DNA from: Methylacidiphilum caldifontis
GTDB taxonomy: Bacteria > Verrucomicrobiota > Verrucomicrobiia > Methylacidiphilales > Methylacidiphilaceae
Length of the DNA stretch: 64,000 nucleotides
Assembly: GCF_017310505.1 (NCBI RefSeq)
Contig: NZ_CP065957.1
Coordinates: 1,488,001 to 1,552,000 of the forward strand
Direction: 5' to 3'
Positions 1 to 64,000 of the stretch are shown here, piece after piece. The notes beneath the pieces are model-generated. The model worked only from the letters and a program-made list of their open reading frames with translations. It made no database searches and was not told the DNA's origin. The translations under genes and the position numbers were made by a program. How positions within the stretch are numbered: the first letter of the stretch is position 1; the number at the start of each line of letters is the position of its first letter.

Positions 1-1
1 A

Positions 2-733
2 ACGAATATTACGGCACAAAACGTGTTCTTCGGGGGTGGAAGTCTAGTTGGACCAGCTGTAGTCACGACTCAGAACATGGTGATTGCGGCTAGAGGTAAT
101 GTTAATAATAGGACAGGGAGTGATCCTTTAAACAATAGTTTTCATCTTTCTAATGGACCATGGGCTGCAACGACTAACGTAGTGATTAATGCCATAGGGA
201 CAACGGGTAAACAGGCGATTAACCTTGCAATAAATGGGAACGCGACGGTCAATTCTGGGCAGACTTCTACGTTTCTCCATAATGATACTATTGGATTGAG
301 TTTGCCCACTCCCAATGCAGGGAGTAATCTGCTTGTGAATGCTTCTGGCAATTTGACTATTAACCCAAGTATGGTTATTGAATATTTGGCCTTTGACCCA
401 TATACGCTCAGTAAATTCGTATTTCATGTACCTGGCTTTAGTTTTCCGGGTGGGATAGTGTTTATGTCTGGGGGGACGCTAAAGATCAATACCATTGTTG
501 ATAATGGATATACATCACAAGCGGTGGCAGGACAGGGAATATTCTTCCAAGCTCCTAAAATCGTGACGACGAGTCCTGTGATTACCAGTGGGAATACGTG
601 GGTAAATTTCAGTACGACACCCACTACGGTGCCTGCTATTTATTCAGCAACTCCTGTATCGAAAATTACGCCAAATATATTTAATGTGGCACTGAATCCC
701 AGTGCTTATCATGTCAGATCTTTTAGCCCATAA
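2..733 (+). CDS. FHA-like large secreted protein, copy 1 (C-terminal part only)
   Basis: The reading frame is open from the left edge of the window, so only the last ~243 residues are present. They are rich in Gly, Asn, Ser and Thr with repeated beta-strand-like segments, as in beta-helical exoproteins. Blocks such as GNVNNRTGSDPLNN, FHLSNGPWA, AINLAINGNA and SNLLVNASGNLT recur almost unchanged in the two copies at 2879-5037 and 5259-7369, so this is the first member of a tandem paralogue set. The copies downstream that retain their N-termini carry a two-partner-secretion-like domain, so this protein is probably exported and surface-exposed. This copy is unbroken over the visible part, including the place where copy 2 has lost a base. 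A terminator follows at 766-793. Substrate or adhesion target cannot be read from the sequence. Confidence 0.8.
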   Translation, partial: TNITAQNVFFGGGSLVGPAVVTTQNMVIAARGNVNNRTGSDPLNNSFHLSNGPWAATTNVVINAIGTTGKQAINLAINGNATVNSGQTSTFLHNDTIGLSLPTPNAGSNLLVNASGNLTINPSMVIEYLAFDPYTLSKFVFHVPGFSFPGGIVFMSGGTLKINTIVDNGYTSQAVAGQGIFFQAPKIVTTSPVITSGNTWVNFSTTPTTVPAIYSATPVSKITPNIFNVALNPSAYHVRSFSP

Positions 734-765
734 AGGGTGATTTAAAAGGAGATGCATAGAAAAAG

Positions 766-793
766 GAGGCAATAGCTAATTGCCTCTTTTTTT
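766..793 (+). terminator. Rho-independent terminator after copy 1
   Basis: A perfect 8-bp stem, GAGGCAAT (766-773) and ATTGCCTC (779-786), with a 5-nt loop is followed by seven T residues. It lies 33 bases after the stop codon of the copy 1 exoprotein gene. Confidence 0.85.
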
Positions 794-897
794 ATTATTT
801 AAATCATTAGGCAAATTTTGTTTATTTTTGTGAAATAAAAAAATGAGTGTTGCTTTACTAAAAGAAGTTATTTAAAAGATTTTCTTTTTGGTTTTTT

Positions 898-1299
898 CTA
901 TTCTTCAGCATAGCGAAACGCTATAGCATGATAATAAGGAACAGTCCTATTTAGGTTAGTGTCATACATTCCCCCTGCCGTATTCATGACAAAAGGATTA
1001 GCGATCGGAATGGACTTATCTTCGATGATTAGCCCTTGAGCCCCAAGTTCTCTTGCTTTCATTGCAAGAGCTCCAATAATCTCTGTTTTTGGGGTGCCTT
1101 CTGCACCCCTGGCATTAAGTTCAGCAATTTTATAATACTTGCGTTTTGGAGGCTGGGTCATAATATCAAGATAGCGGGTAGGACTGTAAGTCTTGGAGCT
1201 GAGCCGTTTGACACTAACCGATTCCTGGTGGACACAGCTTAATAGAAAAAAACAAAAAAGAAAAGTCAGTTTGGCCAGTGTAGGTTTTTTGGTATTCAT
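898..1299 (-). CDS. Small putative lipoprotein of unknown function
   Basis: The 133-residue protein starts with a basic N-terminus, a hydrophobic stretch and a lipobox LLSC with the acylated Cys at residue 22. This predicts a type II signal peptide and a lipid-anchored periplasmic protein. The mature part contains a segment around ALAMKARELGAQGLIIED that looks like an alpha/beta unit, as in small lipoproteins that handle heavy metals or redox stress, but I do not recognise a family. It lies 12 bases downstream of the truncated parvulin gene on the same strand and may have shared its transcript. Both are wedged between copies 1 and 2 of the exoprotein genes. Confidence 0.7.
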   Translation of the reverse strand: MNTKKPTLAKLTFLFCFFLLSCVHQESVSVKRLSSKTYSPTRYLDIMTQPPKRKYYKIAELNARGAEGTPKTEIIGALAMKARELGAQGLIIEDKSIPIANPFVMNTAGGMYDTNLNRTVPYYHAIAFRYAEE

Positions 1300-1311
1300 G
1301 GATTTAAACAG

Positions 1312-2043
1312 TTAAGGATTAGCTGTTGTGATAGGCAAAGGAAAGATTTGAACTTGTCCTGATGACACAAGTTCCTGAACATGTTTTTTAAGGTTTTCCT
1401 GCTGGATCTGTTGGATTAGAGCCGGTTTAAGTTCTTCAAAAGAAGGGATTTTGTAAGGACGCACGGCCAACAGTTCAATGACTTCCCAACCAAGGGAAGA
1501 AAGAATAGGACCCCCTACTTGGCTAGGTTTTAACTTTTCAACAAGAGAAAGAGCCGAAAGTACGAGATTTTGACTATTGATCCAGCCCAGTTCACCCCCT
1601 CGGTCAGCTGTTCCTTTCTCAAGAGATTCGGTAGCTAGCAGAGAAAAATCCTCTCCTTTTTTTAGTCTTTGCATGATTTCAAAAGCTTTTCTGCGGGTAG
1701 GGAGAACAATATGCCTGATTTTGTATTCGAATTTGGGAGCTGTTTTTAAGAACTCTTTGTATTTGGCATAAAGTTCTTCTTGAGAAGGTAAAGAGCTGTT
1801 CACTACTTTTTTAATGAGCAGTTCAGCGAGTATTTTGCGGTTTAATTCATCCTGAGTTCTGATCGCTTCTTTGGATCTATCCAGCTCCAGTCTTTTGGCT
1901 TCTTGCACCAGTAATTCTTGCTGGACAATGGTGGCTAAAGCATTTTGTATGGCTTGAGTATCGGGGTTGGATACTCCTGCTTTCTTAAGCTCATTTAAAA
2001 CAAAGGATTTATGGATTTCAACGCCATTGACAATCGCAAGAAC
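1312..2043 (-). pseudogene. Parvulin-type peptidyl-prolyl isomerase (SurA/PrsA-like), 5'-truncated
   Basis: The frame is open from about 2043 down to 1312. It begins VLAIVNGVEIHKSFVLNEL, which matches the start of the mature SurA/PrsA N-terminal domain (usually preceded by a signal peptide), and continues through a parvulin domain: IRHIVLPTRRKAFEIMQRL, then GEDFSLLATES and RGGELGWI. A stop codon stands directly upstream and no signal peptide is encoded, because the opposite-strand barrel remnant begins at the same point. The only conventional in-frame start is a GTG at 1908, inside the chaperone domain, giving 198 residues with no export signal. Such isomerases fold outer-membrane proteins in the periplasm; without its signal this one is probably non-functional. 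Family assignment is firm; loss of function is inferred. Confidence 0.75.
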
Positions 2044-2648
2044 TTAATAAAGAAAATAAAAGATTATTTTTTGGTGGTTTGCGTTATTGGCAAGTTTATG
2101 GGCAGCAGGTGGCTTATGACGATGAATCTTTGAAATGGACTTTTGATGAAGCCCTTACGTTAACGAATTTTCAGGATTATTTTATTTTCCAGCACCTGTA
2201 TGCCCAGGATTATAACACTTTAAGTTTTGGTTCTAACTTAAGCCAAAGTTTTAGAGCCATTGGGTCGCCCGCTTAATGGGATGGGGGAGTTCGTATAATC
2301 CATTTTTTTGCCCATGGCGAGTTCAAAATCTTAAATCAAATATGGACATGTGGATTTTGGGGGGATGGATAATCTTTTGGCATGGTATACCGTGGTACTT
2401 TTTTGGAGATACGGGTTTTATTGGAAGAACGGTACTTCATTCATCAACATGAAAGGTATGGGATTTTACAATCCGCAAGGAGCCGTTGCTGCCTGAGAGT
2501 ATCTAGGGGATGTGGGGGTGGGGCTAGATATTATACATAAATATGGGACGACGATCAGTGCGATGGCGGCATTTCCAGTGATAGCGATCAATGGGTCCCT
2601 GGATCAAAGGTGCAACGAAAGGCAGGGTGGCGATTCAATTTGGCTTAA
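2043..2648 (+). pseudogene. Decayed outer-membrane beta-barrel (porin-like) gene
   Basis: No intact gene spans this stretch, but successive pieces in different frames read like one barrel protein. Frame 3 gives RLFFGGLRYWQVYGQQ, then a segment to a stop at 2276. Other frames continue with NPFFCPWRVQN (about 2300-2330), LLAWYTVVLFWRYGFYWKNG (about 2362-2421), an internal stop near 2494, VGLDIIHKYGTTISA (about 2518-2562) and a final AGWRFNLA ending at 2648. Alternating aromatic/polar residues are typical of transmembrane strands; the pattern recalls alginate-export or OprB-like porins, but this is tentative. The 5' end is missing and abuts the truncated parvulin gene. At least two frameshifts and one stop show it is dead. 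Confidence 0.5.
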
Positions 2649-2878
2649 GATAGAATTTTTAATGAGTTGTTGTGTTATGAACAAAAAAATGAGTAAAAAC
2701 CAGAGTAATAGGGTAGAGTTTGGAACTGAGGAAAAGAAATGAGGATAAAAAATGATTTTGTGGACTAATTAAAGGGAAGAAATTTTTAAGATTTTTATTT
2801 TTTCTTTAACAATATTAAAAAATCTGTGATAAAGATTAATACATTTTTGAAATATAAATACAAAAACAAAGAAGGTCA

Positions 2879-5037
2879 TTGAAAAGATTGTTCTTAAGGA
2901 AACTTTATAAAGCGATTTTGATATTGGCGGCATCCCTTTGGATAGGGCTGGGGACAAAGGGATGGGCAGTTCCTGGGGCTGGTCAATTGCCAGGACATGG
3001 AAGTGTTGTATCTGGTTTGCCAGGGACGACCTATACTCAAGCTGCTGGGACTAATACTGCTACACTCACAATTCCTGCTGGTAGTAATACAGCTATTTTA
3101 TGGCAGAGTAGTGGAGGGACATTAAATGTTGCTGGAAGTGGTCCAGGTTTTAATGTGGGATCTGCTGCGACCTTAATTATAACAGCTGGTGGTGCTGGAA
3201 GCAGCTTATTAAATGTGGACACCACAGGCAGTCCTTCTTATATTATGGGAACTCTTACTGTAAATTCTTCAGGTGGTAATACTCTACCAGTATATGTGGC
3301 CAATGGAAGTGGGATTGTTGTTGGTCCTAAGGCATCAATTACGGCTCCTTTGGGGCTTGGACTCTTGGGTTATGATTTGAGTAGTCAAGCATCGAGTTTT
3401 AATGGAACAGTGAGTGTGGCGCCAACGACCGCGGGCTCATCGGTTACTGTACAATCAGGAGCTACTCTTAATGCGACTGGAGGAGCGGTTACAATTGCAG
3501 CACCTACGGTGAATGTCGGGATTGCTACACCAACTTCTTTTGCTGGGGTATGGGTTAATATTTTATCTGGCTATGCTTTTACTACTGGTTTAGGTGCAAA
3601 TATTTTATTATTTTCTCCAATAACCAATGCGACTGCTGGGGCGACTGCGGGTTCTATTACCATTTCAGGTCCTGCATCTAGTTCTTTTATCTTTCCTTCA
3701 AACTCTTATCTGCTTTATTCTGGGAACATTACCACAAGTGGGATCCTAGATCTCTCTACTCTTGGTGTGTTGCATTGGGGTACATTTAATCCTTCAAACT
3801 TAGCTGCTGCTACCTTTACGAATAATGGGACCATTACATGGGCTCCGAATAATTTCCATGTAATAAACCAATCTAATTCAGGATCACTTGTAAATAATGG
3901 ATCGATTCAAGCTGGGACAGCTGATCTTGTCATTAATGTTGGGGGGAGTATTACCAATAATCCAGGTGCTACGATTGATGGGGGTGGGTTTAATGTAAAA
4001 TTGTTAGCAGGTACGACATCTGCCCCCGGAAATGGGATAGGAGGAGGGATTGTTAATCATGGAACCATTAGTGGATTTAATTCAGTCCAACTTTTTGCTT
4101 CTAATGTCAATGGGATTGGACCTTATCCAAAGGGGGGAATCTTCAGTGATGGAACCATTGCGATTACCAATCCAGCAGGGAATGCCAATGGTAGCACTCT
4201 TATTGTAAAGAGTGATAGCGGGAATGTTTTCCTTGGAGGAACAGTGAATATTGCTGATCCAAAGGGTCTAAACGCTGCGGACCTATCAGTACCAAGTGGT
4301 CAATTTTTCACCCTGGGAACGAATCTTATGGCTGAATTCGTGGCCGCTTTTGGTGGAAGTTTTGTGGGGCCTGCTACAATTACGACCGAGACCATAATTT
4401 TTGATGTTACTGGCAATGTCAATAACAGGACAGGGAATAATCCATTAAACAATGGCTTTCATCTTGCTAACGGACCCTGGGCTCCCAACACTTCTATATA
4501 TGTTACTGCTAATGGTGTGGGCAAGCAGGCGATTAACCTTGCTATTAATGGGAATGCATCGGTTACCTCTGGTTCTACTTATACGTTTGCTAATTCAAGT
4601 AGTACAATTGGTGGAGTAACTACACCAGCTCCCAATGCAGGAAGTAATCTGCTTGTGAATGCTTCTGGAATTTGACCGTCAACGGAAGTTTTCCTTTTCC
4701 TCATGCTTCACTCAGCAATTTCGTATTTACATCTGCTGCCTTTAACTTTCCGGGCGGGATAGTATTTATGTCTGGTGGAACGCTAACGGTCAACACCATT
4801 GTTGATAATGGGTATACAGGGACAGCGGTAGCGGGACAGGGAATATTCTTCCAGGCTCCCACGATTGTGACAACAAGCCCAGTGATTACCAGTGGAAATA
4901 CATGGGTAAACTTCAGTACGACGCCCAGTACGGTACCCGCTATTTATTCAGCAACTCCGCTGACGACAATTACACCAAATATATTTAATGTGGCATTGAA
5001 TCCTGGTGCTTATCATGTCAGACCATTTAGCCCATAA
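2879..5037 (+). pseudogene. FHA-like secreted protein with TPS-like domain, copy 2, frameshifted
   Basis: A TTG start behind GAAGG gives a signal peptide (basic start, hydrophobic core, end near TKGWA) followed by LPGHGSVVSG. The segment from about residue 65 to 165 contains ILWQ, FNVGS, LLNVD, SPSYIMGTLTV and VANGSGIVVGP, the landmarks of the two-partner-secretion (filamentous haemagglutinin N-terminal) domain. The rest is Gly/Asn/Thr-rich and probably beta-helical. Translation stops at 4675 in ASGI-stop; moving one frame from 4669 restores NLTVN and homology to copies 1 and 3 up to 5037. Against copy 1, one base is missing after position 4668. Intact, the protein would be about 719 residues. 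No TpsB/FhaC transporter gene is in the window. The upstream gap 2649-2878 is AT-rich with no gene. A sequencing error remains possible. Confidence 0.8.
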
Positions 5038-5064
5038 AGGCTGATTAAAAATGAAGATGCTTTG

Positions 5065-5099
5065 AAAAGGGAGGTATTCACTCATTGCCTCCCTTTTTT
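5065..5099 (+). terminator. Rho-independent terminator after copy 2
   Basis: A perfect 10-bp stem, AAAAGGGAGG (5065-5074) paired with CCTCCC plus the following T run, encloses a 13-nt loop. It occupies the same place relative to the stop codon as the terminator after copy 1. Further downstream both copies share the motif CATTAGGCAAATTTT, so the duplicated unit includes the 3' flank. Confidence 0.85.
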
Positions 5100-5258
5100 A
5101 TTGAAGCATTAGGCAAATTTTTTTATGTGAGAGAAAAAAAAGCTTTTGCTTTTCTTAAAAATAGTAATGAAAGATTTTTTTAGGTATGAAACATAAAGAT
5201 TGACATGAGGATTACGATTTTGTAAAAGGGATGTCCCTAAACTCAACCAAGGAAAAAG

Positions 5259-7369
5259 TTGAACAGGAGAATATTAACAAAATTAAGGAAAATAATTTTT
5301 TCTACAGGCTTACTGTTCTTAATCAAGCTATCTTTTATCAAAGCCTATGCTTTTGTTCCTCCTGCTCCAAATCAGCTACCTGGCCATGGTTTAGTTGTGA
5401 GTGGGTCTGCTTCTTTAAATCCACCTGGCAACACTCTTCATCTTGGATCTCAAAACACCTCTATTTTATGGGGTGGAACTTCTTACAACCTGAATCCCAA
5501 TCAACCGGGAGGGTTTAATATTGGTTCTAATGCTCATTTTGGAATTGTAAAAAATTTTCAAGGCTCAGCCTTAGCTACAGTACTTAATGTAGATGTAAGC
5601 GGTAACCCCTCTCAAATTTATGGGAACCTTACTGTTGCCGGTGATGTTGTGTTCTTTCTTGCCAATGGGAGTGGAATCATTGTTGGTCCTTCTGGTACTA
5701 TTAATGCACCGGCTGGAATTGGTCTTTTTGGGTATTCGTACAATGCAGCCAATTTCAATGGTACTGTATCTATAGCGAAAGATAGTCCGGGAAGTTTTGT
5801 TCAAGTGATGAGTGGAGCGACATTACGTACTGAAAAGCCTGGAGCCATGATCCTTATTGCTGCTCCAAGCTCGGTTAATGTGGCTGCTGCAAGTGCTGAA
5901 TCTGGAACGGGAGGGATAGTCGCCAAAGGTGGGTTAATCTCATAACAGGCTATGCCATCAGTGGATATAATGGTTACACCTTTTCCATACCTTCCAATGG
6001 TGCGTTTACAACACAAGGAAGTTTAACCATTACGGGTCCTACGGGTAATGATCCTTTTGTAATTGCCACAGCGATCAGTAATGGCAGCATAACGACAAAT
6101 GGCACTGTGTTACTTCCTCCAACGGGTGCTCCTGGTCCAGGAAGCTTGGTTTGGGCTACCACTCTAACCAATAATGGTACTCTTGCTTTCTCTGGTCCTT
6201 TGTCTTCCGCCAATAGATCTTTTAGCGGTTCTTTAATCAATAACGGTTCCATTGTATCGTTTAAAGATCAAGATGTGATGATTAATGTTAATGGATCTAT
6301 TGTGAATAATTCGGGTGGGTTAATTCAGGGAGGACAACCGGGAGAAGATATCGACAACAATGTAGTTCTACGAGCATGGCAAGGGGGACTTGTTAATTAC
6401 GGTACGATTAGTGGTCATAACAGCATCATTTTGGCCGCGATGAATACCACGGGTAGCGGTCCTTATTCTGGAGGAGGCATTTTTAGTAATGGAACCATTA
6501 ATTTTAGTGCTGATTCAGGATCCTCTTCCTTTGTTTTTAGAAGTGTTACGGGCGCGGCTTTCTTGGGAGGAACAGTTCATTCATCGAACGAAAATGGAAT
6601 TACGAATGGATATTTCCAGAGTAGCTCTTCTCCTGTTGCCCCTTTCACCCTTGGAACTAATGTAATGATTCAAAATGTGACCTTTAATGGAGGAAGCCTA
6701 GTGGGGTCTGGAGTGCTGACCACCGAGTCCATTAATATTACAGCTACAGGTAATGTAAATAATAGGGTGGGGTCTAATCCCCTTCAAAATGGGTTTCACT
6801 TAGCCAATGGGCCATGGGCTCCAATAACGAATATTACGATTAATGCCGTTGGATCAGGTCCTCAAGCGATCAATCTTGCCATTGCGGGGAATGCCTCGAT
6901 CAATTCGGGGAACACTTCAACGTTTTTAGGTACAAGTAGTTCCCCCAGTGGACTTACTCTTCCTGTTCCTAATGCGGCAAGTAACCTGCTTGTTAATGCG
7001 AGTGGTAATCTAACAGTCGATCCCAGCTCAACTGGTCCAGCCCATGAATCAATGAGTAACTTTATATTTGGCGTTAATGGCTTTAGTTTTCCAGGAGGTA
7101 TTGTGCTTATTTCAGGGAGCGCATTGACTCTTAACACGATTGTTGATAATGGGTACACAACTTCAGCTAAGGCAGGTCAAGGGATATTCTTCCAGGCTCC
7201 AACAATTCATACGACTAGCCCTGTGATTACCGATGGAAATACTTGGGTGAATTTTAGTACACAACCTTCTTCTGTTCCTGCAATCTATGCAATCAGTCAA
7301 GTTGCTTCTGGAGTTTACAATGTTACTCTTAATCCTGGAGCCTTTCATATCCGTTCTTTTAGTCCTTGA
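5259..7369 (+). pseudogene. FHA-like secreted protein with TPS-like domain, copy 3, frameshifted
   Basis: A TTG start lies five bases after AAGGA and opens a signal peptide ending near IKAYA. It is followed by LPGHGLVVSG and a TPS-like domain (ILWGG, FNIGSNAHFG, LNVDVSGNPSQIYGNLTV, LANGSGIIVGP). The frame ends at 5945, but the next frame is open from 5930 to 7369 and begins WVNLITGYA, matching WVNILSGYA of copy 2. One base is therefore missing at about 5928-5930 relative to copy 2. Intact, it would be about 703 residues. The C-terminal blocks (NVNNRVGSNPLQNGFHLANG and the ending GAFHIRSFSP) match copies 1 and 2. A GTG at 6107 could restart translation but would produce a product without export signal. 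Terminator at 7400-7430. Confidence 0.8.
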
Positions 7370-7399
7370 AAGCTGACTGAAAAATAAATCTTTAAAAAA

Positions 7400-7430
7400 A
7401 GGGAGGGAAAATTGTCCCTCTCTTTTTTTT
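7400..7430 (+). terminator. Rho-independent terminator after copy 3
   Basis: AGGGAGGGA (7400-7408) pairs with TCCCTCTCT (7415-7423), with one G-U pair and a 6-nt loop, followed by a run of T to 7430. It separates the exoprotein gene from the methyltransferase at 7471. Confidence 0.8.
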
Positions 7431-7470
7431 GGGTTGAAAAAGAAAAGAAGGAAAATCATAGTCCTAGAAA

Positions 7471-8202
7471 ATGGAAAATTCGGTTAGTAACAATAAGAGG
7501 GTTTGGGATAAAGAATATAGTTGGCCGGAAGATGGTGAAGAATGGAATGGACAAGCAAAGGTTTGTGGTGTGCCTTACGAGCTATGGAAACAATCGATCA
7601 TTGATACATTTTTTCTTCCTCATATTACAAACAACTCTGTAGTGCTCGAAATCGCTCCTGGGCATGGACGATGGACCTGTCATCTTTCAAAGCTTTGTAA
7701 AAAACTTGTTGTTGTGGATTTAAGTCCAAACTGTATTGAGTATTGTAAGAGAAGATTTTCTGGTTGTAATAATATTTTGTATTATGTCAATGACGGTCTT
7801 TCTTTAGGAATGCTTGAAGACCAATCGATCGATTTTATTTGGTCTTTTGATGCATTTGTTCATATGGACGCTTCGGTCATTCAAAGTTATTTTTATGAGT
7901 TTAAAAGAGTTTTAAAGAAGAATGCCAAGGCTATCATACATCATGGGGGAAGAAATCATTTGAGTTTATTTTTAGGGTTTTTAAAAGATTTGCACCCTAA
8001 CACAAGAAAACTCTATCGATGGATCTCCATGGGATACTCAAACGATGACGATGGATGGCGATCGGTCGTTTCCAAGGAGCTGGTTTTAAAAATGGCTAAA
8101 AAGGCCCGCCTTACTGTAGAAAAGCAGATTCAAAGATGGGGTAAAGGAAATATTTTTGGCGTGCCCCGGTATAATGATTGGATTACGATCCTCTTGCAAT
8201 AG
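7471..8202 (+). CDS. SAM-dependent methyltransferase (class I) of the glycan cluster
   Basis: The 243-residue protein has a class I methyltransferase motif I, VLEIAPGHGRWT (about residues 58-69), an acidic residue ending the second strand (LVVVDLSPN), and a motif-IV-like strand DFIWSFDAFVHMD. This is the layout of Methyltransf_11/25 enzymes. It lies 14 bases before a double glycosyltransferase gene on the same strand, so the two are probably co-transcribed. Enzymes of this kind near glycosyltransferases usually methylate sugar residues of surface polysaccharides. The acceptor here is unknown. No signal peptide, so cytoplasmic. Confidence 0.85.
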   Translation: MENSVSNNKRVWDKEYSWPEDGEEWNGQAKVCGVPYELWKQSIIDTFFLPHITNNSVVLEIAPGHGRWTCHLSKLCKKLVVVDLSPNCIEYCKRRFSGCNNILYYVNDGLSLGMLEDQSIDFIWSFDAFVHMDASVIQSYFYEFKRVLKKNAKAIIHHGGRNHLSLFLGFLKDLHPNTRKLYRWISMGYSNDDDGWRSVVSKELVLKMAKKARLTVEKQIQRWGKGNIFGVPRYNDWITILLQ

Positions 8203-8216
8203 GTTAGTTTTGTTTT

Positions 8217-10391
8217 ATGTCCAAAAAAAAGCGATCGATATGCTTGGTGTGTCCTCAAGGAATTGACCAAGATAGAAATATTCGTTTTAGGTTTTTTTAT
8301 GAATCATTGGCTTTGGATCTTGCTGAGGGGGGATATGAAATTTTTCTTCTTTATTATTTAACTTCTCCTTTAAAAAAAAGCTCATTTGTTTTCCCAAAGA
8401 ACCTTTTCGATCATTACGGAGTCTATCCTTGTTTCATAGAAAACGAGATAGAGGGAGTTGGTATCTGTGATCCCATTCCCATCAAGGTTTCATATACTCT
8501 GTTTTTGTGGCTTAAGGAAAGAAATTTTGATTATGTCCATTTTCCCTTTGAGGGGGGAGTGGGATACTATTCAATTCTAGCGAAGTTTGAAGAGCTAGCT
8601 TTTCAGAACACATGTCTTGGAATTAATCTCTTTTCTTTGCCTTTATTAACAAGAAAAAATAAAGAATACAGTTTTATTAGATCTGTTGAAAATTTATACG
8701 AAGATTACATGGAAAAGGAGAGTGTTAGATGGGGAGATTTTTTGGTTACAACCAACTCCTTTTTTTTGAAAACCTTAGAAACAACTGGATGGTCACTGCC
8801 AGAAAAAAAGGGTTGTCTTGGTTATCCATTCCATCCCTCAATCATTCAAAACAAGGCATGGAGACAAACGATTCAGCGGTTAAATATTCCCATGCAGATT
8901 GTTTGTGTTGGAGGATCGGAAAAAAAAAAAGAGATTAACAAAGCTTTCTTAGAAAAATATCCACACCAATTCGACAAGATTTATTTTTTAGATTTTTTTA
9001 AAGGACTAAAAGAGAATGTAAAAGATAATGAAGTAGGTATAGAAGAAATACAAAACTTATTGTACCTATTGCCCAACCCTCTTCTTATTGCCCTGGAAGG
9101 CAAAGAAGGATTAGAAATTGTCTTTTTAACTGCTTTAGTTTTGGACATTCCCATGATGGTTAGTCTCGAGGCAATTGGATATTTTCCTTTTGAATCGATG
9201 GCAAGGGAAAGACTTGTTTTCGAAGACCTGAACGATCTATTTATAAAACTGGAGTTGATCCTGCAAAGAGAATGGCTTTTGGGTTTTGATGAAAAAACTT
9301 TTAGGGGAAAATGGGTACAGTGGCATAAGGAATTTCCATTGTATTCGAAAATGACCCAAAATATAAGAATAACGGATCGTCAACCTAAAATTTCAGTTGT
9401 CCTCGTTCACCATGACAGACCTCGATATCTGGAACAAGCCATAAACTCTCTTTTAGTCCAACGCTATCCGAACTTCGAAGTTGTTCTTATTGATGATGGA
9501 AGTGAGAGGGAAGAAAGCCAAGTCGCTTTGAAAAATTTTGAGAAGATTTTCAAAGAAAAAGGATGGATTCTTTCCAGGGAATCCAACCAATATCTAGGAG
9601 CGGCTAGGAACCGTGGAGCAGAGCTAGCTTCGGGAGAATATCTTTTGTTCATGGATGATGATAATATCGCAAAATCGAACGAATTAGAAATTTTTGCTCA
9701 AGTGGCAATTTGGACCGGTGCTGATATTTTGACAGCGGTAAAAGACTTTTTTACTGGAGAAGAGCTTTTCAAAGATAAATCTATTCGGTTACTGAGTATT
9801 CCTTTGGGAGGGGACTTGGCTTCGGGTTTTTATGAAAATCGTTTTGGGGATGCCAACGCTCTTGTCAAAAAAAAGGCCTTTGAAGAGTTGGGAGGGTTCA
9901 CGAAGGATTTCGGAATTGGACATGAAGACTGGGAATTTTTTTCAAAAGCTGTACTTTGTGGTTATAAACTTCTGGTCGTACCCTTGCCTCTTTTCTGGTA
10001 TAGAACGGGTCATACGAGCATGTTAAGTAACACTCTGAAAGAAAGGAACTTTTTTAGATCTCTTAGAGCCTACATCGCTGGTGCTGGAGATAAAGAATGG
10101 CTCAAAGGGGTTTTGCTACTCGCGCATTATCTTTACTTGGAAAAGATATTTTTTTTGTCTCGCAGCTTCGAAACAAAAGAAAGAATTTTTGGAATGGAAA
10201 AGTCTAAACTAATAATCAGTTTGCTTGAAGAAGAACTAGACAAAGAAAGAAAGGAAAAGGAATTATTTTTGGCTCGAATAAAAACTTTGGAAGAAGAACT
10301 TGAAAAAGAAAAAAAGCATGGGCTTATTGGAACGATGCGTCGGATAAGCAAAGAATATGAAAGAGCTAAGAAAAGGCTTTTGGGAAAATGA
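8217..10391 (+). CDS. Two-domain glycosyltransferase (GT4-like then GT2) with C-terminal coiled coil
   Basis: The 724-residue protein has two parts. Residues about 5-350 look like a GT4-type (GT-B) domain: an N-terminal Rossmann-like half with WLKERNFDYVHFP and GGVGYYSILAK, and a C-terminal half with GKEGLEIVFLTALVLDIP. Residues about 390-620 form a GT2 (GT-A) domain: ISVVLVHHDRPRYLEQAINS, VVLIDDGS, GAARNRGAELASGEYLLFMD with a D-D-D metal-binding motif at 480-482, and GIGHEDWEFF as likely catalytic-base region. Residues about 665-715 are Lys/Glu-rich and predict a coiled coil. It should transfer sugars from nucleotide sugars to a growing surface glycan or glycoprotein on the cytoplasmic face. 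The GT4 half lacks a clear E-x7-E pair and may be weakened. Close homology to the middle of the sulfotransferase at 10749-13400 is visible. Confidence 0.85.
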   Translation: MSKKKRSICLVCPQGIDQDRNIRFRFFYESLALDLAEGGYEIFLLYYLTSPLKKSSFVFPKNLFDHYGVYPCFIENEIEGVGICDPIPIKVSYTLFLWLKERNFDYVHFPFEGGVGYYSILAKFEELAFQNTCLGINLFSLPLLTRKNKEYSFIRSVENLYEDYMEKESVRWGDFLVTTNSFFLKTLETTGWSLPEKKGCLGYPFHPSIIQNKAWRQTIQRLNIPMQIVCVGGSEKKKEINKAFLEKYPHQFDKIYFLDFFKGLKENVKDNEVGIEEIQNLLYLLPNPLLIALEGKEGLEIVFLTALVLDIPMMVSLEAIGYFPFESMARERLVFEDLNDLFIKLELILQREWLLGFDEKTFRGKWVQWHKEFPLYSKMTQNIRITDRQPKISVVLVHHDRPRYLEQAINSLLVQRYPNFEVVLIDDGSEREESQVALKNFEKIFKEKGWILSRESNQYLGAARNRGAELASGEYLLFMDDDNIAKSNELEIFAQVAIWTGADILTAVKDFFTGEELFKDKSIRLLSIPLGGDLASGFYENRFGDANALVKKKAFEELGGFTKDFGIGHEDWEFFSKAVLCGYKLLVVPLPLFWYRTGHTSMLSNTLKERNFFRSLRAYIAGAGDKEWLKGVLLLAHYLYLEKIFFLSRSFETKERIFGMEKSKLIISLLEEELDKERKEKELFLARIKTLEEELEKEKKHGLIGTMRRISKEYERAKKRLLGK

Positions 10392-10748
10392 TCGGTTGTT
10401 TACTCTAAATCAGCAAAGCTTCTTATTGAATGATACAGTTTTTGGGCTAGTTCTAGAAATTTTACCCTAAACAACACTCACTTGACCAAAGGTAAGCTGT
10501 TGAAAGTTTAAGCTAAGCCCCCTTGTTTTATGTCTTTGTGGCCGCTCAATCTAGGGGTTTATTAAAAAAGCTTGCAGCCAAAAGTTGCTTTGTACATAAA
10601 CCTTTAGCTGCAGAGGCTGCGGCGTTGCCTATCTGCAGTTCTGATTTGCAGAATTATACATGCAGAATTATACACAAAGGCAAAGTCTATAGTCCTTCTT
10701 ATCCTCTCAAAGGGAAAGATATGCACCTACCGACAAAACTTAAAGACA
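10392..10748. other. Gap between convergent glycosyltransferase and sulfotransferase genes
   Basis: No convincing gene is present in these 357 bases. A short open frame at 10523-10759 has no recognisable domain and no ribosome binding site. The stretch contains a 14-bp tandem duplication at 10647-10674 and several short GCAG/CTGC hairpin arms around 10570-10640, but no stem followed by a T run. Confidence 0.6.
10647..10674. repeat. Tandem duplication of a 14-bp unit
   Basis: TGCAGAATTATACA occurs twice back to back (10647-10660 and 10661-10674). Only two units exist, so it is a simple slippage duplication in non-coding DNA. Confidence 0.9.
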
Positions 10749-13400
10749 CTATTCTTTAAAGAAATCAGGTTGTTCTTCAAAAGGAGAGTTAAGAAGAAAG
10801 TGGGTTAGGGGATTGAGCCCGATGTGTAAGAGGTCAGGATGAAGTTTTAGATAATTTTCAGTTGAAAATTTGGGATGTGGGTTTTTTAATTCTTTCCAAC
10901 CGAATAAAAGAAAGTGAACAAGGGGGTTTATGCCCATTGGTTGGATTTCTGGACATTGACTTACGTAATACGAGGAATCAAAATAGGGGCTTGGAGAACG
11001 ACCCTCTCTGCCTCCATGTTCAATATAATGTTGAAGTGGATCTACACCTGCAGCAAGAACATCTGGATTTTTTTCAAGGTAATAATGGGAATCAAAAAGC
11101 AAGGAATTTCTGATCAACTCACTCAGCTGTGCCTTTTGTCCTTCAGATAAATTTTCAAAAGAAAAGGCTTTTGATAAAGGAAAAGATTTTGGTTTCAGTA
11201 GGGTAGTTTCACTGAACAAAAGATTGATTACGTAACGGGCTCTTTTGAGTTTTTCAGTGAGAGTTTTTTCAGTATTGAAGAGTCCCAAAGGAACGTATCT
11301 TTGTCGCGTTTCGGCTTGATGAGAAGCCAGTTGGAACTGAGACATACAACTACCCAGCAGTGCCTGGATAAAAGCCTTGTAGGAATGGGGCAAGGAATCG
11401 AAATAACCGTGAAGAAATGAAAGGAAAGATTCATCTGTTGAAGCCCTAGAGGCTACCCATATCAAAGGTTCAGGGAACACCGAAGCTTTAATGCCTTTCA
11501 TTCCCAAGAAAGCGAGGAATTCCGACCGTGCTCTTTCTGGATTTTTCTCAGTGAAATCTGATTGGTTTTGAAGAAAAACTTCTTTTTCAATGATAAAAGG
11601 AAAATCTCTAATCGGTAAAAGAAAATGTCCTAAATCTAAGGAGTTTCTCAAGAATGGGATCTGGAGGGCGTAGAGCTGATCATTGTTATTTAAAAGCAAA
11701 GGATTTAATCCAATGAAGAAGCTTATTGAAGAGCTTTCATTGTTAGCTAAAAAGCTAATTAACGGCTCAACAAGAGCGGGATTTAGATTTTCTTCTTCTT
11801 TTAAAAAAAGAACAAATTTGGCTTTGGCCTGCCTAACCAAAGATTTCCATCTGTCTAAAAAAGAGATCCATGGAGGGAAAAAGAGCTGGTACACTCCATT
11901 AGAAAGAGCTATAGGTGAAGAGTTTGTTTCAATAGCTCTTTGTTCATCCATTCCAAAAAGCCATTCGATTGATTCATTTGTAGGGAAAGCGGTAGGTGGT
12001 TGTTTTTCCCCATGAAGAACATAACAAATACTCAATAAAGGAGTATCCTTTTGGGGATCTGTAGGATTATCCTTTTTATTGCTTAAAGTTAACGTTTCTT
12101 TCTCAAGAGCAAAGGAGAGATAATTTTCTATGTTTGGGTAGGCGTTTTCATTATGCTTAGTAGTTCCATAAAGAAGGATTTCAGTCGATGAAAGGCAAGG
12201 CAAATGAACAGCTTCGAGCGCAAAAAAAGCTATGCCTTTTGCGACTGGTAATATGATCTGGTCATAATACCTGTTTTTTAGATAAGAGTATAAAGCAAAG
12301 GGAGGCCTAATCGCTTTTGTACAAATAGGGAGGTTGAGTAATTCAGGGCTTTCATCAAAAGGCAATTGCCCTATAGCCATTCCAAGCTCAGCAACTGAAG
12401 ATGAAAATTCTTTCTCTGGGGTTCCTTCTGCTAACAGTAGACTGATCTGAAAATTTGGATCCTTTGGCTGTCTTTTAGCTAACTCCCAGGCTTCGTCATC
12501 GGCCGGAGAACTAAAAACAATAGCTAGCCTTTTTTTATTTTCAAGCAAATTTGGATTTTCTTCTCCTTGTTGCAGCCTGAAGAGTAACCATTCAAAATCG
12601 GTAAGTAATTGTTTTTTAAATGTGCTGTCAAAAGCTTTTTTTCTTAGAGAAAGAATAGATTGATATGCCCATTCTGCCCACAAGGGTATGTTCCATTCTA
12701 TGCTTGGTTCATGCTTTAGTTCTGGCTGAATAATCTTTAGGATTTCAGTTTTTGTTGCTTCTGTTAAGTCAATGTCAAGAGCTTGAGTTAAATAAGAAAG
12801 CTCAGCATCAAAATCTTGAAACCAGTTTTCGAAAACGACAATGGCTCGAAGCCTGTCTAATGAATGTCTAATGGCATCGAAATTATAACGAAGCCAAATT
12901 TTCAGTATGCGTTCTTGGGGGATCTTATCCCTGAGATGAATAGAATGAACAACATCACGTGGATTTCTAACCGACAAGATAAAGATGGGTTCAGCTTGAA
13001 GTTCTATCCAGATTTTTTTGTAAATAGGCAAAAATCTACTTGTTCTTGGATCTTTGAACCCAAAAACTCCACCGTTTTCTTCCATTCTTTGGGATAGCAC
13101 TTCCTTGAGTTTTTGTTGTGCATTAAGGAGAGGAGGTGATAAAAAAAAGTCTTTCGGGTACGGATCAACCGAGTTTTCTTTCCACCAATCGAGTCCTAGT
13201 TGGATTAAAAGTCCATCTTGTATGGCGACAATCTCTTGATCTTCCCAATATCCTTTTTTATTGTGTTCATTGGCACCAATGAGATTTTTGCCAAAGGGAA
13301 TTCCAAGGGTATTGAGAATGTTTCCCAGCAGAGAAGTCCCACTGCGATGCATGCCCAGAACACAGTAAATTTTGTTTTTGGTGCCTACCCATTCATTCAT
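10749..13400 (-). CDS. Sulfotransferase fused to a degenerate GT4-GT2 pair and C-terminal repeats
   Basis: The ATG at 13400 gives 883 residues. I prefer it to a TTG at 13421, because the -10 element at 13424-13429 would put the transcript start downstream of that TTG. Residues about 10-245 are a sulfotransferase domain: PAPS-binding loop GMHRSGTS at 16-23, FGFKDPRTSRF near 113-123, and SVRNPRDVVHS near 143-153 (3'-phosphate binding). Residues about 290-658 align by eye with the neighbouring glycosyltransferase: YLKNRYYDQIILPVAKG with WLKERNFDYVHFPFEGG, IENYLSFALEKE with VENLYEDYMEKE, FVLFLKEEEN with YLLFMDDDN. The GT2 aspartates are lost, so this part is probably non-catalytic. Residues about 769-870 carry three repeats of the type FDSxYYLxxNPDVxxxGxxPLxHY, also known from other cell-surface glycan enzymes. 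Likely role: sulfation of a surface glycan. Confidence 0.8.
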   Translation of the reverse strand: MNEWVGTKNKIYCVLGMHRSGTSLLGNILNTLGIPFGKNLIGANEHNKKGYWEDQEIVAIQDGLLIQLGLDWWKENSVDPYPKDFFLSPPLLNAQQKLKEVLSQRMEENGGVFGFKDPRTSRFLPIYKKIWIELQAEPIFILSVRNPRDVVHSIHLRDKIPQERILKIWLRYNFDAIRHSLDRLRAIVVFENWFQDFDAELSYLTQALDIDLTEATKTEILKIIQPELKHEPSIEWNIPLWAEWAYQSILSLRKKAFDSTFKKQLLTDFEWLLFRLQQGEENPNLLENKKRLAIVFSSPADDEAWELAKRQPKDPNFQISLLLAEGTPEKEFSSSVAELGMAIGQLPFDESPELLNLPICTKAIRPPFALYSYLKNRYYDQIILPVAKGIAFFALEAVHLPCLSSTEILLYGTTKHNENAYPNIENYLSFALEKETLTLSNKKDNPTDPQKDTPLLSICYVLHGEKQPPTAFPTNESIEWLFGMDEQRAIETNSSPIALSNGVYQLFFPPWISFLDRWKSLVRQAKAKFVLFLKEEENLNPALVEPLISFLANNESSSISFFIGLNPLLLNNNDQLYALQIPFLRNSLDLGHFLLPIRDFPFIIEKEVFLQNQSDFTEKNPERARSEFLAFLGMKGIKASVFPEPLIWVASRASTDESFLSFLHGYFDSLPHSYKAFIQALLGSCMSQFQLASHQAETRQRYVPLGLFNTEKTLTEKLKRARYVINLLFSETTLLKPKSFPLSKAFSFENLSEGQKAQLSELIRNSLLFDSHYYLEKNPDVLAAGVDPLQHYIEHGGREGRSPSPYFDSSYYVSQCPEIQPMGINPLVHFLLFGWKELKNPHPKFSTENYLKLHPDLLHIGLNPLTHFLLNSPFEEQPDFFKE

Positions 13401-13423
13401 CTGCTGAATTAAACAAAACAATC

Positions 13424-13452
13424 ATTATAAGAGGATCGAAATATACACTCAA
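13424..13452 (-). promoter_or_regulatory. Sigma-70-type promoter of the sulfotransferase gene
   Basis: On the minus strand TTGAGT (13447-13452) is followed after exactly 17 bases by TATAAT (13424-13429). The -10 hexamer ends 24 bases before the ATG at 13400. This is the best promoter match I found in the window and it decides the start codon of the gene. Confidence 0.7.
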
Positions 13453-13454
13453 TA

Positions 13455-13471
13455 GAAAACAAATTGTTTTC
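13455..13471. promoter_or_regulatory. Perfect 17-bp palindrome between divergent genes (operator candidate)
   Basis: GAAAACAA (13455-13462), one central base, then TTGTTTTC (13464-13471) form a perfect inverted repeat. It starts two bases beyond the -35 hexamer of the sulfotransferase promoter and 31 bases before the ATG of the divergent methyltransferase, a good place for a repressor or activator of both. No regulator gene is adjacent. Confidence 0.45.
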
Positions 13472-13501
13472 TTTTTTCTGGAAGCTAATCATAATAATCA
13501 A

Positions 13502-14185
13502 ATGTTTTTTGGAGATAAGAGTGAAAAGATGAGTTTCTTTTCTATTTTTTTAAAAAAAAAGGAATCAGTACCTGTGCAGGGTCCAAAAGGGATTAGTATT
13601 CTTGGTCATAGAGGGTATGTTGGAGGTCTTTGGGAAGAGATAGGAAGACTTCAGTTTGATTTTGTTTTGAATCAAGGACTAAAACCACAGGATGTTCTTT
13701 TAGATATTGGATGTGGCGCTCTTCGAGGAGGAGTTCATTTCATCAGGTATCTGGATAAAGGGTGTTATCTAGGAATAGATCGTGAAAAACTACTCATTAG
13801 AGCTGGTAAAAAGGAATTAGGAAAGGAGTTATTTAAACTTAAAAAACCTGAGTTAGTTGTTTCTTCATGTTTTGAATTTCACAAATTTTCTAAGAAACCT
13901 GGCTGGGCACTTGCCCAGTCTCTCTTTACGCATCTTACAAGGAAAGATATCGAGGATTGCCTGAAAAAATTAAGAACGGTCATCATTCCTCCATGTTTAT
14001 TTTTTGCGACCTTTTTTATAGAAAACGAGCCAATGAAAAACCCTGAAGTTTCGGATTCCTTGGGTTACTTTGGCTACACCCTTGAAGAGGTTCAGCAAAT
14101 GGCTAATAACCAAGGTTGGCACCTAGAATATATTGGAGAATGGAATCATCCAAGAAATCAAAAGATGGTCAAGTTTTATCTATAA
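13502..14185 (+). CDS. SAM-dependent methyltransferase, divergent from the sulfotransferase
   Basis: The 227-residue protein contains motif I LLDIGCGALRGGVHFIRYL (about residues 62-80) and a second strand CYLGIDREK with the ribose-binding acidic residue, then SLFTHLTRKDIEDCL, a motif seen in small methyltransferases near glycan genes. A later in-frame ATG at 13529 would give a shorter protein starting MSFFSIF; the N-terminus before residue 30 is not conserved-looking, so the start is uncertain. It is transcribed away from the sulfotransferase gene across a 101-bp gap. Probable role: methylation of a surface glycan or lipid precursor; substrate unknown. Confidence 0.8.
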   Translation: MFFGDKSEKMSFFSIFLKKKESVPVQGPKGISILGHRGYVGGLWEEIGRLQFDFVLNQGLKPQDVLLDIGCGALRGGVHFIRYLDKGCYLGIDREKLLIRAGKKELGKELFKLKKPELVVSSCFEFHKFSKKPGWALAQSLFTHLTRKDIEDCLKKLRTVIIPPCLFFATFFIENEPMKNPEVSDSLGYFGYTLEEVQQMANNQGWHLEYIGEWNHPRNQKMVKFYL

Positions 14186-14209
14186 ATCCACTGTCTTTAA
14201 TCCTGAGAA

Positions 14210-14226
14210 AAGGGAAGATTTCCCTT
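14210..14226 (+). terminator. Hairpin after the methyltransferase gene (weak terminator candidate)
   Basis: AAGGGAA, a 3-nt loop GAT, and TTCCCTT form a perfect 7-bp stem starting 25 bases after the stop codon. There is no T run behind it, so termination is uncertain. Confidence 0.35.
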
Positions 14227-14673
14227 GATCAAAATACACAAGTTAACTGTTAAAGGGATTTCTGTGAGTGTTTTGGTTGCCGTTTGAATATATCGAACAA
14301 TCAACAGAAGGCCCTAAGTAACACAGGCTCATTCCATTCGAATGATCATTGTTTTTTCCCATAGGCTCCTAATCATGAGCTAAGAGTTGACCTCTCAATA
14401 GATAAAGAGTAATAATTCCAAAATTCCCAACTTTAAGACAAGGACCACCGTGCTATTAGGAAAAAAGAGACTAAGATATAGAACATAAAATCTTTTCTTT
14501 CTTAAAAACTCGAAGGATAATTTTTTTGATTTTTTAGAAAATTGGGGAAATTTCACCCAAAAATATATTTATAGTATAAAATTTCTCTTCTCCTTTTCTT
14601 TTTTTCCCTTTTGCAACAAGCTTCAGCAGAAGTGATCACTTTTGGCATTAAAATTGCTCAGGACTCATTCACC
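14227..14673. other. Long gap upstream of the first TonB-dependent receptor
   Basis: About 450 bases without a gene. A promoter candidate lies at 14387-14415; from it the receptor mRNA would carry a leader of roughly 250 bases. The end of the gap is very T-rich (14580-14612). A near-palindrome GAAAATT-GGGG-AAATTTC lies at about 14537-14554, with one mismatch. I did not recognise a riboswitch consensus such as a cobalamin box. Confidence 0.5.
14387..14415 (+). promoter_or_regulatory. Promoter candidate upstream of TonB receptor 1
   Basis: TTGACC (14387-14392), 17 bases, then TAATAA (14410-14415). Spacing and both hexamers are close to the sigma-70 consensus. A weaker alternative, TTTCAC with TATAAA 18 bases on, lies nearer the gene at about 14550-14580. 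Confidence 0.45.
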
Positions 14674-17187
14674 ATGACGGGTTTTTCAAGGAATTTAATC
14701 CTTGTCATAATCTTTATTTCTCTCTCTTTGCTGCCCTCAATGTTGAAAGGAGAGGATGGATTAACCGCGGATAATAAGGATAGGGTTAAAGAGAAGGAAC
14801 TGGCTTCGAAAAACAAGGAGGATAAGTCTCAATCTATCAAAAAAGGGAAACCACCTTCTGTTGGTCCTGATCAGCCTACTCCCTTGGAAGAGAATGGACA
14901 AGAAGAAAATATTTCGAATGCAGCAGCTAAGAAACCGGACATTGTTTATCAACAAAGAACCTTAGAACAAACCGTGAGCCAACTCCCAGAAGTCCAGGTT
15001 GTTGCAGTGACTCCTTTGCCGGGAATGGGTCAACCCCTTGAAAATTTGGCTGGAAATTATCAATTAGCCAAGGGCGAAACTTGGTTAAGACAAGAGGAAT
15101 TTAGCTTGCCACAGTTTATGGAAAGAAACATGGCAAGTGTTAATGAAGTCAATCTCAATGGCAATCCATTTTTACCTAACATCAATTATCGAGGATTTGC
15201 TGGTTCTCCTATACCAGGGACACCTGTTGGGATTTCGATTTTTTATGATGGGGTAAGGATTAATGAACCGTTTACGAACAATATCCTTTGGGACTACGTG
15301 CCCCAGCTAGCTGTTGCTTCCATGGAGGTCGTTCCTGGGTCAAACCCTATTTATGGACAGAATACTCTTGGAGGAGCAATTGTGATTCAAACTAAGGATG
15401 GAAGACGCAACCCAGGCTCTATGATCCAGGATTATGCAGGTGCATGGGGAACGAATGACTTGGAGTTTCAACATGGAGGGTATAAAGGCAAATGGGACTG
15501 GTTCCTAAGTGGCAACTGGTTTAGTCAAGAGGGTTGGAGACAACAGAGCTCAAGCTATGTCAAACAGCTCTTTGGAAAAGTAGGTTATCATGACGATGGG
15601 ACGGGTACTGACATTCACTTGGAATATACAGGAGCTGATAATCTATTAAATATCTTGGGTCCTACTCCTTTGGATATGCTCCAAACTGCAGGAAGATCCA
15701 TGATCTATACAGGGCCTAACCCTCAGCATGACAATCTTAACCTAGTCAATCTGATTGCTAGCCAAGTTTTAACCGAGGAATGGACAATTGGAGCTAACGC
15801 TTATTTTAGGCAGTCTGACTTTTCGTTTAACAACGGGAATATTGCCAATAATGTAGATCAATTCCTTGGGTTTAACTATCCATTGGATGCTCAAGCTCTG
15901 GACCAAAACGGTATGCCTATTCCAGCTGGAGAATGGGACTTTGGCAATATAAACCAGACGGGAGCTGGGGCAAGAATTCAAGCCCAGTGGGATAAAAAAT
16001 TTGATGCAATGGACAATTACATGGTTGCTGGAGCCAGTTTTGATTGGTCTCAAAACATTTTTAACTCGGGTTTTTATCCAGCGGCGATGGGACCTAATTA
16101 CAACAACATCACCATCCCTGGATTTCCCTTCCAACAGCAGTTCGTTGTTCCTGGATTTTCAGATTTTGTTGGACTTTATCTGACCGACACCTTTTCCCCT
16201 ACTCCATGGTTCCATCTTACGGGAGCCTTAAGAGATAATTATGCACAAATGATTATAGGTGGATTTGGCGTAGATAACAATGGACAGACTGTTTCTTTGA
16301 GTGCGGCTGAGCGGTTCCATCAATTAACTCCAGCTGCTGGTTTTACTTTTCAACCGCTAAGAGCTTTTAGTCTTGTTGATCCGCAAATGGAAGATTTAAC
16401 GTTTTATTTCAATTACAGTGAGAGTTTTAGAGCCCCCATGCCTGGGGAAATTGTTGGAGCTAATCCAGCTATTCCTGTTATTTTACCCATTGCACAGCTG
16501 GGGGATCCAGAGCTTGCTCCGGTCCTTGCCCAGACTTTCGAAAGTGGTCTTCGAGGATCGATCAAGCCAGCTAGCTTATCTTGGGCTCTTTCCTTTTACC
16601 GAACGATTATTTCTAACAATATCGTTTTTCAGAATACAGGACATTCAAGTGCTGGTTTTTTCCAAAATGTCGCTGCTGAACAAAATCAAGGAATAGAAAT
16701 CACTCTATCGGGTAATTACAAAAAACTGGGTTGGTTTGCCAATTGGTCATTTCTAGAAGCTACATTCCAGTCTGAGCTTTTTTTAGAGAACGCGATTAGC
16801 ACCTCTGTTCCTGTCTTTCCAGGGAATAGACTTCCTAATCTGCCAGAGCAGATGTTCAAGGCAGGAATTAGCTATCAGATATTTCCTAGGTGGCTCATTT
16901 CGGCTGATTTCCAATACTATTCCAGCCGGTTTCTTTACGGGGATTGGGCAAATGTTTATCCCATGATGCGGGGCTTTTCTGTGCTTAACATTCAAAGCTA
17001 TGTTACAATCAATAAATATGTCCAGCTCTTTGCTTTTGCGACCAACGTGTTCAATGAGTTTTATGCCGGCGCAGGGATGATTTCCCAGAATGTTTTTACT
17101 GGGGCACCTAATGGAGGGACTATTGTTCCTTTTATTACACCAGGCTCACCTTTTGGTATTTGGGGAGGACTAAGAGTTACTTTTTAA
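14674..17187 (+). CDS. TonB-dependent outer-membrane receptor 1
   Basis: The ATG at 14674 opens a typical signal peptide (MTGFSRN, then a hydrophobic core ending near SMLKGEDG); a TTG at 14611 would put 21 extra residues before it and is less likely. The product has about 837 residues. After the signal comes a hydrophilic, Lys/Glu/Ser/Pro-rich linker of roughly 75 residues, then EVQVVAVTPLPG, a possible TonB-box-like strand. The plug domain follows (NINYRGF, ISIFYDGVRINEP, SMEVVPGSNPIYGQNTLGGA). The remainder is a 22-strand-type barrel with YFNYSESFRAPMPGE and NVFNEFYAGAG, ending in LRVTF with a C-terminal Phe as required for outer-membrane insertion. It should import a scarce ligand such as a metal chelate; the ligand is unknown. 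Confidence 0.9.
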   Translation: MTGFSRNLILVIIFISLSLLPSMLKGEDGLTADNKDRVKEKELASKNKEDKSQSIKKGKPPSVGPDQPTPLEENGQEENISNAAAKKPDIVYQQRTLEQTVSQLPEVQVVAVTPLPGMGQPLENLAGNYQLAKGETWLRQEEFSLPQFMERNMASVNEVNLNGNPFLPNINYRGFAGSPIPGTPVGISIFYDGVRINEPFTNNILWDYVPQLAVASMEVVPGSNPIYGQNTLGGAIVIQTKDGRRNPGSMIQDYAGAWGTNDLEFQHGGYKGKWDWFLSGNWFSQEGWRQQSSSYVKQLFGKVGYHDDGTGTDIHLEYTGADNLLNILGPTPLDMLQTAGRSMIYTGPNPQHDNLNLVNLIASQVLTEEWTIGANAYFRQSDFSFNNGNIANNVDQFLGFNYPLDAQALDQNGMPIPAGEWDFGNINQTGAGARIQAQWDKKFDAMDNYMVAGASFDWSQNIFNSGFYPAAMGPNYNNITIPGFPFQQQFVVPGFSDFVGLYLTDTFSPTPWFHLTGALRDNYAQMIIGGFGVDNNGQTVSLSAAERFHQLTPAAGFTFQPLRAFSLVDPQMEDLTFYFNYSESFRAPMPGEIVGANPAIPVILPIAQLGDPELAPVLAQTFESGLRGSIKPASLSWALSFYRTIISNNIVFQNTGHSSAGFFQNVAAEQNQGIEITLSGNYKKLGWFANWSFLEATFQSELFLENAISTSVPVFPGNRLPNLPEQMFKAGISYQIFPRWLISADFQYYSSRFLYGDWANVYPMMRGFSVLNIQSYVTINKYVQLFAFATNVFNEFYAGAGMISQNVFTGAPNGGTIVPFITPGSPFGIWGGLRVTF

Positions 17188-17281
17188 AGCAACGAGGATA
17201 AACCTTGGTCATTGCTAAAAGCATGGGTCAAAAATATATTACTAAAAAAATTGATTAAAAACTTCTAGGAGTTTCAATCGG

Positions 17282-18607
17282 GTGGAAGATACCATTATTG
17301 CTGCTGCTACTCCTCCAGCTTTTTCTGCCATAGCAATCATTCGGATGAGTGGTCCGGAAAGTTTAGATATCATCAACTCGTTGCTAAGGGAAAAGTTAAC
17401 TTGGGAACCTCAAAAACTTTACTATAAAAAACTTTATTTTGCAGATGAACTTCTAGACGATGTTGTACTGGCGTACTGGAAATCCCCACGGTCTTATACG
17501 GGTGAAGACATGGTAGAAATTTCTTGTCATGGGAATCCTTTTATTGTGGAAAACATTCTTGAAGCTTGCCAAAAGAGGGGTGCAAGACTAGCTCTTCCTG
17601 GAGAATTCACAAAAAGAGCTTTTCTAAATGGCAAAATGGATTTGACCCAAGCCGAAGCGGTAATCGATGTGATCCAGGCGGGGGGAAGGCTGGCACTCAA
17701 ATCGGCCCAAGCGATGCAGTCTGGAAGGTTGTCTCATGAACTGCTCGAAGTGCGCACTGAACTCATTGAAATATTGGCCGAGATTGAAGCCTACATCGAT
17801 TTTCCCGAGGAAGATATTGAGCCACAGGTTGGCAATTTACTTATCACAAGACTTTTAAGCATAGAAAATAAACTCAAAAGCTTGATTGCTTCAGCTCCTT
17901 TAAGCCGGGTATTACGAGAAGGTTTTACGATAGTTTTGGCAGGGTCACCCAATGTCGGCAAATCCAGTTTATTTAACGCCTTGCTTAAGGAAAATAGAGC
18001 CATAGTTTCTCCTCACCCGGGGACGACTAGGGATACAATTGAGGCTGAATGTCGGATTTCATCTTTTCTTGTAAGGCTTATTGATACGGCTGGTCAAAGA
18101 GAGTCTTCTGACCAGATAGAAGAAGAAGGGATAAGAAGGGCAAAAGAGGCGGTCAAGAAAGCTGATCTCATCCTCTATCTGGTTTCTGCTCCAGGCGATC
18201 CTTCTCTAGACCCATTTAGACTGCCGGAGTTGGATCCTCATCAAAAAGTCATCGCAATTGCTTCAAAAGTCGATCTTGGGTTGCATCCAGCCAATAAAGA
18301 CAAGCTTGCTCTCTCGACGGTGACGGGTGTGGGGCTAGAGGAACTCGAAGAAGAAATAAAAAAGATTTTAAAGGCGTTTTTCCCTCAGGATTTTTCCTTT
18401 GGTATCAATTCCCGCCAGCAGGCAGCGTTGCTGAAAATAGCTGAAGCTATTCATAAAGCTATCTGTGGAATAAAGAACCAGCTTGCTCCAGAGTTGATCA
18501 GCAGTGAGCTAAGATCTAGCCTGGATATAGTGGGGGAAATTGTTGGGCTTGTGAGTGCTGAAGATATTTTAGACAAAATATTTCAGAAGTTTTGTATAGG
18601 CAAGTAA
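17282..18607 (+). CDS. mnmE: tRNA modification GTPase MnmE
   Basis: MnmE, with MnmG, adds the carboxymethylaminomethyl group to U34 of certain tRNAs. The 441-residue protein starts with GTG and shows all parts: the N-terminal tetrahydrofolate-binding domain ([19 protein letters not shown]), the linker [19 protein letters not shown], the inserted G domain with [14 protein letters not shown] (G1), GTTRD (G2), DTAGQ (G3) and SKVD (G4-like, Ser replacing Asn), and the C-terminal FCIGK whose Cys is conserved in the family. It ends four bases before pyrD, so the two are probably co-transcribed. Slightly shorter than the usual 450-460 residues. Confidence 0.95.
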
Positions 18608-18611
18608 CCCG

Positions 18612-19637
18612 ATGATCTATAGAAGACTTTTAAGACCACTGCTCTTTTCTCTTGATCCTGAACTGGCTCATCATCTCTGCTTAAGGCTTCTTAGTCATCC
18701 TCTTTATTCTTCCTTTTTAAAACTCTGGTCCTCTTTACAAAAAGGTACTGTCCTTCTTCCTAAACAACTTTGGGGGCTTAAGTTTCCTAATCCCATTGGT
18801 CTTGCTGCAGGTTTTGATAAAAACGGGATTGGAATTCAGGGCTGGGAATGGTTGGGTTTTGGATTTGTTGAAATAGGGACGGTTACCCCACTCCCTCAAG
18901 AAGGAAATCCAAGGCCCCGGCTTTTTCGACTACCTACAGAAGAAGCACTCTGGAACAGTTTAGGTTTCCCTAGCGAGGGAGCAAAAGCGGTATCCGAAAG
19001 GTTAAGCCAACTGATTCAAAAAGCTAAACCCAGGATTCCCATCGGCATTAATATTGGGAAAAATAGATTAACCCTTTTAGAAGATGCAGTTGAAGATTAT
19101 AAAAAATGCTTTTCTTATTTCAAGAATCTTGGTGATTTTTTTGTCGTCAATGTGAGTTCACCTAATACCCCAGGGCTGCGATCGTTACAACAAAAAGCCT
19201 TTTTAGAGAATCTTTTTGACAGCTTAAATTGCCTTAACCTAGCTCCTCGAAAACCTATTCTGGTTAAAGTCTCTGCGGACATAGAACATAAAAAACTTGC
19301 TGAAATATTAGAAATGCTTATCCGCAAAGAATCGTGTGGAGTTGTGATATCGAACACTCTTCCTGCCCAAGGGCCAAGCGGAACAGTGGGCGGGATTAGC
19401 GGTAAACCTTTAAGAAAGCTAACATTGGAGTTGATTCGGTTTGTGAAAAGGGAAACAAAAGATAAGCTCCCCATCATCGGCGTAGGAGGCATATTCAATG
19501 CACAAGATGCTTTAGAAAAATTGGAAGCGGGTGCTGATCTTCTTGAAGTTTATACTGGCTTTGTTTATAACGGGCCTTCTTTCCCAAGAGAACTTTGCAA
19601 AGAGCTGGCTCGTTACAGAAAAGATGGTTATGTCTAG
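18612..19637 (+). CDS. pyrD: Dihydroorotate dehydrogenase (quinone), class 2
   Basis: PyrD oxidises dihydroorotate to orotate in pyrimidine synthesis and passes electrons to quinone. The 341-residue length and the N-terminal amphipathic extension ([20 protein letters not shown]) mark the membrane-associated class 2 enzyme. FMN and substrate motifs are visible: [54 protein letters not shown] with the catalytic Ser, and IGVGGI near the C-terminus with [12 protein letters not shown]. It follows mnmE by four bases. The next gene converges from the other strand; a short GAAAAGCTTTTC palindrome lies in the 22-base gap. Confidence 0.95.
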
Positions 19638-19659
19638 ACCTCGAAAAGCTTTTCTTAAT

Positions 19660-20340
19660 TTATAGGGTTAGCTCTCCCCCCACTTTAAGGAGACGAAAAG
19701 GAATATCTTCTTGTTGGAACTTCTTTTTGGCTTCCTCATGATCAATTTTAATCGCATCAAAAGTATCGAAATGAACCCCCATGACTTGTTTGCAGTTAAG
19801 AAGCCTAGCTGCTCGAATCGCTTCGTCTATACCCATAGTAAATACTCCCCCAACAGGAAGAAGGGCTAGATCGATTTGGAAACATTCACCAAAAAGTTTC
19901 ATGTCGCTCATCAGTGCAGTATCTCCGGCATAATAAAGGATACCTTCTGGTCCCTCCACGACAAATCCACCAGCGGTGCCTCCATAGGAACCATCAGGAA
20001 GGCTGCTTGAATGGGCTGCTTGAACATAGTGGATTTTGCCAAAATCAAAAGTTCGGCTGCCTCCTAGATTCATGGGAAAAACCTGGGTCACTCCCTGCTT
20101 TTCTAGCCAAAGGGTAATTTCAAAATTAGAAAGGATTGGAGCTTGAGTTTGTTTAGATAGCTGAGCGGCATCAGCAATATGATCGAAATGCCCGTGAGAG
20201 ACCAAAATGTATTGGGGATTAAGGCTATTGATGTTGATGGACTTTGCACGTGGATTCTGAGTTATAAAAGGATCGACAAGGATAAATGAACTGCCTATTT
20301 CTACTCCAAAACAGGAATGCCCGTAATAAATAACTTTCAT
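19660..20340 (-). CDS. UPF0173 metal-dependent hydrolase (metallo-beta-lactamase fold)
   Basis: The 226-residue protein begins MKVIYYGHSCFGVEIG and carries the metal-binding signature SHGHFDH (about residues 49-55) and further metal ligands at AAHSSSLPDG, YYAGDT and MGVHFDTF. This is the pattern of the UPF0173 / YtkL group of metallo-beta-lactamase-fold hydrolases, about 225 residues long. The physiological substrate of the family is not established. No signal peptide, so cytoplasmic. It converges with pyrD. Confidence 0.88.
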   Translation of the reverse strand: MKVIYYGHSCFGVEIGSSFILVDPFITQNPRAKSININSLNPQYILVSHGHFDHIADAAQLSKQTQAPILSNFEITLWLEKQGVTQVFPMNLGGSRTFDFGKIHYVQAAHSSSLPDGSYGGTAGGFVVEGPEGILYYAGDTALMSDMKLFGECFQIDLALLPVGGVFTMGIDEAIRAARLLNCKQVMGVHFDTFDAIKIDHEEAKKKFQQEDIPFRLLKVGGELTL

Positions 20341-20427
20341 AAGTTCATTATAATAGAAATATAAGATTAAGTTTTAAAAAAAATTAACGATGAACAATGT
20401 TTTTTCAATGTGCCTAGGGTTAAAGAT

Positions 20428-21234
20428 TCAATCCTCGTTATATCTAAAAGTCGTATTGGGAGCAAAAAACAAACCAAAATCCTGTTTCAGGACTTCTAAA
20501 AGTTCGTTGTTATCATTGAGTTGCCTAGTCCTTGTGAAATAAGGATTGATTAAAGTTAAGCTTTTGTTACGTAAAAATTTCCTTAGATCAGCCGATAGGG
20601 ATTGCACAATCAATGTTTTTGTAAATAGTGAGTCGGGGTGTGTGGAAACGTAGTAATTTGCGATTTTATAATCAACCAGTTCTTGTGGTTCAAGAGAAAA
20701 GGAATAAAGGGAAGTCCAGCTGTTGTTTTCAAAAAGTTGAAGTAGCCAATGTTGGTTTTGGCGCAAAACTCTATATTGCCAGCCAAAATGAACGCTCTTT
20801 TGGTTATCTTCTAGGAGGATGGGCAAGAGAAGTCCATGACCCCCAAATCCAACATCAGCGATCCAGAAGCTTCCATTGCATTCGACTAAAAGACTCATAT
20901 GAGTTCGGGGAAGCAGCTTGTTGGTTTTGTAATGAACTCTTGCAGCAAGCCTGGTCAGTTTAAAGCCAAGCCGTTCAAGAACATGGGCAAACAAGATATT
21001 CTGTTCGAAACAGTATCCTCCTCTATTGCCTATCACGAGTTTTTTTTCAATGTCTTGAAGCTCTAGAGAAATACTTTTACCAAGCAGTATATCAAGGTTT
21101 TCAAATGGAATAGACTTTGCGTGAGCAAGATGGATCTCAAAGAGTGTGTCCAAAGAAGGCGATGAACTTTTTCCCTTGTATCCGATACGTTCAAAATAGC
21201 TCTCAAGATCAATTTTGAAGAAATTATCTTCCAT
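20428..21234 (-). CDS. Arylamine N-acetyltransferase (NAT)
   Basis: NAT enzymes move an acetyl group from acetyl-CoA to arylamines, hydrazines or related amines through a cysteine thioester. The 268-residue protein shows the full Cys-His-Asp triad: Cys75 in RGGYCFEQN, His112 in RTHMSLLVE and Asp127 in IADVGFGG. The N-terminal helical part has IPFENLDILLG, also typical. Length agrees with the family. It is transcribed away from the TonB receptor 2 gene; whether the two are related is unclear. Some NATs act in secondary-metabolite pathways, but no such genes are next to it. Confidence 0.93.
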   Translation of the reverse strand: MEDNFFKIDLESYFERIGYKGKSSSPSLDTLFEIHLAHAKSIPFENLDILLGKSISLELQDIEKKLVIGNRGGYCFEQNILFAHVLERLGFKLTRLAARVHYKTNKLLPRTHMSLLVECNGSFWIADVGFGGHGLLLPILLEDNQKSVHFGWQYRVLRQNQHWLLQLFENNSWTSLYSFSLEPQELVDYKIANYYVSTHPDSLFTKTLIVQSLSADLRKFLRNKSLTLINPYFTRTRQLNDNNELLEVLKQDFGLFFAPNTTFRYNED

Positions 21235-21405
21235 TACAAGAAGATTACGAAATTTTGAACCCCTTTACAATTTTGGGTTTTCAAGAACAGTTTTAAAGGA
21301 CAGAAAAAAATAAAAGGCTAAAGAGTCGTTTTTTTAGCACCCTATCCCCCCAGTAAAACATCTCTGAACACATGAGAGTCTTACGAGACCTAAAAAACGT
21401 TTAGG

Positions 21406-21433
21406 TTGACATAAATTAAGGCTTGCCTAAATT
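21406..21433 (+). promoter_or_regulatory. Promoter of TonB receptor 2
   Basis: A perfect -35 TTGACA (21406-21411) is separated by 16 bases from TAAATT (21428-21433). The -10 ends 23 bases before the ATG at 21457. The -10 hexamer lies inside an inverted repeat, so transcription is probably controlled. Confidence 0.65.
21414..21433. promoter_or_regulatory. DtxR/MntR-like palindrome overlapping the -10 element
   Basis: AATTAAGGC (21414-21422) and GCCTAAATT (21425-21433) form 9-bp inverted arms with one mismatch and a 2-bp spacer. The core TTAAGG-CTTG-CCTAAA differs by one base from the TTTAGG-N4-CCTAAA pattern I associate with MntR-type and resembles the TTAGG half-sites of DtxR/IdeR boxes. Extra TTAGG half-sites stand at 21401-21405 and 21432-21436. 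A metal-responsive repressor binding here would block RNA polymerase. No DtxR-family gene is in the window. Confidence 0.45.
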
Positions 21434-21456
21434 AGGTAAATCTAAATTTATATTTG

Positions 21457-23952
21457 ATGCCTGCCTTTATTTTTATCCTATTCATTGTTTTATTATTACT
21501 AGGCAAGCTTGGTGCTCAGAACACTCCAGAAGATATCCCCCCTTCAGCTGTTGCTCCCCTGTCTCAATCCAGCAAGGTAAACCCCACTAGTGATTCTCAA
21601 AGGGCTTCTTCTGCGACCGCCGAGCCTATTGTACTACCTGTGGTTGAAGTCAGTGAACAGGCGCCTTTGGGAGCGGCCTCATCGACTACCACCGCTTATG
21701 GTCCAGAACTCAGCGTGTTTGATACGCCCAGAGAAATTACCCAAATTTCTAGAGAAGCCCTCGACACGCTTTCTCCTGGAAATATCATGGGTTATGACGA
21801 ACTAGCTCCACTGGTCCCTTCATTGACCACTATGGCTCCTGCAGGAGATTATTCAGTAGAACCTTTCATTCGGGGACTACCAGCCACCGTGTTTAGAAAC
21901 GGGATGCTTGTTGGACTCGAAAGCTATGGGACCAGTGGACCATTACCCAATTTCTATGCCTACGAAAACATCGATATTGTTCAGGGACCAGTTCCAGCCG
22001 TGTTTGGAGCACGGGAAATGGCTGCCGGTTATGCCAATCAGATTACCAAGCAACCTTATTTCGATAAGTTCCGAGGAGCTGCCCAGTATTCTATAGGGAT
22101 GTATGATCAGAACAGGTGGAATGTCGATATTGGGGGGCCTTTTGCAGGGGGCAAAGCAGCCTACCGCTTCGATTATGCCGGTCAATATTCAGGCAGTTAT
22201 TACGAGGGGGCTTATATGCATAGCCAAGATTTTTATTTAGCTTTGTCAGCAAGACCGTCAGAGAACTATTGGATCGATTCCAATTTCGAATTTGATACCA
22301 TGGGGTTCAATTTACCCTTGGGCATTAATAGGCCAGATCAAGCCTTGATCGACTCTGGTCTCTACCAAAGTGGGAACATGATCGGTTGGCTTGGCCCTAA
22401 TGGGACATTTCATCCAGGGATTGGAACCTCTGTTCCAGGGGAAGGCTACGTGATTCAATGGGGTCCGCAAGTGCCTATCAGTCTAAGGAATAACCTAGCT
22501 AATCTTGCTGGATCAGGTAATAGAACGAACTATGGGGTAGCGCAGATAATCCAAACCCTTAAGCTTTCAGATGAATTAAGAGTAGTTAACAATACGATGT
22601 TTGAGTATTTTAATGTTGTTCAAAACCCATTAGCTAATTCCAACTGGTCATATTCGCCAGGAGATTGGCTCATCGAACATCGAATAGAAGCCCAAGCACA
22701 ACTAAACCAATCGATAAAAGGGCTTTCTCTTTCGCATTCTTTGGATGGAGGCATCTTTTTATGGTTTCAAGACAATACCGATTACACGGAAACGAGTCGG
22801 ATTGCTGATAATTTTTGGAACATGGCAGCACCTCTTTCCCGGTCTAATCTCTTGCCACCCATAACGCTAGCTGAAGCTCTTCGAGCCCAGGATATTTACT
22901 TGACCGATATTCCCATACCTGGGATCCCTTATATCACCTACAACACGAATAATTTTGCAACAGCCCGTTCCGAGTTTTTTCAGCTTTCTCCGTTTATCCA
23001 GGATATCATAGCTCTTGGAGATAAATGGAGCTTGATTCTTGGAGCCAGGCTGCAGTGGTATTCAATTGCTAACAGTGAGCCTCCAGGTACCCCTTCATTC
23101 TTGATGCTTCAAAGTTACTATTCGATTCTTGAACCTCAGTTTAACGCAAGCCTCTCCTACAAACCTTTTCCATGGATGAATGCTTATTTTAGCTATGCTT
23201 ATACCCAGGTGGCTGCTATGGATGTTTTAGGGGCTTTTTGTCCAGAATTTAGCTCACAATATTATCATCTTGAAAACATCGAATATGAATCGGGGGTCAA
23301 ATTTAATTTATTTCATGACAAATTATTTCTTTCTACCGAAGGTTTTTATTACTCCACTTTTTTCCCCGTAACCGTTTTGCCAGGAGGCTTTACCCCTATA
23401 ACTCCTGCTCAAGTCATTGGGGCTGAAATTGCAACCCAGTATCAGTTAGATCGGTCCTGGAATTTTTCAGCCGGGTTTGATTATTTGACTGGAGAAGAAT
23501 TTTGGACCCAAAGTGTTGCCCAAACGGGTCCAACCGTTATCCAAAATTACTCGGCAGCTGTTGCTGCCCGTTATAATCTGCCCGTGGATCCTTATACGAC
23601 TTTGCCACCGGCCGTTTATCCATTCATCGGATTTCCTCATGAACATGGAACGGCAATGATCAGTTATAATTCTGGTCAAGGGTTTGGAGGTTCTTTCTGG
23701 TTGTGGATTCAAAGTAACATGTTCCTTTCTTATAATTATGCCACGCAGATTCCGATTGACTATACTCTCAATGCCAGCCTCTATTATGGAACAAAGTGGT
23801 GGAAAATCCAGCTTCAACTCTATAATCTTACTGACAATCATTATTGGCTTCCAACGGGAACAGGATTCCAGGGAGATAGAGTCTATAATTATGATAAGGT
23901 ATTGATTGGCTTGCCATTTTGGGTAATGGGAACCGTCAGTGTGTTTTTCTAA
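21457..23952 (+). CDS. TonB-dependent outer-membrane receptor 2
   Basis: The ATG at 21457 (directly after a possible TTG at 21454) opens a signal peptide PAFIFILFIVLLLLGKLGAQ. A Ser/Pro-rich linker follows, then VLPVVEVSEQAP, a good TonB-box-like strand. The plug domain contains FDTPREITQISREAL, FIRGLPATVFRNGM and the conserved ENIDIVQGPVPAVFG. Residues beyond about 210 form the barrel, with LILGARLQWYSI, NASLSYKPFPWMNAYFSYAY and a C-terminal TVSVFF ending in Phe. The plug pattern is that of ferric-siderophore receptors of the FhuE/FpvA type. The likely metal-responsive operator upstream supports a role in metal uptake; which metal is unknown. About 831 residues. Confidence 0.9.
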   Translation: MPAFIFILFIVLLLLGKLGAQNTPEDIPPSAVAPLSQSSKVNPTSDSQRASSATAEPIVLPVVEVSEQAPLGAASSTTTAYGPELSVFDTPREITQISREALDTLSPGNIMGYDELAPLVPSLTTMAPAGDYSVEPFIRGLPATVFRNGMLVGLESYGTSGPLPNFYAYENIDIVQGPVPAVFGAREMAAGYANQITKQPYFDKFRGAAQYSIGMYDQNRWNVDIGGPFAGGKAAYRFDYAGQYSGSYYEGAYMHSQDFYLALSARPSENYWIDSNFEFDTMGFNLPLGINRPDQALIDSGLYQSGNMIGWLGPNGTFHPGIGTSVPGEGYVIQWGPQVPISLRNNLANLAGSGNRTNYGVAQIIQTLKLSDELRVVNNTMFEYFNVVQNPLANSNWSYSPGDWLIEHRIEAQAQLNQSIKGLSLSHSLDGGIFLWFQDNTDYTETSRIADNFWNMAAPLSRSNLLPPITLAEALRAQDIYLTDIPIPGIPYITYNTNNFATARSEFFQLSPFIQDIIALGDKWSLILGARLQWYSIANSEPPGTPSFLMLQSYYSILEPQFNASLSYKPFPWMNAYFSYAYTQVAAMDVLGAFCPEFSSQYYHLENIEYESGVKFNLFHDKLFLSTEGFYYSTFFPVTVLPGGFTPITPAQVIGAEIATQYQLDRSWNFSAGFDYLTGEEFWTQSVAQTGPTVIQNYSAAVAARYNLPVDPYTTLPPAVYPFIGFPHEHGTAMISYNSGQGFGGSFWLWIQSNMFLSYNYATQIPIDYTLNASLYYGTKWWKIQLQLYNLTDNHYWLPTGTGFQGDRVYNYDKVLIGLPFWVMGTVSVFF

Positions 23953-23979
23953 TATTTTACAACTGTCTTATGGGTTATC

Positions 23980-25065
23980 ATGAAAGTTGGAGAACAAAGG
24001 GTTGTTACCATAGAAAAGATTGTCTATGGGGGGGAAGGGTTGGGAAAGTTAGAAGAAAACATGGTGGTCTTCGTTCCTTTTTCTGCCCCGGGTGATAAGC
24101 TAAGGATAGTCATTCAAGAAATTAAAAAGGGTTACCTAAGGGCTACCCTTAAAGAAATCCTGGAAGCAGGGAAAGGAAGAATAAATCCTCCTTGTCCTTA
24201 TTATGGGCTTTGTGGAGGTTGTAGCTACCAACACCTTGATTACGAAACCGAACTTTCTATTAAAGAAGATCAGTTAAAAGAAATCTTTTTTGGGTTTTTA
24301 AAAGAATATCCTTCCTTGGTGGAAAAAATAATTCCTTCTCCTTTTCCCTATGGATATCGTAATCGTGTTAGTCTTCATAATCGGAATGGTAGGGTAGGGT
24401 TTTATGCAAGAGGATCCAGTCGAGTTATCCCCATAAAGTCATGCCTGATTGCTTCAGAACAAGTCAATAAACTTTTAGCAAAGAAGAGCTATGGCTCAAA
24501 AAATCGATTTTCAGGGGGAATAAAACATTTTTCCATCCGGGAGCCTTCGATTCCCTCTACGGGTTTTTATCAGGTCAATCGGTTTCTGCTTGGAAAACTC
24601 AAGGAGGTTGTATCGACACTGATCGGTACTGATGTTCCTTTCATTATCGAAGGGTATTGTGGAGCTGGGTTTTTTACAGAACAATTAAGTAAAAACGCCC
24701 AGCTGATTTATGCTATTGAAACCAATCCTAAAAGCTTAGAAGAGGCAAAAAAACTTGGACTCAAGAATGTTTTTTTTATTGAAGGGAAGATAGAGGATAA
24801 AATAGCTGATTGCTTATTGCGGCTTGGTAGTTCAAAAGCTGCCTATCTTTTTGATCCTCCTAAAGAAGGTTTGTCCAAAGCACTGATTTTATGGCTGATC
24901 GATCATCCTCTGTCTAAACTTGTTTATGTTTCTTGTAACCCCTTGACATTGAAAAGAGACATCCTGAAGCTTGAAAAAAGTTATGTCCTAAAAAAAATAG
25001 TTCCCGTAGATCTTTTCCCAAGAACGCCAGAAATCGAATCGGCTGCGGTTTTAGTTCCAAGATAA
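23980..25065 (+). CDS. RNA uracil-C5 methyltransferase, TrmA/RlmD family
   Basis: The family makes 5-methyluridine in 23S rRNA or tRNA using SAM. The protein (361 residues) has an N-terminal TRAM RNA-binding domain (about residues 5-58), then four Cys in CPYYGLCGGCSYQ with an upstream Cys, which ligate a [4Fe-4S] cluster in RlmD-type enzymes. The catalytic half contains FYQVNRFL, IEGYCGAGFFTEQLS (SAM motif I), LFDPPKEGLSKA and VYVSCNPLTLKRD with the nucleophilic Cys. It is shorter than E. coli RlmD (about 430), mainly in the central part. Which uridine it methylates cannot be told from sequence alone. It lies 27 bases after the TonB receptor gene. Confidence 0.9.
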   Translation: MKVGEQRVVTIEKIVYGGEGLGKLEENMVVFVPFSAPGDKLRIVIQEIKKGYLRATLKEILEAGKGRINPPCPYYGLCGGCSYQHLDYETELSIKEDQLKEIFFGFLKEYPSLVEKIIPSPFPYGYRNRVSLHNRNGRVGFYARGSSRVIPIKSCLIASEQVNKLLAKKSYGSKNRFSGGIKHFSIREPSIPSTGFYQVNRFLLGKLKEVVSTLIGTDVPFIIEGYCGAGFFTEQLSKNAQLIYAIETNPKSLEEAKKLGLKNVFFIEGKIEDKIADCLLRLGSSKAAYLFDPPKEGLSKALILWLIDHPLSKLVYVSCNPLTLKRDILKLEKSYVLKKIVPVDLFPRTPEIESAAVLVPR

Positions 25066-25105
25066 TTGTTCTTCATGTGTGCGGTGATGTTAGTTGGCAA
25101 GCCTT

Positions 25106-25522
25106 TTATTTTATTTTTTTAACTATAGAGCGTAGAAAAAGACCGAAAATCAGCAGGCTAAAGGCTAAGCCACTTAAAAAACCTACCTTTTGATGCCAAC
25201 ACAAATGCCCATGAGAAAATAAAGAAAAGATAAAAACCCCTCCCAGGGGTAAAAAGATAAGGAGTAGGGGAAAAATCAAGAAGAGAAATATCAAGATCCC
25301 CTTGGTCATTTTCTTTTCCCTAGAAGGAATGACGATGGGTTTACCTAGGCCCAAATCAATGATAAGAGGACTGTCTTTTTCCTCGGTCCGAATCTCTTTA
25401 TTTTCATCTATTTCTTCAAATTGAGCCAAATCATCCAAAATTATCCATTCTTGTTTTCCTTGAGTCGAATTGAGCTCAGCTATCTTATCTTTTGGATAAA
25501 AATCTTTAATTCGATTTTTCAT
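25106..25522 (-). CDS. Small membrane protein of unknown function
   Basis: The 138-residue product has a charged N-terminal half (about residues 1-70, Asp/Glu-rich, with VIPSREKK just before the membrane part) and two predicted transmembrane segments, about residues 73-97 (ILIFLFLIFPLLLIFLPLGG) and 108-131 (VGFLSGLAFSLLIFGLFL). It ends in a basic tail VKKIK. I do not recognise a family. It is preceded by the macrodomain gene on the same strand with a 63-bp gap. Confidence 0.65.
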   Translation of the reverse strand: MKNRIKDFYPKDKIAELNSTQGKQEWIILDDLAQFEEIDENKEIRTEEKDSPLIIDLGLGKPIVIPSREKKMTKGILIFLFLIFPLLLIFLPLGGVFIFSLFSHGHLCWHQKVGFLSGLAFSLLIFGLFLRSIVKKIK

Positions 25523-25585
25523 AGAAAATTTCTTAAATATATATTTGGCTAAACCAAAGAAAAAGGGCTTTTATACCACAGTCCT

Positions 25586-26146
25586 TTAGTGCTCGTTTAA
25601 AATTGCTTTATTGCCCAAAGCCAGTTGCTTTTGAATGAAAGCATAGAGATCAAAGGTGTGTTGATCAAAAAGACAAAAAATAACTTTTTCAGGGCGTAAG
25701 TGAGATTCCAGGAACTCACATACCACTTTCCATGCAATCTTAGCTGCTTTTTCAGGGGGAAAACCGTAAACCCCCGTGCTAATTGCAGGAAACGCTACAG
25801 AATGGGCGTCAACTTCGATCGCACGAAGCAAAGCTTGGTTGTAGCAAGAAGCCAAGAGTTCTTTTTCCTTTGCTTGACCTCCTTTCCATACGGGACCTAC
25901 GGCATGAATGATCCATTTTGCTTGCATGTCAAACCCAGGAGTGACCTTGGCTTGTCCTGTTGGGCATCCATTTAACTTTGCGCAGGCTTCAGCAAGCCTT
26001 GGCCCTGCCGCCCTGTGGATTGCCCCATCCACCCCTCCTCCTTTAATCAGCCTTGAGTTGGCTGCATTGACTACCGCATCAACCTTGAGTTGAGTAATAT
26101 CTCCTTGGACAAGTTCTATCCTTGAGATTACATCCTCTATGCCCAT
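25586..26146 (-). CDS. Macrodomain protein (ADP-ribosyl / O-acetyl-ADP-ribose hydrolase)
   Basis: Macrodomains of this class remove ADP-ribose esters or deacetylate O-acetyl-ADP-ribose. The 186-residue protein is a single macrodomain with the signature VDAVVNAANSRLIKGGGVDG (about residues 23-42), AIHRAAGP, AKWIIHAVGPVW and SVAFPAISTGVYGFP, the pattern of the YmdB/MacroD group, including the Asn and Gly-rich loop that surround the catalytic site. Length matches the family. No toxin or ADP-ribosyltransferase gene is next to it, so a housekeeping role is likelier than a toxin-antitoxin role. Confidence 0.92.
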   Translation of the reverse strand: MGIEDVISRIELVQGDITQLKVDAVVNAANSRLIKGGGVDGAIHRAAGPRLAEACAKLNGCPTGQAKVTPGFDMQAKWIIHAVGPVWKGGQAKEKELLASCYNQALLRAIEVDAHSVAFPAISTGVYGFPPEKAAKIAWKVVCEFLESHLRPEKVIFCLFDQHTFDLYAFIQKQLALGNKAILNEH

Positions 26147-26229
26147 GAATTAAATGTAAGGGGTTGTGGGGATGTTCTGCAAAAAAAAAATTTCTTTTTA
26201 TGAAACCTTTAAAGAAGTTTTTTTAAAGT

Positions 26230-26949
26230 CTAAGATCCTTGTTCCATGGGAACAAACTCTAGAAAATATTGGTAAGCTAAAAAGTGATGCTTTTTAAGTA
26301 ATTTATAGCCTGCAGCTTTAAATTCAGCTATCACTTCTGATTCCGAAAGACGATGTTTTGAAGGCGGGCCATAAGGAGAGCTGGGATAAAAATCAATCAG
26401 GGCCACTTTCCCTCCTCTTTTAAGAGCAGAAGAAAGCCTTTTTAGATATTCGATTCGATTGTCCATGTGGTGATAAACTTCACATAAAAAAATAATATTG
26501 ACCGATCGATTATTTAATTGGGGATTATTGGGATCAACTTGCTTTACGACCACGTTTTTCAGATTTTTCTCTTTGATTTCTTTTTTCATGTATCGAACCA
26601 TAGCGGGCTCCGAGTCCAAGGCATAGACTTTGCCTTTTTCCCCAACAGCCTGGGAAAACCTTCGACTGAAATATCCAGTTCCGGCACCTATATCTGCAAT
26701 ACTATATCCAGGCTTGATATCGAGGGCTTCGATGACACGATCGGGTTTTTGCCACTGATCCCTTTCTTTGGATTCAAACATCTGGGCATAGCGCTTAACA
26801 TCATGAAAACTATGATGAAATCCTTTCTTAGCCTTTTGCTCTATGGATGAAGACTCCATTTCTTGACTAAATCCCCTACACAGGGTCAAAAAGAAAATGA
26901 TGTAAAAAAACCAAAGCCAAACTTTCGATGAGTGAAAATAAGTGGTCAT
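26230..26949 (-). CDS. SAM-dependent methyltransferase with an N-terminal signal/anchor
   Basis: The 239-residue protein begins with a short polar stretch and a hydrophobic segment (VWLWFFYIIFFLTLC, about residues 10-24), which looks like a signal peptide or membrane anchor. The enzyme domain follows: AQMFESKERDQWQKPDRVIE, motif I SIADIGAGTGYFSRRFS, YALDSEPAMVRYMKK and VNIIFLCEVYHHMDN, the pattern of Methyltransf_11/25 proteins. SAM is a cytoplasmic cofactor, so either the segment is an uncleaved anchor with the enzyme facing the cytoplasm, or the protein works outside by other means. The KxP-x-RVIEALDI segment before motif I is shared with many annotated secreted-type methyltransferases. Substrate unknown. 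Confidence 0.82.
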   Translation of the reverse strand: MTTYFHSSKVWLWFFYIIFFLTLCRGFSQEMESSSIEQKAKKGFHHSFHDVKRYAQMFESKERDQWQKPDRVIEALDIKPGYSIADIGAGTGYFSRRFSQAVGEKGKVYALDSEPAMVRYMKKEIKEKNLKNVVVKQVDPNNPQLNNRSVNIIFLCEVYHHMDNRIEYLKRLSSALKRGGKVALIDFYPSSPYGPPSKHRLSESEVIAEFKAAGYKLLKKHHFLAYQYFLEFVPMEQGS

Positions 26950-27274
26950 TTATTGATTCCTTTTGTTTTTGCGTTGTTTAATCAACTTCAAGTTGGAAAT
27001 TATAGGTTGAAAAACTCTAGGTTTTCCCCTTCTTTTTAATCAATCCAAAAAAAAATGCAACCCTTCGCTGTATAAGTAGCGGCTAGATTTTCAGCAACCA
27101 AAATAGCCGGCAGAAATTTTCTTCTCCATCGACTGACCATGGATTTCTTGAAAAGACATGATTGATTATCACTCCCTGGCCTTAAAATGTGATTAAATTT
27201 TTTATTATAAACTTTCCAGTTAACTAGAAATATGGAAAAATCGGGCCTATCTCGCAACGTTTCTTTTTTTAAAG
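26950..27274. other. Divergent gap between methyltransferase and outer-membrane protein genes
   Basis: This 325-bp gap has no convincing gene. An open frame on the minus strand (27036-27365) has no domain and runs into the next gene. A TTGATT hexamer at about 27160 with TAAAAT 15 bases on is a weak promoter candidate for the outer-membrane protein gene. It also holds an AT-rich stretch around 27190-27215. Confidence 0.5.
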
Positions 27275-28147
27275 ATGACACGGGGTTATTTTTTGAATGT
27301 AGAACTGGATTATTTAAAAAGAGTCGTTTTTTTGGTCTTTTGCCTTGCAGCTTTTTGGAATCCATCTTTACAGGCTGAAGTTAAAACTAAAGAGTTGGAT
27401 GATATATTTGTTTCCAAGGAGCTTCTTTTAAAAAAAGAAAATATAAAGAAAGATTGGGAAAAAGACCTGTTTTTGGGCATTTTTTCAGGGGGATTTTGGC
27501 CTTCGGTTACAAGAACTTCATCTTCCACTGTTTATCCTTCAGCTAAGGTAGAACATTCTGAAGGATACAGCCAATCTCAGTCCGGTTATTTTGGAGGGTT
27601 TTATTTAGGTTACGATTTTAAGCAAGCAGCATTGCCCCTTTGTGGAGATAAAAAATGGAAAGCGATCCCAGCAGTGGCCGTTGTCTTTAACTATGGTCAG
27701 ATTAGTACTTCAGGTTTTTCTTACGAGAGCCAGTCCCTTCATCCTTCTTACTCCAATGGCAGCAATCAATCATTCATTCCTGAAATAGCGGCCGTTGTCA
27801 ATTTTTCAAACAGTTCGCCTTTTGTTCCTTTTGTAGGATTTACCCTAGGTGCGGCATTGAGTTGGCTTGTTGATCCCTCTGCAATCAATTTCCAGGGTAA
27901 AGAACTTTTAGCTCCTGACCAGACTGCTTTTGGCTCAGCTTTTACATCGAAGTTTATTGCGGGATTAGCCTTCAGGATTTTTCCTCATTGTGATGTGCTG
28001 ATCGCTTATACAACAAGGGTTATTGCCCCGATGGATTTTAAATTAGAGCCCTCGCCTTTGACAGGGGCCTCTACGGTTATTTCTCATTCAGGGTGGTACC
28101 AGGATTTTGAAGGTTGGGGAGCTATTCAGTATAACTTTTGGCCATGA
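27275..28147 (+). CDS. Small outer-membrane beta-barrel protein
   Basis: The 290-residue protein has a signal peptide with hydrophobic core VVFLVFCLAAFW and likely cleavage after SLQA (residue 34). After a Lys-rich stretch of about 30 residues comes a barrel-like region: YFGGFYLGYDF, IPAVAVVFNYGQIS, FVPFVGFTLGAALSWLV, FIAGLAFRIFPHCDVLIAYT, and the C-terminal WGAIQYNFWP. Alternating hydrophobic residues and repeated Gly/aromatic pairs suggest about eight strands, like OmpA/OmpW-type porin-like proteins. I cannot assign a function. Two Cys (CGDKKW, FPHC) in the mature part are unusual for such barrels. Confidence 0.75.
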   Translation: MTRGYFLNVELDYLKRVVFLVFCLAAFWNPSLQAEVKTKELDDIFVSKELLLKKENIKKDWEKDLFLGIFSGGFWPSVTRTSSSTVYPSAKVEHSEGYSQSQSGYFGGFYLGYDFKQAALPLCGDKKWKAIPAVAVVFNYGQISTSGFSYESQSLHPSYSNGSNQSFIPEIAAVVNFSNSSPFVPFVGFTLGAALSWLVDPSAINFQGKELLAPDQTAFGSAFTSKFIAGLAFRIFPHCDVLIAYTTRVIAPMDFKLEPSPLTGASTVISHSGWYQDFEGWGAIQYNFWP

Positions 28148-28304
28148 AGCAAAAAATTTAAGTCAGTTCCTCATCTTCCAAAGGTTCTTTTGGCTTTAAA
28201 TCAGGTTGCACGTAGCATTTCTTTGCTCTATTGCTTTGTGCTTCTTCTTTACAAAAGAAAGTGGTTGAAAGAAGTTATATCTAAATAAGGTTATAATCTC
28301 TCTT

Positions 28305-28487
28305 ATGAAAATAAAAAGCTTACTAGGTTTAATTCTTTTCTTTATGATTGGTGGGTTTGCTTTTGGATCCCAAGCCTCTTTGCTGACGAAAAAAATCAGT
28401 TGCAATTGCGGCAAGCGCTGTGCCCATGCTCAAAATTGTTTTGGATATAAAGACAGTTGTGATCATGGCAAAAGAAAGAGTTTGTAA
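28305..28487 (+). CDS. Cysteine-rich secreted mini-protein
   Basis: A 60-residue frame starts with ATG and a clear signal peptide (MKIKSLLGLILFFMIGG, cleavage likely around residue 24). The mature peptide of about 36 residues has five Cys (33, 35, 39, 45, 52) and two His (41, 54), arranged C-x-C-x3-C-x5-C-x6-C, plus many Lys/Arg. Such spacing suggests metal binding or disulfides after export. I do not know a family. It is the only frame in the gap between the outer-membrane protein and the DUF255 gene. The small size makes the call uncertain, but the signal peptide followed directly by a Cys cluster is hard to explain by chance. Confidence 0.6.
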   Translation: MKIKSLLGLILFFMIGGFAFGSQASLLTKKISCNCGKRCAHAQNCFGYKDSCDHGKRKSL

Positions 28488-28543
28488 AGTCTGACCACAA
28501 AAACAATAGGCGCTTTACAATAACTTAAAGGAGAATTTTTTCT

Positions 28544-30721
28544 TCAAGAAGGCCGGTAGGAAGAAGCGCTAAAAAAGACTGTAAATGGCTTAAGGATTTC
28601 TAAAGCTTTGCTAACATCGCTTTGGGCCAACTGACACTGGTTGTCAGCACAGATGTAAATTGAAGGTTGATCTCGGTATTGAGCAGTGAGAGAACCATAG
28701 AAATCGGCCGATTTGAGTAAAGCGGGGACTTTTTCTTTTGGATCTAGCACTAATAATATCCGGTTAGGTATAAACAAACGGGACAAGGTGTGGAATAGTT
28801 GTCTTGTATGGGCATTTTCTTTTTCTCCTACAATGATGATTTCAACCCGTGGAGATCGGTATTCATTATAGACAGCAAGAAAGTAGGGTAGGGCGGTAGG
28901 AAATCTTTCTAACATAGGCCAGCAAAGCTTAAAGAGCTCTTCTAGCCTTTGCCTCCATTTTTCTTCACCCGTCATGGAATAAAGTTTTAACAAAGAATGA
29001 GCGGATAAAGAAATCGTTGCGGGCTCTGCTCCATCATATTCCTCTCTAGACTCGATAGATTTTGCTGAACTTTCGACCGCTTTTGTCAAGTAAGTGTGCC
29101 TGTAGGGATCTCGAAACTTTTCTTCAAGGATTTCTTGAAATTGTCTTGCCAAAGAAAGCCATTTTTCGTCTTGATCCGCTTCAAAAAGATGGAGTAGTCC
29201 AACAGCAACTGAAGCATAATCGGTGGAAAAACCACCAATCGTTCCTCTTCCATGGCGATAAATACGGTAGAGGGTTTGATTTTCAGGATCCCAAAGATTG
29301 TCTAAAAGAAAAGAGGCCGTTTTTTTAGCTTCCTCAACTAACCTCTTATCCTCAAATACCATGTAGGCCTTTGAAAGAGAAGAAAGGCAATAACCGTTCC
29401 ATGAACAAATAATTTTATCGTCAAGAAAAGGCCTTGATCGATTGATACGAGTTTTTTTCAACATTGCCTTTGCTTTAGCCACCAAATTTTTTGTCTCCTC
29501 CAAGGACATGGACAATTGTTCAGCTAAAGTAGGCAAAGTGGTGGCTAGATAGAGTATGTTTTTTTCTCTGAGTCCTTCTTCGGTGATTGATCCCTGGGGG
29601 AGATTGCCTTGGGGAGTTGCTCCAAAAAATTGGAGAAGTTTTTCAATTATGTTTTTATCTCCAATCGGCTCTAGACTTTCTTCAAGCTCTTTCATCGTCC
29701 ACAGGTAATAGGCTCCTTCTTCTTCCTGTCCAAGAGCATTGAGACTGTCAGCATCTTCAGCTGAATAAAAACCTCCTGAATCAGAGTGAAGATGGCTAAA
29801 TAGATAATCAAAAAAACAGAGAGAAGTCTCTTTAAAAAGGGGATCTTGGGTTATCTGGTAGGCTTCGATATAGGAATAACCAAGGGTGGCCTGGTCATAG
29901 AGCATCTTTTCAAAGTGGGGCAATCGCCACTGTGCATCGACAGAATACCTATGGAAACCTCCCTCTAACTGGTCATGGATTCCTCCGCAGCTCATTTTTT
30001 GGAGGCTAAATAAAGCCATTTGCAGGCTTTTTTCCTTGTATTCCAGGGAAAAATCAGAAGATGACCCCGCTCTGAATAGAAAGTAAAACAGGCTAGGACG
30101 CGGGAACTTGGGGGGAGGACTAAATCCGCCATGGATCCTATCAAAACTAGCCCAGAGCTGCTCGACAGCTTTTTTAGCTGCGATCGTTAAATTGGGAGGG
30201 CTTTGCGTTTCAATAGAACTATTGATCGCTTCTTTCATTTTAAGAAGGATTTCCTCTCCTTGCTGCTCGAGAAGCGATCGATTCGATTGCCAGAGTTCAG
30301 CTATTTTTTTGAGAATGTCGATGAACCCAGGTTTCCCCCATTTGCTTTCCAAGGGAAAATAAGTGCCCCCAAAAAAGGGTTCTAGATTTGGAGTAAGCCA
30401 AACATTTAAAGGCCATCCTCCTTGTCCCGTAAAAGCTTGAACAAACTCCATGTAAAACTGATCAATATCAGGCCGTTCTTCTCTATCAACTTTTATAGGG
30501 ATAAAAAAAGCATTAAGCAGTTCGGCTACAGTAGGGTTTTCAAAAGACTCTTTGGCCATGACATGGCACCAATGGCATGTTGAATAACCTATGGAAAGAA
30601 AAATAGGCTTGTTTAACCTTTTTGCTTTCAGAAGACTTTCTTCATTCCATGGCTGCCAATCAACGGGATTATTAGCATGTTGGAGCAAATAGGGACTTTT
30701 TTCTCTACAGAGTGCATTCAT
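28544..30721 (-). CDS. DUF255 / YyaL-type thioredoxin-like protein
   Basis: The 725-residue protein belongs to the family of bacterial YyaL and animal SPATA20. It starts with [20 protein letters not shown] and a thioredoxin-like domain with STCHWCHVM (a CxxC near residue 50), then [15 protein letters not shown] and [25 protein letters not shown] (quoted here in part: [11 protein letters not shown]). The rest is an (alpha/alpha)6 barrel-like region as in glycan epimerases and hydrolases, with [21 protein letters not shown] and [13 protein letters not shown]. The biochemical role of the family is not established. No signal peptide. Family assignment is secure. Confidence 0.93.
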
Positions 30722-30867
30722 TAAAGGGTTTAGATGTGGCGAAAAAACGCTAAAAACAGTTCTTTCTTTTTTGTTATCTTCGGTTAATTCTATTGAAAGT
30801 CAACTGATTACTCTTTTCTTTTGCAGGGAGCGACACAATGGGAATGAAAGATCTCTGAAAGAATGGA

Positions 30868-31686
30868 ATGGTCACAATGAAATGGGCTAAGAAAACTACC
30901 CTTTTCTTATTACTTGGATTTTTTTTAACCCTATCAGCTGCTTATTGGGCCTATGGTAAAGAAAAAAAGGAAGGGGAGATTGTTTTGACAGAGAGTCAAG
31001 CCGAAGAAATAGGAAAGAAAATTTGGGATAACGAATCAGGCGGTAAAGTATCTGGACTGGTCTGTTGGAATGCGGGAGAAGATTTTGCTTCGTTAGGGAT
31101 CTGCCATTTTATCTGGTATCCAGCGACTAAAAGAGGACCATTCGAAGAGAGTTTCCCCCAATACCTTGAGTTTGCTTTAGAAAACGGAGCTAAACTTCCC
31201 AGGTGGCTTAATCCAACTTCTAGCTGTCCATGGTCTACCCGCAGTTCGTTTTATGCGGCCATGGGTGGCAGACAGATGGAGGAGTTAAAACTTTTTTTGT
31301 TAGATACAATACCTCTACAGGTTAAATTTGCTATTAAGAAACTTAACGAAGCCTTTCCCAAAATGTTAGCGTTATGTCCGGATAGCCAAAAAGGAAAACT
31401 GAAGGCTAATTTTCAGCAGCTTTCCCGATCAACCCAGGGATTATATGCTTTGATCGATTATGTTAATTTCAAAGGTGACGGTACTTGGCCAACGGAAAGA
31501 TATAAGGGGAAAGGATGGGGGCTTTTACAAGTTCTCGAAGAGATGGAAGGGGATAATATCCTGGATGCTTTTTGTGAAGCAGCTAAAAAAGTAATAAAAA
31601 GAAGGGTAAACAATGCACCTCCTTCTCGTCACGAAGAAAGATGGCTTAAAGGTTGGCTTAACCGTATTGACACCTATTGCAAATAA
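30868..31686 (+). CDS. Secreted conserved protein, possibly lysozyme-like
   Basis: The 272-residue protein (ATG at 30868, or 30877 three codons later) has a signal peptide, basic then TTLFLLLGFFLTLSAAYWAYG. The mature part has a conserved-looking block IWDNESGGKVSGLVCWN followed by FASLGICHFIWYP and GPFEESFPQYL. I have seen this block in proteins annotated only as hypothetical; the Glu-Gly-Gly and GxxHF elements recall the E...T/GxGH arrangement of phage-type lysozymes, which is a guess. Four Cys in the mature part could form disulfides in the periplasm. It is 55 bases before a SYLF-domain gene on the same strand, so the two may be co-transcribed. Confidence 0.65.
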   Translation: MVTMKWAKKTTLFLLLGFFLTLSAAYWAYGKEKKEGEIVLTESQAEEIGKKIWDNESGGKVSGLVCWNAGEDFASLGICHFIWYPATKRGPFEESFPQYLEFALENGAKLPRWLNPTSSCPWSTRSSFYAAMGGRQMEELKLFLLDTIPLQVKFAIKKLNEAFPKMLALCPDSQKGKLKANFQQLSRSTQGLYALIDYVNFKGDGTWPTERYKGKGWGLLQVLEEMEGDNILDAFCEAAKKVIKRRVNNAPPSRHEERWLKGWLNRIDTYCK

Positions 31687-31741
31687 AGAGGTTAACCAAA
31701 AGGATTATGAAAAAGGCCAAAATGGGTAGTCTTTAAAACCT

Positions 31742-32476
31742 ATGGATACATGCTATAACGGTATAAGGGGAAGCTTAATTATAATTCTATTTCTTTTAAC
31801 TTCTTCTCTTTCTGCGCAGGCATGGAATTTAGAAAAAACCATTGAGCAAGGGGCAGCAATGATTTTGGAGATGAAAAACCGCTATAAAGATAATATTCCA
31901 GAACCTTTATTCCAAGAAGCCAAAGGAGTTGGAGTGGTCAGCATACTTCAAGCCAGTTTGTTTATGAAAGAAAGACGGGGAAAAGGTTGGGTAGCCATTC
32001 GCCTTCCTGAGGGACGCTGGTCTGGGCCCCTAGCTGTGAATGTATCAGGATGGGATTTGGGATTAGAAGTGGGTTTCAAAGCCGTGGAGCTCTTCTTGCT
32101 TTTTAATTCTCAAGAAACGATTGATCTGATTGTAAAAGGGACAAGATGTAATATTGGAGTAGGGCAAAGTGCCCAGCCAGGGTTAGTTGAAATCACTGAA
32201 GATCAGGTTTCCTCACCGACGGCTTCCGTTTATGTGTATCTTGTCTCCAAGAAAAAAATGAAAGGGATACAAATAGGGAACATTGATCTTGTTGCTGATC
32301 CCGATACTAATTGGAAATATTACCAGCAAAAATGTATTCCCTTTCAAATTCTTTCCGGCAGAGTCCCTGTTCCTGAAAGTGCACAGAGATTAATCCAGGC
32401 GTTATCTGAACCTTATCGGAGTGTGCCTGTAAGACAAGCAGAAAGAGTCGTAGCTTCTCCCCAGCCTATCCAATAA
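31742..32476 (+). CDS. Secreted SYLF (YSC84) domain protein
   Basis: The 244-residue protein has a signal peptide (LIIILFLLTSSLSAQA, cleavage near residue 27). The mature part matches the SYLF/Ysc84 lipid-binding domain: AKGVGVVSILQASLFM, RRGKGWVAIRLPEGRWSGPLAV, ELFLLFNSQETIDLIVKGT and GQSAQPG. In bacteria these domains are periplasmic or lipid-associated and of unclear role. The C-terminal 40 residues are a low-complexity Pro/Val/Arg tail. It is convergent with the PhoR-like kinase, 19 bases away. Confidence 0.85.
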   Translation: MDTCYNGIRGSLIIILFLLTSSLSAQAWNLEKTIEQGAAMILEMKNRYKDNIPEPLFQEAKGVGVVSILQASLFMKERRGKGWVAIRLPEGRWSGPLAVNVSGWDLGLEVGFKAVELFLLFNSQETIDLIVKGTRCNIGVGQSAQPGLVEITEDQVSSPTASVYVYLVSKKKMKGIQIGNIDLVADPDTNWKYYQQKCIPFQILSGRVPVPESAQRLIQALSEPYRSVPVRQAERVVASPQPIQ

Positions 32477-32495
32477 TCCTTTGTAAGCGCTTTTC

Positions 32496-33791
32496 TTATT
32501 CCCTTTTTTGTTCGATGGGAAATGTGATCTCCATGGTAGTTCCTTTGCCTACATCACTGATAGCCCTGAGAGTGCCGCCATGGAGTTCCACAATCTGCTT
32601 GGTGATCGAAAGTCCTAATCCGGTTCCTCCTTGATCTCGATTCCGGGATTTATCTCCACGATAAAACCGGTCGAAAATAAAGGGAAGATCTTTGGGAGGA
32701 ATTCCAAAACCATTGTCGATGATTTTTAGGACGAAGTTTTGACCCATTCTTTGTGCTTGAATGACCACTTCTCTGGGAGGAGTAGAAAACTTGATAGCAT
32801 TATCGATCAGGTTGTAAATGGCTTGTTGAAACCAAAAAGGATCGATTTCAATGGGTGGAAGATCTTTTTCAACCAAAAGATTAACTGTGCATTCCTTTTG
32901 TTTGAATAGGGGATGAAGATCTTGAAGTGTTTCTTCTATGAACTTAGAGAAGTTGATGGATATGGGCTCGATAGTCAATTTGCGTGATTCAAGCTTGGCA
33001 AGAAGCAACAGATCTTCAATTAAAAGAGAGAGCCTTTCGCAATGTTTTTTCAGAATTTCATAGATTCTTTTGGTTTCTGCTTTAGACAGTTTTGGATTTT
33101 CGATCAAGGTTTCGACGTAACCCTTAAAGATAGAAAGGGGAGTTCTCAGTTCATGGCTGACATTGATCACGAACTCTTTTCTTGCTTCTTCAAACATCTT
33201 TATTTCGGTAATATCACGAAAGACTAAAACCATAATGTCACTAGGCAACTCTTGAGACTCATTGGTTACAGGGACAGCATCAACAACAAAATAGCCGGAG
33301 ATTGTCCCTCTTGTTTCTGCACCCAAGAGTTCTTGGGTTAAAGGTTTTTGGGATTTGAAGGCTTCTTCGATCATTTTTTCAATTTCTGGAAGCTGGACCA
33401 ATTCGACTAATTTTTTGCCCTGTGGATTAACATTCAAACCAAAAATCCTTTTAAATGAATCATTGGCTATCTTTATGAGATGACTCCGATCAATGATGAC
33501 GATGCCTTCAGCCATCGATTTAAGAATGGTGTTTAAATTGATTTCTTCTTCTTTTGAAGCACGGATTAATCCTTGAAGAGTAGTGGATATAGACTCAAGG
33601 TTGCTTGAAATGGCTAAAAAGAGGGGATTCCCACTCAATAGAAAAGAGGAAGGGCTTTCTTTATTTTTTATAGCTTCGGTAATCTTTTCAATCTTTTGCA
33701 ACCGGGATATCCAGAATTTTTGTCTCTGGAAAAAAAGAAAGAGAAATCCTATAGACAAAAAAAATACCAGACCGATCAGAAACCAGAGCAT
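32496..33791 (-). CDS. PhoR-like sensor histidine kinase
   Basis: The 431-residue protein has one N-terminal transmembrane segment (MLWFLIGLVFFLSIGFLFLF) and no periplasmic loop, so it is probably anchored but senses from the cytoplasm or through partners. A PAS domain follows (about residues 80-185, with ILKSMAEGIVIIDRSHLIKI), then HisKA with the phospho-acceptor His in NVSHELRTPLS, and HATPase_c with IYNLIDNAIKFS (N box), IIDNGFGIPPKDL (G1), FDRFYRGDKS and GGTGLGLSI (G2). It lies 54 bases after the response regulator gene on the same strand, so the pair forms one system. PhoR/PhoB-type pairs usually sense phosphate, but no pst or phoU gene is here, so the signal is open. Confidence 0.93.
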   Translation of the reverse strand: MLWFLIGLVFFLSIGFLFLFFQRQKFWISRLQKIEKITEAIKNKESPSSFLLSGNPLFLAISSNLESISTTLQGLIRASKEEEINLNTILKSMAEGIVIIDRSHLIKIANDSFKRIFGLNVNPQGKKLVELVQLPEIEKMIEEAFKSQKPLTQELLGAETRGTISGYFVVDAVPVTNESQELPSDIMVLVFRDITEIKMFEEARKEFVINVSHELRTPLSIFKGYVETLIENPKLSKAETKRIYEILKKHCERLSLLIEDLLLLAKLESRKLTIEPISINFSKFIEETLQDLHPLFKQKECTVNLLVEKDLPPIEIDPFWFQQAIYNLIDNAIKFSTPPREVVIQAQRMGQNFVLKIIDNGFGIPPKDLPFIFDRFYRGDKSRNRDQGGTGLGLSITKQIVELHGGTLRAISDVGKGTTMEITFPIEQKRE

Positions 33792-33845
33792 AGCTTAAGT
33801 AAAGTTAGATAAAAATGTAGTCTCGATCCCTTAATTACAAGAGCC

Positions 33846-34550
33846 TTAGTTTGGTTTTGTAAACCTATATCCAATACCCCTAACGGTCCTCAAGAATTGT
33901 GAAGCTCTCCCTAGTTTATCCCTGAGCCTTCGGATATGGGTATCGATGGTACGCGTATCGATAGTTTTATCGTAACCCCAAACATCTTTTAAAAGCTGCT
34001 CGCGACTCTGAACGGTCCCTTCTTTTTCAACCAGCGTTGACAAGAGACGAAATTCTATAGGGGTCAACTCGATCTTCCTTTTTTTGTAATAAGCGACTTT
34101 ATCAATCGGATCGAGCCTGATTTTATCATCTAGGTGAAGTTGCTTGAGAGCTGCATTATTTTCAAATCTTCTTCGAAATATGGACTGTATTCGTAAAATT
34201 AACTCTCTTGGACTAAAAGGCTTGGCGATGTAGTCATCGGCACCCAACTCTAACCCTAAAATCCGATCCGATGGATTCGATTTCGCTGTCAGGATCACAA
34301 TAGGAATGGACGAGGTATCAGGATCTTTCTTCAAATATTTACAAACATCAAGTCCAGAAAACTCGGGTATCATCAGATCAAGAACGATCAAGTCGGGCAT
34401 CTGCTTGCGAGCGATACGCAAAGCCTCCATCCCTTCTTTTGCCTCGATCGTTTCAAAACCTTGGGATTTCAGCTGCATGCAAATTAAAGACAGAACATCT
34501 TCTTCATCCTCAACCACAAGTATTTTTTTCTTTCTTTTATCCATTCCCAT
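33846..34550 (-). CDS. PhoB/OmpR-type response regulator
   Basis: The 234-residue protein has a receiver domain with acidic pocket VVEDEEDV, phosphorylated Asp in DLIVLDLMIP, Thr in VILTAKS and Lys in YIAKPFSPREL. A winged-helix DNA-binding domain follows (about residues 135-230: IELTPIEFRLLSTLVEKEG, SREQLLKDVWGYD, RTIDTHIRRLRDKLG, VRGIGYRF). The start may be either Met of MGMDKRKKK (34550 or 34544). Upstream gene of the pair with the PhoR-like kinase. It should bind direct repeats at target promoters once phosphorylated. Confidence 0.95.
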   Translation of the reverse strand: MGMDKRKKKILVVEDEEDVLSLICMQLKSQGFETIEAKEGMEALRIARKQMPDLIVLDLMIPEFSGLDVCKYLKKDPDTSSIPIVILTAKSNPSDRILGLELGADDYIAKPFSPRELILRIQSIFRRRFENNAALKQLHLDDKIRLDPIDKVAYYKKRKIELTPIEFRLLSTLVEKEGTVQSREQLLKDVWGYDKTIDTRTIDTHIRRLRDKLGRASQFLRTVRGIGYRFTKPN

Positions 34551-37390
<2,840 letters not shown>

Positions 37391-37424
37391 AAACGACTCT
37401 TTTTTTGTTATCAGCCTAAAACTT

Positions 37425-40034
37425 ATGCCACAGCAACCTGAAAACGGCAACCAGGAATTGGATAATAGGAGCAGTGCCTCGGTACGACTTGTCGATGTTT
37501 CCGAGGAGATGAAGAGCTGTTTTATAGACTATGCGATGTCCGTGATCATTTCACGGGCATTGCCCGATGTAAGGGATGGCTTGAAACCTTCTCAGAGAAG
37601 AATTCTTTTTGCCATGCATGAGCTAGGCCTAGCCCCCAACCGGAAACATTTGAAATGTGCAAAAATCGTGGGCGAAACGATGGGTAATTTCCATCCTCAT
37701 GGGGATCAAGCGATTTATCCAACCCTTGTCCATATGGCTCAACCTTGGGCAATGCGAGAAGTGCTCATTGATGGGCAGGGAAATTTTGGATCTATTGAAG
37801 GCGATCCACCTGCAGCCATGCGTTATACTGAAGCTCGGCTTTCTAGTGCGGGAGCTTTGCTGATGGCGGATATGGAAAAGGATACCGTGGATTTTGTCCC
37901 TAATTATGATGAAACGCGGATGGAACCTTCGGTATTTCCTGCTGCATTCCCCAATTTAGTGGTAAACGGTGGAACAGGTATTGCCGTGGGTATGGCTACA
38001 AATATACCTCCTCATAATCTTTCAGAAACGATAGATGGGTTGGTGGCTTTGATTGATCAACCTGGGCTTTCTACCGATGATCTTTTAAGATACATACAGG
38101 GACCCGATTTTCCTACCGGTGGGGTGATCTTGGGCAAGGAAGGAATAGCCCATTATTTTGCCACGGGCAGAGGCAGTCTTAAGGTAAGAGGTACAATCCA
38201 CTTTGAGGAACTCAGGGGGGGCAAATCAGCGATTATTATTGATGAAATTCCTTATAATGTCAACAGGGCTGCTCTTGTCGAAAAAATTGGCGAACTTGTA
38301 AATCAAAAAGTTATTCCTGAAATTTTGGATATAAGGGATGAATCCGACGAAAATACCCGGGTGGTCATCGAACTGAAAAGAGATGCTATTCCCAAGGTCG
38401 TTGCTAACAATCTTTATAAACACACTCCCTTGCAGACCAATTTTGCCGTCAATATGGTTGCTATCGACCGGCTCCGGCCCAAGTCTCTCAACTTGAAAGA
38501 ATTGTTGAGTTGTTATCTTGATCATAGGCATGAAGTCGTGGTGAGACGAACTCGGTTCGATTTAAATAAAGCCTTGGAAAGGGCCGAGATCCTCGAGGGT
38601 TTTTTAATCGCTTTAAGCAGGCTAGAAGATTTTATCCAGATTATAAGGCAATCTTCTAACAGGGATGAAGCCAGAAGAAAACTGTTAGGTTTGGAGTTCT
38701 TGGCTGAGGAAATAGAAGCTCTTGGAATTGCTGATTATGATCAAAGACTAAACGAAGGAGAAATCTATAGGCTAACCTTGAGACAAGTTGAAGCTATTCT
38801 GGATTTAAGATTGTATCAATTGACAGGCCTTGAAAGAGAAAAAATAGCTTCTGAATATGCAGAACTTTTGGCTAAAATTAAAGAGTTTAGGGAAATACTG
38901 GCTAGCGAAGAAAAAATCTGGGCCATAGTCAGGGCTGAGCTTCTTGAGGTTAAAGAGAAGTATGGGAATCCAAGAAAAACAAAAATTGTGGCCGATGAAG
39001 GGGAGGTCGCTTTTGAAGATCTTATCGCTAATCAGCGTGTGGTCATTACCTTGACCCACAACGGGTTTATTAAGAGAACAAGCCTGGATAGTTACCGGTC
39101 TCAAAGGAGGGGAGGAAGGGGAGTCATTGGCATGTCCACATTGGATACAGGAGTTGAAGAAGAGCGAGATTTCGTTGAATCTTTATTTAATGCGTCAACG
39201 CATGATTACCTTCTTTTTTTTACAACCGATGGCAGAGTTTATATCCAGAGAGTCTATGAAATTCCTGAAAAAGAAAGGGCGAGCAAAGGTAAAAACATAG
39301 CCAGCATTCTTGAATTAAAACCGACCGAAGAGATCGCCTCTATGTTAAGAATTGTGGCAAATCCACAATCTTTGGATGGAAGAGAATATGCTTTGGATAA
39401 AGAAGGCTATATCTTTTTCTGCACCTCAAAAGGGAAGGTTAAAAAAACAGCTATTTGTGAGTTTCGAAACATTCGAAAAGGGGGGATAACCGCTATTTCT
39501 ATCGATGAGAATGACAAACTTATTGATTGCATGTTTACGGATGGGCAAAAAGAGATTGTTTTGATCACCAGAGAGGGGCAAAGCATAAGGTTTGCAGAAA
39601 CAGATGTCCGTCCTATGGGAAGAAATGCAGCTGGAGTAAACGGCATTGATTTGCAGCCTGGAGACGAGGTCGTGGGAGCGACTGTGGTCGATAATAGGGC
39701 AACATTACTAGTCGTCAGTGAAAAAGGAATAGGGAAAAGAACTTCTTTCGATGAATATCGCAAGCAGAAAAGAGCGGGATTTGGGATAAAAACGATGAAA
39801 ACGACAGATAAAACGGGTAAAGTGGTATCAGCCCTTACGGTTTTAGAAGACGATGAACTCATGCTCCTTACTCTTAAAGGCAATGTGATCAGGATTCGGA
39901 TTAAAGATCTTCGAAAAACGGGAAGGAATACACAAGGAGTGCGACTCGTTCAGATGGATAGTGACGATAAAGTTACTTCCATAGCCCGCATTATCCCAGA
40001 TAAAGAAGAAAACGAAGAAACTTTAGTTCCTTGA
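37425..40034 (+). CDS. gyrA: DNA gyrase subunit A
   Basis: GyrA cuts and rejoins the transported DNA segment. The 869-residue protein shows YAMSVIISRALPDVRDGLKP at the start of the breakage domain, the quinolone-resistance region HPHGDQAIYPTLVHMAQPW, the catalytic Tyr in AAMRYTEARL, and a C-terminal beta-pinwheel with the GyrA box QRRGGRG (near residue 562), which separates gyrase from topoisomerase IV. Length is normal. Operon with gyrB. Serine at the usual codon-83-type position is replaced by Asp-Gln-Ala in the HGDQAIYP stretch, where E. coli has HGDSAVYD; this may affect quinolone sensitivity. Confidence 0.97.
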   Translation: MPQQPENGNQELDNRSSASVRLVDVSEEMKSCFIDYAMSVIISRALPDVRDGLKPSQRRILFAMHELGLAPNRKHLKCAKIVGETMGNFHPHGDQAIYPTLVHMAQPWAMREVLIDGQGNFGSIEGDPPAAMRYTEARLSSAGALLMADMEKDTVDFVPNYDETRMEPSVFPAAFPNLVVNGGTGIAVGMATNIPPHNLSETIDGLVALIDQPGLSTDDLLRYIQGPDFPTGGVILGKEGIAHYFATGRGSLKVRGTIHFEELRGGKSAIIIDEIPYNVNRAALVEKIGELVNQKVIPEILDIRDESDENTRVVIELKRDAIPKVVANNLYKHTPLQTNFAVNMVAIDRLRPKSLNLKELLSCYLDHRHEVVVRRTRFDLNKALERAEILEGFLIALSRLEDFIQIIRQSSNRDEARRKLLGLEFLAEEIEALGIADYDQRLNEGEIYRLTLRQVEAILDLRLYQLTGLEREKIASEYAELLAKIKEFREILASEEKIWAIVRAELLEVKEKYGNPRKTKIVADEGEVAFEDLIANQRVVITLTHNGFIKRTSLDSYRSQRRGGRGVIGMSTLDTGVEEERDFVESLFNASTHDYLLFFTTDGRVYIQRVYEIPEKERASKGKNIASILELKPTEEIASMLRIVANPQSLDGREYALDKEGYIFFCTSKGKVKKTAICEFRNIRKGGITAISIDENDKLIDCMFTDGQKEIVLITREGQSIRFAETDVRPMGRNAAGVNGIDLQPGDEVVGATVVDNRATLLVVSEKGIGKRTSFDEYRKQKRAGFGIKTMKTTDKTGKVVSALTVLEDDELMLLTLKGNVIRIRIKDLRKTGRNTQGVRLVQMDSDDKVTSIARIIPDKEENEETLVP

Positions 40035-40093
40035 AGTTAAAATAGAGGTGTGGTGTTTCTTGCTAGCTCTTTTTAATTGACAATGGCTAAAGC

Positions 40094-41065
40094 TTAGAGG
40101 CCAGCTGCTTTTTTAAGCCTATCATTGATGGCTACACCCAACTCTTTTTCAGGCAACAGTAAAGCATAAATTTTTTCTACCCCACTTTTATCCAGTTCCC
40201 GCATCATCTGAAAAAAATTGACAGCGGCTTCGGAAAAAGATCTTTTTGGGGAAAGATTTCTTGCTATTTTAAAGCCTTGACTGTCTTCTTCTCCCCAATA
40301 AAGAAGGGCACAATTTTGCCTTTTATGAGGAGGTATGTCGGATAACCTATGGATAATTTCTAGCGGGGTTGAGGGTGCATAATGTTTTGGAAACCTGCCG
40401 GGTGCAAGATTCCATCCTGTGTCGGAAGAGGGGACATTGACTGGACCTATTTTTCTTTCTATTTCTTCTTTTGAAATGGCTCCAAATCGAAGCAGTAAGG
40501 GAGGATTTTGAGCAAAAGAAACAACGGTTGATTCAATTCCAACTTGGCATGGTCCACCATCTAAAATCATGGGGATAAGCTGGTCGAACTCTTCATATAC
40601 GGCTTGAGCGGTGGTTGGACTGATTTTGCCAAACCTGTTAGCGCTAGGTGCTGCAAGAGGTTTAGCGAATTTTTCAATTAATTTTAGAGTTAACGGATGT
40701 TTAGGTACTCTAAAACCAGCAAAAGGGAGTCCTGCGGTAACAATGTCAGGAATAAGATCTTTTTTTTTAAGAACAAGGGTTAGAGGACCAGGCCAATAGT
40801 TTTCTGCAAGTATTCTTGCTTCATGGGGTAAATGGGCGACATAAGAACGGACTTCTTCAAGGGAAGAACAATGAACAATAATAGGGTCTATTCTTGGCCT
40901 TTTTTTAAGTTCAAAGATTCGAACTACTGCTTCAGGATTCAAAGCATCAGCAGCTAAACCATAAACGGTTTCGGTAGGAATGGCAACGAGCTGGCCTTTG
41001 TGTAAAATATCAACAGCCTTTTCTATTGCCTTTTTTATTTCTGCATTAAATTCATTATCTTTCAT
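40094..41065 (-). CDS. L-threonylcarbamoyladenylate synthase (TsaC/Sua5)
   Basis: Makes threonylcarbamoyl-AMP for the t6A37 modification of tRNAs that read ANN codons. The 323-residue length fits the two-domain Sua5 form rather than the short TsaC. The YrdC domain has GQLVAIPTETVYGLAADALN, KKRPRIDPIIVHC, NYWPGPLTLVL, FRVPKHP and AAPSANRFGKISPTTA. After about residue 205 a second Rossmann-like Sua5 domain begins, after the linker APGRFPKHYAPSTPL, which is the usual junction motif. It converges with gyrA (59-bp gap) and is divergent from fmt. Symbol left open because family usage varies (tsaC, sua5, ywlC). Confidence 0.93.
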   Translation of the reverse strand: MKDNEFNAEIKKAIEKAVDILHKGQLVAIPTETVYGLAADALNPEAVVRIFELKKRPRIDPIIVHCSSLEEVRSYVAHLPHEARILAENYWPGPLTLVLKKKDLIPDIVTAGLPFAGFRVPKHPLTLKLIEKFAKPLAAPSANRFGKISPTTAQAVYEEFDQLIPMILDGGPCQVGIESTVVSFAQNPPLLLRFGAISKEEIERKIGPVNVPSSDTGWNLAPGRFPKHYAPSTPLEIIHRLSDIPPHKRQNCALLYWGEEDSQGFKIARNLSPKRSFSEAAVNFFQMMRELDKSGVEKIYALLLPEKELGVAINDRLKKAAGL

Positions 41066-41233
41066 TAATTAAAAAAAACGATTTGTTTATAATAGGGCTT
41101 TTTTAAGAAAACGAGGGAATGAAAAAGGGCATTATTTAAAAAGTATGCAAAAAACATTAATCTTCATTTTTTGCTTTAATTTTTAAAAGAAATTTTTGAA
41201 GAAATCGAATCCTATCCATGAGATAATGAGCGA

Positions 41234-42196
41234 ATGATGAGAGTTGTTTTTATAGGAACGGGAGAATTTGGGGTTCCAAGTCTTGAGGCTATAGCATTGG
41301 ATGGAAGATATGCTATACCTGGGGTTGTGACTCAAGCAGATAAACCCATAGGCAAGCAAAAAGAACTAATCCCTTCACCTATAAAAAAAATCGCCTTGGA
41401 ACACCACATATGGGTTTTCCAACCTGAAAATATAAACTCTGCCGTATCCATTCAACAAATCCAATTTCTTAAACCCGATGTTCTTGTCGTGTGCGATTAT
41501 GGACAAATATTATCTAAAGAAGTACTTGCAATTCCTTCGGTTGGAGCCTTAAACATCCATGGTTCGCTTCTTCCTAAGTATCGAGGTGCTTCCCCCATTC
41601 AGGCTGCAATAATGAACTTGGACAAAGAGACCGGAGTAACAGTCATATGGATGGATGAAGGGATCGATACGGGAGATATTCTAATGAGTGATAAACTCTT
41701 GATACGTTCCACAGACACAGCAGATTCCTTGCATAAGAGATTAGCTGAGCTTGGTGCTCGATTAATTATCCAATCATTAGAAGCGATTATAGCGGGTAAA
41801 GCTCCTCGAATTCCCCAAAACGATGCCTTGGCTTCTTATGCTAAAAAAATCAAAAAAGAACAAGCTCTTATTGATTGGACAAAAGATAGACACGAAATCG
41901 ATGCAATGATTCGAGCTTTTAATCCATGGCCAGTAGCTTTTACTACGCTATGGATTGGAGGAGAAAAAAAGATCCTTAAAATATTTAAAGTGATTATTTC
42001 ACATCGGGCCAGAGGTGTTCCGGGAGAAGTAGTGCGGATCGATCGACACGGCATTCTTGTGGCTACTGGCCGTACTGGGGGGCTTTTGCTCAGGGAGGTT
42101 CAACTTGAAGGAAGAAAAAGGATGCATGCGGCTGATTTTGCCCGTGGGGCAAGATTAGCTATAGGTACCATTCTAGGGAAACAAGATGAGCAATGA
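41234..42196 (+). CDS. fmt: Methionyl-tRNA formyltransferase
   Basis: Formylates initiator Met-tRNA with 10-formyltetrahydrofolate. The 320-residue protein has the catalytic Asn-His-Asp set in LNIHGSLLPKYRGASPIQAA (formyl transfer, near residue 107) and ETGVTVIWMDEGIDTGDIL. The N-terminal Rossmann part begins MRVVFIGTGEFGVPSLEAI and includes VVTQADKPIGKQKELIPSPI. The C-terminal tRNA-binding domain holds FNPWPVAFT, as usual. Two Met codons (41234, 41237) are adjacent. The stop overlaps the start of the next gene by 11 bases, suggesting translational coupling. No def gene for peptide deformylase is adjacent. Confidence 0.96.
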   Translation: MMRVVFIGTGEFGVPSLEAIALDGRYAIPGVVTQADKPIGKQKELIPSPIKKIALEHHIWVFQPENINSAVSIQQIQFLKPDVLVVCDYGQILSKEVLAIPSVGALNIHGSLLPKYRGASPIQAAIMNLDKETGVTVIWMDEGIDTGDILMSDKLLIRSTDTADSLHKRLAELGARLIIQSLEAIIAGKAPRIPQNDALASYAKKIKKEQALIDWTKDRHEIDAMIRAFNPWPVAFTTLWIGGEKKILKIFKVIISHRARGVPGEVVRIDRHGILVATGRTGGLLLREVQLEGRKRMHAADFARGARLAIGTILGKQDEQ

Positions 42197-42629
42197 GCCT
42201 TATGGAACGTTGCTGGGAGCGATAAGTTTAGATGGAAAATTTTTAACACAAGAGTTTTCTTTAGATTTATTATGCCAGAGGCTTCTAACTCTAAAAGAAG
42301 ATTCAATAGAAATTCTGACCGATCTGGATTGGACTATTCCCTCCCATTTTCGTTTTAAAAAATTTAATCCTCAGTCTTTTGACCTGAACGTTGCCTCCTT
42401 AAAAGCTCCTTTTTTTCTTTTGTGTTCGCCACTTGCCAATAAACTTGCGTTGGAGGTTGGAATCGTAAGCAGGATTTCCGTACTCTGGACTCCCTCTTTT
42501 TATTTGGGAAAAAAGCAATATTTATTCGACGCTTTTTTAGCTGCAAATAAAAGAATAAAATTAAACCTGGAATCGTGGGAAATATTTCCCGAAGGGTGTG
42601 CTTGTCATTATAAGATAGCCAAACATTAA
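42186..42629 (+). CDS. Conserved-looking protein of unknown function, overlapping fmt
   Basis: A 147-residue frame starts at an ATG inside the last codons of fmt, so it is likely translated by coupling. It has no signal peptide or membrane segment. Two Cys lie close to the C-terminus (EGCACHYK). The N-terminal part has SLDLLCQRLLTLKEDSIEIL, predicted helical, followed by a mixed region. I do not recognise a family. The overlap with a core gene and an intact frame of this length support it as real. Confidence 0.65.
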   Translation: MSNEPYGTLLGAISLDGKFLTQEFSLDLLCQRLLTLKEDSIEILTDLDWTIPSHFRFKKFNPQSFDLNVASLKAPFFLLCSPLANKLALEVGIVSRISVLWTPSFYLGKKQYLFDAFLAANKRIKLNLESWEIFPEGCACHYKIAKH

Positions 42630-42683
42630 AAAAGATAATTTTTTATACTCTAGAAATTCTTTCTATATGGTATAACAAAATTC

Positions 42684-43328
42684 ATGATAAAAATAAGAAT
42701 ATTATTGGCTTTTCTTTTTAGCTTTTTCATAGTTTTGAGCTTACATGCTCAAAGGCCATTTAGTTTACCCAAGCAATTTTCGGTTTCACAAGTCATAAAA
42801 GTGGGTAATGGAGAGATCATTCAAAGGATTTTTGTTGATGGAGATAAAATTAGGGTAGAGGGACCCACGGGGATCCAACAACAAATAAATATTATTCGTA
42901 AAGATAAAAAAGTGATTTATACCCTTTTCCCCGAGGAACACATATATTTTGAGCATCCCGTCAAAGAAGAAACCCCTTTATATGATATTACTCCTGGTGA
43001 TCCTGCAGCAAAATGGACACTTCTTGGGACAGATAGTCTTCAAGGGGTGAGTTGTGATAAATACTTGATGGAATCCAAAGCGGGCAAAGCTACTTTTTGG
43101 ATTGTTAAAGATACGGGAGCCCCCCTGCAGATTATGCCTGAAAAGGGAAACATATTAGTGGTATGGAAAGATTACAAAGTTGGCCCACAACCCGAAGACC
43201 TTTTCGTCATTCCCTCAGGTTACCAACAAATTGAAAACTACTCGATCGACCAGGAAGAGAAGACTCAAGAACTTCCCCAGGGAAACTCAAAACCCATCAT
43301 TCCTTCTTCTCCTCATAATGCTCAGTAA
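42684..43328 (+). CDS. Secreted protein, DUF4412-like
   Basis: The 214-residue protein has a signal peptide (IRILLAFLFSFFIVLSLHAQ, cleavage near residue 23). The mature part is beta-rich and reads like the DUF4412 / LolA-like fold: VIKVGNGEIIQRIFVDGDKI, INIIRKDKKVIYTLFPEE, GVSCDKYLMESKAGKATFWI, GNILVVWKDYKVGPQPEDLF. Such periplasmic proteins may bind lipids or handle lipoproteins; their role is unknown. The C-terminal 35 residues are Pro/Gln/Ser-rich and probably disordered. It follows the previous gene by 54 bases. Confidence 0.72.
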   Translation: MIKIRILLAFLFSFFIVLSLHAQRPFSLPKQFSVSQVIKVGNGEIIQRIFVDGDKIRVEGPTGIQQQINIIRKDKKVIYTLFPEEHIYFEHPVKEETPLYDITPGDPAAKWTLLGTDSLQGVSCDKYLMESKAGKATFWIVKDTGAPLQIMPEKGNILVVWKDYKVGPQPEDLFVIPSGYQQIENYSIDQEEKTQELPQGNSKPIIPSSPHNAQ

Positions 43329-43627
43329 AAGGCAGGGATAGAGGGATTAAGAGTTAAACTGATGGAGTTTTGTTTTTTCTGAACTGATCATTTTATTTAA
43401 ATTAATACCCAGGACCAAGGGTGTGAAAGTGATAGGGGAAAAAGACAACAACAGCCAGATTGGATCAATAGGAACTTTCTTTGAAGCTGCTGTTTAAATC
43501 ACTCAAGCTGGCTAAAACCACTGTATAGAAAACTACTAGCCTGGGGGTTATAAGGAGAGAAATTTCTTCTTGTTGATCTGAAAAACGAAAATAAAAGTTA
43601 GGGGAAATTTCTAGGTAAACAGATCAG
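43329..43627. other. Gap with no recognisable gene
   Basis: These 299 bases between convergent genes hold no open frame of note. There is no clear hairpin-plus-T-run terminator. I see nothing else in it. Confidence 0.6.
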
Positions 43628-43954
43628 CTATCCTTTAAAAGCGAAAAACACTGCACCGATAATAAACAAATAGGCAATCAAGAGGTTCCAGCTGGGTGAT
43701 TCTTTGAAAATAATCCAAGCAAGCAAAGTAAACACGGCAAGGGTAATGCATTCTTGGAGAACTTTGAGCTGAGTGACACTGAACGAGGAAGATCCTATTC
43801 TATTGGCGGGTACTTGAAAGATATATTCAAAAAAAGCAAGACCCCAACTCATCATTATAGCCGAAGGCAAAGGTTTATTCTTGAATTTCAGATGGAGATA
43901 CCATGCTAGGGTCATGAAAATATTAGAAAGAATTAGAAGCAAAACGGTTTTCAT
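43628..43954 (-). CDS. DUF486 family small membrane protein
   Basis: Starting at the Met of MKTVLLLILSN (43954) the protein has 108 residues; an upstream ATG (43996) would add 14 that do not fit the family. Four transmembrane segments are predicted, as in small multidrug-resistance-like DMT proteins. The blocks NIFMTLAWYLHLKF, SWGLAFFEYIFQVPANRIGS, QLKVLQECITLAVFTLLAW and YLFIIGAVFFAF match the DUF486 pattern closely. Function unknown; it resembles EamA/SMR half-transporters in size. Confidence 0.88.
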   Translation of the reverse strand: MKTVLLLILSNIFMTLAWYLHLKFKNKPLPSAIMMSWGLAFFEYIFQVPANRIGSSSFSVTQLKVLQECITLAVFTLLAWIIFKESPSWNLLIAYLFIIGAVFFAFKG

Positions 43955-44125
43955 GGGTCTGGATGCGATTTTTATGTTTTTAATTTGCATAACCAATCAC
44001 AGCAAAAAAACTCCACATCGAAAGCTATTGAATTTTATTTTGGGGAAGCCACTGAAGAACTTTTCAAAATCGAAGATAATTTCTGAAATCAAAGATCATA
44101 GAAGGGCTCCCAACATAAAAAATTT

Positions 44126-46069
44126 TTAAATTTTTCCTATTTTATCTATAAACTGACTATCTTCAAGTGTTGTTGTATCCCCGGTAATCCGTCCTTGCAG
44201 GCTGACTTCCTTTAAAAGTCTTCTGACAATTTTCCCACTTCTGGTTTTGGGCAGTGTATCAAGAAAACGGATCTCTTGTGGCCTGGCCAAGGAGCCAATT
44301 TCCTTGACAACATGATCTTTTAAAACTTGAACAAGTTCAGTTGAAGCCAAATAACCTTCTTTAAGAGTAATAAAAGCGATCAGGGCCTCTCCTTTATAGG
44401 GATCAGGAATGCCTACAACGGCTGCTTCGGCTACCGCAGGATGACTGACTAAGGCATTTTCTACCTCGGCAGAACCAATACGATGGCCAGAAACGTTTAT
44501 GACATCATCGATCCGACCCGTAATCCAGAAATAGCCTTCTTCATCTTTGTAAGCTCCATCTCCTGTAAAATAAACTCCAGGTATTCTACTGAAATATATT
44601 TTTTTGTAACTGTTTTCATCTTTGTATATTCCCCTAAACATGGAGGGCCACGGTCCTTTGATAACTAAAAAACCGTTACGGCCTGGGGGTAGGGGATTGC
44701 CCTGTTCATCAACGACTTCTGGAGATATGCCAAAAAAGGGAAAGGTTGCTGAGCCAGGTTTCATTGGCGTGGCTCCAGGTAAGGGTGAAATAAGAATTGA
44801 CCCTGTTTCTGTCTGCCACCAAGTATCTACAATAGGACACTTTTCTTTGCCCACATGACGATAGAACCACATCCATACTTCTGGGTTAATGGGTTCTCCC
44901 ACACTCCCAAGTAATCTTAAAGAAGATAACTCATGGTTCGCAATCCACTGCAATCCCCATTTGATAAATGCCCTTATGGCAGTAGGAGAGGTATAAAAAA
45001 TAGTTATCTTGTATTTTTCAATCAACTGCCAAAACCGGTCGAAGGAAGGAAAATCAGGAGCACCTTCATAAATAAAAATCGAAGCTCCATTGGCTAAAGG
45101 CCCATAAACAACATAGCTATGTCCTGTAATCCATCCGATATCAGCCGTACACCAATACAAGTCTTCTTCTTTGAGATCAAAAATCATTTTGGTACTAAAA
45201 GCGGTCTGGACCAGATATCCACCCGAAGAATGAACTATTCCTTTAGGTTTGCCCGTAGTCCCACTGGTATAAAGGATGAAAAGAGGCTGTTCACTATCAA
45301 GGACAGCTGGATCACAAAATTCTTCAACCCCAGCTCGTTCTTTTTCCATCCAGTAATCCCTTCCCTCGATCATTTGAACCGCAGAGCCTGTTCTTTTAAA
45401 AACAAGCACCTTTTTTATTTGATTGCTTAGGCTAGCCGCCTCATCTACTCTGGTTTTAAGAGGAATTATCTTTCCCCTGCGAAATCCTCCATCAGCTGTA
45501 ACTATTAGACGAGCCCCACTATCGAGTATTCTTTCTAGTAATGACTTCGAGCTAAACCCGGCAAAGACGACATTATGGATAGCGCCAATTCGAGCACAGG
45601 CAAGCATGGTGATAATGGCCTGAGGGATTAAAGGCATGTAAATAACAACCGTATCAGACTTGCCTACTCCATGTTTTTTTAGAACATTCGCCGTAATGCA
45701 GACTTCTTTGGTTAACTCTTCGTAACTGTAAGTGAGGCTTTCTCCATTTTCGCCTTCCCAAACCAAAGCTCTTTTGCTTTTTCTATTTCCTTTCAAATGC
45801 CTATCCAAGCAATTATAAGAGACATTTAAACTGCCCCCACAAAACCATTGAGGATGAATAAGCTCTCCATTAGATGTCTTTTCCCAGGGTTTAAACCAAT
45901 CTATTTCTTGAGCTACTTTTCCCCAGAAGAGTTCAGGATTATCGATCGACTCTTTGTATAATGCCTTGTATTTCTGTTGAGTATCGATAAGTGCTTTCTG
46001 AGAAAAAGAATGAGGAGGATAGATTTTTAGCGATAAATAAGATCTTTCTTGACTCTGTTGGTCACCCAT
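44126..46069 (-). CDS. acs: Acetyl-CoA synthetase
   Basis: Activates acetate to acetyl-CoA via acetyl-AMP. The 647-residue length is normal. The ANL-superfamily motifs are visible: A3 LYTSGTTGKPKGIVHSSGG, A5 DTWWQTETGS, the hinge FTGDGAYKDEEGYFWITGR, and the C-terminal TRSGKIVRRLL whose Lys is the catalytic residue regulated by acetylation in this family. The N-terminal part has FKPWEK and GGSLNVSYNCLDRH, typical of Acs. It lies 74 bases after the AAA+ regulator gene on the same strand, which may control or share its transcript. Confidence 0.96.
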   Translation of the reverse strand: MGDQQSQERSYLSLKIYPPHSFSQKALIDTQQKYKALYKESIDNPELFWGKVAQEIDWFKPWEKTSNGELIHPQWFCGGSLNVSYNCLDRHLKGNRKSKRALVWEGENGESLTYSYEELTKEVCITANVLKKHGVGKSDTVVIYMPLIPQAIITMLACARIGAIHNVVFAGFSSKSLLERILDSGARLIVTADGGFRRGKIIPLKTRVDEAASLSNQIKKVLVFKRTGSAVQMIEGRDYWMEKERAGVEEFCDPAVLDSEQPLFILYTSGTTGKPKGIVHSSGGYLVQTAFSTKMIFDLKEEDLYWCTADIGWITGHSYVVYGPLANGASIFIYEGAPDFPSFDRFWQLIEKYKITIFYTSPTAIRAFIKWGLQWIANHELSSLRLLGSVGEPINPEVWMWFYRHVGKEKCPIVDTWWQTETGSILISPLPGATPMKPGSATFPFFGISPEVVDEQGNPLPPGRNGFLVIKGPWPSMFRGIYKDENSYKKIYFSRIPGVYFTGDGAYKDEEGYFWITGRIDDVINVSGHRIGSAEVENALVSHPAVAEAAVVGIPDPYKGEALIAFITLKEGYLASTELVQVLKDHVVKEIGSLARPQEIRFLDTLPKTRSGKIVRRLLKEVSLQGRITGDTTTLEDSQFIDKIGKI

Positions 46070-46143
46070 AGGAATGCCCTTTTTGTTGTTCCATTTTTAG
46101 TAAGAGGAAAATTTTTTATTTCGTAAAGGATATTCCAATATAT

Positions 46144-47088
46144 TTATCGAATATCATACTTTCTCAACTTGGCATAGAGAAGAGGTCTAACAATACCCAA
46201 TTTTTTGGCAGCCGCTGAGCGGGTTGGACATTCAGCAAGAGCTTTTTGGATAAACATTTGTTCAAGTTCTTCCAAAGCTTTGGGCAAGGGGAGGTTGAAA
46301 AGATGTTCCATTTCATTTGATTCGAAACGATTGACAAAAGGAAGATCAATATCTAAAGGATCGATTGTTCTTTTTTGGAGAGTTAAACAAAGTCGAATGA
46401 TCAAGTTTTCTAACTCTCTTATGTTACCAGGCCAGTGATAACGAAGAAGGACCTCTAGAGCCTTTTTTGAAATATGTTTAGGGTTATCCTTGGAATATTT
46501 AGAGATAAAATAGTGCACGAAATCGGTAATATCTTCTTTTCTTTCTCTAAGAGAAGGAACCCGTATTCGAATAACGTTGAGTCGAAAGAATAGCTCCTTG
46601 CGGAAATGACCCTGATGCATCTCTTTTTCAAGATTGCCTTTATTAGAAGCAATTATCCGAATAGCCTTGTGTGAGAGGTCTTTTTTTGATTGGTCAAAAA
46701 GCCGAAGTATTTTGGATTGTAAGCTAGGTTTTAGTTCTTCGATCTCGTCAAAGAAAAGTGATCCTCCTGTAGCCTCTAGCCACTTTCCTTTTTGTCTTGC
46801 CGGGGGCTGTTGTCGATCAAGGCTGGTCAGATTCTCCCCGAAGAGTTCATTTTCTGCCAACTCTTCTGGAAGTGAACTGCAATGAATGGAAATAAATGGA
46901 TAGGAAGCTCTTGAGCTATTGAAATGAATGGCTTGGGCAATGAATTCCTTGCCACTGCCCGTTTCCCCTGTTATAAGGACAGGCTGATCGGTAGAAGAAG
47001 CGATAGCAACCATTTTTCGAAGTTCGTCTGCTAATTTGCTCCTACCAATTATAACATATGAAGAATGGGATTGGGGAGGGCTGCTCAT
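46144..47088 (-). CDS. AAA+ regulator of the NtrC type lacking the GAFTGA loop
   Basis: The 314-residue protein is a sigma-54-interaction-like AAA+ domain with a C-terminal Fis-type helix-turn-helix (RSAAAKKLGIVRPLLYAKLR). Walker A is GETGSGKE (41-48), Walker B is GGSLFFDEIEEL (108-119), the arginine-finger region FRKELFFRLNV (162-172) and sensor II WPGNIRELENL. There is no N-terminal receiver or ligand-binding domain. Where ELFG should be followed by HEKGAFTGA, the protein has ENLTSLDRQQPPARQ, so the loop that contacts sigma-54 is missing. It may regulate sigma-70 promoters as TyrR does, or be a co-regulator. It stands directly upstream of acs on the same strand. Confidence 0.85.
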   Translation of the reverse strand: MSSPPQSHSSYVIIGRSKLADELRKMVAIASSTDQPVLITGETGSGKEFIAQAIHFNSSRASYPFISIHCSSLPEELAENELFGENLTSLDRQQPPARQKGKWLEATGGSLFFDEIEELKPSLQSKILRLFDQSKKDLSHKAIRIIASNKGNLEKEMHQGHFRKELFFRLNVIRIRVPSLRERKEDITDFVHYFISKYSKDNPKHISKKALEVLLRYHWPGNIRELENLIIRLCLTLQKRTIDPLDIDLPFVNRFESNEMEHLFNLPLPKALEELEQMFIQKALAECPTRSAAAKKLGIVRPLLYAKLRKYDIR

Positions 47089-47343
47089 AGTGCTTGTGTT
47101 TTAAACACGGCCTATTTTCAATAAGTTGGTTATAACTTTCTTCTTTTTCTATAACATATCGTGCACGTTGTAAAAAGCCAGCGCCATAAAATAAGGGTTG
47201 ACATAACAACAAAATAAGCAGTTTTGTATTCTGAGTTATTTTTGTTTTTTATAAATCCTTTATGTAAAAAACTCATAAAGAATAGGAAAGTTTCTTGTTA
47301 AGAAACCACAAAAGAAAGAGACCTAAGTATTGTTTGAAGTTTA

Positions 47344-49473
47344 TTAAACCATCAGTTCGAAGTGTGTCTTTTGGCCTTCGATCGAATTAGGGCCTACCCA
47401 CAGGAAAAATCGACCAGCCTCAAGTTTCTTTTCCCCTTCGAAGTCTATAAAAGCCAGATCTGAAGGGCTGATAGAAAATTTTACCGTTTGCTTCTCTCCT
47501 GGTTGAAGGCAAACTCTTCTGACAGCTTTAAGTTCTTTTATAGGCCTTGAAATGGAAGCCGTAGCATCCCTGATATAAAGCTGGATACTTTCTTCACCAG
47601 CTATATTCCCTCTATTTTCTATTTCCACGTAGACTTCGAGGATTTTATCAGGGGTAATTCTTGTGAGATTGAGCCGAGGAAAGCTGTAATGAAAGGTTGT
47701 ATAACTTAATCCATAACCAAAAGGGAAGAGGGGTGTTGTGGCTTGATCAATATAGCCTGAACAAGGAATAGACCAACCGGAAGGCCTACCTGTAGCTAGA
47801 TGTCTATAGTAAATTGGGATTTGACCGACAGATCTTGGAAAGCTAATAGGTAGTTTTCCTGAAGGATTACAAAGACCAAATAGAATTTGTCCTAAAGCTC
47901 TTCCTGTTTGTGTCCCCAAAAACCAAGCCTGAATAACTGCCTTAGCTCCAGAAATAAACTTGCATAAATCAAGCGGCCTGCCACTGAATACGACAATGAT
48001 CACCGGAGGTCCGATTTGGAGGAGGGTTTCAAGGAGCTGTGATTGCCCAGCTGGCAAATCCAGGAAAGCTCTTGACGCCGCTTCCCCTGACATTCTTGCT
48101 TTTTCTCCAACTGCTGCAATGATGAGCTGGCTTTTTTGGGCAATCTCTATGGCCTGTTGCAACTGTTCTTTCGAAGAAGAAAAATAATCAGATCCTCTAG
48201 CTACAACGATTTTTGTTCCCGGGGGAGCATACTCTTTCATCCCCTCGGCCAGGGTTACGACTTCTTGAGGATCACCTATTGCTGGCCATGGACCTAAGTG
48301 TTCTTTCTTTTCGGTACTGAAAGGCCCAATCAAAGCTATTGAACTTATATTAGGAGCAATGGGCAGAATAGCTTGTTCATTTTTAAGAAGGACAACCGAT
48401 TTTTGGGCTGCTTCAAGGGCGATTTCTCTGTTAGTTTGGATTAAGGGTTGGAATTCTTTGTTGTTTTTTTCGACCTGTGGATAGGGAGAAGAAAACAGCC
48501 CAAGTTTATGCTTAAAACATAGAACCCTTAAAACGGCCTTATCGATGGTTTCTTGCTTTACTTTACCTTCCTGAACAAGTTCTTTTAGGTATTTTAAATA
48601 GAGACCACTGGCCATATCGATATCAATGCCTGAATTGATGGCGATTTGAGCTGCCTCTTTTTCATTTTCAGCAATGCCATGTTGTATAAGTTCTTTGACG
48701 GCATTCCAGTCACTGATAACAGGTCCTTTGAAGCCTAGTTCATCTCGTAATAAGTCTTTGAGTAAGTAAGGGTTTGCGGCGGGTGGAAGTCCATTTATAG
48801 CAGGAAAAGCAGCCATCGTTGAGAAAGCTCCTTTTTTAAAAGCTTCGCTAAAGGCTGGCAGATAAACTTCCTTGAGCAGCTGAATTGGAATATTGACCGT
48901 ATTATAATCCCTGCCCCCTTCAACAGCTCCATAACCAACAAAATGTTTTGGACAAGCCGCAAGAAGACTCGAAGAACAAAGAGTGTTTCCTTGAAATCCT
49001 TTGATCCAACTGGAACTTAAAAGCGCTGCCAGATAAGGATCTTCTCCTGGACATTCAGCAACTCTTCCCCAACGAGGATCCCTTGTTACGTCTACCATTG
49101 GGGCGAAGGTCCAATGGATACCATTGGACCGAGCTTCTAGGGCTGATCCATGGGCTACTTTCTCGACCAGTTCGCTGTCCATGCTAGAAGCTAAAGCGAT
49201 GGGAATGGGGAAAATGGTTTTGAATCCATGTAAAACATCATAGGCAAACAGGAGGGGAATTTTTAACCGGCTTTTACATAAAGAGATTTGCTGAGCAAGC
49301 TGAATCTGATCAGGATCTGAGATGTTCAAGAAAGAGCCTACATAACCCTTTTCGATAAGGGTTTTTTGCTCATGGGAAAGGCAGCCGTTTTGGGCAGAAA
49401 GTTGAACAAGTTGTCCAATTTTTTCTTCCAGTGTCATTAAAGATAGCAGATTTGTGATTTCGGATTCAATCAT
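47344..49473 (-). CDS. Glycoside hydrolase family 3 beta-glucosidase
   Basis: The ATG at 49473 (MIESEITNLL) gives 709 residues; a TTG at 49506 would add 11. The GH3 N-terminal barrel has LMTLEEKIGQLVQ, CPKHFVGYGAVEGGRDYN with the substrate-binding KH pair, and GPVISDWNAV with the nucleophile Asp. The GH3 C-terminal domain and a fibronectin-III-like domain follow (about residues 620-709, with EIENRGNIAGEESIQLYI and LKAVRRVCLQPGE), as in BglX. No signal peptide is visible, so it probably acts in the cytoplasm on short beta-glucosides. It is not beside transporters. Confidence 0.92.
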   Translation of the reverse strand: MIESEITNLLSLMTLEEKIGQLVQLSAQNGCLSHEQKTLIEKGYVGSFLNISDPDQIQLAQQISLCKSRLKIPLLFAYDVLHGFKTIFPIPIALASSMDSELVEKVAHGSALEARSNGIHWTFAPMVDVTRDPRWGRVAECPGEDPYLAALLSSSWIKGFQGNTLCSSSLLAACPKHFVGYGAVEGGRDYNTVNIPIQLLKEVYLPAFSEAFKKGAFSTMAAFPAINGLPPAANPYLLKDLLRDELGFKGPVISDWNAVKELIQHGIAENEKEAAQIAINSGIDIDMASGLYLKYLKELVQEGKVKQETIDKAVLRVLCFKHKLGLFSSPYPQVEKNNKEFQPLIQTNREIALEAAQKSVVLLKNEQAILPIAPNISSIALIGPFSTEKKEHLGPWPAIGDPQEVVTLAEGMKEYAPPGTKIVVARGSDYFSSSKEQLQQAIEIAQKSQLIIAAVGEKARMSGEAASRAFLDLPAGQSQLLETLLQIGPPVIIVVFSGRPLDLCKFISGAKAVIQAWFLGTQTGRALGQILFGLCNPSGKLPISFPRSVGQIPIYYRHLATGRPSGWSIPCSGYIDQATTPLFPFGYGLSYTTFHYSFPRLNLTRITPDKILEVYVEIENRGNIAGEESIQLYIRDATASISRPIKELKAVRRVCLQPGEKQTVKFSISPSDLAFIDFEGEKKLEAGRFFLWVGPNSIEGQKTHFELMV

Positions 49474-49558
49474 AACACTGGATAAGAGGGGGAAGCTCAA
49501 AACCAAGCTACGCTAAAGAAAAACTTCCAAGAAGATTGCTCAAATAAAGACAGCGTGT

Positions 49559-50944
49559 TTAATGGATCCCTCCAGACAGTTGACCTTGGACAGTTCGGGT
49601 TTCTTTCCCAAGGGCTTTCTTCCATTTCCAAAGAATTGGACAGCCTATGAAAGGGAAAGATTGACGAAATTTTCTTTCAAGAAACTTCTGGTATGTTTCT
49701 TTAATCCATTTCTGGTTATTCACAAAAAGAACAAAAGTGGGGCAGGGTAGAGTAGTTGAACCCTCTTTTTCTTTAACTTGAGTAGCATAATAAATTTTCA
49801 GTCTTTTACCCTGAACAAGCGGGGGAGGAAACTGATTTAAGCTATCCTGGAAAAATTCAACAAGCTGGTGGGTGGGTATTCTTTTTTTGCGTTGCTGATC
49901 AACAAGTCGAACTGTAGTGAGAAGCTGATTAAAATTCCATTTTTTTTCCGCACTCATACCTATCACAGGAGCATAACTTAAAAAGGGTAACTCGTTTTGA
50001 ACATACATAGTCGCTTTTTTATTCCATTCTTTGGCATTGAAATGATCTACCAAAAGATCCATCTTGTTAAGTATTATGATACAGGGCTTATAAGCTTTTT
50101 GGATTAAGCCTCCAATTTTTTTGTCTTGAAAACTAACTCCCTTCTTAGCATCAATAACAAACAACACGATGTGTGAGCGGTTGATAGAGTGAACTGTTCG
50201 GCCGGCGACTTTTCTTTCAAACTCTTTTTGTTGTTTGTTTTTTTTCCGTAGTCCAGCTGTATCGATGAGGCTAAAAACGCTACCCGCAATCTCAATATCC
50301 ACATCGACGGCATCGTGAGTAGTGCCTGGCTCTTCGTGAACCAGAAGACGATTTTCTCCGAGAAGAGAGTTGATTAGAGATGATTTTCCAGCATTGGGTT
50401 GACCAATCACAGCGATTCGAGTTGCCGCAGTAGGATTGCTTTTTTGACTCTCTTCAGGCAGGCGGGAAAAAATTCTTTCGACAAGTTCTTGTATACCGAG
50501 GTTATGGGCTGCGGAAACGGGAAAAATTTCTTCAATACCCAGTTGAGCAAACTCCGCACAAAATTGTTCCATTTCCGGCTGATCGATCTTGTTGACGACA
50601 AGGAATACAAATTTATTTTTTTCTTTCAAAAATTTAGCTATTTCTTTGTCTAAAGGATGAAGCCCGACCCTGCCGTCGACAACGAAAAGGACGATATAGG
50701 CTTCGTTAATTGCTCCATTGATCTGGTCATGAATCGATTTGTCTAGAGGGGAATGGAAATCAAAACTCATGCCCCCAGTATCGATCAGCATTAGTTCTCT
50801 TTGCCCTTTTTTGACAAAGGAAATTATCCTATCACGGGTTACCCCGGCGGAGTCGTAAACCAAGGATATGTCTTTAGAACATATCCTATTAAATAGAAGA
50901 GACTTCCCTACGTTTGGTCTACCCACAATAGTTACAATTTTCAT
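49559..50944 (-). CDS. der: Ribosome biogenesis GTPase Der (EngA)
   Basis: Der helps assemble the 50S subunit. The 461-residue protein carries two GTPase domains in tandem, the family hallmark: G1 GRPNVGKSLLFNRI with DTGGM and NKID, then GQPNAGKSSLINSLL with DTAGL and NKMD. The C-terminal KH-like domain has RLKIYYATQVKE and FVLFVNN. It ends the run gltX-pgsA-der on the minus strand, two bases after pgsA, so it should be co-transcribed. Confidence 0.96.
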   Translation of the reverse strand: MKIVTIVGRPNVGKSLLFNRICSKDISLVYDSAGVTRDRIISFVKKGQRELMLIDTGGMSFDFHSPLDKSIHDQINGAINEAYIVLFVVDGRVGLHPLDKEIAKFLKEKNKFVFLVVNKIDQPEMEQFCAEFAQLGIEEIFPVSAAHNLGIQELVERIFSRLPEESQKSNPTAATRIAVIGQPNAGKSSLINSLLGENRLLVHEEPGTTHDAVDVDIEIAGSVFSLIDTAGLRKKNKQQKEFERKVAGRTVHSINRSHIVLFVIDAKKGVSFQDKKIGGLIQKAYKPCIIILNKMDLLVDHFNAKEWNKKATMYVQNELPFLSYAPVIGMSAEKKWNFNQLLTTVRLVDQQRKKRIPTHQLVEFFQDSLNQFPPPLVQGKRLKIYYATQVKEKEGSTTLPCPTFVLFVNNQKWIKETYQKFLERKFRQSFPFIGCPILWKWKKALGKETRTVQGQLSGGIH

Positions 50945-50946
50945 TC

Positions 50947-51567
50947 CTAGACAAAATTACCCTTTTTGGGTGTTGAAGAGATAGAACGACTTTCTTGGTA
51001 GATAAGATACTTTAATCCTCTAAAGAAATAAACCAAGGTTGAAGCTATGACGAAAAGAGCACATAAATAGACAGAAATATTACTTAGAAAAACAGTGCCA
51101 AGAAGGGAAAAACCGATAAGACAAAAACTGCCAAAAGTTGCGACTTTGCCTGTCCAATGGGGCTGAATTTCTACTTCTTTATGTATGGCCTTAAAAAAAA
51201 GAATGCCAAATAAAAGAAGGATATCTCTGCTAGCAATCAAAAAGGGAAGCCAAAGGGGAATCTTTGCTATTTTTGAAACATTGATTGTCGCCAGAGAAAA
51301 AAGCAGAACAAAAAGAAGCAGCTTGTCCGCAATCGGATCGAGTATAGCACCAAGCTTACTTTTTTGGCCACAGTTCCTCGCTAAATATCCATCAAGGCAA
51401 TCGGAGAAGGCAGCAACAAGAAAGATAATGAAGGAACCGGCCCTCAACCGTTCGTCTGGCTGGTTAATTTCATCGCTCTTTTCATATTGATCGAGGAAAA
51501 CAAGGATCAAAGGTACTGAAAAGATTCTAAATAAGGTTATCCAGTTAGCAGGAGTCATTATTTTCAT
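50947..51567 (-). CDS. pgsA: CDP-diacylglycerol-glycerol-3-phosphate 3-phosphatidyltransferase
   Basis: Makes phosphatidylglycerophosphate from CDP-diacylglycerol and glycerol 3-phosphate in the inner membrane. The 206-residue protein has the CDP-alcohol phosphotransferase motif, D-G-x2-A-R-x8-G-x3-D-x3-D, in DCLDGYLARNCGQKSKLGAI followed by LDPIADKLL (about residues 57-85). It begins NWITLFRIFSVPLILVF as usual and has about six transmembrane segments. Its start overlaps the gltX stop by four bases (51564-51567). A PgsA/PgsA-like alternative is possible but unlikely given length and context. Confidence 0.92.
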   Translation of the reverse strand: MKIMTPANWITLFRIFSVPLILVFLDQYEKSDEINQPDERLRAGSFIIFLVAAFSDCLDGYLARNCGQKSKLGAILDPIADKLLLFVLLFSLATINVSKIAKIPLWLPFLIASRDILLLFGILFFKAIHKEVEIQPHWTGKVATFGSFCLIGFSLLGTVFLSNISVYLCALFVIASTLVYFFRGLKYLIYQESRSISSTPKKGNFV

Positions 51568-52907
51568 TCTTTTAAGAAGACTACCTTATATAATCTATTC
51601 AAAACCCTATTTTTACCTAACACGGCTAACATCGGGTAAAGACTAGGACCGACTGTCCGCCCCGTGAGTGCAACTCGAAGCCTATGGATGTAATCAGCGG
51701 TCTTTCGTCCCCTTTTCAAGGCTAAATCTTTGATCGTTTCTTCGAGTTCTTTTGACTCGAAAGAAGAAATTTTTTCTAGGTAAGGAATAACCTCTGCCAA
51801 TATTTTTTTCCCATTATCGTCAAGGTATTGTTGAAAAATTTCATCTTCGTACTCAATCGAATCAGTCAGCAAAGGTTTTATCCAATGGACAAGTTCTTTT
51901 CCTGTTTTGACTTTTTCTCGAACTATCCCTATTGCTTTTTTTAAAAACGAAGGATCAGTATTGTTATCGATAAGTCCCGCTTTTTCTAGCCAGAAGAAAG
52001 CATGAGGATAGAGCTCATCCAGAGGTAAAGAATGCATGTACTCGGAGTTTATCCAAAGGAGCTTAGGGTAATTAAACCGGGCATTACTTCGATGAATTTG
52101 GGGTAGATCGAATTTGGCGATCGCTTCTTCGATATCGAAAATTTCCCTGTTCTCTTTAAGAGACCACCCAAGCAAACAGAGATAATTGCGAAAGGCTTTA
52201 GGCAGAAATCCTTCATCAATGTATTCTTGGACTGAAGAGCCTTTGTCTCTTTTACTCATTTTTGTACCCCCTGGATTAAGGATAAGGGGGATATGGGCAT
52301 AAAGGGGCGGAGTCATGCCTAAAGCTTCAAAAAGGGCAATATGTTTAGGGGTATTTGAAAGATGATCTTCTCCCCGGATAACATGACTGATTTTCATCTC
52401 TGCATCATCGACTACATTAACGAGATGAAAAACAAAAGAGCCGTCCTTTCTGCGGATCACGAAATCCTTTTCTAAAGTACAATCAAAATAGATGTCTCCA
52501 CAGATTATATCAGGAACAATTATCCGTTTTCTAGGCATCTTAAAATAAACAGCTTCATCTTTGATATAAGCGAATCCTTGAGCAATTAGTCTATTGCAAT
52601 AGTCGGTATAAATTTCTTTTCGTTGACTTTGAAAATAAGGGCCGAACTGTCCTAGAGTTTTTCCATCCGGCATAGGTCCTTCATCCCAATCAAGCCCTAA
52701 CCATTTAAGGTTGTCGAATATAACGGATAAAGCCTGTGGAGTATTCCGACTGGTATCGGTATCTTCGATCCTTAGAATGAATGTTCCTTCAAAATGCCTT
52801 GCATATAACCAGTTAAATAAAGCTGTACGAGCTCCTCCAACATGAAGGAATCCTGTTGGAGATGGGGCAAACCGCACCCTGGGTGTCATTTTATTCATAA
52901 ATGTCAT
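51564..52907 (-). CDS. gltX: Glutamyl-tRNA synthetase
   Basis: Charges tRNA-Glu (and possibly tRNA-Gln if the organism uses the transamidation route). The 447-residue protein has the class I signatures RFAPSPTGFLHVGGARTALF (HIGH-type) and KMSKRDKGSSV (KMSKS-type), plus RIEDTDTSRNTPQAL, DFVIRRKDGSF and RGEDHLSNTPKHI. The C-terminal anticodon-binding part is present but compact. The first Met is uncertain (MTFMNKMTPRVR offers three). It overlaps pgsA by four bases. Confidence 0.95.
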   Translation of the reverse strand: MTFMNKMTPRVRFAPSPTGFLHVGGARTALFNWLYARHFEGTFILRIEDTDTSRNTPQALSVIFDNLKWLGLDWDEGPMPDGKTLGQFGPYFQSQRKEIYTDYCNRLIAQGFAYIKDEAVYFKMPRKRIIVPDIICGDIYFDCTLEKDFVIRRKDGSFVFHLVNVVDDAEMKISHVIRGEDHLSNTPKHIALFEALGMTPPLYAHIPLILNPGGTKMSKRDKGSSVQEYIDEGFLPKAFRNYLCLLGWSLKENREIFDIEEAIAKFDLPQIHRSNARFNYPKLLWINSEYMHSLPLDELYPHAFFWLEKAGLIDNNTDPSFLKKAIGIVREKVKTGKELVHWIKPLLTDSIEYEDEIFQQYLDDNGKKILAEVIPYLEKISSFESKELEETIKDLALKRGRKTADYIHRLRVALTGRTVGPSLYPMLAVLGKNRVLNRLYKVVFLKE

Positions 52908-52992
52908 CGCAAATAAGATAAGTTAATATGACCTAGAGATCCAACTCAAGTTATTCCACCAAAAATAGCTATGAAAAATCTTTCATCGATTT

Positions 52993-53952
52993 TTAATAAG
53001 CCAGATAACCGCTGGAAAAAGTTACGACAGAATTATCCCTCTGTTCAAACCATTGTTCATAATAAGTTCGCCTGAAAAAAACAGGCTGGTCTTTAAATAT
53101 CTCCATCGTTAAAGCGATGGCTCCAACGCCATCGAAAAAACGGATATTTTTTTCTTTTTGAAGGTGGTTGATAAATCCCATAAAATTTTGCGCTTCTACA
53201 TATCCCCACAGTTCTTTTTCCCATAAATCAGTGTTTTTCAGTACTTCTTGAGTGACTTTGAAGGGATGGCCGAATCGGGGACCAATATGACACCCATCGA
53301 TACTGATAATCAGACCAACTCTGTTTTTGTAAAGGGATATGATTTCCCTAAGCAGAGCAGCAAGCTTCTTCATTTTTAAAAGTTCCTCTTGACCGTTATT
53401 GTACAAGATCAATTCATATAATCCCCCACACAGGACTGGTAAAAAATACAAGGGTTTTTGGATGCCCATCCAGTAACGTAAAGCCTGCATAAAGACGAGA
53501 GGAAATTCTATCGAATGTTCTTTTTGGTGACCTAAAGGATCAGACAGACAAAACCCGACTCTTCTTTCGATATTCTCGACCAGCTCCTTTTTATTGTAGG
53601 CCCTTCCTAGAGGAGTGATGTAGTCTCGGTTGTCAATGCTCCATTCGATACGGCTATGATGGCCAACCCCAAGAATGATAAAAAAGTCGGCTTCAGACAT
53701 GGAAAACCATCGAGAAAAGGCATATGTATAAGCTTTAGGACTAACCTGAAAATCTATGTGTGGAGCCAGAATTGCGATGGTCTCTCTTTGTTCTTTGGCA
53801 AGGGTGCCATTTTTAGGCCAGCAACAGGCTCCTGGGGCATCAAAAAAAGAACGGAATTTTGTCAAACATTCTAGGGCTTCTGCAGGATATGAAAAACCAT
53901 GACAGCTGGCATGAATAGCGCGGGTTTGCATAGCGAGCTTTTCTAAATTCAT
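52993..53952 (-). CDS. MEMO1 family protein (AmmeMemoRadiSam system protein B type)
   Basis: The 319-residue protein matches the Memo fold, related to extradiol dioxygenases: APHIDFQVS, a conserved GVGHHS block (about residues 94-105), QKEHSIEFPLVFMQ and a late SIDGCHIGPRFG block. Bacterial Memo proteins are usually found with an AMMECR1 protein and a radical SAM enzyme, but neither is here. It stands 46 bases after glgC and about 85 bases before gltX, all on the minus strand. Catalytic role unknown. Confidence 0.85.
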   Translation of the reverse strand: MNLEKLAMQTRAIHASCHGFSYPAEALECLTKFRSFFDAPGACCWPKNGTLAKEQRETIAILAPHIDFQVSPKAYTYAFSRWFSMSEADFFIILGVGHHSRIEWSIDNRDYITPLGRAYNKKELVENIERRVGFCLSDPLGHQKEHSIEFPLVFMQALRYWMGIQKPLYFLPVLCGGLYELILYNNGQEELLKMKKLAALLREIISLYKNRVGLIISIDGCHIGPRFGHPFKVTQEVLKNTDLWEKELWGYVEAQNFMGFINHLQKEKNIRFFDGVGAIALTMEIFKDQPVFFRRTYYEQWFEQRDNSVVTFSSGYLAY

Positions 53953-53997
53953 GAAAATAAACTGATCGATTAAATTTAAAAAGCTTGAGTGTTCTGG

Positions 53998-55305
53998 TCA
54001 AATAATCGTGCCATGTGGGACCACTCCATCCTTTGGAATAATAACGATCCCATCCCTGATGTAATAAAAATCCCCATCATAATTTTGAGGTTTGCCTTGG
54101 GGAGAAATTTTTACGTTGTTTCCAATGCGACAATTCTTGTCTATGATTGTTTTTTCAATTGCAGAATGACTCCCTATCCCTATTCTTGGCAAGCCATGGC
54201 CTTCGGCAGCTAGTGCCTGGCTTTCTGTCTCATAATAATCGTTTCCAAGCAGTATAGTATCCATAAGACAGGCTTGAGGTTGAACAATACTTCTTATTCC
54301 TACAAGAGAATGGATAATTTTTGCTCCCGAAACAATGCAACCCTCAGCAATGAGTGAATTTTCGATTGTAGCGTTGAAAATTTTTGAGGGGGGTAGGTAG
54401 CGGGGACGGGTAAATATGGGGAAATGGCTATCATAAAAGTCGAAGTTGGAGTGCAGATCGCAAAGATTGAGGTTGGCTTGGTAAAAAGCCGAGATCGTTC
54501 CGATATCCTCCCAATATCCGGGATAAATATAAGAAAAAACTCGGTGAGATCGAATTAAAGAAGGAATGACATCTTTGCCGAAATCTGGTTCAGAGCCCAT
54601 AAGGGCATTAGCAAGGGTTTTACGATTAAAGACATATATTCCCATGGAAGCGAAGAAAAAGAGCCGATCTTTAGGTAGGTGATAAAGGCTTAAAAAAGGA
54701 TCGTTAATGGCAAATTCCTTAAGGACATCTTTCTCTTTGGGTTTTTCAACGAAAGATACGATCCTTTTTTCTTCATTGACCCTCAAAATACCCAGTGAAG
54801 AAGCCATATCTATGGGAACCGGTGTAATGCCAACGGTTACGTCGGCACAGGTCTCGATGTGTTGTTCAATCATGACCCGGTAATCCATCTTGTAAAGTTG
54901 ATCTCCAGCAAGGATTAATATCATGTCGTGAGGATGGCTTCCAAAATGGATAAGGTTTTGTCTAACCGCGTCAGCTGTTCCCTGATACCAATAAGCTCCT
55001 TTTGGAGTTTGTTGGGCGGCCAGAATTTCGACAAATCCTTGGGAGTAATCGTCAAACCTATAGGTTTGCTGGATGTGTCTATGCAAGGAAGAGCTATTAA
55101 ATTGGGTGAGTATAAATATTCTCCTTAATCCGGAATTAATGGATAAGCTTATTGGAATATCTACAAGCCGATATTTGCCTGCCAAAGGAACGGCGGGTTT
55201 AGCTCTTTCTTTTGTCAATGGGAAAAGCCTTGTCCCTGCTCCCCCTCCAAGAATAACGGTGATGACATCCATTGAAGAAAATGAAAAAAGATGGGATCTA
55301 TTCAT
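53998..55305 (-). CDS. glgC: Glucose-1-phosphate adenylyltransferase
   Basis: Makes ADP-glucose for glycogen synthesis. The 435-residue protein has GGGAGTRLFPLTKERAKPAV, KYRLVDIPISLSIN, GTADAVRQNL, FVEKPKE and a C-terminal left-handed beta helix (SVVSGA-like SLIAEGCIVSGAKI). A later in-frame ATG at 55272 (MDVITVILGG) is the more usual family start and may be the true one; the upstream 11 residues are not conserved. No glgA or glgB gene is in the window. Divergent from glmS across only 43 bases. Confidence 0.95.
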   Translation of the reverse strand: MNRSHLFSFSSMDVITVILGGGAGTRLFPLTKERAKPAVPLAGKYRLVDIPISLSINSGLRRIFILTQFNSSSLHRHIQQTYRFDDYSQGFVEILAAQQTPKGAYWYQGTADAVRQNLIHFGSHPHDMILILAGDQLYKMDYRVMIEQHIETCADVTVGITPVPIDMASSLGILRVNEEKRIVSFVEKPKEKDVLKEFAINDPFLSLYHLPKDRLFFFASMGIYVFNRKTLANALMGSEPDFGKDVIPSLIRSHRVFSYIYPGYWEDIGTISAFYQANLNLCDLHSNFDFYDSHFPIFTRPRYLPPSKIFNATIENSLIAEGCIVSGAKIIHSLVGIRSIVQPQACLMDTILLGNDYYETESQALAAEGHGLPRIGIGSHSAIEKTIIDKNCRIGNNVKISPQGKPQNYDGDFYYIRDGIVIIPKDGVVPHGTII

Positions 55306-55348
55306 AATATTTGATATTTATTTTGATTTTATTTAAAAATAACGCAAT

Positions 55349-57211
55349 ATGTGTGGGATTTTTGCATACTTGGGGAAAAAGGAAGCCCAACCGATTTTGC
55401 TTGATGGGTTGAAACGGTTGGAATATCGAGGCTATGATTCGAGTGGGATTGCCATCGCGGACGGCAAAAGGATAGAAGTGATCAAAAAGAAAGGAAGAAT
55501 TGCCGACCTTGTACAACTTATCGGCCCAAGACAATTTCATGGCCGGTTGGGTATAAGTCATACCCGCTGGGCAACTCACGGTATACCTAGCGATGAAAAT
55601 GCTCACCCACATTTTGATCAATCCCAATGTCTTTCTTTGGTCCATAATGGGGTAATAGAAAATTACCAGCTTTTGAAGCAAAGATTACTCAATTTTGGAC
55701 ATAAGTTTCAATCAGAAACGGATACAGAAGTCCTTGCTCATCTTATAGGCTATTATTATGAGCAGGAAAAAATAGACGATCCCTATCAACGGCTTATTCA
55801 TGCTCTTAAGCGGTCGCTTAAGGAAATCAGTGGAACCTATGGTATAGCTTTAATCCACTCCGACGTTCCTAACCTTCTTTTAGGAGCAAGGCGAGGTAGC
55901 CCCTTGGTTTTAGGCATAGGAAACGACGAGTTTTTTTTAAGCAGTGATGTGACCGCGATTTGTCCTTATGCCCATAGGGTCGTTTACTTAAACGATGGGG
56001 ATCTGGTTGCCATCACTCTGGACACATTCGATATCCAATCCTTGAACCAATCCTTAAACAAATCGAATAATGGGTTTGAAATTAGAGATGTTGATCAATT
56101 GGAAATGACTGCCAGTCTGAAGGGCTTTCCTCACTACATGCTTAAAGAGATCTATGATCAGCCTGAGGCGATCAGAAATGCTTTCCGTGGACGCTTGATT
56201 CATGAAGAAGCAACGGCCAAGCTTGGAGGCCTTAATATGAGCCCACAAGAGCTTCTTAGAATAGAGAGGATTCAAATAATCGGTTGTGGTTCAGCAAGGC
56301 ATGCGGGTATTGTGGGTGAATACCTGATCGAGTCCTTGGCTCATATTCCAGCCGAAGTCGAATTTTCAAGCGAATTTAGGTATAAAAATTCTCCATTGGA
56401 TAGGCACACGGTTGTGTTTGCAGTTAGCCAATCTGGAGAGACCGCTGATACGCTTGCGGCTGTAAAAGAAGCGAAAAGAAAGGGGCTTAAAGTCCTGGGC
56501 ATTTGTAATCGCGTCGGTAGTTCAATAGCTAGGGAGACAGAAGGAGGGGTCTTCATGCATGCAGGACCTGAAATTGCCGTTGCAGCGACAAAATCATTTA
56601 GTTCACAGGTTCTGATATTTTCTCTGCTTGCTTTGCTTTTAGGCCGATTAAGGTATCTTTCTGCTCGGGAAGGACATGAAATTGTTGAAGCGATCGAAGC
56701 GTTACCTGATCAGGTAGCCGAAGTGATCAAGTTAGATTCACAGGTAAAAGAACTTGCAAGAAAATACGTTCAAAGCCGAAGGTTTTTGCTTTTTGGCCGA
56801 CAGTTCCAATACGGGGTTGCCTTGGAAGGAGCACTGAAGATTAAAGAAATCTCTTATTGTTGTGCTGAAGGCAATCCTTCTGCGGAATTGAAACATGGCA
56901 TTATAGCTTTAATTGATAAGTCTACCCCAAGTATTTTTCTTTGCCCAAAAGATGGGGTATATGACAAGAACATAAGCAACATGGAAGAAATCAAAGCCAG
57001 GGGAGGGCCTATCATTGCTATTGCAACTGAAAATGACGACCAGGTTGCTAAGATAGCTGATGAGGTGTTGTATATTCCTAAAGCCCCAGAATATCTTACG
57101 CCAATACTCACCGTTATTCCTCTTCAATTGTTTGCTTATCACTTAGCTATTTTTCTGGGTAGAGATGTGGACAAACCAAGAAATTTGGCTAAAAGTGTAA
57201 CGGTTGAATAG
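55349..57211 (+). CDS. glmS: Glutamine-fructose-6-phosphate aminotransferase (isomerizing)
   Basis: Makes glucosamine-6-phosphate, the first step to peptidoglycan and LPS amino sugars. The 620-residue protein starts MCGIFAYLG with the catalytic Cys2 of the glutaminase domain, then GISHTRWATHG, VHNGVIENY and ETDTEVLAHLI. The isomerase part has two SIS domains with IIGCGSARHAGIVGEYLIE, FAVSQSGETADTLAAVKEA and SYCCAEGNPSAELKHGIIAL, ending KPRNLAKSVTVE as expected. The upstream gap is too short for a glmS ribozyme. It converges with gpsA, two bases apart. Confidence 0.97.
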   Translation: MCGIFAYLGKKEAQPILLDGLKRLEYRGYDSSGIAIADGKRIEVIKKKGRIADLVQLIGPRQFHGRLGISHTRWATHGIPSDENAHPHFDQSQCLSLVHNGVIENYQLLKQRLLNFGHKFQSETDTEVLAHLIGYYYEQEKIDDPYQRLIHALKRSLKEISGTYGIALIHSDVPNLLLGARRGSPLVLGIGNDEFFLSSDVTAICPYAHRVVYLNDGDLVAITLDTFDIQSLNQSLNKSNNGFEIRDVDQLEMTASLKGFPHYMLKEIYDQPEAIRNAFRGRLIHEEATAKLGGLNMSPQELLRIERIQIIGCGSARHAGIVGEYLIESLAHIPAEVEFSSEFRYKNSPLDRHTVVFAVSQSGETADTLAAVKEAKRKGLKVLGICNRVGSSIARETEGGVFMHAGPEIAVAATKSFSSQVLIFSLLALLLGRLRYLSAREGHEIVEAIEALPDQVAEVIKLDSQVKELARKYVQSRRFLLFGRQFQYGVALEGALKIKEISYCCAEGNPSAELKHGIIALIDKSTPSIFLCPKDGVYDKNISNMEEIKARGGPIIAIATENDDQVAKIADEVLYIPKAPEYLTPILTVIPLQLFAYHLAIFLGRDVDKPRNLAKSVTVE

Positions 57212-57213
57212 GA

Positions 57214-58101
57214 TTAATCCTCTTCACCGACCTGTCGTTCTAAAAGATCCAATACCGATTCATGAATTTTTTTGTTCTCATAGAGTATTCTATAAATTTC
57301 ATCAGCGATGGGTTTTTTCTGTTTTGAAAAAAGGAAGCTTCGTTGGACAGAAAGAGTTGTGGGTAAGCCTTCTATGACAGAAGATTCTAAGGCGGTTGCT
57401 TCATTCAGAGGAATACCGGAGGCAAGCCTTGTCCCCAACCTAAAATTCCTGCTTTTCATACTGCTTGCAGTAAGCAACAGGTCTCCTACCCCACTGAGGC
57501 CAAAAAAGGTTTCGGCTTTTCCGCCTGCAGCTATTCCCAGTCTTGTCATTTCAGACAATGAGCGAGTCAGAAGAGAAGCATGGGCATTTTCTCCAAGCTT
57601 TAATCCATAGCAAAGCCCCCCGGCAATAGCATAAATATTTTTTAGGGCTCCTCCTAGCTCTACACCGATGAGATCGGTTGATCGATAAACTCGAAATCGC
57701 TTAGAATGAAAAATATTTTGGAAAAATTTCCCTAGGTTTTCTTCTTCTGCTGCAACGACAGAGGCAGCAGGAAGACCTGCAGAGATTTCTTCAGAAAAAT
57801 TTGGACCGGAGAGTGCCCCAACCTTTGCATTCTTCCAAATATCCTTGATTATTTCTGTGACCCTTTTGCCAGTACTGACCTCTAATCCCTTGCTCAAGCT
57901 TATTACTGGGCATTGAGGATGGGGAAAATGGGAAAGAGTTTCTCGGACATGTTGAACGGGTATAACCACACACAGGCAGTCTAGTTTCTCTTTCCAATCA
58001 GTGTCAGTATGGTGGAAACTGAGCGGTTTGAAATGGTTTTCTTCAAGAAGTTTTTTGATTGTTTTACCCCATCGACCTTGGCCAAGAATGCCGATTTTCA
58101 T
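57214..58101 (-). CDS. gpsA: Glycerol-3-phosphate dehydrogenase (NAD(P)+)
   Basis: Reduces dihydroxyacetone phosphate to glycerol 3-phosphate for phospholipids. The 295-residue protein has the dinucleotide-binding start GILGQGRWGKTI, the substrate site SLSKGLEVSTGKRVTEII, GPNFSEEISAGLP, GVELGGALKNIYAIAGG with catalytic Lys, and NFRLGTRLASG. It is shorter than the usual 330 or so. It overlaps plsY by four bases, which fits shared regulation of acyl-glycerol phosphate supply. Confidence 0.93.
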   Translation of the reverse strand: MKIGILGQGRWGKTIKKLLEENHFKPLSFHHTDTDWKEKLDCLCVVIPVQHVRETLSHFPHPQCPVISLSKGLEVSTGKRVTEIIKDIWKNAKVGALSGPNFSEEISAGLPAASVVAAEEENLGKFFQNIFHSKRFRVYRSTDLIGVELGGALKNIYAIAGGLCYGLKLGENAHASLLTRSLSEMTRLGIAAGGKAETFFGLSGVGDLLLTASSMKSRNFRLGTRLASGIPLNEATALESSVIEGLPTTLSVQRSFLFSKQKKPIADEIYRILYENKKIHESVLDLLERQVGEED

Positions 58102-58739
58102 TTATTTTGTTTTGAAAATTTCAATTTTGGTTCTGTTCCATTTAAAATTCTTTTGATATTGGATCGATGCCTCCAGAGCGCCAAACAAGAGGCCGCAATA
58201 GAGAAAAAGAAAAAGAGCGGGCTGTTAGGATAAAGCAAAAAGCTAAAGAGAGGAAATAACAAGGCAACACAGATAGAGCTAATGGAAACGATGCGAGTTA
58301 AAAAAAATACCGATAACCACACAATGACAAGAAAAAAGAACACCTTAGGCATGAGAGCAGCGAGTACTCCTGCAGAAGTGGCAATACCTTTGCCTCCTTT
58401 TCCTTTAAGCCAAGGGGTATAATTATGGCCGAAAATGGCAAAAAGACCGCAAAGCAGAGCAAAAAGATCAACTGAGGTTGAATTAAGACTAAACCGAAGC
58501 CAAATGACAAGAAAAACAGGTAGGAAACCTTTTAAGAAATCCAGTACAAGGACAACGAGAGCCCATTTCCATCCTAGTATTCTTCCCACATTGGTAGCCC
58601 CAATGTTTTTACTGCCAAGCTGCCGGATGTCTACTCCCTTGGCTTGACCGATCAAAAATCCAAAGGGAATAGAACCCAACAAGAAAGAAAAAAGAATACC
58701 ACCCAAGAGAAAAAAGGGCGAAATAAGAATAGCTTCCAT
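58098..58739 (-). CDS. plsY: Glycerol-3-phosphate acyltransferase PlsY
   Basis: Transfers an acyl group from acyl-phosphate to glycerol 3-phosphate, starting phosphatidic acid synthesis. The 213-residue membrane protein has the three family motifs: GSIPFGFLIGQ, GSKNIGATNVGRILGWK and KGKGGKGIATSAGVL. Several transmembrane segments follow. It overlaps gpsA (58098-58101) and is 67 bases after aroC on the minus strand. Confidence 0.94.
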   Translation of the reverse strand: MEAILISPFFLLGGILFSFLLGSIPFGFLIGQAKGVDIRQLGSKNIGATNVGRILGWKWALVVLVLDFLKGFLPVFLVIWLRFSLNSTSVDLFALLCGLFAIFGHNYTPWLKGKGGKGIATSAGVLAALMPKVFFFLVIVWLSVFFLTRIVSISSICVALLFPLFSFLLYPNSPLFFFFSIAASCLALWRHRSNIKRILNGTEPKLKFSKQNK

Positions 58740-58806
58740 AGCTTTATTGAAATTGGGAACCGATTGTTCAATTGAGTTAAATCATATAATCAACAGGGAT
58801 TATTTT

Positions 58807-59904
58807 TTAAAAACTCTTAGCGGTTAAGTCTAATGCTTTCTGTCTTAAGGCATGGTCAGCCAGAACAAGCTTTGTCATGGCTTCGACTATAGGTACAGCT
58901 CGAGGAAGCACACAAGGATCATGTCTACCTCTAGCCCGTAAGATGACTTCTTCCCCTGTTACGGTCACTGTCTGTTGTTCACGAGCAAGCGTTGCCACAG
59001 GTTTAAAGGCTACACGAAAATAAAGATTTTCCCCGTTACTTATCCCTCCCTGGACACCCCCGCTCCAATTTGTTCTCGTTCTTACCTTGTTGCCTTCCAT
59101 GTAAAAGGGATCGTTATGTTCTGATCCTTTCATTCGAGCTGCCCGAAACCCCGAGCCGATTTCAAATCCTTTAGAAGCGGGCAAACTCAACATCGCCTTT
59201 GCAAGATCAGCTTCGAGTTTATCAAAAACAGGCTCACCCAGCCCTGTTGGCATTCCTCTCACTACGCATTCAATCACCCCCCCTACACTATCTCCTTCTC
59301 TTTGTGCTGTTTCGATTTCTTTCAAAACCTGTTCAAGATTGCTTGCGTCGGGCCACCGTAGGATATTCGACTCGATACTCTCTTTACTGACCGTGTTAGG
59401 ATCACACATGGCCTTTAGCCCGTGTACTTCAGAAACCCAACTGATTACTTCTAATGAAGGATAAATCGTATGAAGAACTTTGCCAGCAACCGCTCCTCCT
59501 GCAACTCTGCCAATAGTTTCCCTTGCTGAGGCTCTGCCCCCACCCTGCCAATTACGTATTCCATATTTGAGTTGATAAGTGAAATCAGCATGGGAGGGCC
59601 TGTAAATATATTCCATCTCTGCATAAGCTTCAGGACGTGCATCTTCATTTTTAACCCAAATCATTATGGGAGTTCCCAGAGTCATTCCATTAAATGTTCC
59701 AGAAAGGATGGCCGCTATGTCTTTTTCTTTCCTTTGTGTCGTGATTTTGCTTTGACCTGGTCGTCTGCGATCAAGCTCCTTTTGGATATCTTCTTCGGTC
59801 AAAGGAATTCTTGAAGGACAACCGTCAACAACTACTCCTACCCCTTTGCCATGGGATTCTCCCCAGGTCGTTATACGGAATAAATGTCCAAAAGTATTGG
59901 GCAT
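58807..59904 (-). CDS. aroC: Chorismate synthase
   Basis: Converts EPSP to chorismate with reduced FMN. The 365-residue protein begins [20 protein letters not shown] and has [57 protein letters not shown] and [16 protein letters not shown], the family signatures. Length is normal. It is divergent from aroK, which encodes an earlier step in the same pathway. Confidence 0.97.
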
Positions 59905-60255
59905 ATGATCTTCTGTTTGTTTAAAAAGAAATCTCTACGTTCTTTTTTCCCTAGATCTAAAAAAAGGATGTCACCGAGTCCATAAAAATAATTTAACTAT
60001 TCTCTGAACAATAAGATAGGGATAGAGCTGTAATCAAAGAAAAAGATTATTCATTTGTAATATTTCATGGGTAAAGATCTTAACGAAATATACCTCTAGT
60101 TTATGAGCAGAAAGCCAAAGATGGATATGATGAAACTCCCTTTGCTTTAACCCATAAGCGGTGCAGAAACACGAAAAAGACGAGGATTTCTCTCTATACT
60201 TTTTCTTTTTCTTTGTTTAGAGAGGGTTATACTTAGAATGAAATAATTTCTCTGT
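59905..60255. other. Divergent control region between aroC and aroK
   Basis: These 351 bases contain no gene. Two identical TATACT hexamers stand at 60195-60200 and 60228-60233; the second ends 22 bases before the aroK ATG and is its likely -10, although no strong -35 lies at the right distance. The middle is AT-rich. No palindromic operator is obvious. Confidence 0.5.
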
Positions 60256-60783
60256 ATGCCAAGGCATATTGTACTGGTGGGAATGATGGGAGCGGGGAAA
60301 ACAAGTGTGGGTTTATGGCTGGCTAAAGCCAAAGCGATCCCTCTCTATGATCTGGATCAGTTGATCGAGGAAAAAGAGGGCAAAACTATACCTCAAATTT
60401 TTGCAACTGAAGGGGTAGAATATTTTAGAGAGAAAGAGATGGAGCTAGTAAACCAGATTGTCTCCTTCCCTCCTGGAGTAGTAGCTACAGGTGGGGGAAC
60501 CCTAATCAATCCGTTAAACTTTATGCTTTTAAAGCGTCATGGGCGACTGTTTTATCTTCAAGCCTCGTTGGATCTTTTGTGGGTTAGGTTAAAAGACAAA
60601 ACAGATAGGCCTCTTCTTTTGGGTAAGGAACCCAAAATTACCCTCGAAAGATTGTTGAAAGAAAGGGAATCCCTCTATAAAGCTGCAGATATTGAAATTG
60701 CGGTTGAAGGTAAAACGGTTGAACAGCTTGGAGAACTTTTATGGAACTATTGGGAAAAAATGGAAAAGACAAATCTTTCCTAA
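60256..60783 (+). CDS. aroK: Shikimate kinase
   Basis: Phosphorylates shikimate. The 175-residue protein starts [20 protein letters not shown] (Walker A), then [19 protein letters not shown] with the shikimate-binding Asp, [15 protein letters not shown] (Walker B-like glycine loop) and the lid TDRPLL. Size is typical. Its 3' end overlaps the start of proC by 43 bases in another frame, so translation is coupled or proC starts later. Confidence 0.95.
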
Positions 60784-61610
60784 AAAGTTTGCGTGTTGGA
60801 TTTATTGGTCCTGGTAAAATGGCAAGGGCTCTTTTAAGCGGTCTTGCATTAAGGAATGAAAGAAAATGGCTTTGCAATACAATATGGGTTTCAGGTCGTT
60901 CCAAAGAGAGTCTTGAGTCCTTTGCAAGGTTTTTTGAGCAAGAAAAAGTCCAGCTCACTTTGGATAATGTGGAACTGGTCAAAAATACAGATCTGATTTT
61001 TTTATGCGTAAAGCCTTTTCAGGCAGAAACTGTCCTAAGACAGATAGAATCAGTGGGTCTTGACAAATGGATTATCTCTGTTGTAGCTGGACTGTCTATA
61101 AAAAAAATAAAACACATTTTGCCCCATTGCCTGATTGTTCGAACCATGCCCAACCTTGCCTGTCAAATTGGCAAGGGGATTGTTCCCTTTGCTATAGAAG
61201 AAGAGACTCAGAAAAACAAACAGTTGGTCAGTCTCATTCATTTAGCACTCTTACCTCTGGGCCAACCTATTGCTATCAGTGAGGAGCTGATGTCAGCGGT
61301 TACCGTGTTAACGGGCTGCGGCCCTGCTTACATCTGCATGCTCATGATCGGGCTCATCGAGAAAGCTAAAGCCTTTGGGTTTGCTGAAGTCGAGGCTGAA
61401 CAGTTAATCGAAGATATGGTTCTTGGTACGATTTTATTGCTCAAAGAAACAAAAAAAACCCCTTATAAACTCCTTTCAGAAGTCAAAACACCTCATGGAA
61501 TAACTGAAGCAGCTTACCAGCTAATGGTACGTAAAGGTTGGGAAGATATTTTGATAGAAGCGATAGAAACGGCCAACAAAAAAGCCGAAGAGCTGGAATC
61601 CCGTCTTTAA
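60741..61610 (+). CDS. proC: Pyrroline-5-carboxylate reductase
   Basis: Last step of proline synthesis. The 289-residue protein has the NADPH-binding motif [17 protein letters not shown] (about residues 18-34), [27 protein letters not shown] and [12 protein letters not shown], and the C-terminal [13 protein letters not shown]. The ATG at 60741 has GGAG just upstream and gives 15 extra residues ahead of the Rossmann fold; a TTG near 60787 would remove the overlap with aroK but lacks a good ribosome site. Operon with aroK and the two genes after it. Confidence 0.94.
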
Positions 61611-61622
61611 AAGCTAAAAGCT

Positions 61623-62285
61623 ATGAGCCTGACCTTTTTTCCCATTAACAAACAAATGTATGATTATGCTGTTTGTCACCGCAGCCATCACTCCGATCCA
61701 GTAATGGTTGAATTGAGAAAAGAAACGCTTGCTTTAGGAGAGATTGCCGAAATGGCTATACCTCCGGAAGAAGAAAGTTTTCTATCGATTATTGTTGCAG
61801 CTTCTAGGGTAGAAAAAGCGATAGAAGTAGGCACTTTTACGGGCATAGGAGCCATGGCTATAGCTAGAGCCTTGCCGGTAACGGGCAAGCTTCTTTGTTG
61901 CGAAATCAATCCTCAATGGATCTCCATTGCTTCTAAATATTGGGCAAAAGCGGGTTTGGAAAGCAAAATTGAAGTCCGTATTGGTCCTGCATTAGAGACA
62001 ATAAAATATCTGAAGGAAGATCGCTTTTTTGACTTTGCTTTTATTGATGCGGATAAACAGAATTATGAAAATTATTATGAGTTGTTATTACCTAGGATCA
62101 GACCAAATGGACTTATTGTTTTTGACAACATGCTGTGGAAGGGTAAGGTAGTCTGTCCTGATATCACTGATAAAGACTCTGTTGTTTTAAGTCGATTGAA
62201 TGAGAAGTTAAAAGATGATCCAAGGGTTGAATCCGTACTTATCCCCATGGCCGATGGAGTCGTCATAGCAAGGAAGAAAGGATAA
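61623..62285 (+). CDS. Class I SAM-dependent O-methyltransferase
   Basis: The 220-residue protein fits the caffeoyl-CoA/catechol O-methyltransferase family (Methyltransf_3): motif I AIEVGTFTGIGAMAIARAL, CCEINPQWISIA, FDFAFIDADKQNYENYYELL with metal-binding Asp residues and VFDNMLWKGKVV. It uses a divalent cation and should methylate a catechol-like or flavonoid-like hydroxyl; the real substrate in this organism is unknown. It is 12 bases after proC and joins directly to the thioredoxin-like gene. Confidence 0.92.
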   Translation: MSLTFFPINKQMYDYAVCHRSHHSDPVMVELRKETLALGEIAEMAIPPEEESFLSIIVAASRVEKAIEVGTFTGIGAMAIARALPVTGKLLCCEINPQWISIASKYWAKAGLESKIEVRIGPALETIKYLKEDRFFDFAFIDADKQNYENYYELLLPRIRPNGLIVFDNMLWKGKVVCPDITDKDSVVLSRLNEKLKDDPRVESVLIPMADGVVIARKKG

Positions 62286-63101
62286 ATGGTTATGATTTTC
62301 GATGTTAGCGATTTCCAGAAAGAAGTTATTGAAAGAAGTCAAATCAAGCCTGTTGTTGTCGATTTTTGGGCTGCTTGGTGTGGGCCTTGCCGTATGCTCT
62401 CGCCCATCCTTGAAGAGTTGGCTGAACAAGCAAAAGACAGGTGGGATTTAGCAAAATTGAATGTTGATGAATTGAATGAAGTGGCCATAGAATGTGGGGT
62501 GAGTGGGATTCCAGATGTAAGAATTTTTATTTCAGGCAAAGAAAAAGATCGTTTTATTGGCCTACAACCCAAAATAGCTATACAGAACTGGCTTGAAAAA
62601 AACCTTGGAGAAGGCACAAAAAAAGCAAAATGGCAAGATTCGATCGAACTGTTTCAACAGGGAAAGTTTCATGAATCTTATGTGGCTTTTGAAAAAGCCA
62701 AGGATAAACCTGAGGATGCTCAAGATAGCTTGACATGTGCTCGGTTAGTACTCTTGGCTAATCCTCAAAAGGCATTGGAAATGCTGGATTCTTCTGACCG
62801 ATTGGAAGATCCTGAGCTTTTTGATGCGATATCGTTTTTAGCCCGTTTATTGCTTGGAAAAGAAATTGAAAATTGGGCGGATGAGAAGCAAAAAAAAGAT
62901 TTTATGGAAGGGATAGAGGCTCTTAAGTCAATGGATGTAGAAAAAGCACTTTCTCAATGGATAAGTCTTCTTCATCAAAATAAAAATGTGGGCCAAGGGT
63001 TGGTTTTGAAAGCTGTTCGTAGTTTATTCTATTATCTTGGGCACAGACATCCTCTTTCTCTTAAATATAGTCGCCCTTTTTCTACGGCCATAAATATCTA
63101 G
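62286..63101 (+). CDS. Thioredoxin-TPR protein (CnoX/YbbN-like)
   Basis: The 271-residue protein has an N-terminal thioredoxin domain with an intact active site WCGPC (about residues 34-38), followed by VNVDELNEVAIECGVSGIPD-like substrate loop with cis-Pro. From about residue 115 a helical TPR-like region follows (ELFQQGKFHESYVAFEKAK). This is the plan of CnoX (YbbN), a holdase that passes chlorine-damaged proteins to GroEL; E. coli CnoX has lost the classic CxxC, while this one retains CGPC, so it may be a true reductase. First base follows the stop of the preceding gene. Confidence 0.88.
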   Translation: MVMIFDVSDFQKEVIERSQIKPVVVDFWAAWCGPCRMLSPILEELAEQAKDRWDLAKLNVDELNEVAIECGVSGIPDVRIFISGKEKDRFIGLQPKIAIQNWLEKNLGEGTKKAKWQDSIELFQQGKFHESYVAFEKAKDKPEDAQDSLTCARLVLLANPQKALEMLDSSDRLEDPELFDAISFLARLLLGKEIENWADEKQKKDFMEGIEALKSMDVEKALSQWISLLHQNKNVGQGLVLKAVRSLFYYLGHRHPLSLKYSRPFSTAINI

Positions 63102-63112
63102 TCGTTGTTGGT

Positions 63113-63985
63113 TTAATCCACAGGTTCAACATGCACAACAACATCGGTTATTTTTACTGAGTCTGCAGAACATAGCTTCTCTTTAACCTTGTGTCCAATA
63201 GTATGTCCCTCCCTGACAGTGATGGAGCCTGAAACAACTACATGAATGTCCATCAGTAAACCTTGTCCACTTTTGCGAATACGACATTTTTCTATATTGA
63301 TTACTCCTGGGACTTCTTTCGCAAGGTTCCTTATTTGGAGTTCAATGTTTTTAGGTGGAGCTGTGTCCATGATTTCTAAAAATGAGGGATGTAAAAGTTG
63401 AATGCTATTCCAAAGAATGATTGCTCCGGATACAAGGGCGGCTAAAGCATCTGCCAGTTTCCAGCCCGTAATCAAGGCAACGAGAATTCCCAAAAAGGCG
63501 GCTAGAGAAGAAAAAGCATCATAGCGATGATGCCAGGAATTGGTAAGTAATACAAGGCTGTCTGTTTTCTTTGCCAGTTTTCTAAATATTCTGAAAAAAA
63601 ATTCCTTGCTGATAATAACCAACACCAAAATCGGTAGAGTATAGACCGATGGCAGTGCTGAAGGCTGCCAGAGGCTTTTAATCGCCTCATAGGATACAAA
63701 AAACGTCAAAAAAATCAAAAGAGTAGAAATAATCAAAGCCGAAATCGGATCAGCCTTCCCATGACCGAAAGGATGATTGAAATCAGGTGGCATTTGCGAT
63801 ATCTTGATCCCTAGCCATACAAGAATAGATGACCCTATGTCGGCAACAGATTCTATGCCGTCGGCTATTAAAGCTGAAGAATGGCCGATTAAACCTACAG
63901 AAATTTTAGTTGCAGCGAAAATAAAATTTAAGAGTAGGCTTAGAAGAATATAGCGAAAAATTCTTTGATCTAGGGAAGAGCTCAT
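63113..63985 (-). CDS. Cation diffusion facilitator transporter
   Basis: The 290-residue protein is a six-helix CDF exporter (FieF/ZitB type) for divalent metals driven by proton antiport. Metal-site residues are visible: SALIADGIESVADIGSS in helix II, NHPFGHGKAD in the loop, and NSWHHRYDAFSS in helix V, the HxxxD site (here H-H-R-Y-D). The C-terminal cytoplasmic domain (about residues 205-290) has EVPGVINIEKCRIRKSGQGL and a final DVVVHVEP, as usual. Converges with the thioredoxin-TPR gene. Metal specificity is open. The gene is complete, with its ATG 15 bases from the window end. Confidence 0.94.
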   Translation of the reverse strand: MSSSLDQRIFRYILLSLLLNFIFAATKISVGLIGHSSALIADGIESVADIGSSILVWLGIKISQMPPDFNHPFGHGKADPISALIISTLLIFLTFFVSYEAIKSLWQPSALPSVYTLPILVLVIISKEFFFRIFRKLAKKTDSLVLLTNSWHHRYDAFSSLAAFLGILVALITGWKLADALAALVSGAIILWNSIQLLHPSFLEIMDTAPPKNIELQIRNLAKEVPGVINIEKCRIRKSGQGLLMDIHVVVSGSITVREGHTIGHKVKEKLCSADSVKITDVVVHVEPVD

Positions 63986-64000
63986 TGATGATCAAAAATG

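Follow-up and report, generated by a model that had tools for sequence, protein, structure and literature searches.

How a protein comes to carry a well-preserved sulfotransferase (ST) alongside a glycosyltransferase (GT) part that looks dead, where that part came from, and whether it is still of use are the questions raised by one open reading frame, P0002, in the 64,000-nucleotide stretch of Methylacidiphilum caldifontis DNA analyzed here (the window). A sequence-only reading of this DNA had taken the frame for a sulfotransferase fused to a degenerate copy of the neighboring GT4-GT2 enzyme, P0001. P0002 encodes 890 amino acids from a TTG codon or 883 from the ATG at 13400, and residue numbers below follow the 890-residue frame. 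Its parts, and the neighbor, are as follows.

10749 to 13421, minus strand: the whole P0002 open reading frame as called, with codon usage equally gene-like in the ST and middle parts.
12705 to 13376, minus strand: the ST domain (residues 16-239), from the ST tree, the fold match and the kept motifs.
12543 to 12704, minus strand: a helical linker (residues 240-293), homologous to the linker of L129, a protein of Acidithiobacillus ferrivorans.
12078 to 12542, minus strand: the N-terminal Rossmann-type half of a GT4 (GT-B) domain (residues 294-448), from profile, multiple alignment and model.
12060 to 12077, minus strand: the deletion junction (residues 449-454), from the alignment gap against the long-form family.
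11427 to 12059, minus strand: a degenerate GT2 (GT-A) domain (residues 455-665), from profile, motif alignment and model.
11142 to 11426, minus strand: a helical tail behind GT2 (residues 666-760), alignable in part to the family tail, from profile and model.
10776 to 11105, minus strand: three FDxxYYL..NPD.. repeats (residues 773-882), common to other ST, GT and methyltransferase proteins of the genus.
8217 to 10391, plus strand: P0001, the intact GT4-GT2 neighbor, convergent with P0002 and homologous to its middle, from domain and similarity searches.

The N-terminal sulfotransferase is as sound as the sequence-only reading had supposed. It retains the 5' loop (GMHRSGTS, residues 23-30, of the form GxxRSGTS), the glutamate of the GxWE motif (E60), KDPR (123-126) and the 3' motif RxP.....S...R (152-164), and of the 26 columns with at least 90% conservation among 41 related ST domains it keeps 23. 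Against Pfam PF13469 (Sulfotransfer_3) the domain scores 15.3 bits, under the gathering score of 27, which is a strict cut-off here in that several other ST domains also score below it. The modelled residues 13-258 match TPST1/2 and the olefin-synthase ST with Z of about 14.7 (Foldseek, VIA-align). A supply of PAPS in the organism is likely, given that an APS-kinase domain is encoded in the genome in an open frame of 684 amino acids.

The nature of the middle part is revealed by family profiles alone, since pairwise BLASTP, Pfam and NCBIfam are too weak to establish its homology: BLASTP between P0002 and P0001 is marginal (E 0.004), and in hmmscan Pfam sees nothing in this region and NCBIfam gives a sub-threshold match only. 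A phmmer search against PDB sequences and a scan of the genome contigs with P0002 as query both returned no match. Against a profile of ten members of the P0001 family, the P0002 middle scores 17.0 bits, a score reached by none of 2000 shuffles, the best of which gave 3.4 bits. Its N and C parts alone score 13.8 and 15.5 bits (0/2000 shuffles each), and neither half matches the profile of the opposite half. A profile of 32 members from many phyla, made with P0002 left out, gives 24.2 bits (E 2.3e-8 among the open reading frames of the window), the best unrelated frame reaching -1.0 bits; the match to the GT4-GT2 family is significant over both domains. When the middle alone was used to search related genomes, chiefly GT4-GT2 proteins were recovered besides P0002. 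As judged from these sequence profiles, the assignment of residues of about 294-448 and 455-708 as collinear homologues of the GT4 N half and the GT2 domain of the P0001 family holds.

Structure modelling gave a compatible picture. AlphaFold2, run with a 40-row alignment, returned pLDDT values mostly above 90 for the ST, about 85 for the GT4 N half, about 75 for GT2 and below 50 for the repeats. Residues 460-678 of the model match GT-A enzymes (SpsA with Z 13.5 and rmsd 3.0 over 183 residues; WrtF with Z 14), a match that is to be read as consistency and not as independent proof because the input alignment held GT rows and the GT fold is partly built in. Folding of residues 455-708 from the single sequence, with no alignment, reached a pLDDT of 40 and yielded no usable model. 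The fold-search comparison rests on the ST and GT2 parts, the GT4 N half being barely covered.

The middle had been described as running collinear with P0001 without large gaps. The collinearity stands at the level of profiles, and the anchor pairs picked out by eye do align in the multiple alignment, but a single gap of about 190-230 residues opens in P0002 around residues 448-454 relative to the long-form family. The spacing from VENLYEDYMEKE to LFMDDDN is about 310 residues in P0001, whereas the equivalent anchors lie about 93 apart in P0002. What is absent is the C-terminal, donor-binding Rossmann half of GT4, the half that binds the sugar nucleotide in GT-B enzymes. Because this half is gone, the GT4 part of P0002 is, by alignment, half a domain and not a point-mutated enzyme.

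Such a reduction is tolerated and has precedent, as eight family members from several phyla are without the same GT4 half (L136, L150, L132, L125, L158, L127, L146 and L140). Like P0002, these short proteins match the family across GT2, which in them follows directly on the GT4 N half; unlike P0002, they carry no ST in the same chain and their GT2 motifs are intact in the five checked. These proteins seem to retain half a GT-B domain as an accessory of GT2. Two further candidates (L141 and L148) were dropped as short forms, having about 185 unmatched residues between the halves. Split GT-B enzymes, Alg13/Alg14 among them, can use an isolated N half as the acceptor-side partner, although their donor half is a separate protein.

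In the GT2 domain, the active site itself has been replaced. The family alignment shows DDGS as SNGV (507-510), DDDN as KEEE (541-544), GDAN as RDFP (605-608, with D606 kept) and EDWE as ARSE (631-634, with E634, the second glutamate, kept), and the LGAARN loop has lost its RN. The 32 other GT rows without exception retain DxD (one as DPD), the aspartate of GDxN and the aspartate of ED, a comparison in which intact motifs are over-represented, as the relatives were found partly through the LFMDDDN pattern. The loss of the DxD-type aspartates and of DDG, first noticed by eye, is thereby confirmed. The domain retains its fold length and element order, and of the 43 alignable family-invariant columns 16 are kept, mostly G, P, L, F and W and mostly structural. 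The earlier description of a dead GT pair behind a good ST applies as regards a degenerate module, with the correction that GT4 has been half deleted rather than point-mutated.

The pattern of divergence sets P0002 apart from its intact counterparts. Among five intact fusions, each of the ten pairs shows higher conservation in GT2 than in ST (50.8% versus 38.2% in one of them), whereas in the five pairs with P0002 GT2 is the less conserved in every case (to L129, ST 38.4% and GT2 28.9%). Codon likelihood per codon is nevertheless the same in kind for the middle (0.158) and the ST (0.156), and the middle has remained open over 475 codons, for which the chance without constraint is about 1e-13. 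P0002 was rejected as a pseudogene, the frame being without lesion and its codon usage normal. This reversed conservation together with gene-like codons fits either a loss of catalysis with the folded module kept, or a frame kept open for the downstream repeats.

The account that we consider fairly probable, on comparative evidence, is that P0002 descends from a fused ST-GT4-GT2 protein. In its sequence the ST retains PAPS-binding and catalytic-type motifs, GT4 is without the donor half, and GT2 has lost every nucleotide-, metal- and base-type motif although its length and many structural residues persist. The GT part has diverged much faster than the ST, with frame and codon usage remaining gene-like. 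The ST would carry out PAPS-dependent sulfation of a surface glycan, the half-GT4/pseudo-GT2 part may have been retained as a structural or spacer element or as a glycan-acceptor-binding module, and the C-terminal repeats may serve as a common docking or tethering module. Acceptor binding occurs in GT-B N halves as well as in GT-A folds, and a scaffold or glycan-binding role of the GT part, as had been proposed, is plausible. The neighbors of P0002, two methyltransferases and the intact P0001, fit a surface-glycan locus.

Alternatively, the GT part could be a functionless, decaying passenger, with selection acting on the ST alone and the frame held open by the downstream repeats. Fast divergence, the loss of nearly all motifs and the deletion of half of GT4 would agree with such decay, as would the result that no orthologue with the same middle was found in 13 genomes of the family or 388 genomes of the phylum. 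However, GT2 length, element order, the 16 invariant positions and gene-like codons have all been kept, and the downstream repeats would preserve only the frame and not those residues; we regard simple decay as unlikely. A GT2 part that is still an active transferase, with an altered metal-independent or glutamate-based (KEEE) site, appears improbable: acidic residues (E542-E544) do occupy the DDDN position and D606 and E634 persist, but substitutions have removed DDG, DxD and the ED base, the RN pair is gone, and the fast divergence is unlike that of the active GT2 domains of such fusions.

The descent of P0002 from an already fused protein is indicated by L129 (1928-5473, plus strand, 1182 amino acids), an ST-GT4-GT2 fusion protein of Acidithiobacillus ferrivorans DSM 22755. 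A single high-scoring pair runs across ST, linker and GT4 N half (178 bits, E 7e-50), and a second covers GT2 (E 4e-5). Like P0002, L129 has the order ST, short linker, GT4, GT2, with 38% identity in the ST and a homologous linker; unlike P0002, it has a full GT4 with the donor half, all GT2 motifs intact and no FDxxYYL repeats. In a tree of 42 ST domains, P0002 pairs with L129 as its sister (98/87); a Verrucomicrobiales ST is the next to join them (100/98), and the ST paralogues from the genus and family of P0002 lie apart. The tree from GT columns alone also places P0002 and L129 as sisters (98/99), a placement that is weak when taken alone because the P0002 branch is very long, at 10 changes per column. 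The Verrucomicrobiales ST protein (L126) was checked for a hidden GT part and gave no match to the family profile.

These results do not support the reading of the P0002 middle as a copy of P0001. P0001 and its sister-genus orthologues belong to the same GT4-GT2 family as the P0002 middle, but they are full-length with intact motifs and have no ST, P0001 is not the closest family member, and a second P0001 copy was dropped as parent of the middle after the similarity rank, the ST tree and the GT tree had been considered. That a P0001 duplicate joined a sulfotransferase and subsequently lost its activity is very improbable: the genes are adjoining and homologous and the AU test does not formally reject their pairing (p 0.096), yet P0001 ranks 23rd among the 32 GT-bearing family rows in similarity to P0002, and ST and GT parts both favor the already fused At. 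ferrivorans protein. That P0002 lies beside P0001 does not count as evidence that it derives from P0001. As the AU result leaves the P0001 pairing unrejected, the inferred origin rests on the combined evidence of the L129 alignments, the two trees and the P0001 rank, from which P0002 was most likely inherited as an already fused ST-GT4-GT2 unit, probably by horizontal transfer. Clear orthologues of P0001 itself occur in each of the seven genomes of one sister genus, but the four remaining genomes of its own genus contain nothing as close, and its locus is therefore probably mobile or repeatedly lost.

Intact fusions of this kind are not rare. Further single-chain ST-GT4-GT2 proteins were found in Acidithiobacillus (L098, L217), Oleiagrimonas (L114) and Roseovarius (L107), and ST-GT2-GT2 (L223, L224), ST-GT2-GT4 and ST-repeat-GT4 proteins are also common in the searched genomes, one of the last type (L034) belonging to the same genome as P0002. 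Like P0002, they have a Sulfotransfer_3-type ST at the N-terminus of a large GT protein; unlike P0002, their GT motifs are intact or their GT domains lie above Pfam cut-offs, and several have long coiled-coil linkers. Fusions of about 1,000-1,700 amino acids (L129, L098, L114, L217, L107, L223, L224, L227 and L228) are common in acidophilic and other Gammaproteobacteria-related genomes.

The proposal that P0002 has an undescribed architecture must accordingly be divided, as the ST-GT fusion is genomically common and the dead GT part is the unusual element. No paper on ST-GT fusions or on dead GT parts in sulfotransferases was found in the literature searched, and the "pseudoglycosyltransferase" of published papers, which refers to ValL/VldE-type enzymes, was set aside as unrelated to P0002. 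The same architecture was recovered from other genomes in its intact ST-GT4-GT2 form, but a second ST fusion with a dead GT was not found in a search that depended partly on an intact LFMDDDN motif. What appears new and unusual, on present sequence comparisons, is the pairing, within one fusion, of a dead-looking GT part with an intact ST.

The three C-terminal repeats noted in the sequence-only reading are real and measure about 38 residues each. This 38-residue repeat, FDxxYYLxxNPDVxxxGxxPLxHYxxxGxxEGRxP, has no Pfam or NCBIfam match in P0002 and is common to ST, GT and methyltransferase proteins of the genome and genus (L034:5383-8457, L237:598-3120 and L238:855-1802); it may act as a docking module that the members of a glycan assembly line have in common. 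Directly upstream, 23-7369 on the plus strand holds paralogous adhesin-like stretches, one with a weak match to a two-partner-secretion domain. Some are split into consecutive open reading frames (2879-4675/4672-5037 and 5259-5945/6107-7369), and these could be genes with frame shifts or phase variation.

P0002 offers a clear natural example of a multidomain glycan enzyme that has apparently lost one of its activities and retained the other, and its intact fused relatives provide a reference. It also illustrates how annotation misses degenerate GT domains, its middle part being invisible to Pfam and sub-threshold in NCBIfam. We advance tentatively the more specific possibility that the GT pair of this ST fusion has become a pseudoenzyme module that is dedicated to binding the glycan acceptor and determines sulfotransferase specificity. 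If the pseudo-GT part does bind the acceptor, it would show how ST-GT fusions may guide sulfation, and bacteria could then reuse GT folds as carbohydrate-binding domains of glycan-modifying enzymes.

Follow-up and report, generated by a model that had tools for sequence, protein, structure and literature searches.

A GAFTGA-less enhancer-binding-protein paralogue beside acs in Methylacidiphilum, probably uncoupled from sigma-54

Introduction

Several regulators related to the enhancer-binding proteins lack the GAFTGA motif. TyrR and DhaR of E. coli are both described as sigma-70-dependent in the available part of PMC3162934, and NtrC of Caulobacter crescentus, NtrC of Rhodobacter capsulatus and HupR, which are likewise GAFTGA-less, have been linked to sigma-70 promoters (PMC10274813, PMC3162934, as far as their available text goes). 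The Caulobacter and Rhodobacter NtrC proteins are discussed together with a statement that some proteins of this sort work at sigma-70 promoters and do so without hydrolysing ATP (PMC10274813, available part), and VpsR of Vibrio cholerae is listed as another protein without the motif (PMC3162934, available part). Changes at the central phenylalanine and threonine of GAFTGA are reported in the same portion of that paper to reduce or abolish activity. For E. coli PspF, the accessible text of PMC2745333 describes the tip of the pre-SIi loop as essential for interaction with sigma-54 and residues E81, E97 and R131 as a conserved switch linking the two loops.

Here, we describe a further protein of this kind, encoded in a 64,000-nucleotide stretch of the Methylacidiphilum caldifontis genome (contig NZ_CP065957.1, positions 1,488,001 to 1,552,000; hereafter the window). 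A sequence-only reading of the window had picked out the gene as an NtrC-type regulator without GAFTGA, placed before acs. Our analysis suggests that the protein is most likely a sigma-54-uncoupled DNA-binding regulator of the TyrR/DhaR kind in which the core has been remodelled differently. The features discussed are collected in Table 1.

Table 1. Features of the regulator locus (window coordinates).
Feature	Coordinates	Strand	Basis or remark
acs, acetyl-CoA synthetase	44126..46069	-	Directly downstream of the regulator, 74-bp gap; Pfam ACAS_N, AMP-binding, AMP-binding_C
Regulator-acs gap	46070..46143	-	No -24/-12, promoter-like or terminator-like match
GAFTGA-less enhancer-binding-protein paralogue (regulator)	46144..47088	-	ORF, Pfam, orthologues, alignments
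Fis-type helix-turn-helix region, residues 271-314	46147..46278	-	Pfam HTH_8; 91-98% between congeners, the most conserved part of the regulator
Shortened pre-sensor I loop L2, residues 132-141, DQSKKDLSHK	46666..46695	-	6 residues fewer than PspF; alignments
Replaced loop L1, residues 85-105, ENLTSLDRQQPPARQKGKWLE, where the GAFTGA-bearing loop would stand	46774..46836	-	Alignments; pLDDT
Region upstream of the regulator	47089..47343	-	No -24/-12 match with <=2 mismatches; palindrome search gave A/T runs only
Glycoside hydrolase family 3 (GH3)	47344..49506	-	Upstream neighbour of the regulator, 255-bp gap; Pfam

Sequence and structure analysis

The open reading frame encodes 314 residues from an ATG start, its stop codon being counted within the coordinates. 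Pfam matches Sigma54_activat (PF00158, E 1.4e-39) at residues 13-175, together with AAA_lid_14 and HTH_8, and gives no N-terminal regulatory or sensory domain, in agreement with the earlier reading. A structure model calculated with AlphaFold2 from a 62-row alignment displays a confident AAA+ fold (mean pLDDT 87.6), with values below 50 at residues 88-96, inside the replaced loop L1; a model from a five-row alignment reached a pLDDT of 45 and was set aside. A search with Foldseek using the 62-row model returned enhancer-binding proteins as the best matches, with NtrX on top.

Orthologues were found in all four other genus members searched (68-72% identity), and the frame is open in all five genomes. 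In a search of 60 genomes (threshold 1e-50), genus members matched at no weaker than 1.8e-139, against 6.2e-57 for the top match elsewhere, with no orthologue among the 55 non-genus genomes. A draw of 288 genomes from the phylum, four of them from the genus, gave the same picture: genus members scored 620-650 bits, the best non-genus match about 225 bits, and no orthologue was found among the 284 non-genus genomes. A scan of genome contigs gave one distant match. The five orthologues group together in the tree (support 100/100), which places a nearest paralogue beside them only tentatively (82/28).

Sigma-54 itself has not been lost from the organism. The window genome (2.25 Mb, one contig) encodes RpoN in an uninterrupted frame of 458 residues, for which the profile match covers the DNA-binding domain only, and its six other enhancer-binding proteins all keep GxFTG[AS]. 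Seven enhancer-binding proteins are encoded in each of the four single-contig genomes of the genus. One of the canonical paralogues, an NtrC-like response regulator (L004:1006-2481; genome positions ~1693878-1694597), has an intact GSFTGA and, unlike the other five, is not matched by Pfam HTH_8 at E 1e-6; its orthologues in genomes G002, G003 and G004 are 66-84% identical to it in the HTH_8 region.

The pattern G-x-[FY]-T-G-[AS] is found in none of the five Methylacidiphilum orthologues and in all 57 other homologues of the 62-row alignment, these 57 being the best-scoring matches, several from Methylacidiphilum itself, rather than a random sample. The replacement string quoted in the sequence-only reading, ENLTSLDRQQPPA, is exact. 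That reading had also raised the possibility that a GAFTGA-bearing homologue would expose a local artefact; no orthologue with the motif was present in the alignment, and the agreement of five genomes rules out a sequencing or local artefact as the cause. Between the conserved ELFG and the conserved glycine that follows it lie 14 residues in PspF, GAFTGA among them, and 16 in the window protein, starting ENLTSLDRQQPPARQ. The position of the motif is occupied by ENLTSL in the window protein, in which the phenylalanine and the second glycine are replaced, by GHFAGV in two sister species and by AHFAGV in one; in these three remnant loops the threonine has become alanine, F85 is kept and so, by alignment, is G87 (residue numbers here and below are those of PspF, verified against the E. 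coli sequence). Since three sister species retain such a remnant, the alignment suggests that an ancestral GAFTGA decayed, by different routes, rather than having been absent from the start.

The second loop is altered as well. The pre-sensor I loop is six to seven residues shorter in all five orthologues, and its glycine, kept in 57 of 57 homologues, is lost in each of them. Equivalents of E81, E97 and R131 occur in none of the orthologues and in 41, 44 and 43 of the 57 others, respectively, and the same is true of the sensor I residues T148 (57 of 57 others) and N149 (53 of 57). The Walker B glutamate (E108), present in all 57 other proteins, is glycine in three of the five orthologues, so that Walker B reads DE in the window protein and in G002 and DG in the three remaining species. 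Histidine at the position of N64, found in all five orthologues, was left out as a loss because it is shared by 25 of the 57 canonical proteins. The equivalents of the Walker A lysine (K42), the arginine fingers R162 and R168 and the sensor II arginine R227 are kept in 5/5. The sequence-only reading, which had taken the AAA+ core and the Fis-type helix-turn-helix as intact, thus stands for Walker A, the arginine fingers, sensor II and the helix-turn-helix, but not for the pre-sensor I loop and sensor I, which are altered, nor for the Walker B glutamate of three species. The alignments lend good support to its prediction that sigma-54 promoters cannot be opened by this protein in the usual manner, since both sigma-54-engaging loops are changed in every one of the five orthologues.

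The six canonical paralogues of the window genome, each compared with its counterparts in G002, G003 and G004 (18 comparisons, against three for the regulator), served as a control for rates of change. Between congeners, L1 is 23-32% identical in the regulator versus 76-100% (mean 94%) in the canonical paralogues, and L2 is 10-30% versus 70-100% (mean 92%) identical. The two loops are therefore the fastest-changing segments of the regulator, whereas the same loops are among the most conserved parts of the canonical paralogues. Over the remaining AAA+ domain the regulator is 71-78% identical (canonical mean 86%), and over the helix-turn-helix its 91-98% compares with 54-93% (mean 79%). This contrast between helix-turn-helix and core is less clear-cut than that of the loops and is not unique to the regulator: in the L002-type canonical paralogue the helix-turn-helix (82-93%) also exceeds the remaining AAA+ domain (76-82%). 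In three pairs dS was unsaturated, and their dN/dS estimates of 0.06, 0.09 and 0.13 indicate that the gene is under purifying selection; in the other pairs dS was saturated or uncomputable. With these values in close pairs and open frames in 5/5, a pseudogene is unlikely.

Comparison with described regulators

TyrR is similar to the window protein (32% identity over 287 residues) in combining an AAA+ domain and a helix-turn-helix without GAFTGA and in keeping Walker A, both arginine fingers and sensor II. It differs in having a seven-residue gap in L1, a pre-sensor I hairpin of full length that retains the glycine, DE at Walker B and more than 200 residues ahead of the AAA+ part; in the window protein, L1 carries other letters and two extra residues, and the pre-sensor I loop is shortened. 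DhaR (29% identity over 304 residues) shares the absence of GAFTGA and an altered Walker B, but it has kept the length of the pre-sensor I loop, lacks the two arginine fingers and the sensor II arginine that are present in the window protein and carries more than 300 residues ahead of the AAA+ part. Membership of either family proper is not indicated by NCBIfam, in which the regulator scores 192.1 bits against a cut-off of 576 for TyrR (NF008085) and 184.4 bits against 551 for DhaR (NF008485) and falls below the cut-off in all 25 families shown of the 26 matched.

The two NtrC proteins are set apart by their description (PMC10274813, available part), which reports deletions in L1 and a need for the receiver phosphorylation site; the window protein has no receiver and no net shortening of L1. 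HupR was likewise compared by description only. The solved structure of VpsR (PDB code 7v2b) is among the Foldseek matches; VpsR binds c-di-GMP according to the title of that entry, whereas no GGDEF match is present in the window genome. In its short layout without a large N-terminal part, the regulator resembles PspF (325 residues, AAA+ match from residue 8), which differs in possessing GAFTGA, the full pre-sensor I loop and T148/N149. A shortened hairpin may also exist in other GAFTGA-less proteins, TyrR and DhaR being those that were aligned here.

Genomic context

The gene for GH3 adjoins that for the regulator in all five genus members. The placement before acs noted in the sequence-only reading is borne out in four of the five; in the fifth, the contig ends 142 bp past the regulator. 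In sister genera of the family, no relative of the regulator was found near acs at any of eight acs loci, within up to 1.5 kb. Two further observations concern the neighbourhood. The gap between GH3 and the regulator in G002 (L039:7091-8211) is about 1.1 kb long and contains no ORF of more than 110 residues, compared with 255 bp in the window. Downstream of acs, a 122-residue ORF (43628-43996) is 88-92% identical across the genus, compared with 75-83% for acs, and stays beside it.

The search for -24/-12 elements upstream of acs that had been suggested with the sequence-only reading gave no match with up to two mismatches in the 74-bp gap, and none was found in the 255-bp gap before the regulator; over the whole window, 49 matches compare with 41 expected by chance. 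Neither gap contains a sigma-70-like match. The interval from 45900 to 47400 lacks any terminator-like match, and its sole promoter-like match sits within the regulator gene. A palindrome search upstream of the regulator in three of the five genomes, assessed against 30 single-base shuffles, recovered A/T runs only and no convincing shared operator; a T-run motif scoring 29, above the shuffle maximum of 27, was dismissed as being of low complexity. Footprinting was limited by both gaps being poorly alignable between the two species groups.

Published expression data touch on acs itself. In strain SolV, a gene labelled Acs has values of 448, 297 and 414 RPKM in three conditions (PMC3404531, available part), so that strong regulation of acs is not visible there. 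During growth on ethane, the accessible portion of PMC7768010 reports no upregulation pointing to the pathway after acetate. The available part of PMC3404531 holds nothing on the GAFTGA-less regulator gene, and our literature search of the genus and phylum was limited, so a prior report is possible.

Functional implications

We propose that, by the time these Methylacidiphilum species diverged, this paralogue would already have abandoned sigma-54 activation, and that it would have been kept as a DNA-binding regulator. It would still bind nucleotide and self-assemble through its AAA+ interface, bind operators through the helix-turn-helix and, together with the ordinary (sigma-70-type) polymerase, serve as a repressor or an activator; its likeliest site of action would be the promoter of a presumed regulator-acs transcription unit. 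Control of acs is plausible from the arrangement of the locus, and a sigma-54-independent DNA-binding regulator acting mostly at this unit is the explanation that we favour, as the probable one with considerable room for doubt. Because the protein has no sensory domain, its signal would have to come from its own abundance, from a partner protein or from the nucleotide in the AAA+ pocket. c-di-GMP is unlikely to be that signal because GGDEF (PF00990) has no match in the whole window genome (8 of 14 control genomes were matched), from which c-di-GMP signalling is probably absent.

The same kind of regulator might instead have its main target somewhere other than acs, in a distant regulon or something else, for which we see an appreciable minority chance. 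Regulators often act elsewhere; the adjacency of GH3 is as well conserved as that of acs, the Acs-labelled RNA of SolV (PMC3404531, available part) is almost flat and the palindrome search in three of the five genomes gave no shared operator. The arrangement on the DNA argues the other way: the regulator and acs lie on the same strand, 74 bp apart, with no terminator-like match between them, and GH3, which points the same way, is located ahead of the regulator rather than after it.

A more specific proposal, to which we would give a rather low probability, is that the AAA+ pocket is itself the sensor and the protein an energy-charge switch over the ATP-consuming acs. The proposal starts from the absence of a sensor domain and from the loss of the coupling between hydrolysis and the loops. 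ATP/ADP would be read through Walker A, the arginine fingers and sensor II, this would set the oligomeric state and the oligomeric state would in turn set DNA binding; in the three species without the Walker B glutamate, a former motor would have become a switch that works by nucleotide binding alone.

That the regulator is an inactive subunit mixed into rings of the six canonical enhancer-binding proteins is improbable. Such a role would fit a protein that has lost its sigma-54-engaging loops and kept its arginine fingers and assembly core, but it has no obvious need for a helix-turn-helix, here the most conserved part of the protein, and the paralogues of its own genome are only 36-44% identical to the regulator. 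If the gene were the functionless remains of a sigma-54 activator in decay, the erosion of several AAA+ motifs, including the Walker B glutamate in three of five species, would be accounted for; against this very improbable reading stand the five open frames, dN/dS of 0.06-0.13 in close pairs, the 91-98% identity of the helix-turn-helix and a position that is conserved in the genus. Activation of sigma-54 promoters through an unusual loop is the least probable reading of all: the retained Walker A, arginine fingers and sensor II, the confident AAA+ model with its enhancer-binding-protein matches and the motif remnant in three species are outweighed by the replacement of the central threonine in those remnants and of the phenylalanine and second glycine in the window protein (PMC3162934, available part, reports reduced or abolished activity for changes at the central phenylalanine and threonine), by the shortened pre-sensor I loop, by the loops being the fastest-evolving segments and by the lack of a -24/-12 match nearby.

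Conclusions

The regulator amounts to a natural experiment in which an ATP-driven transcription motor has been deprived of its sigma-54-engaging parts and has kept those for binding nucleotide and DNA, with six canonical relatives in the same genomes as built-in controls. It also carries a caution for annotation, in which a Sigma54_activat match alone should not be taken to mean a sigma-54 activator. For the verrucomicrobial methanotrophs, it provides a testable candidate regulator beside acs.
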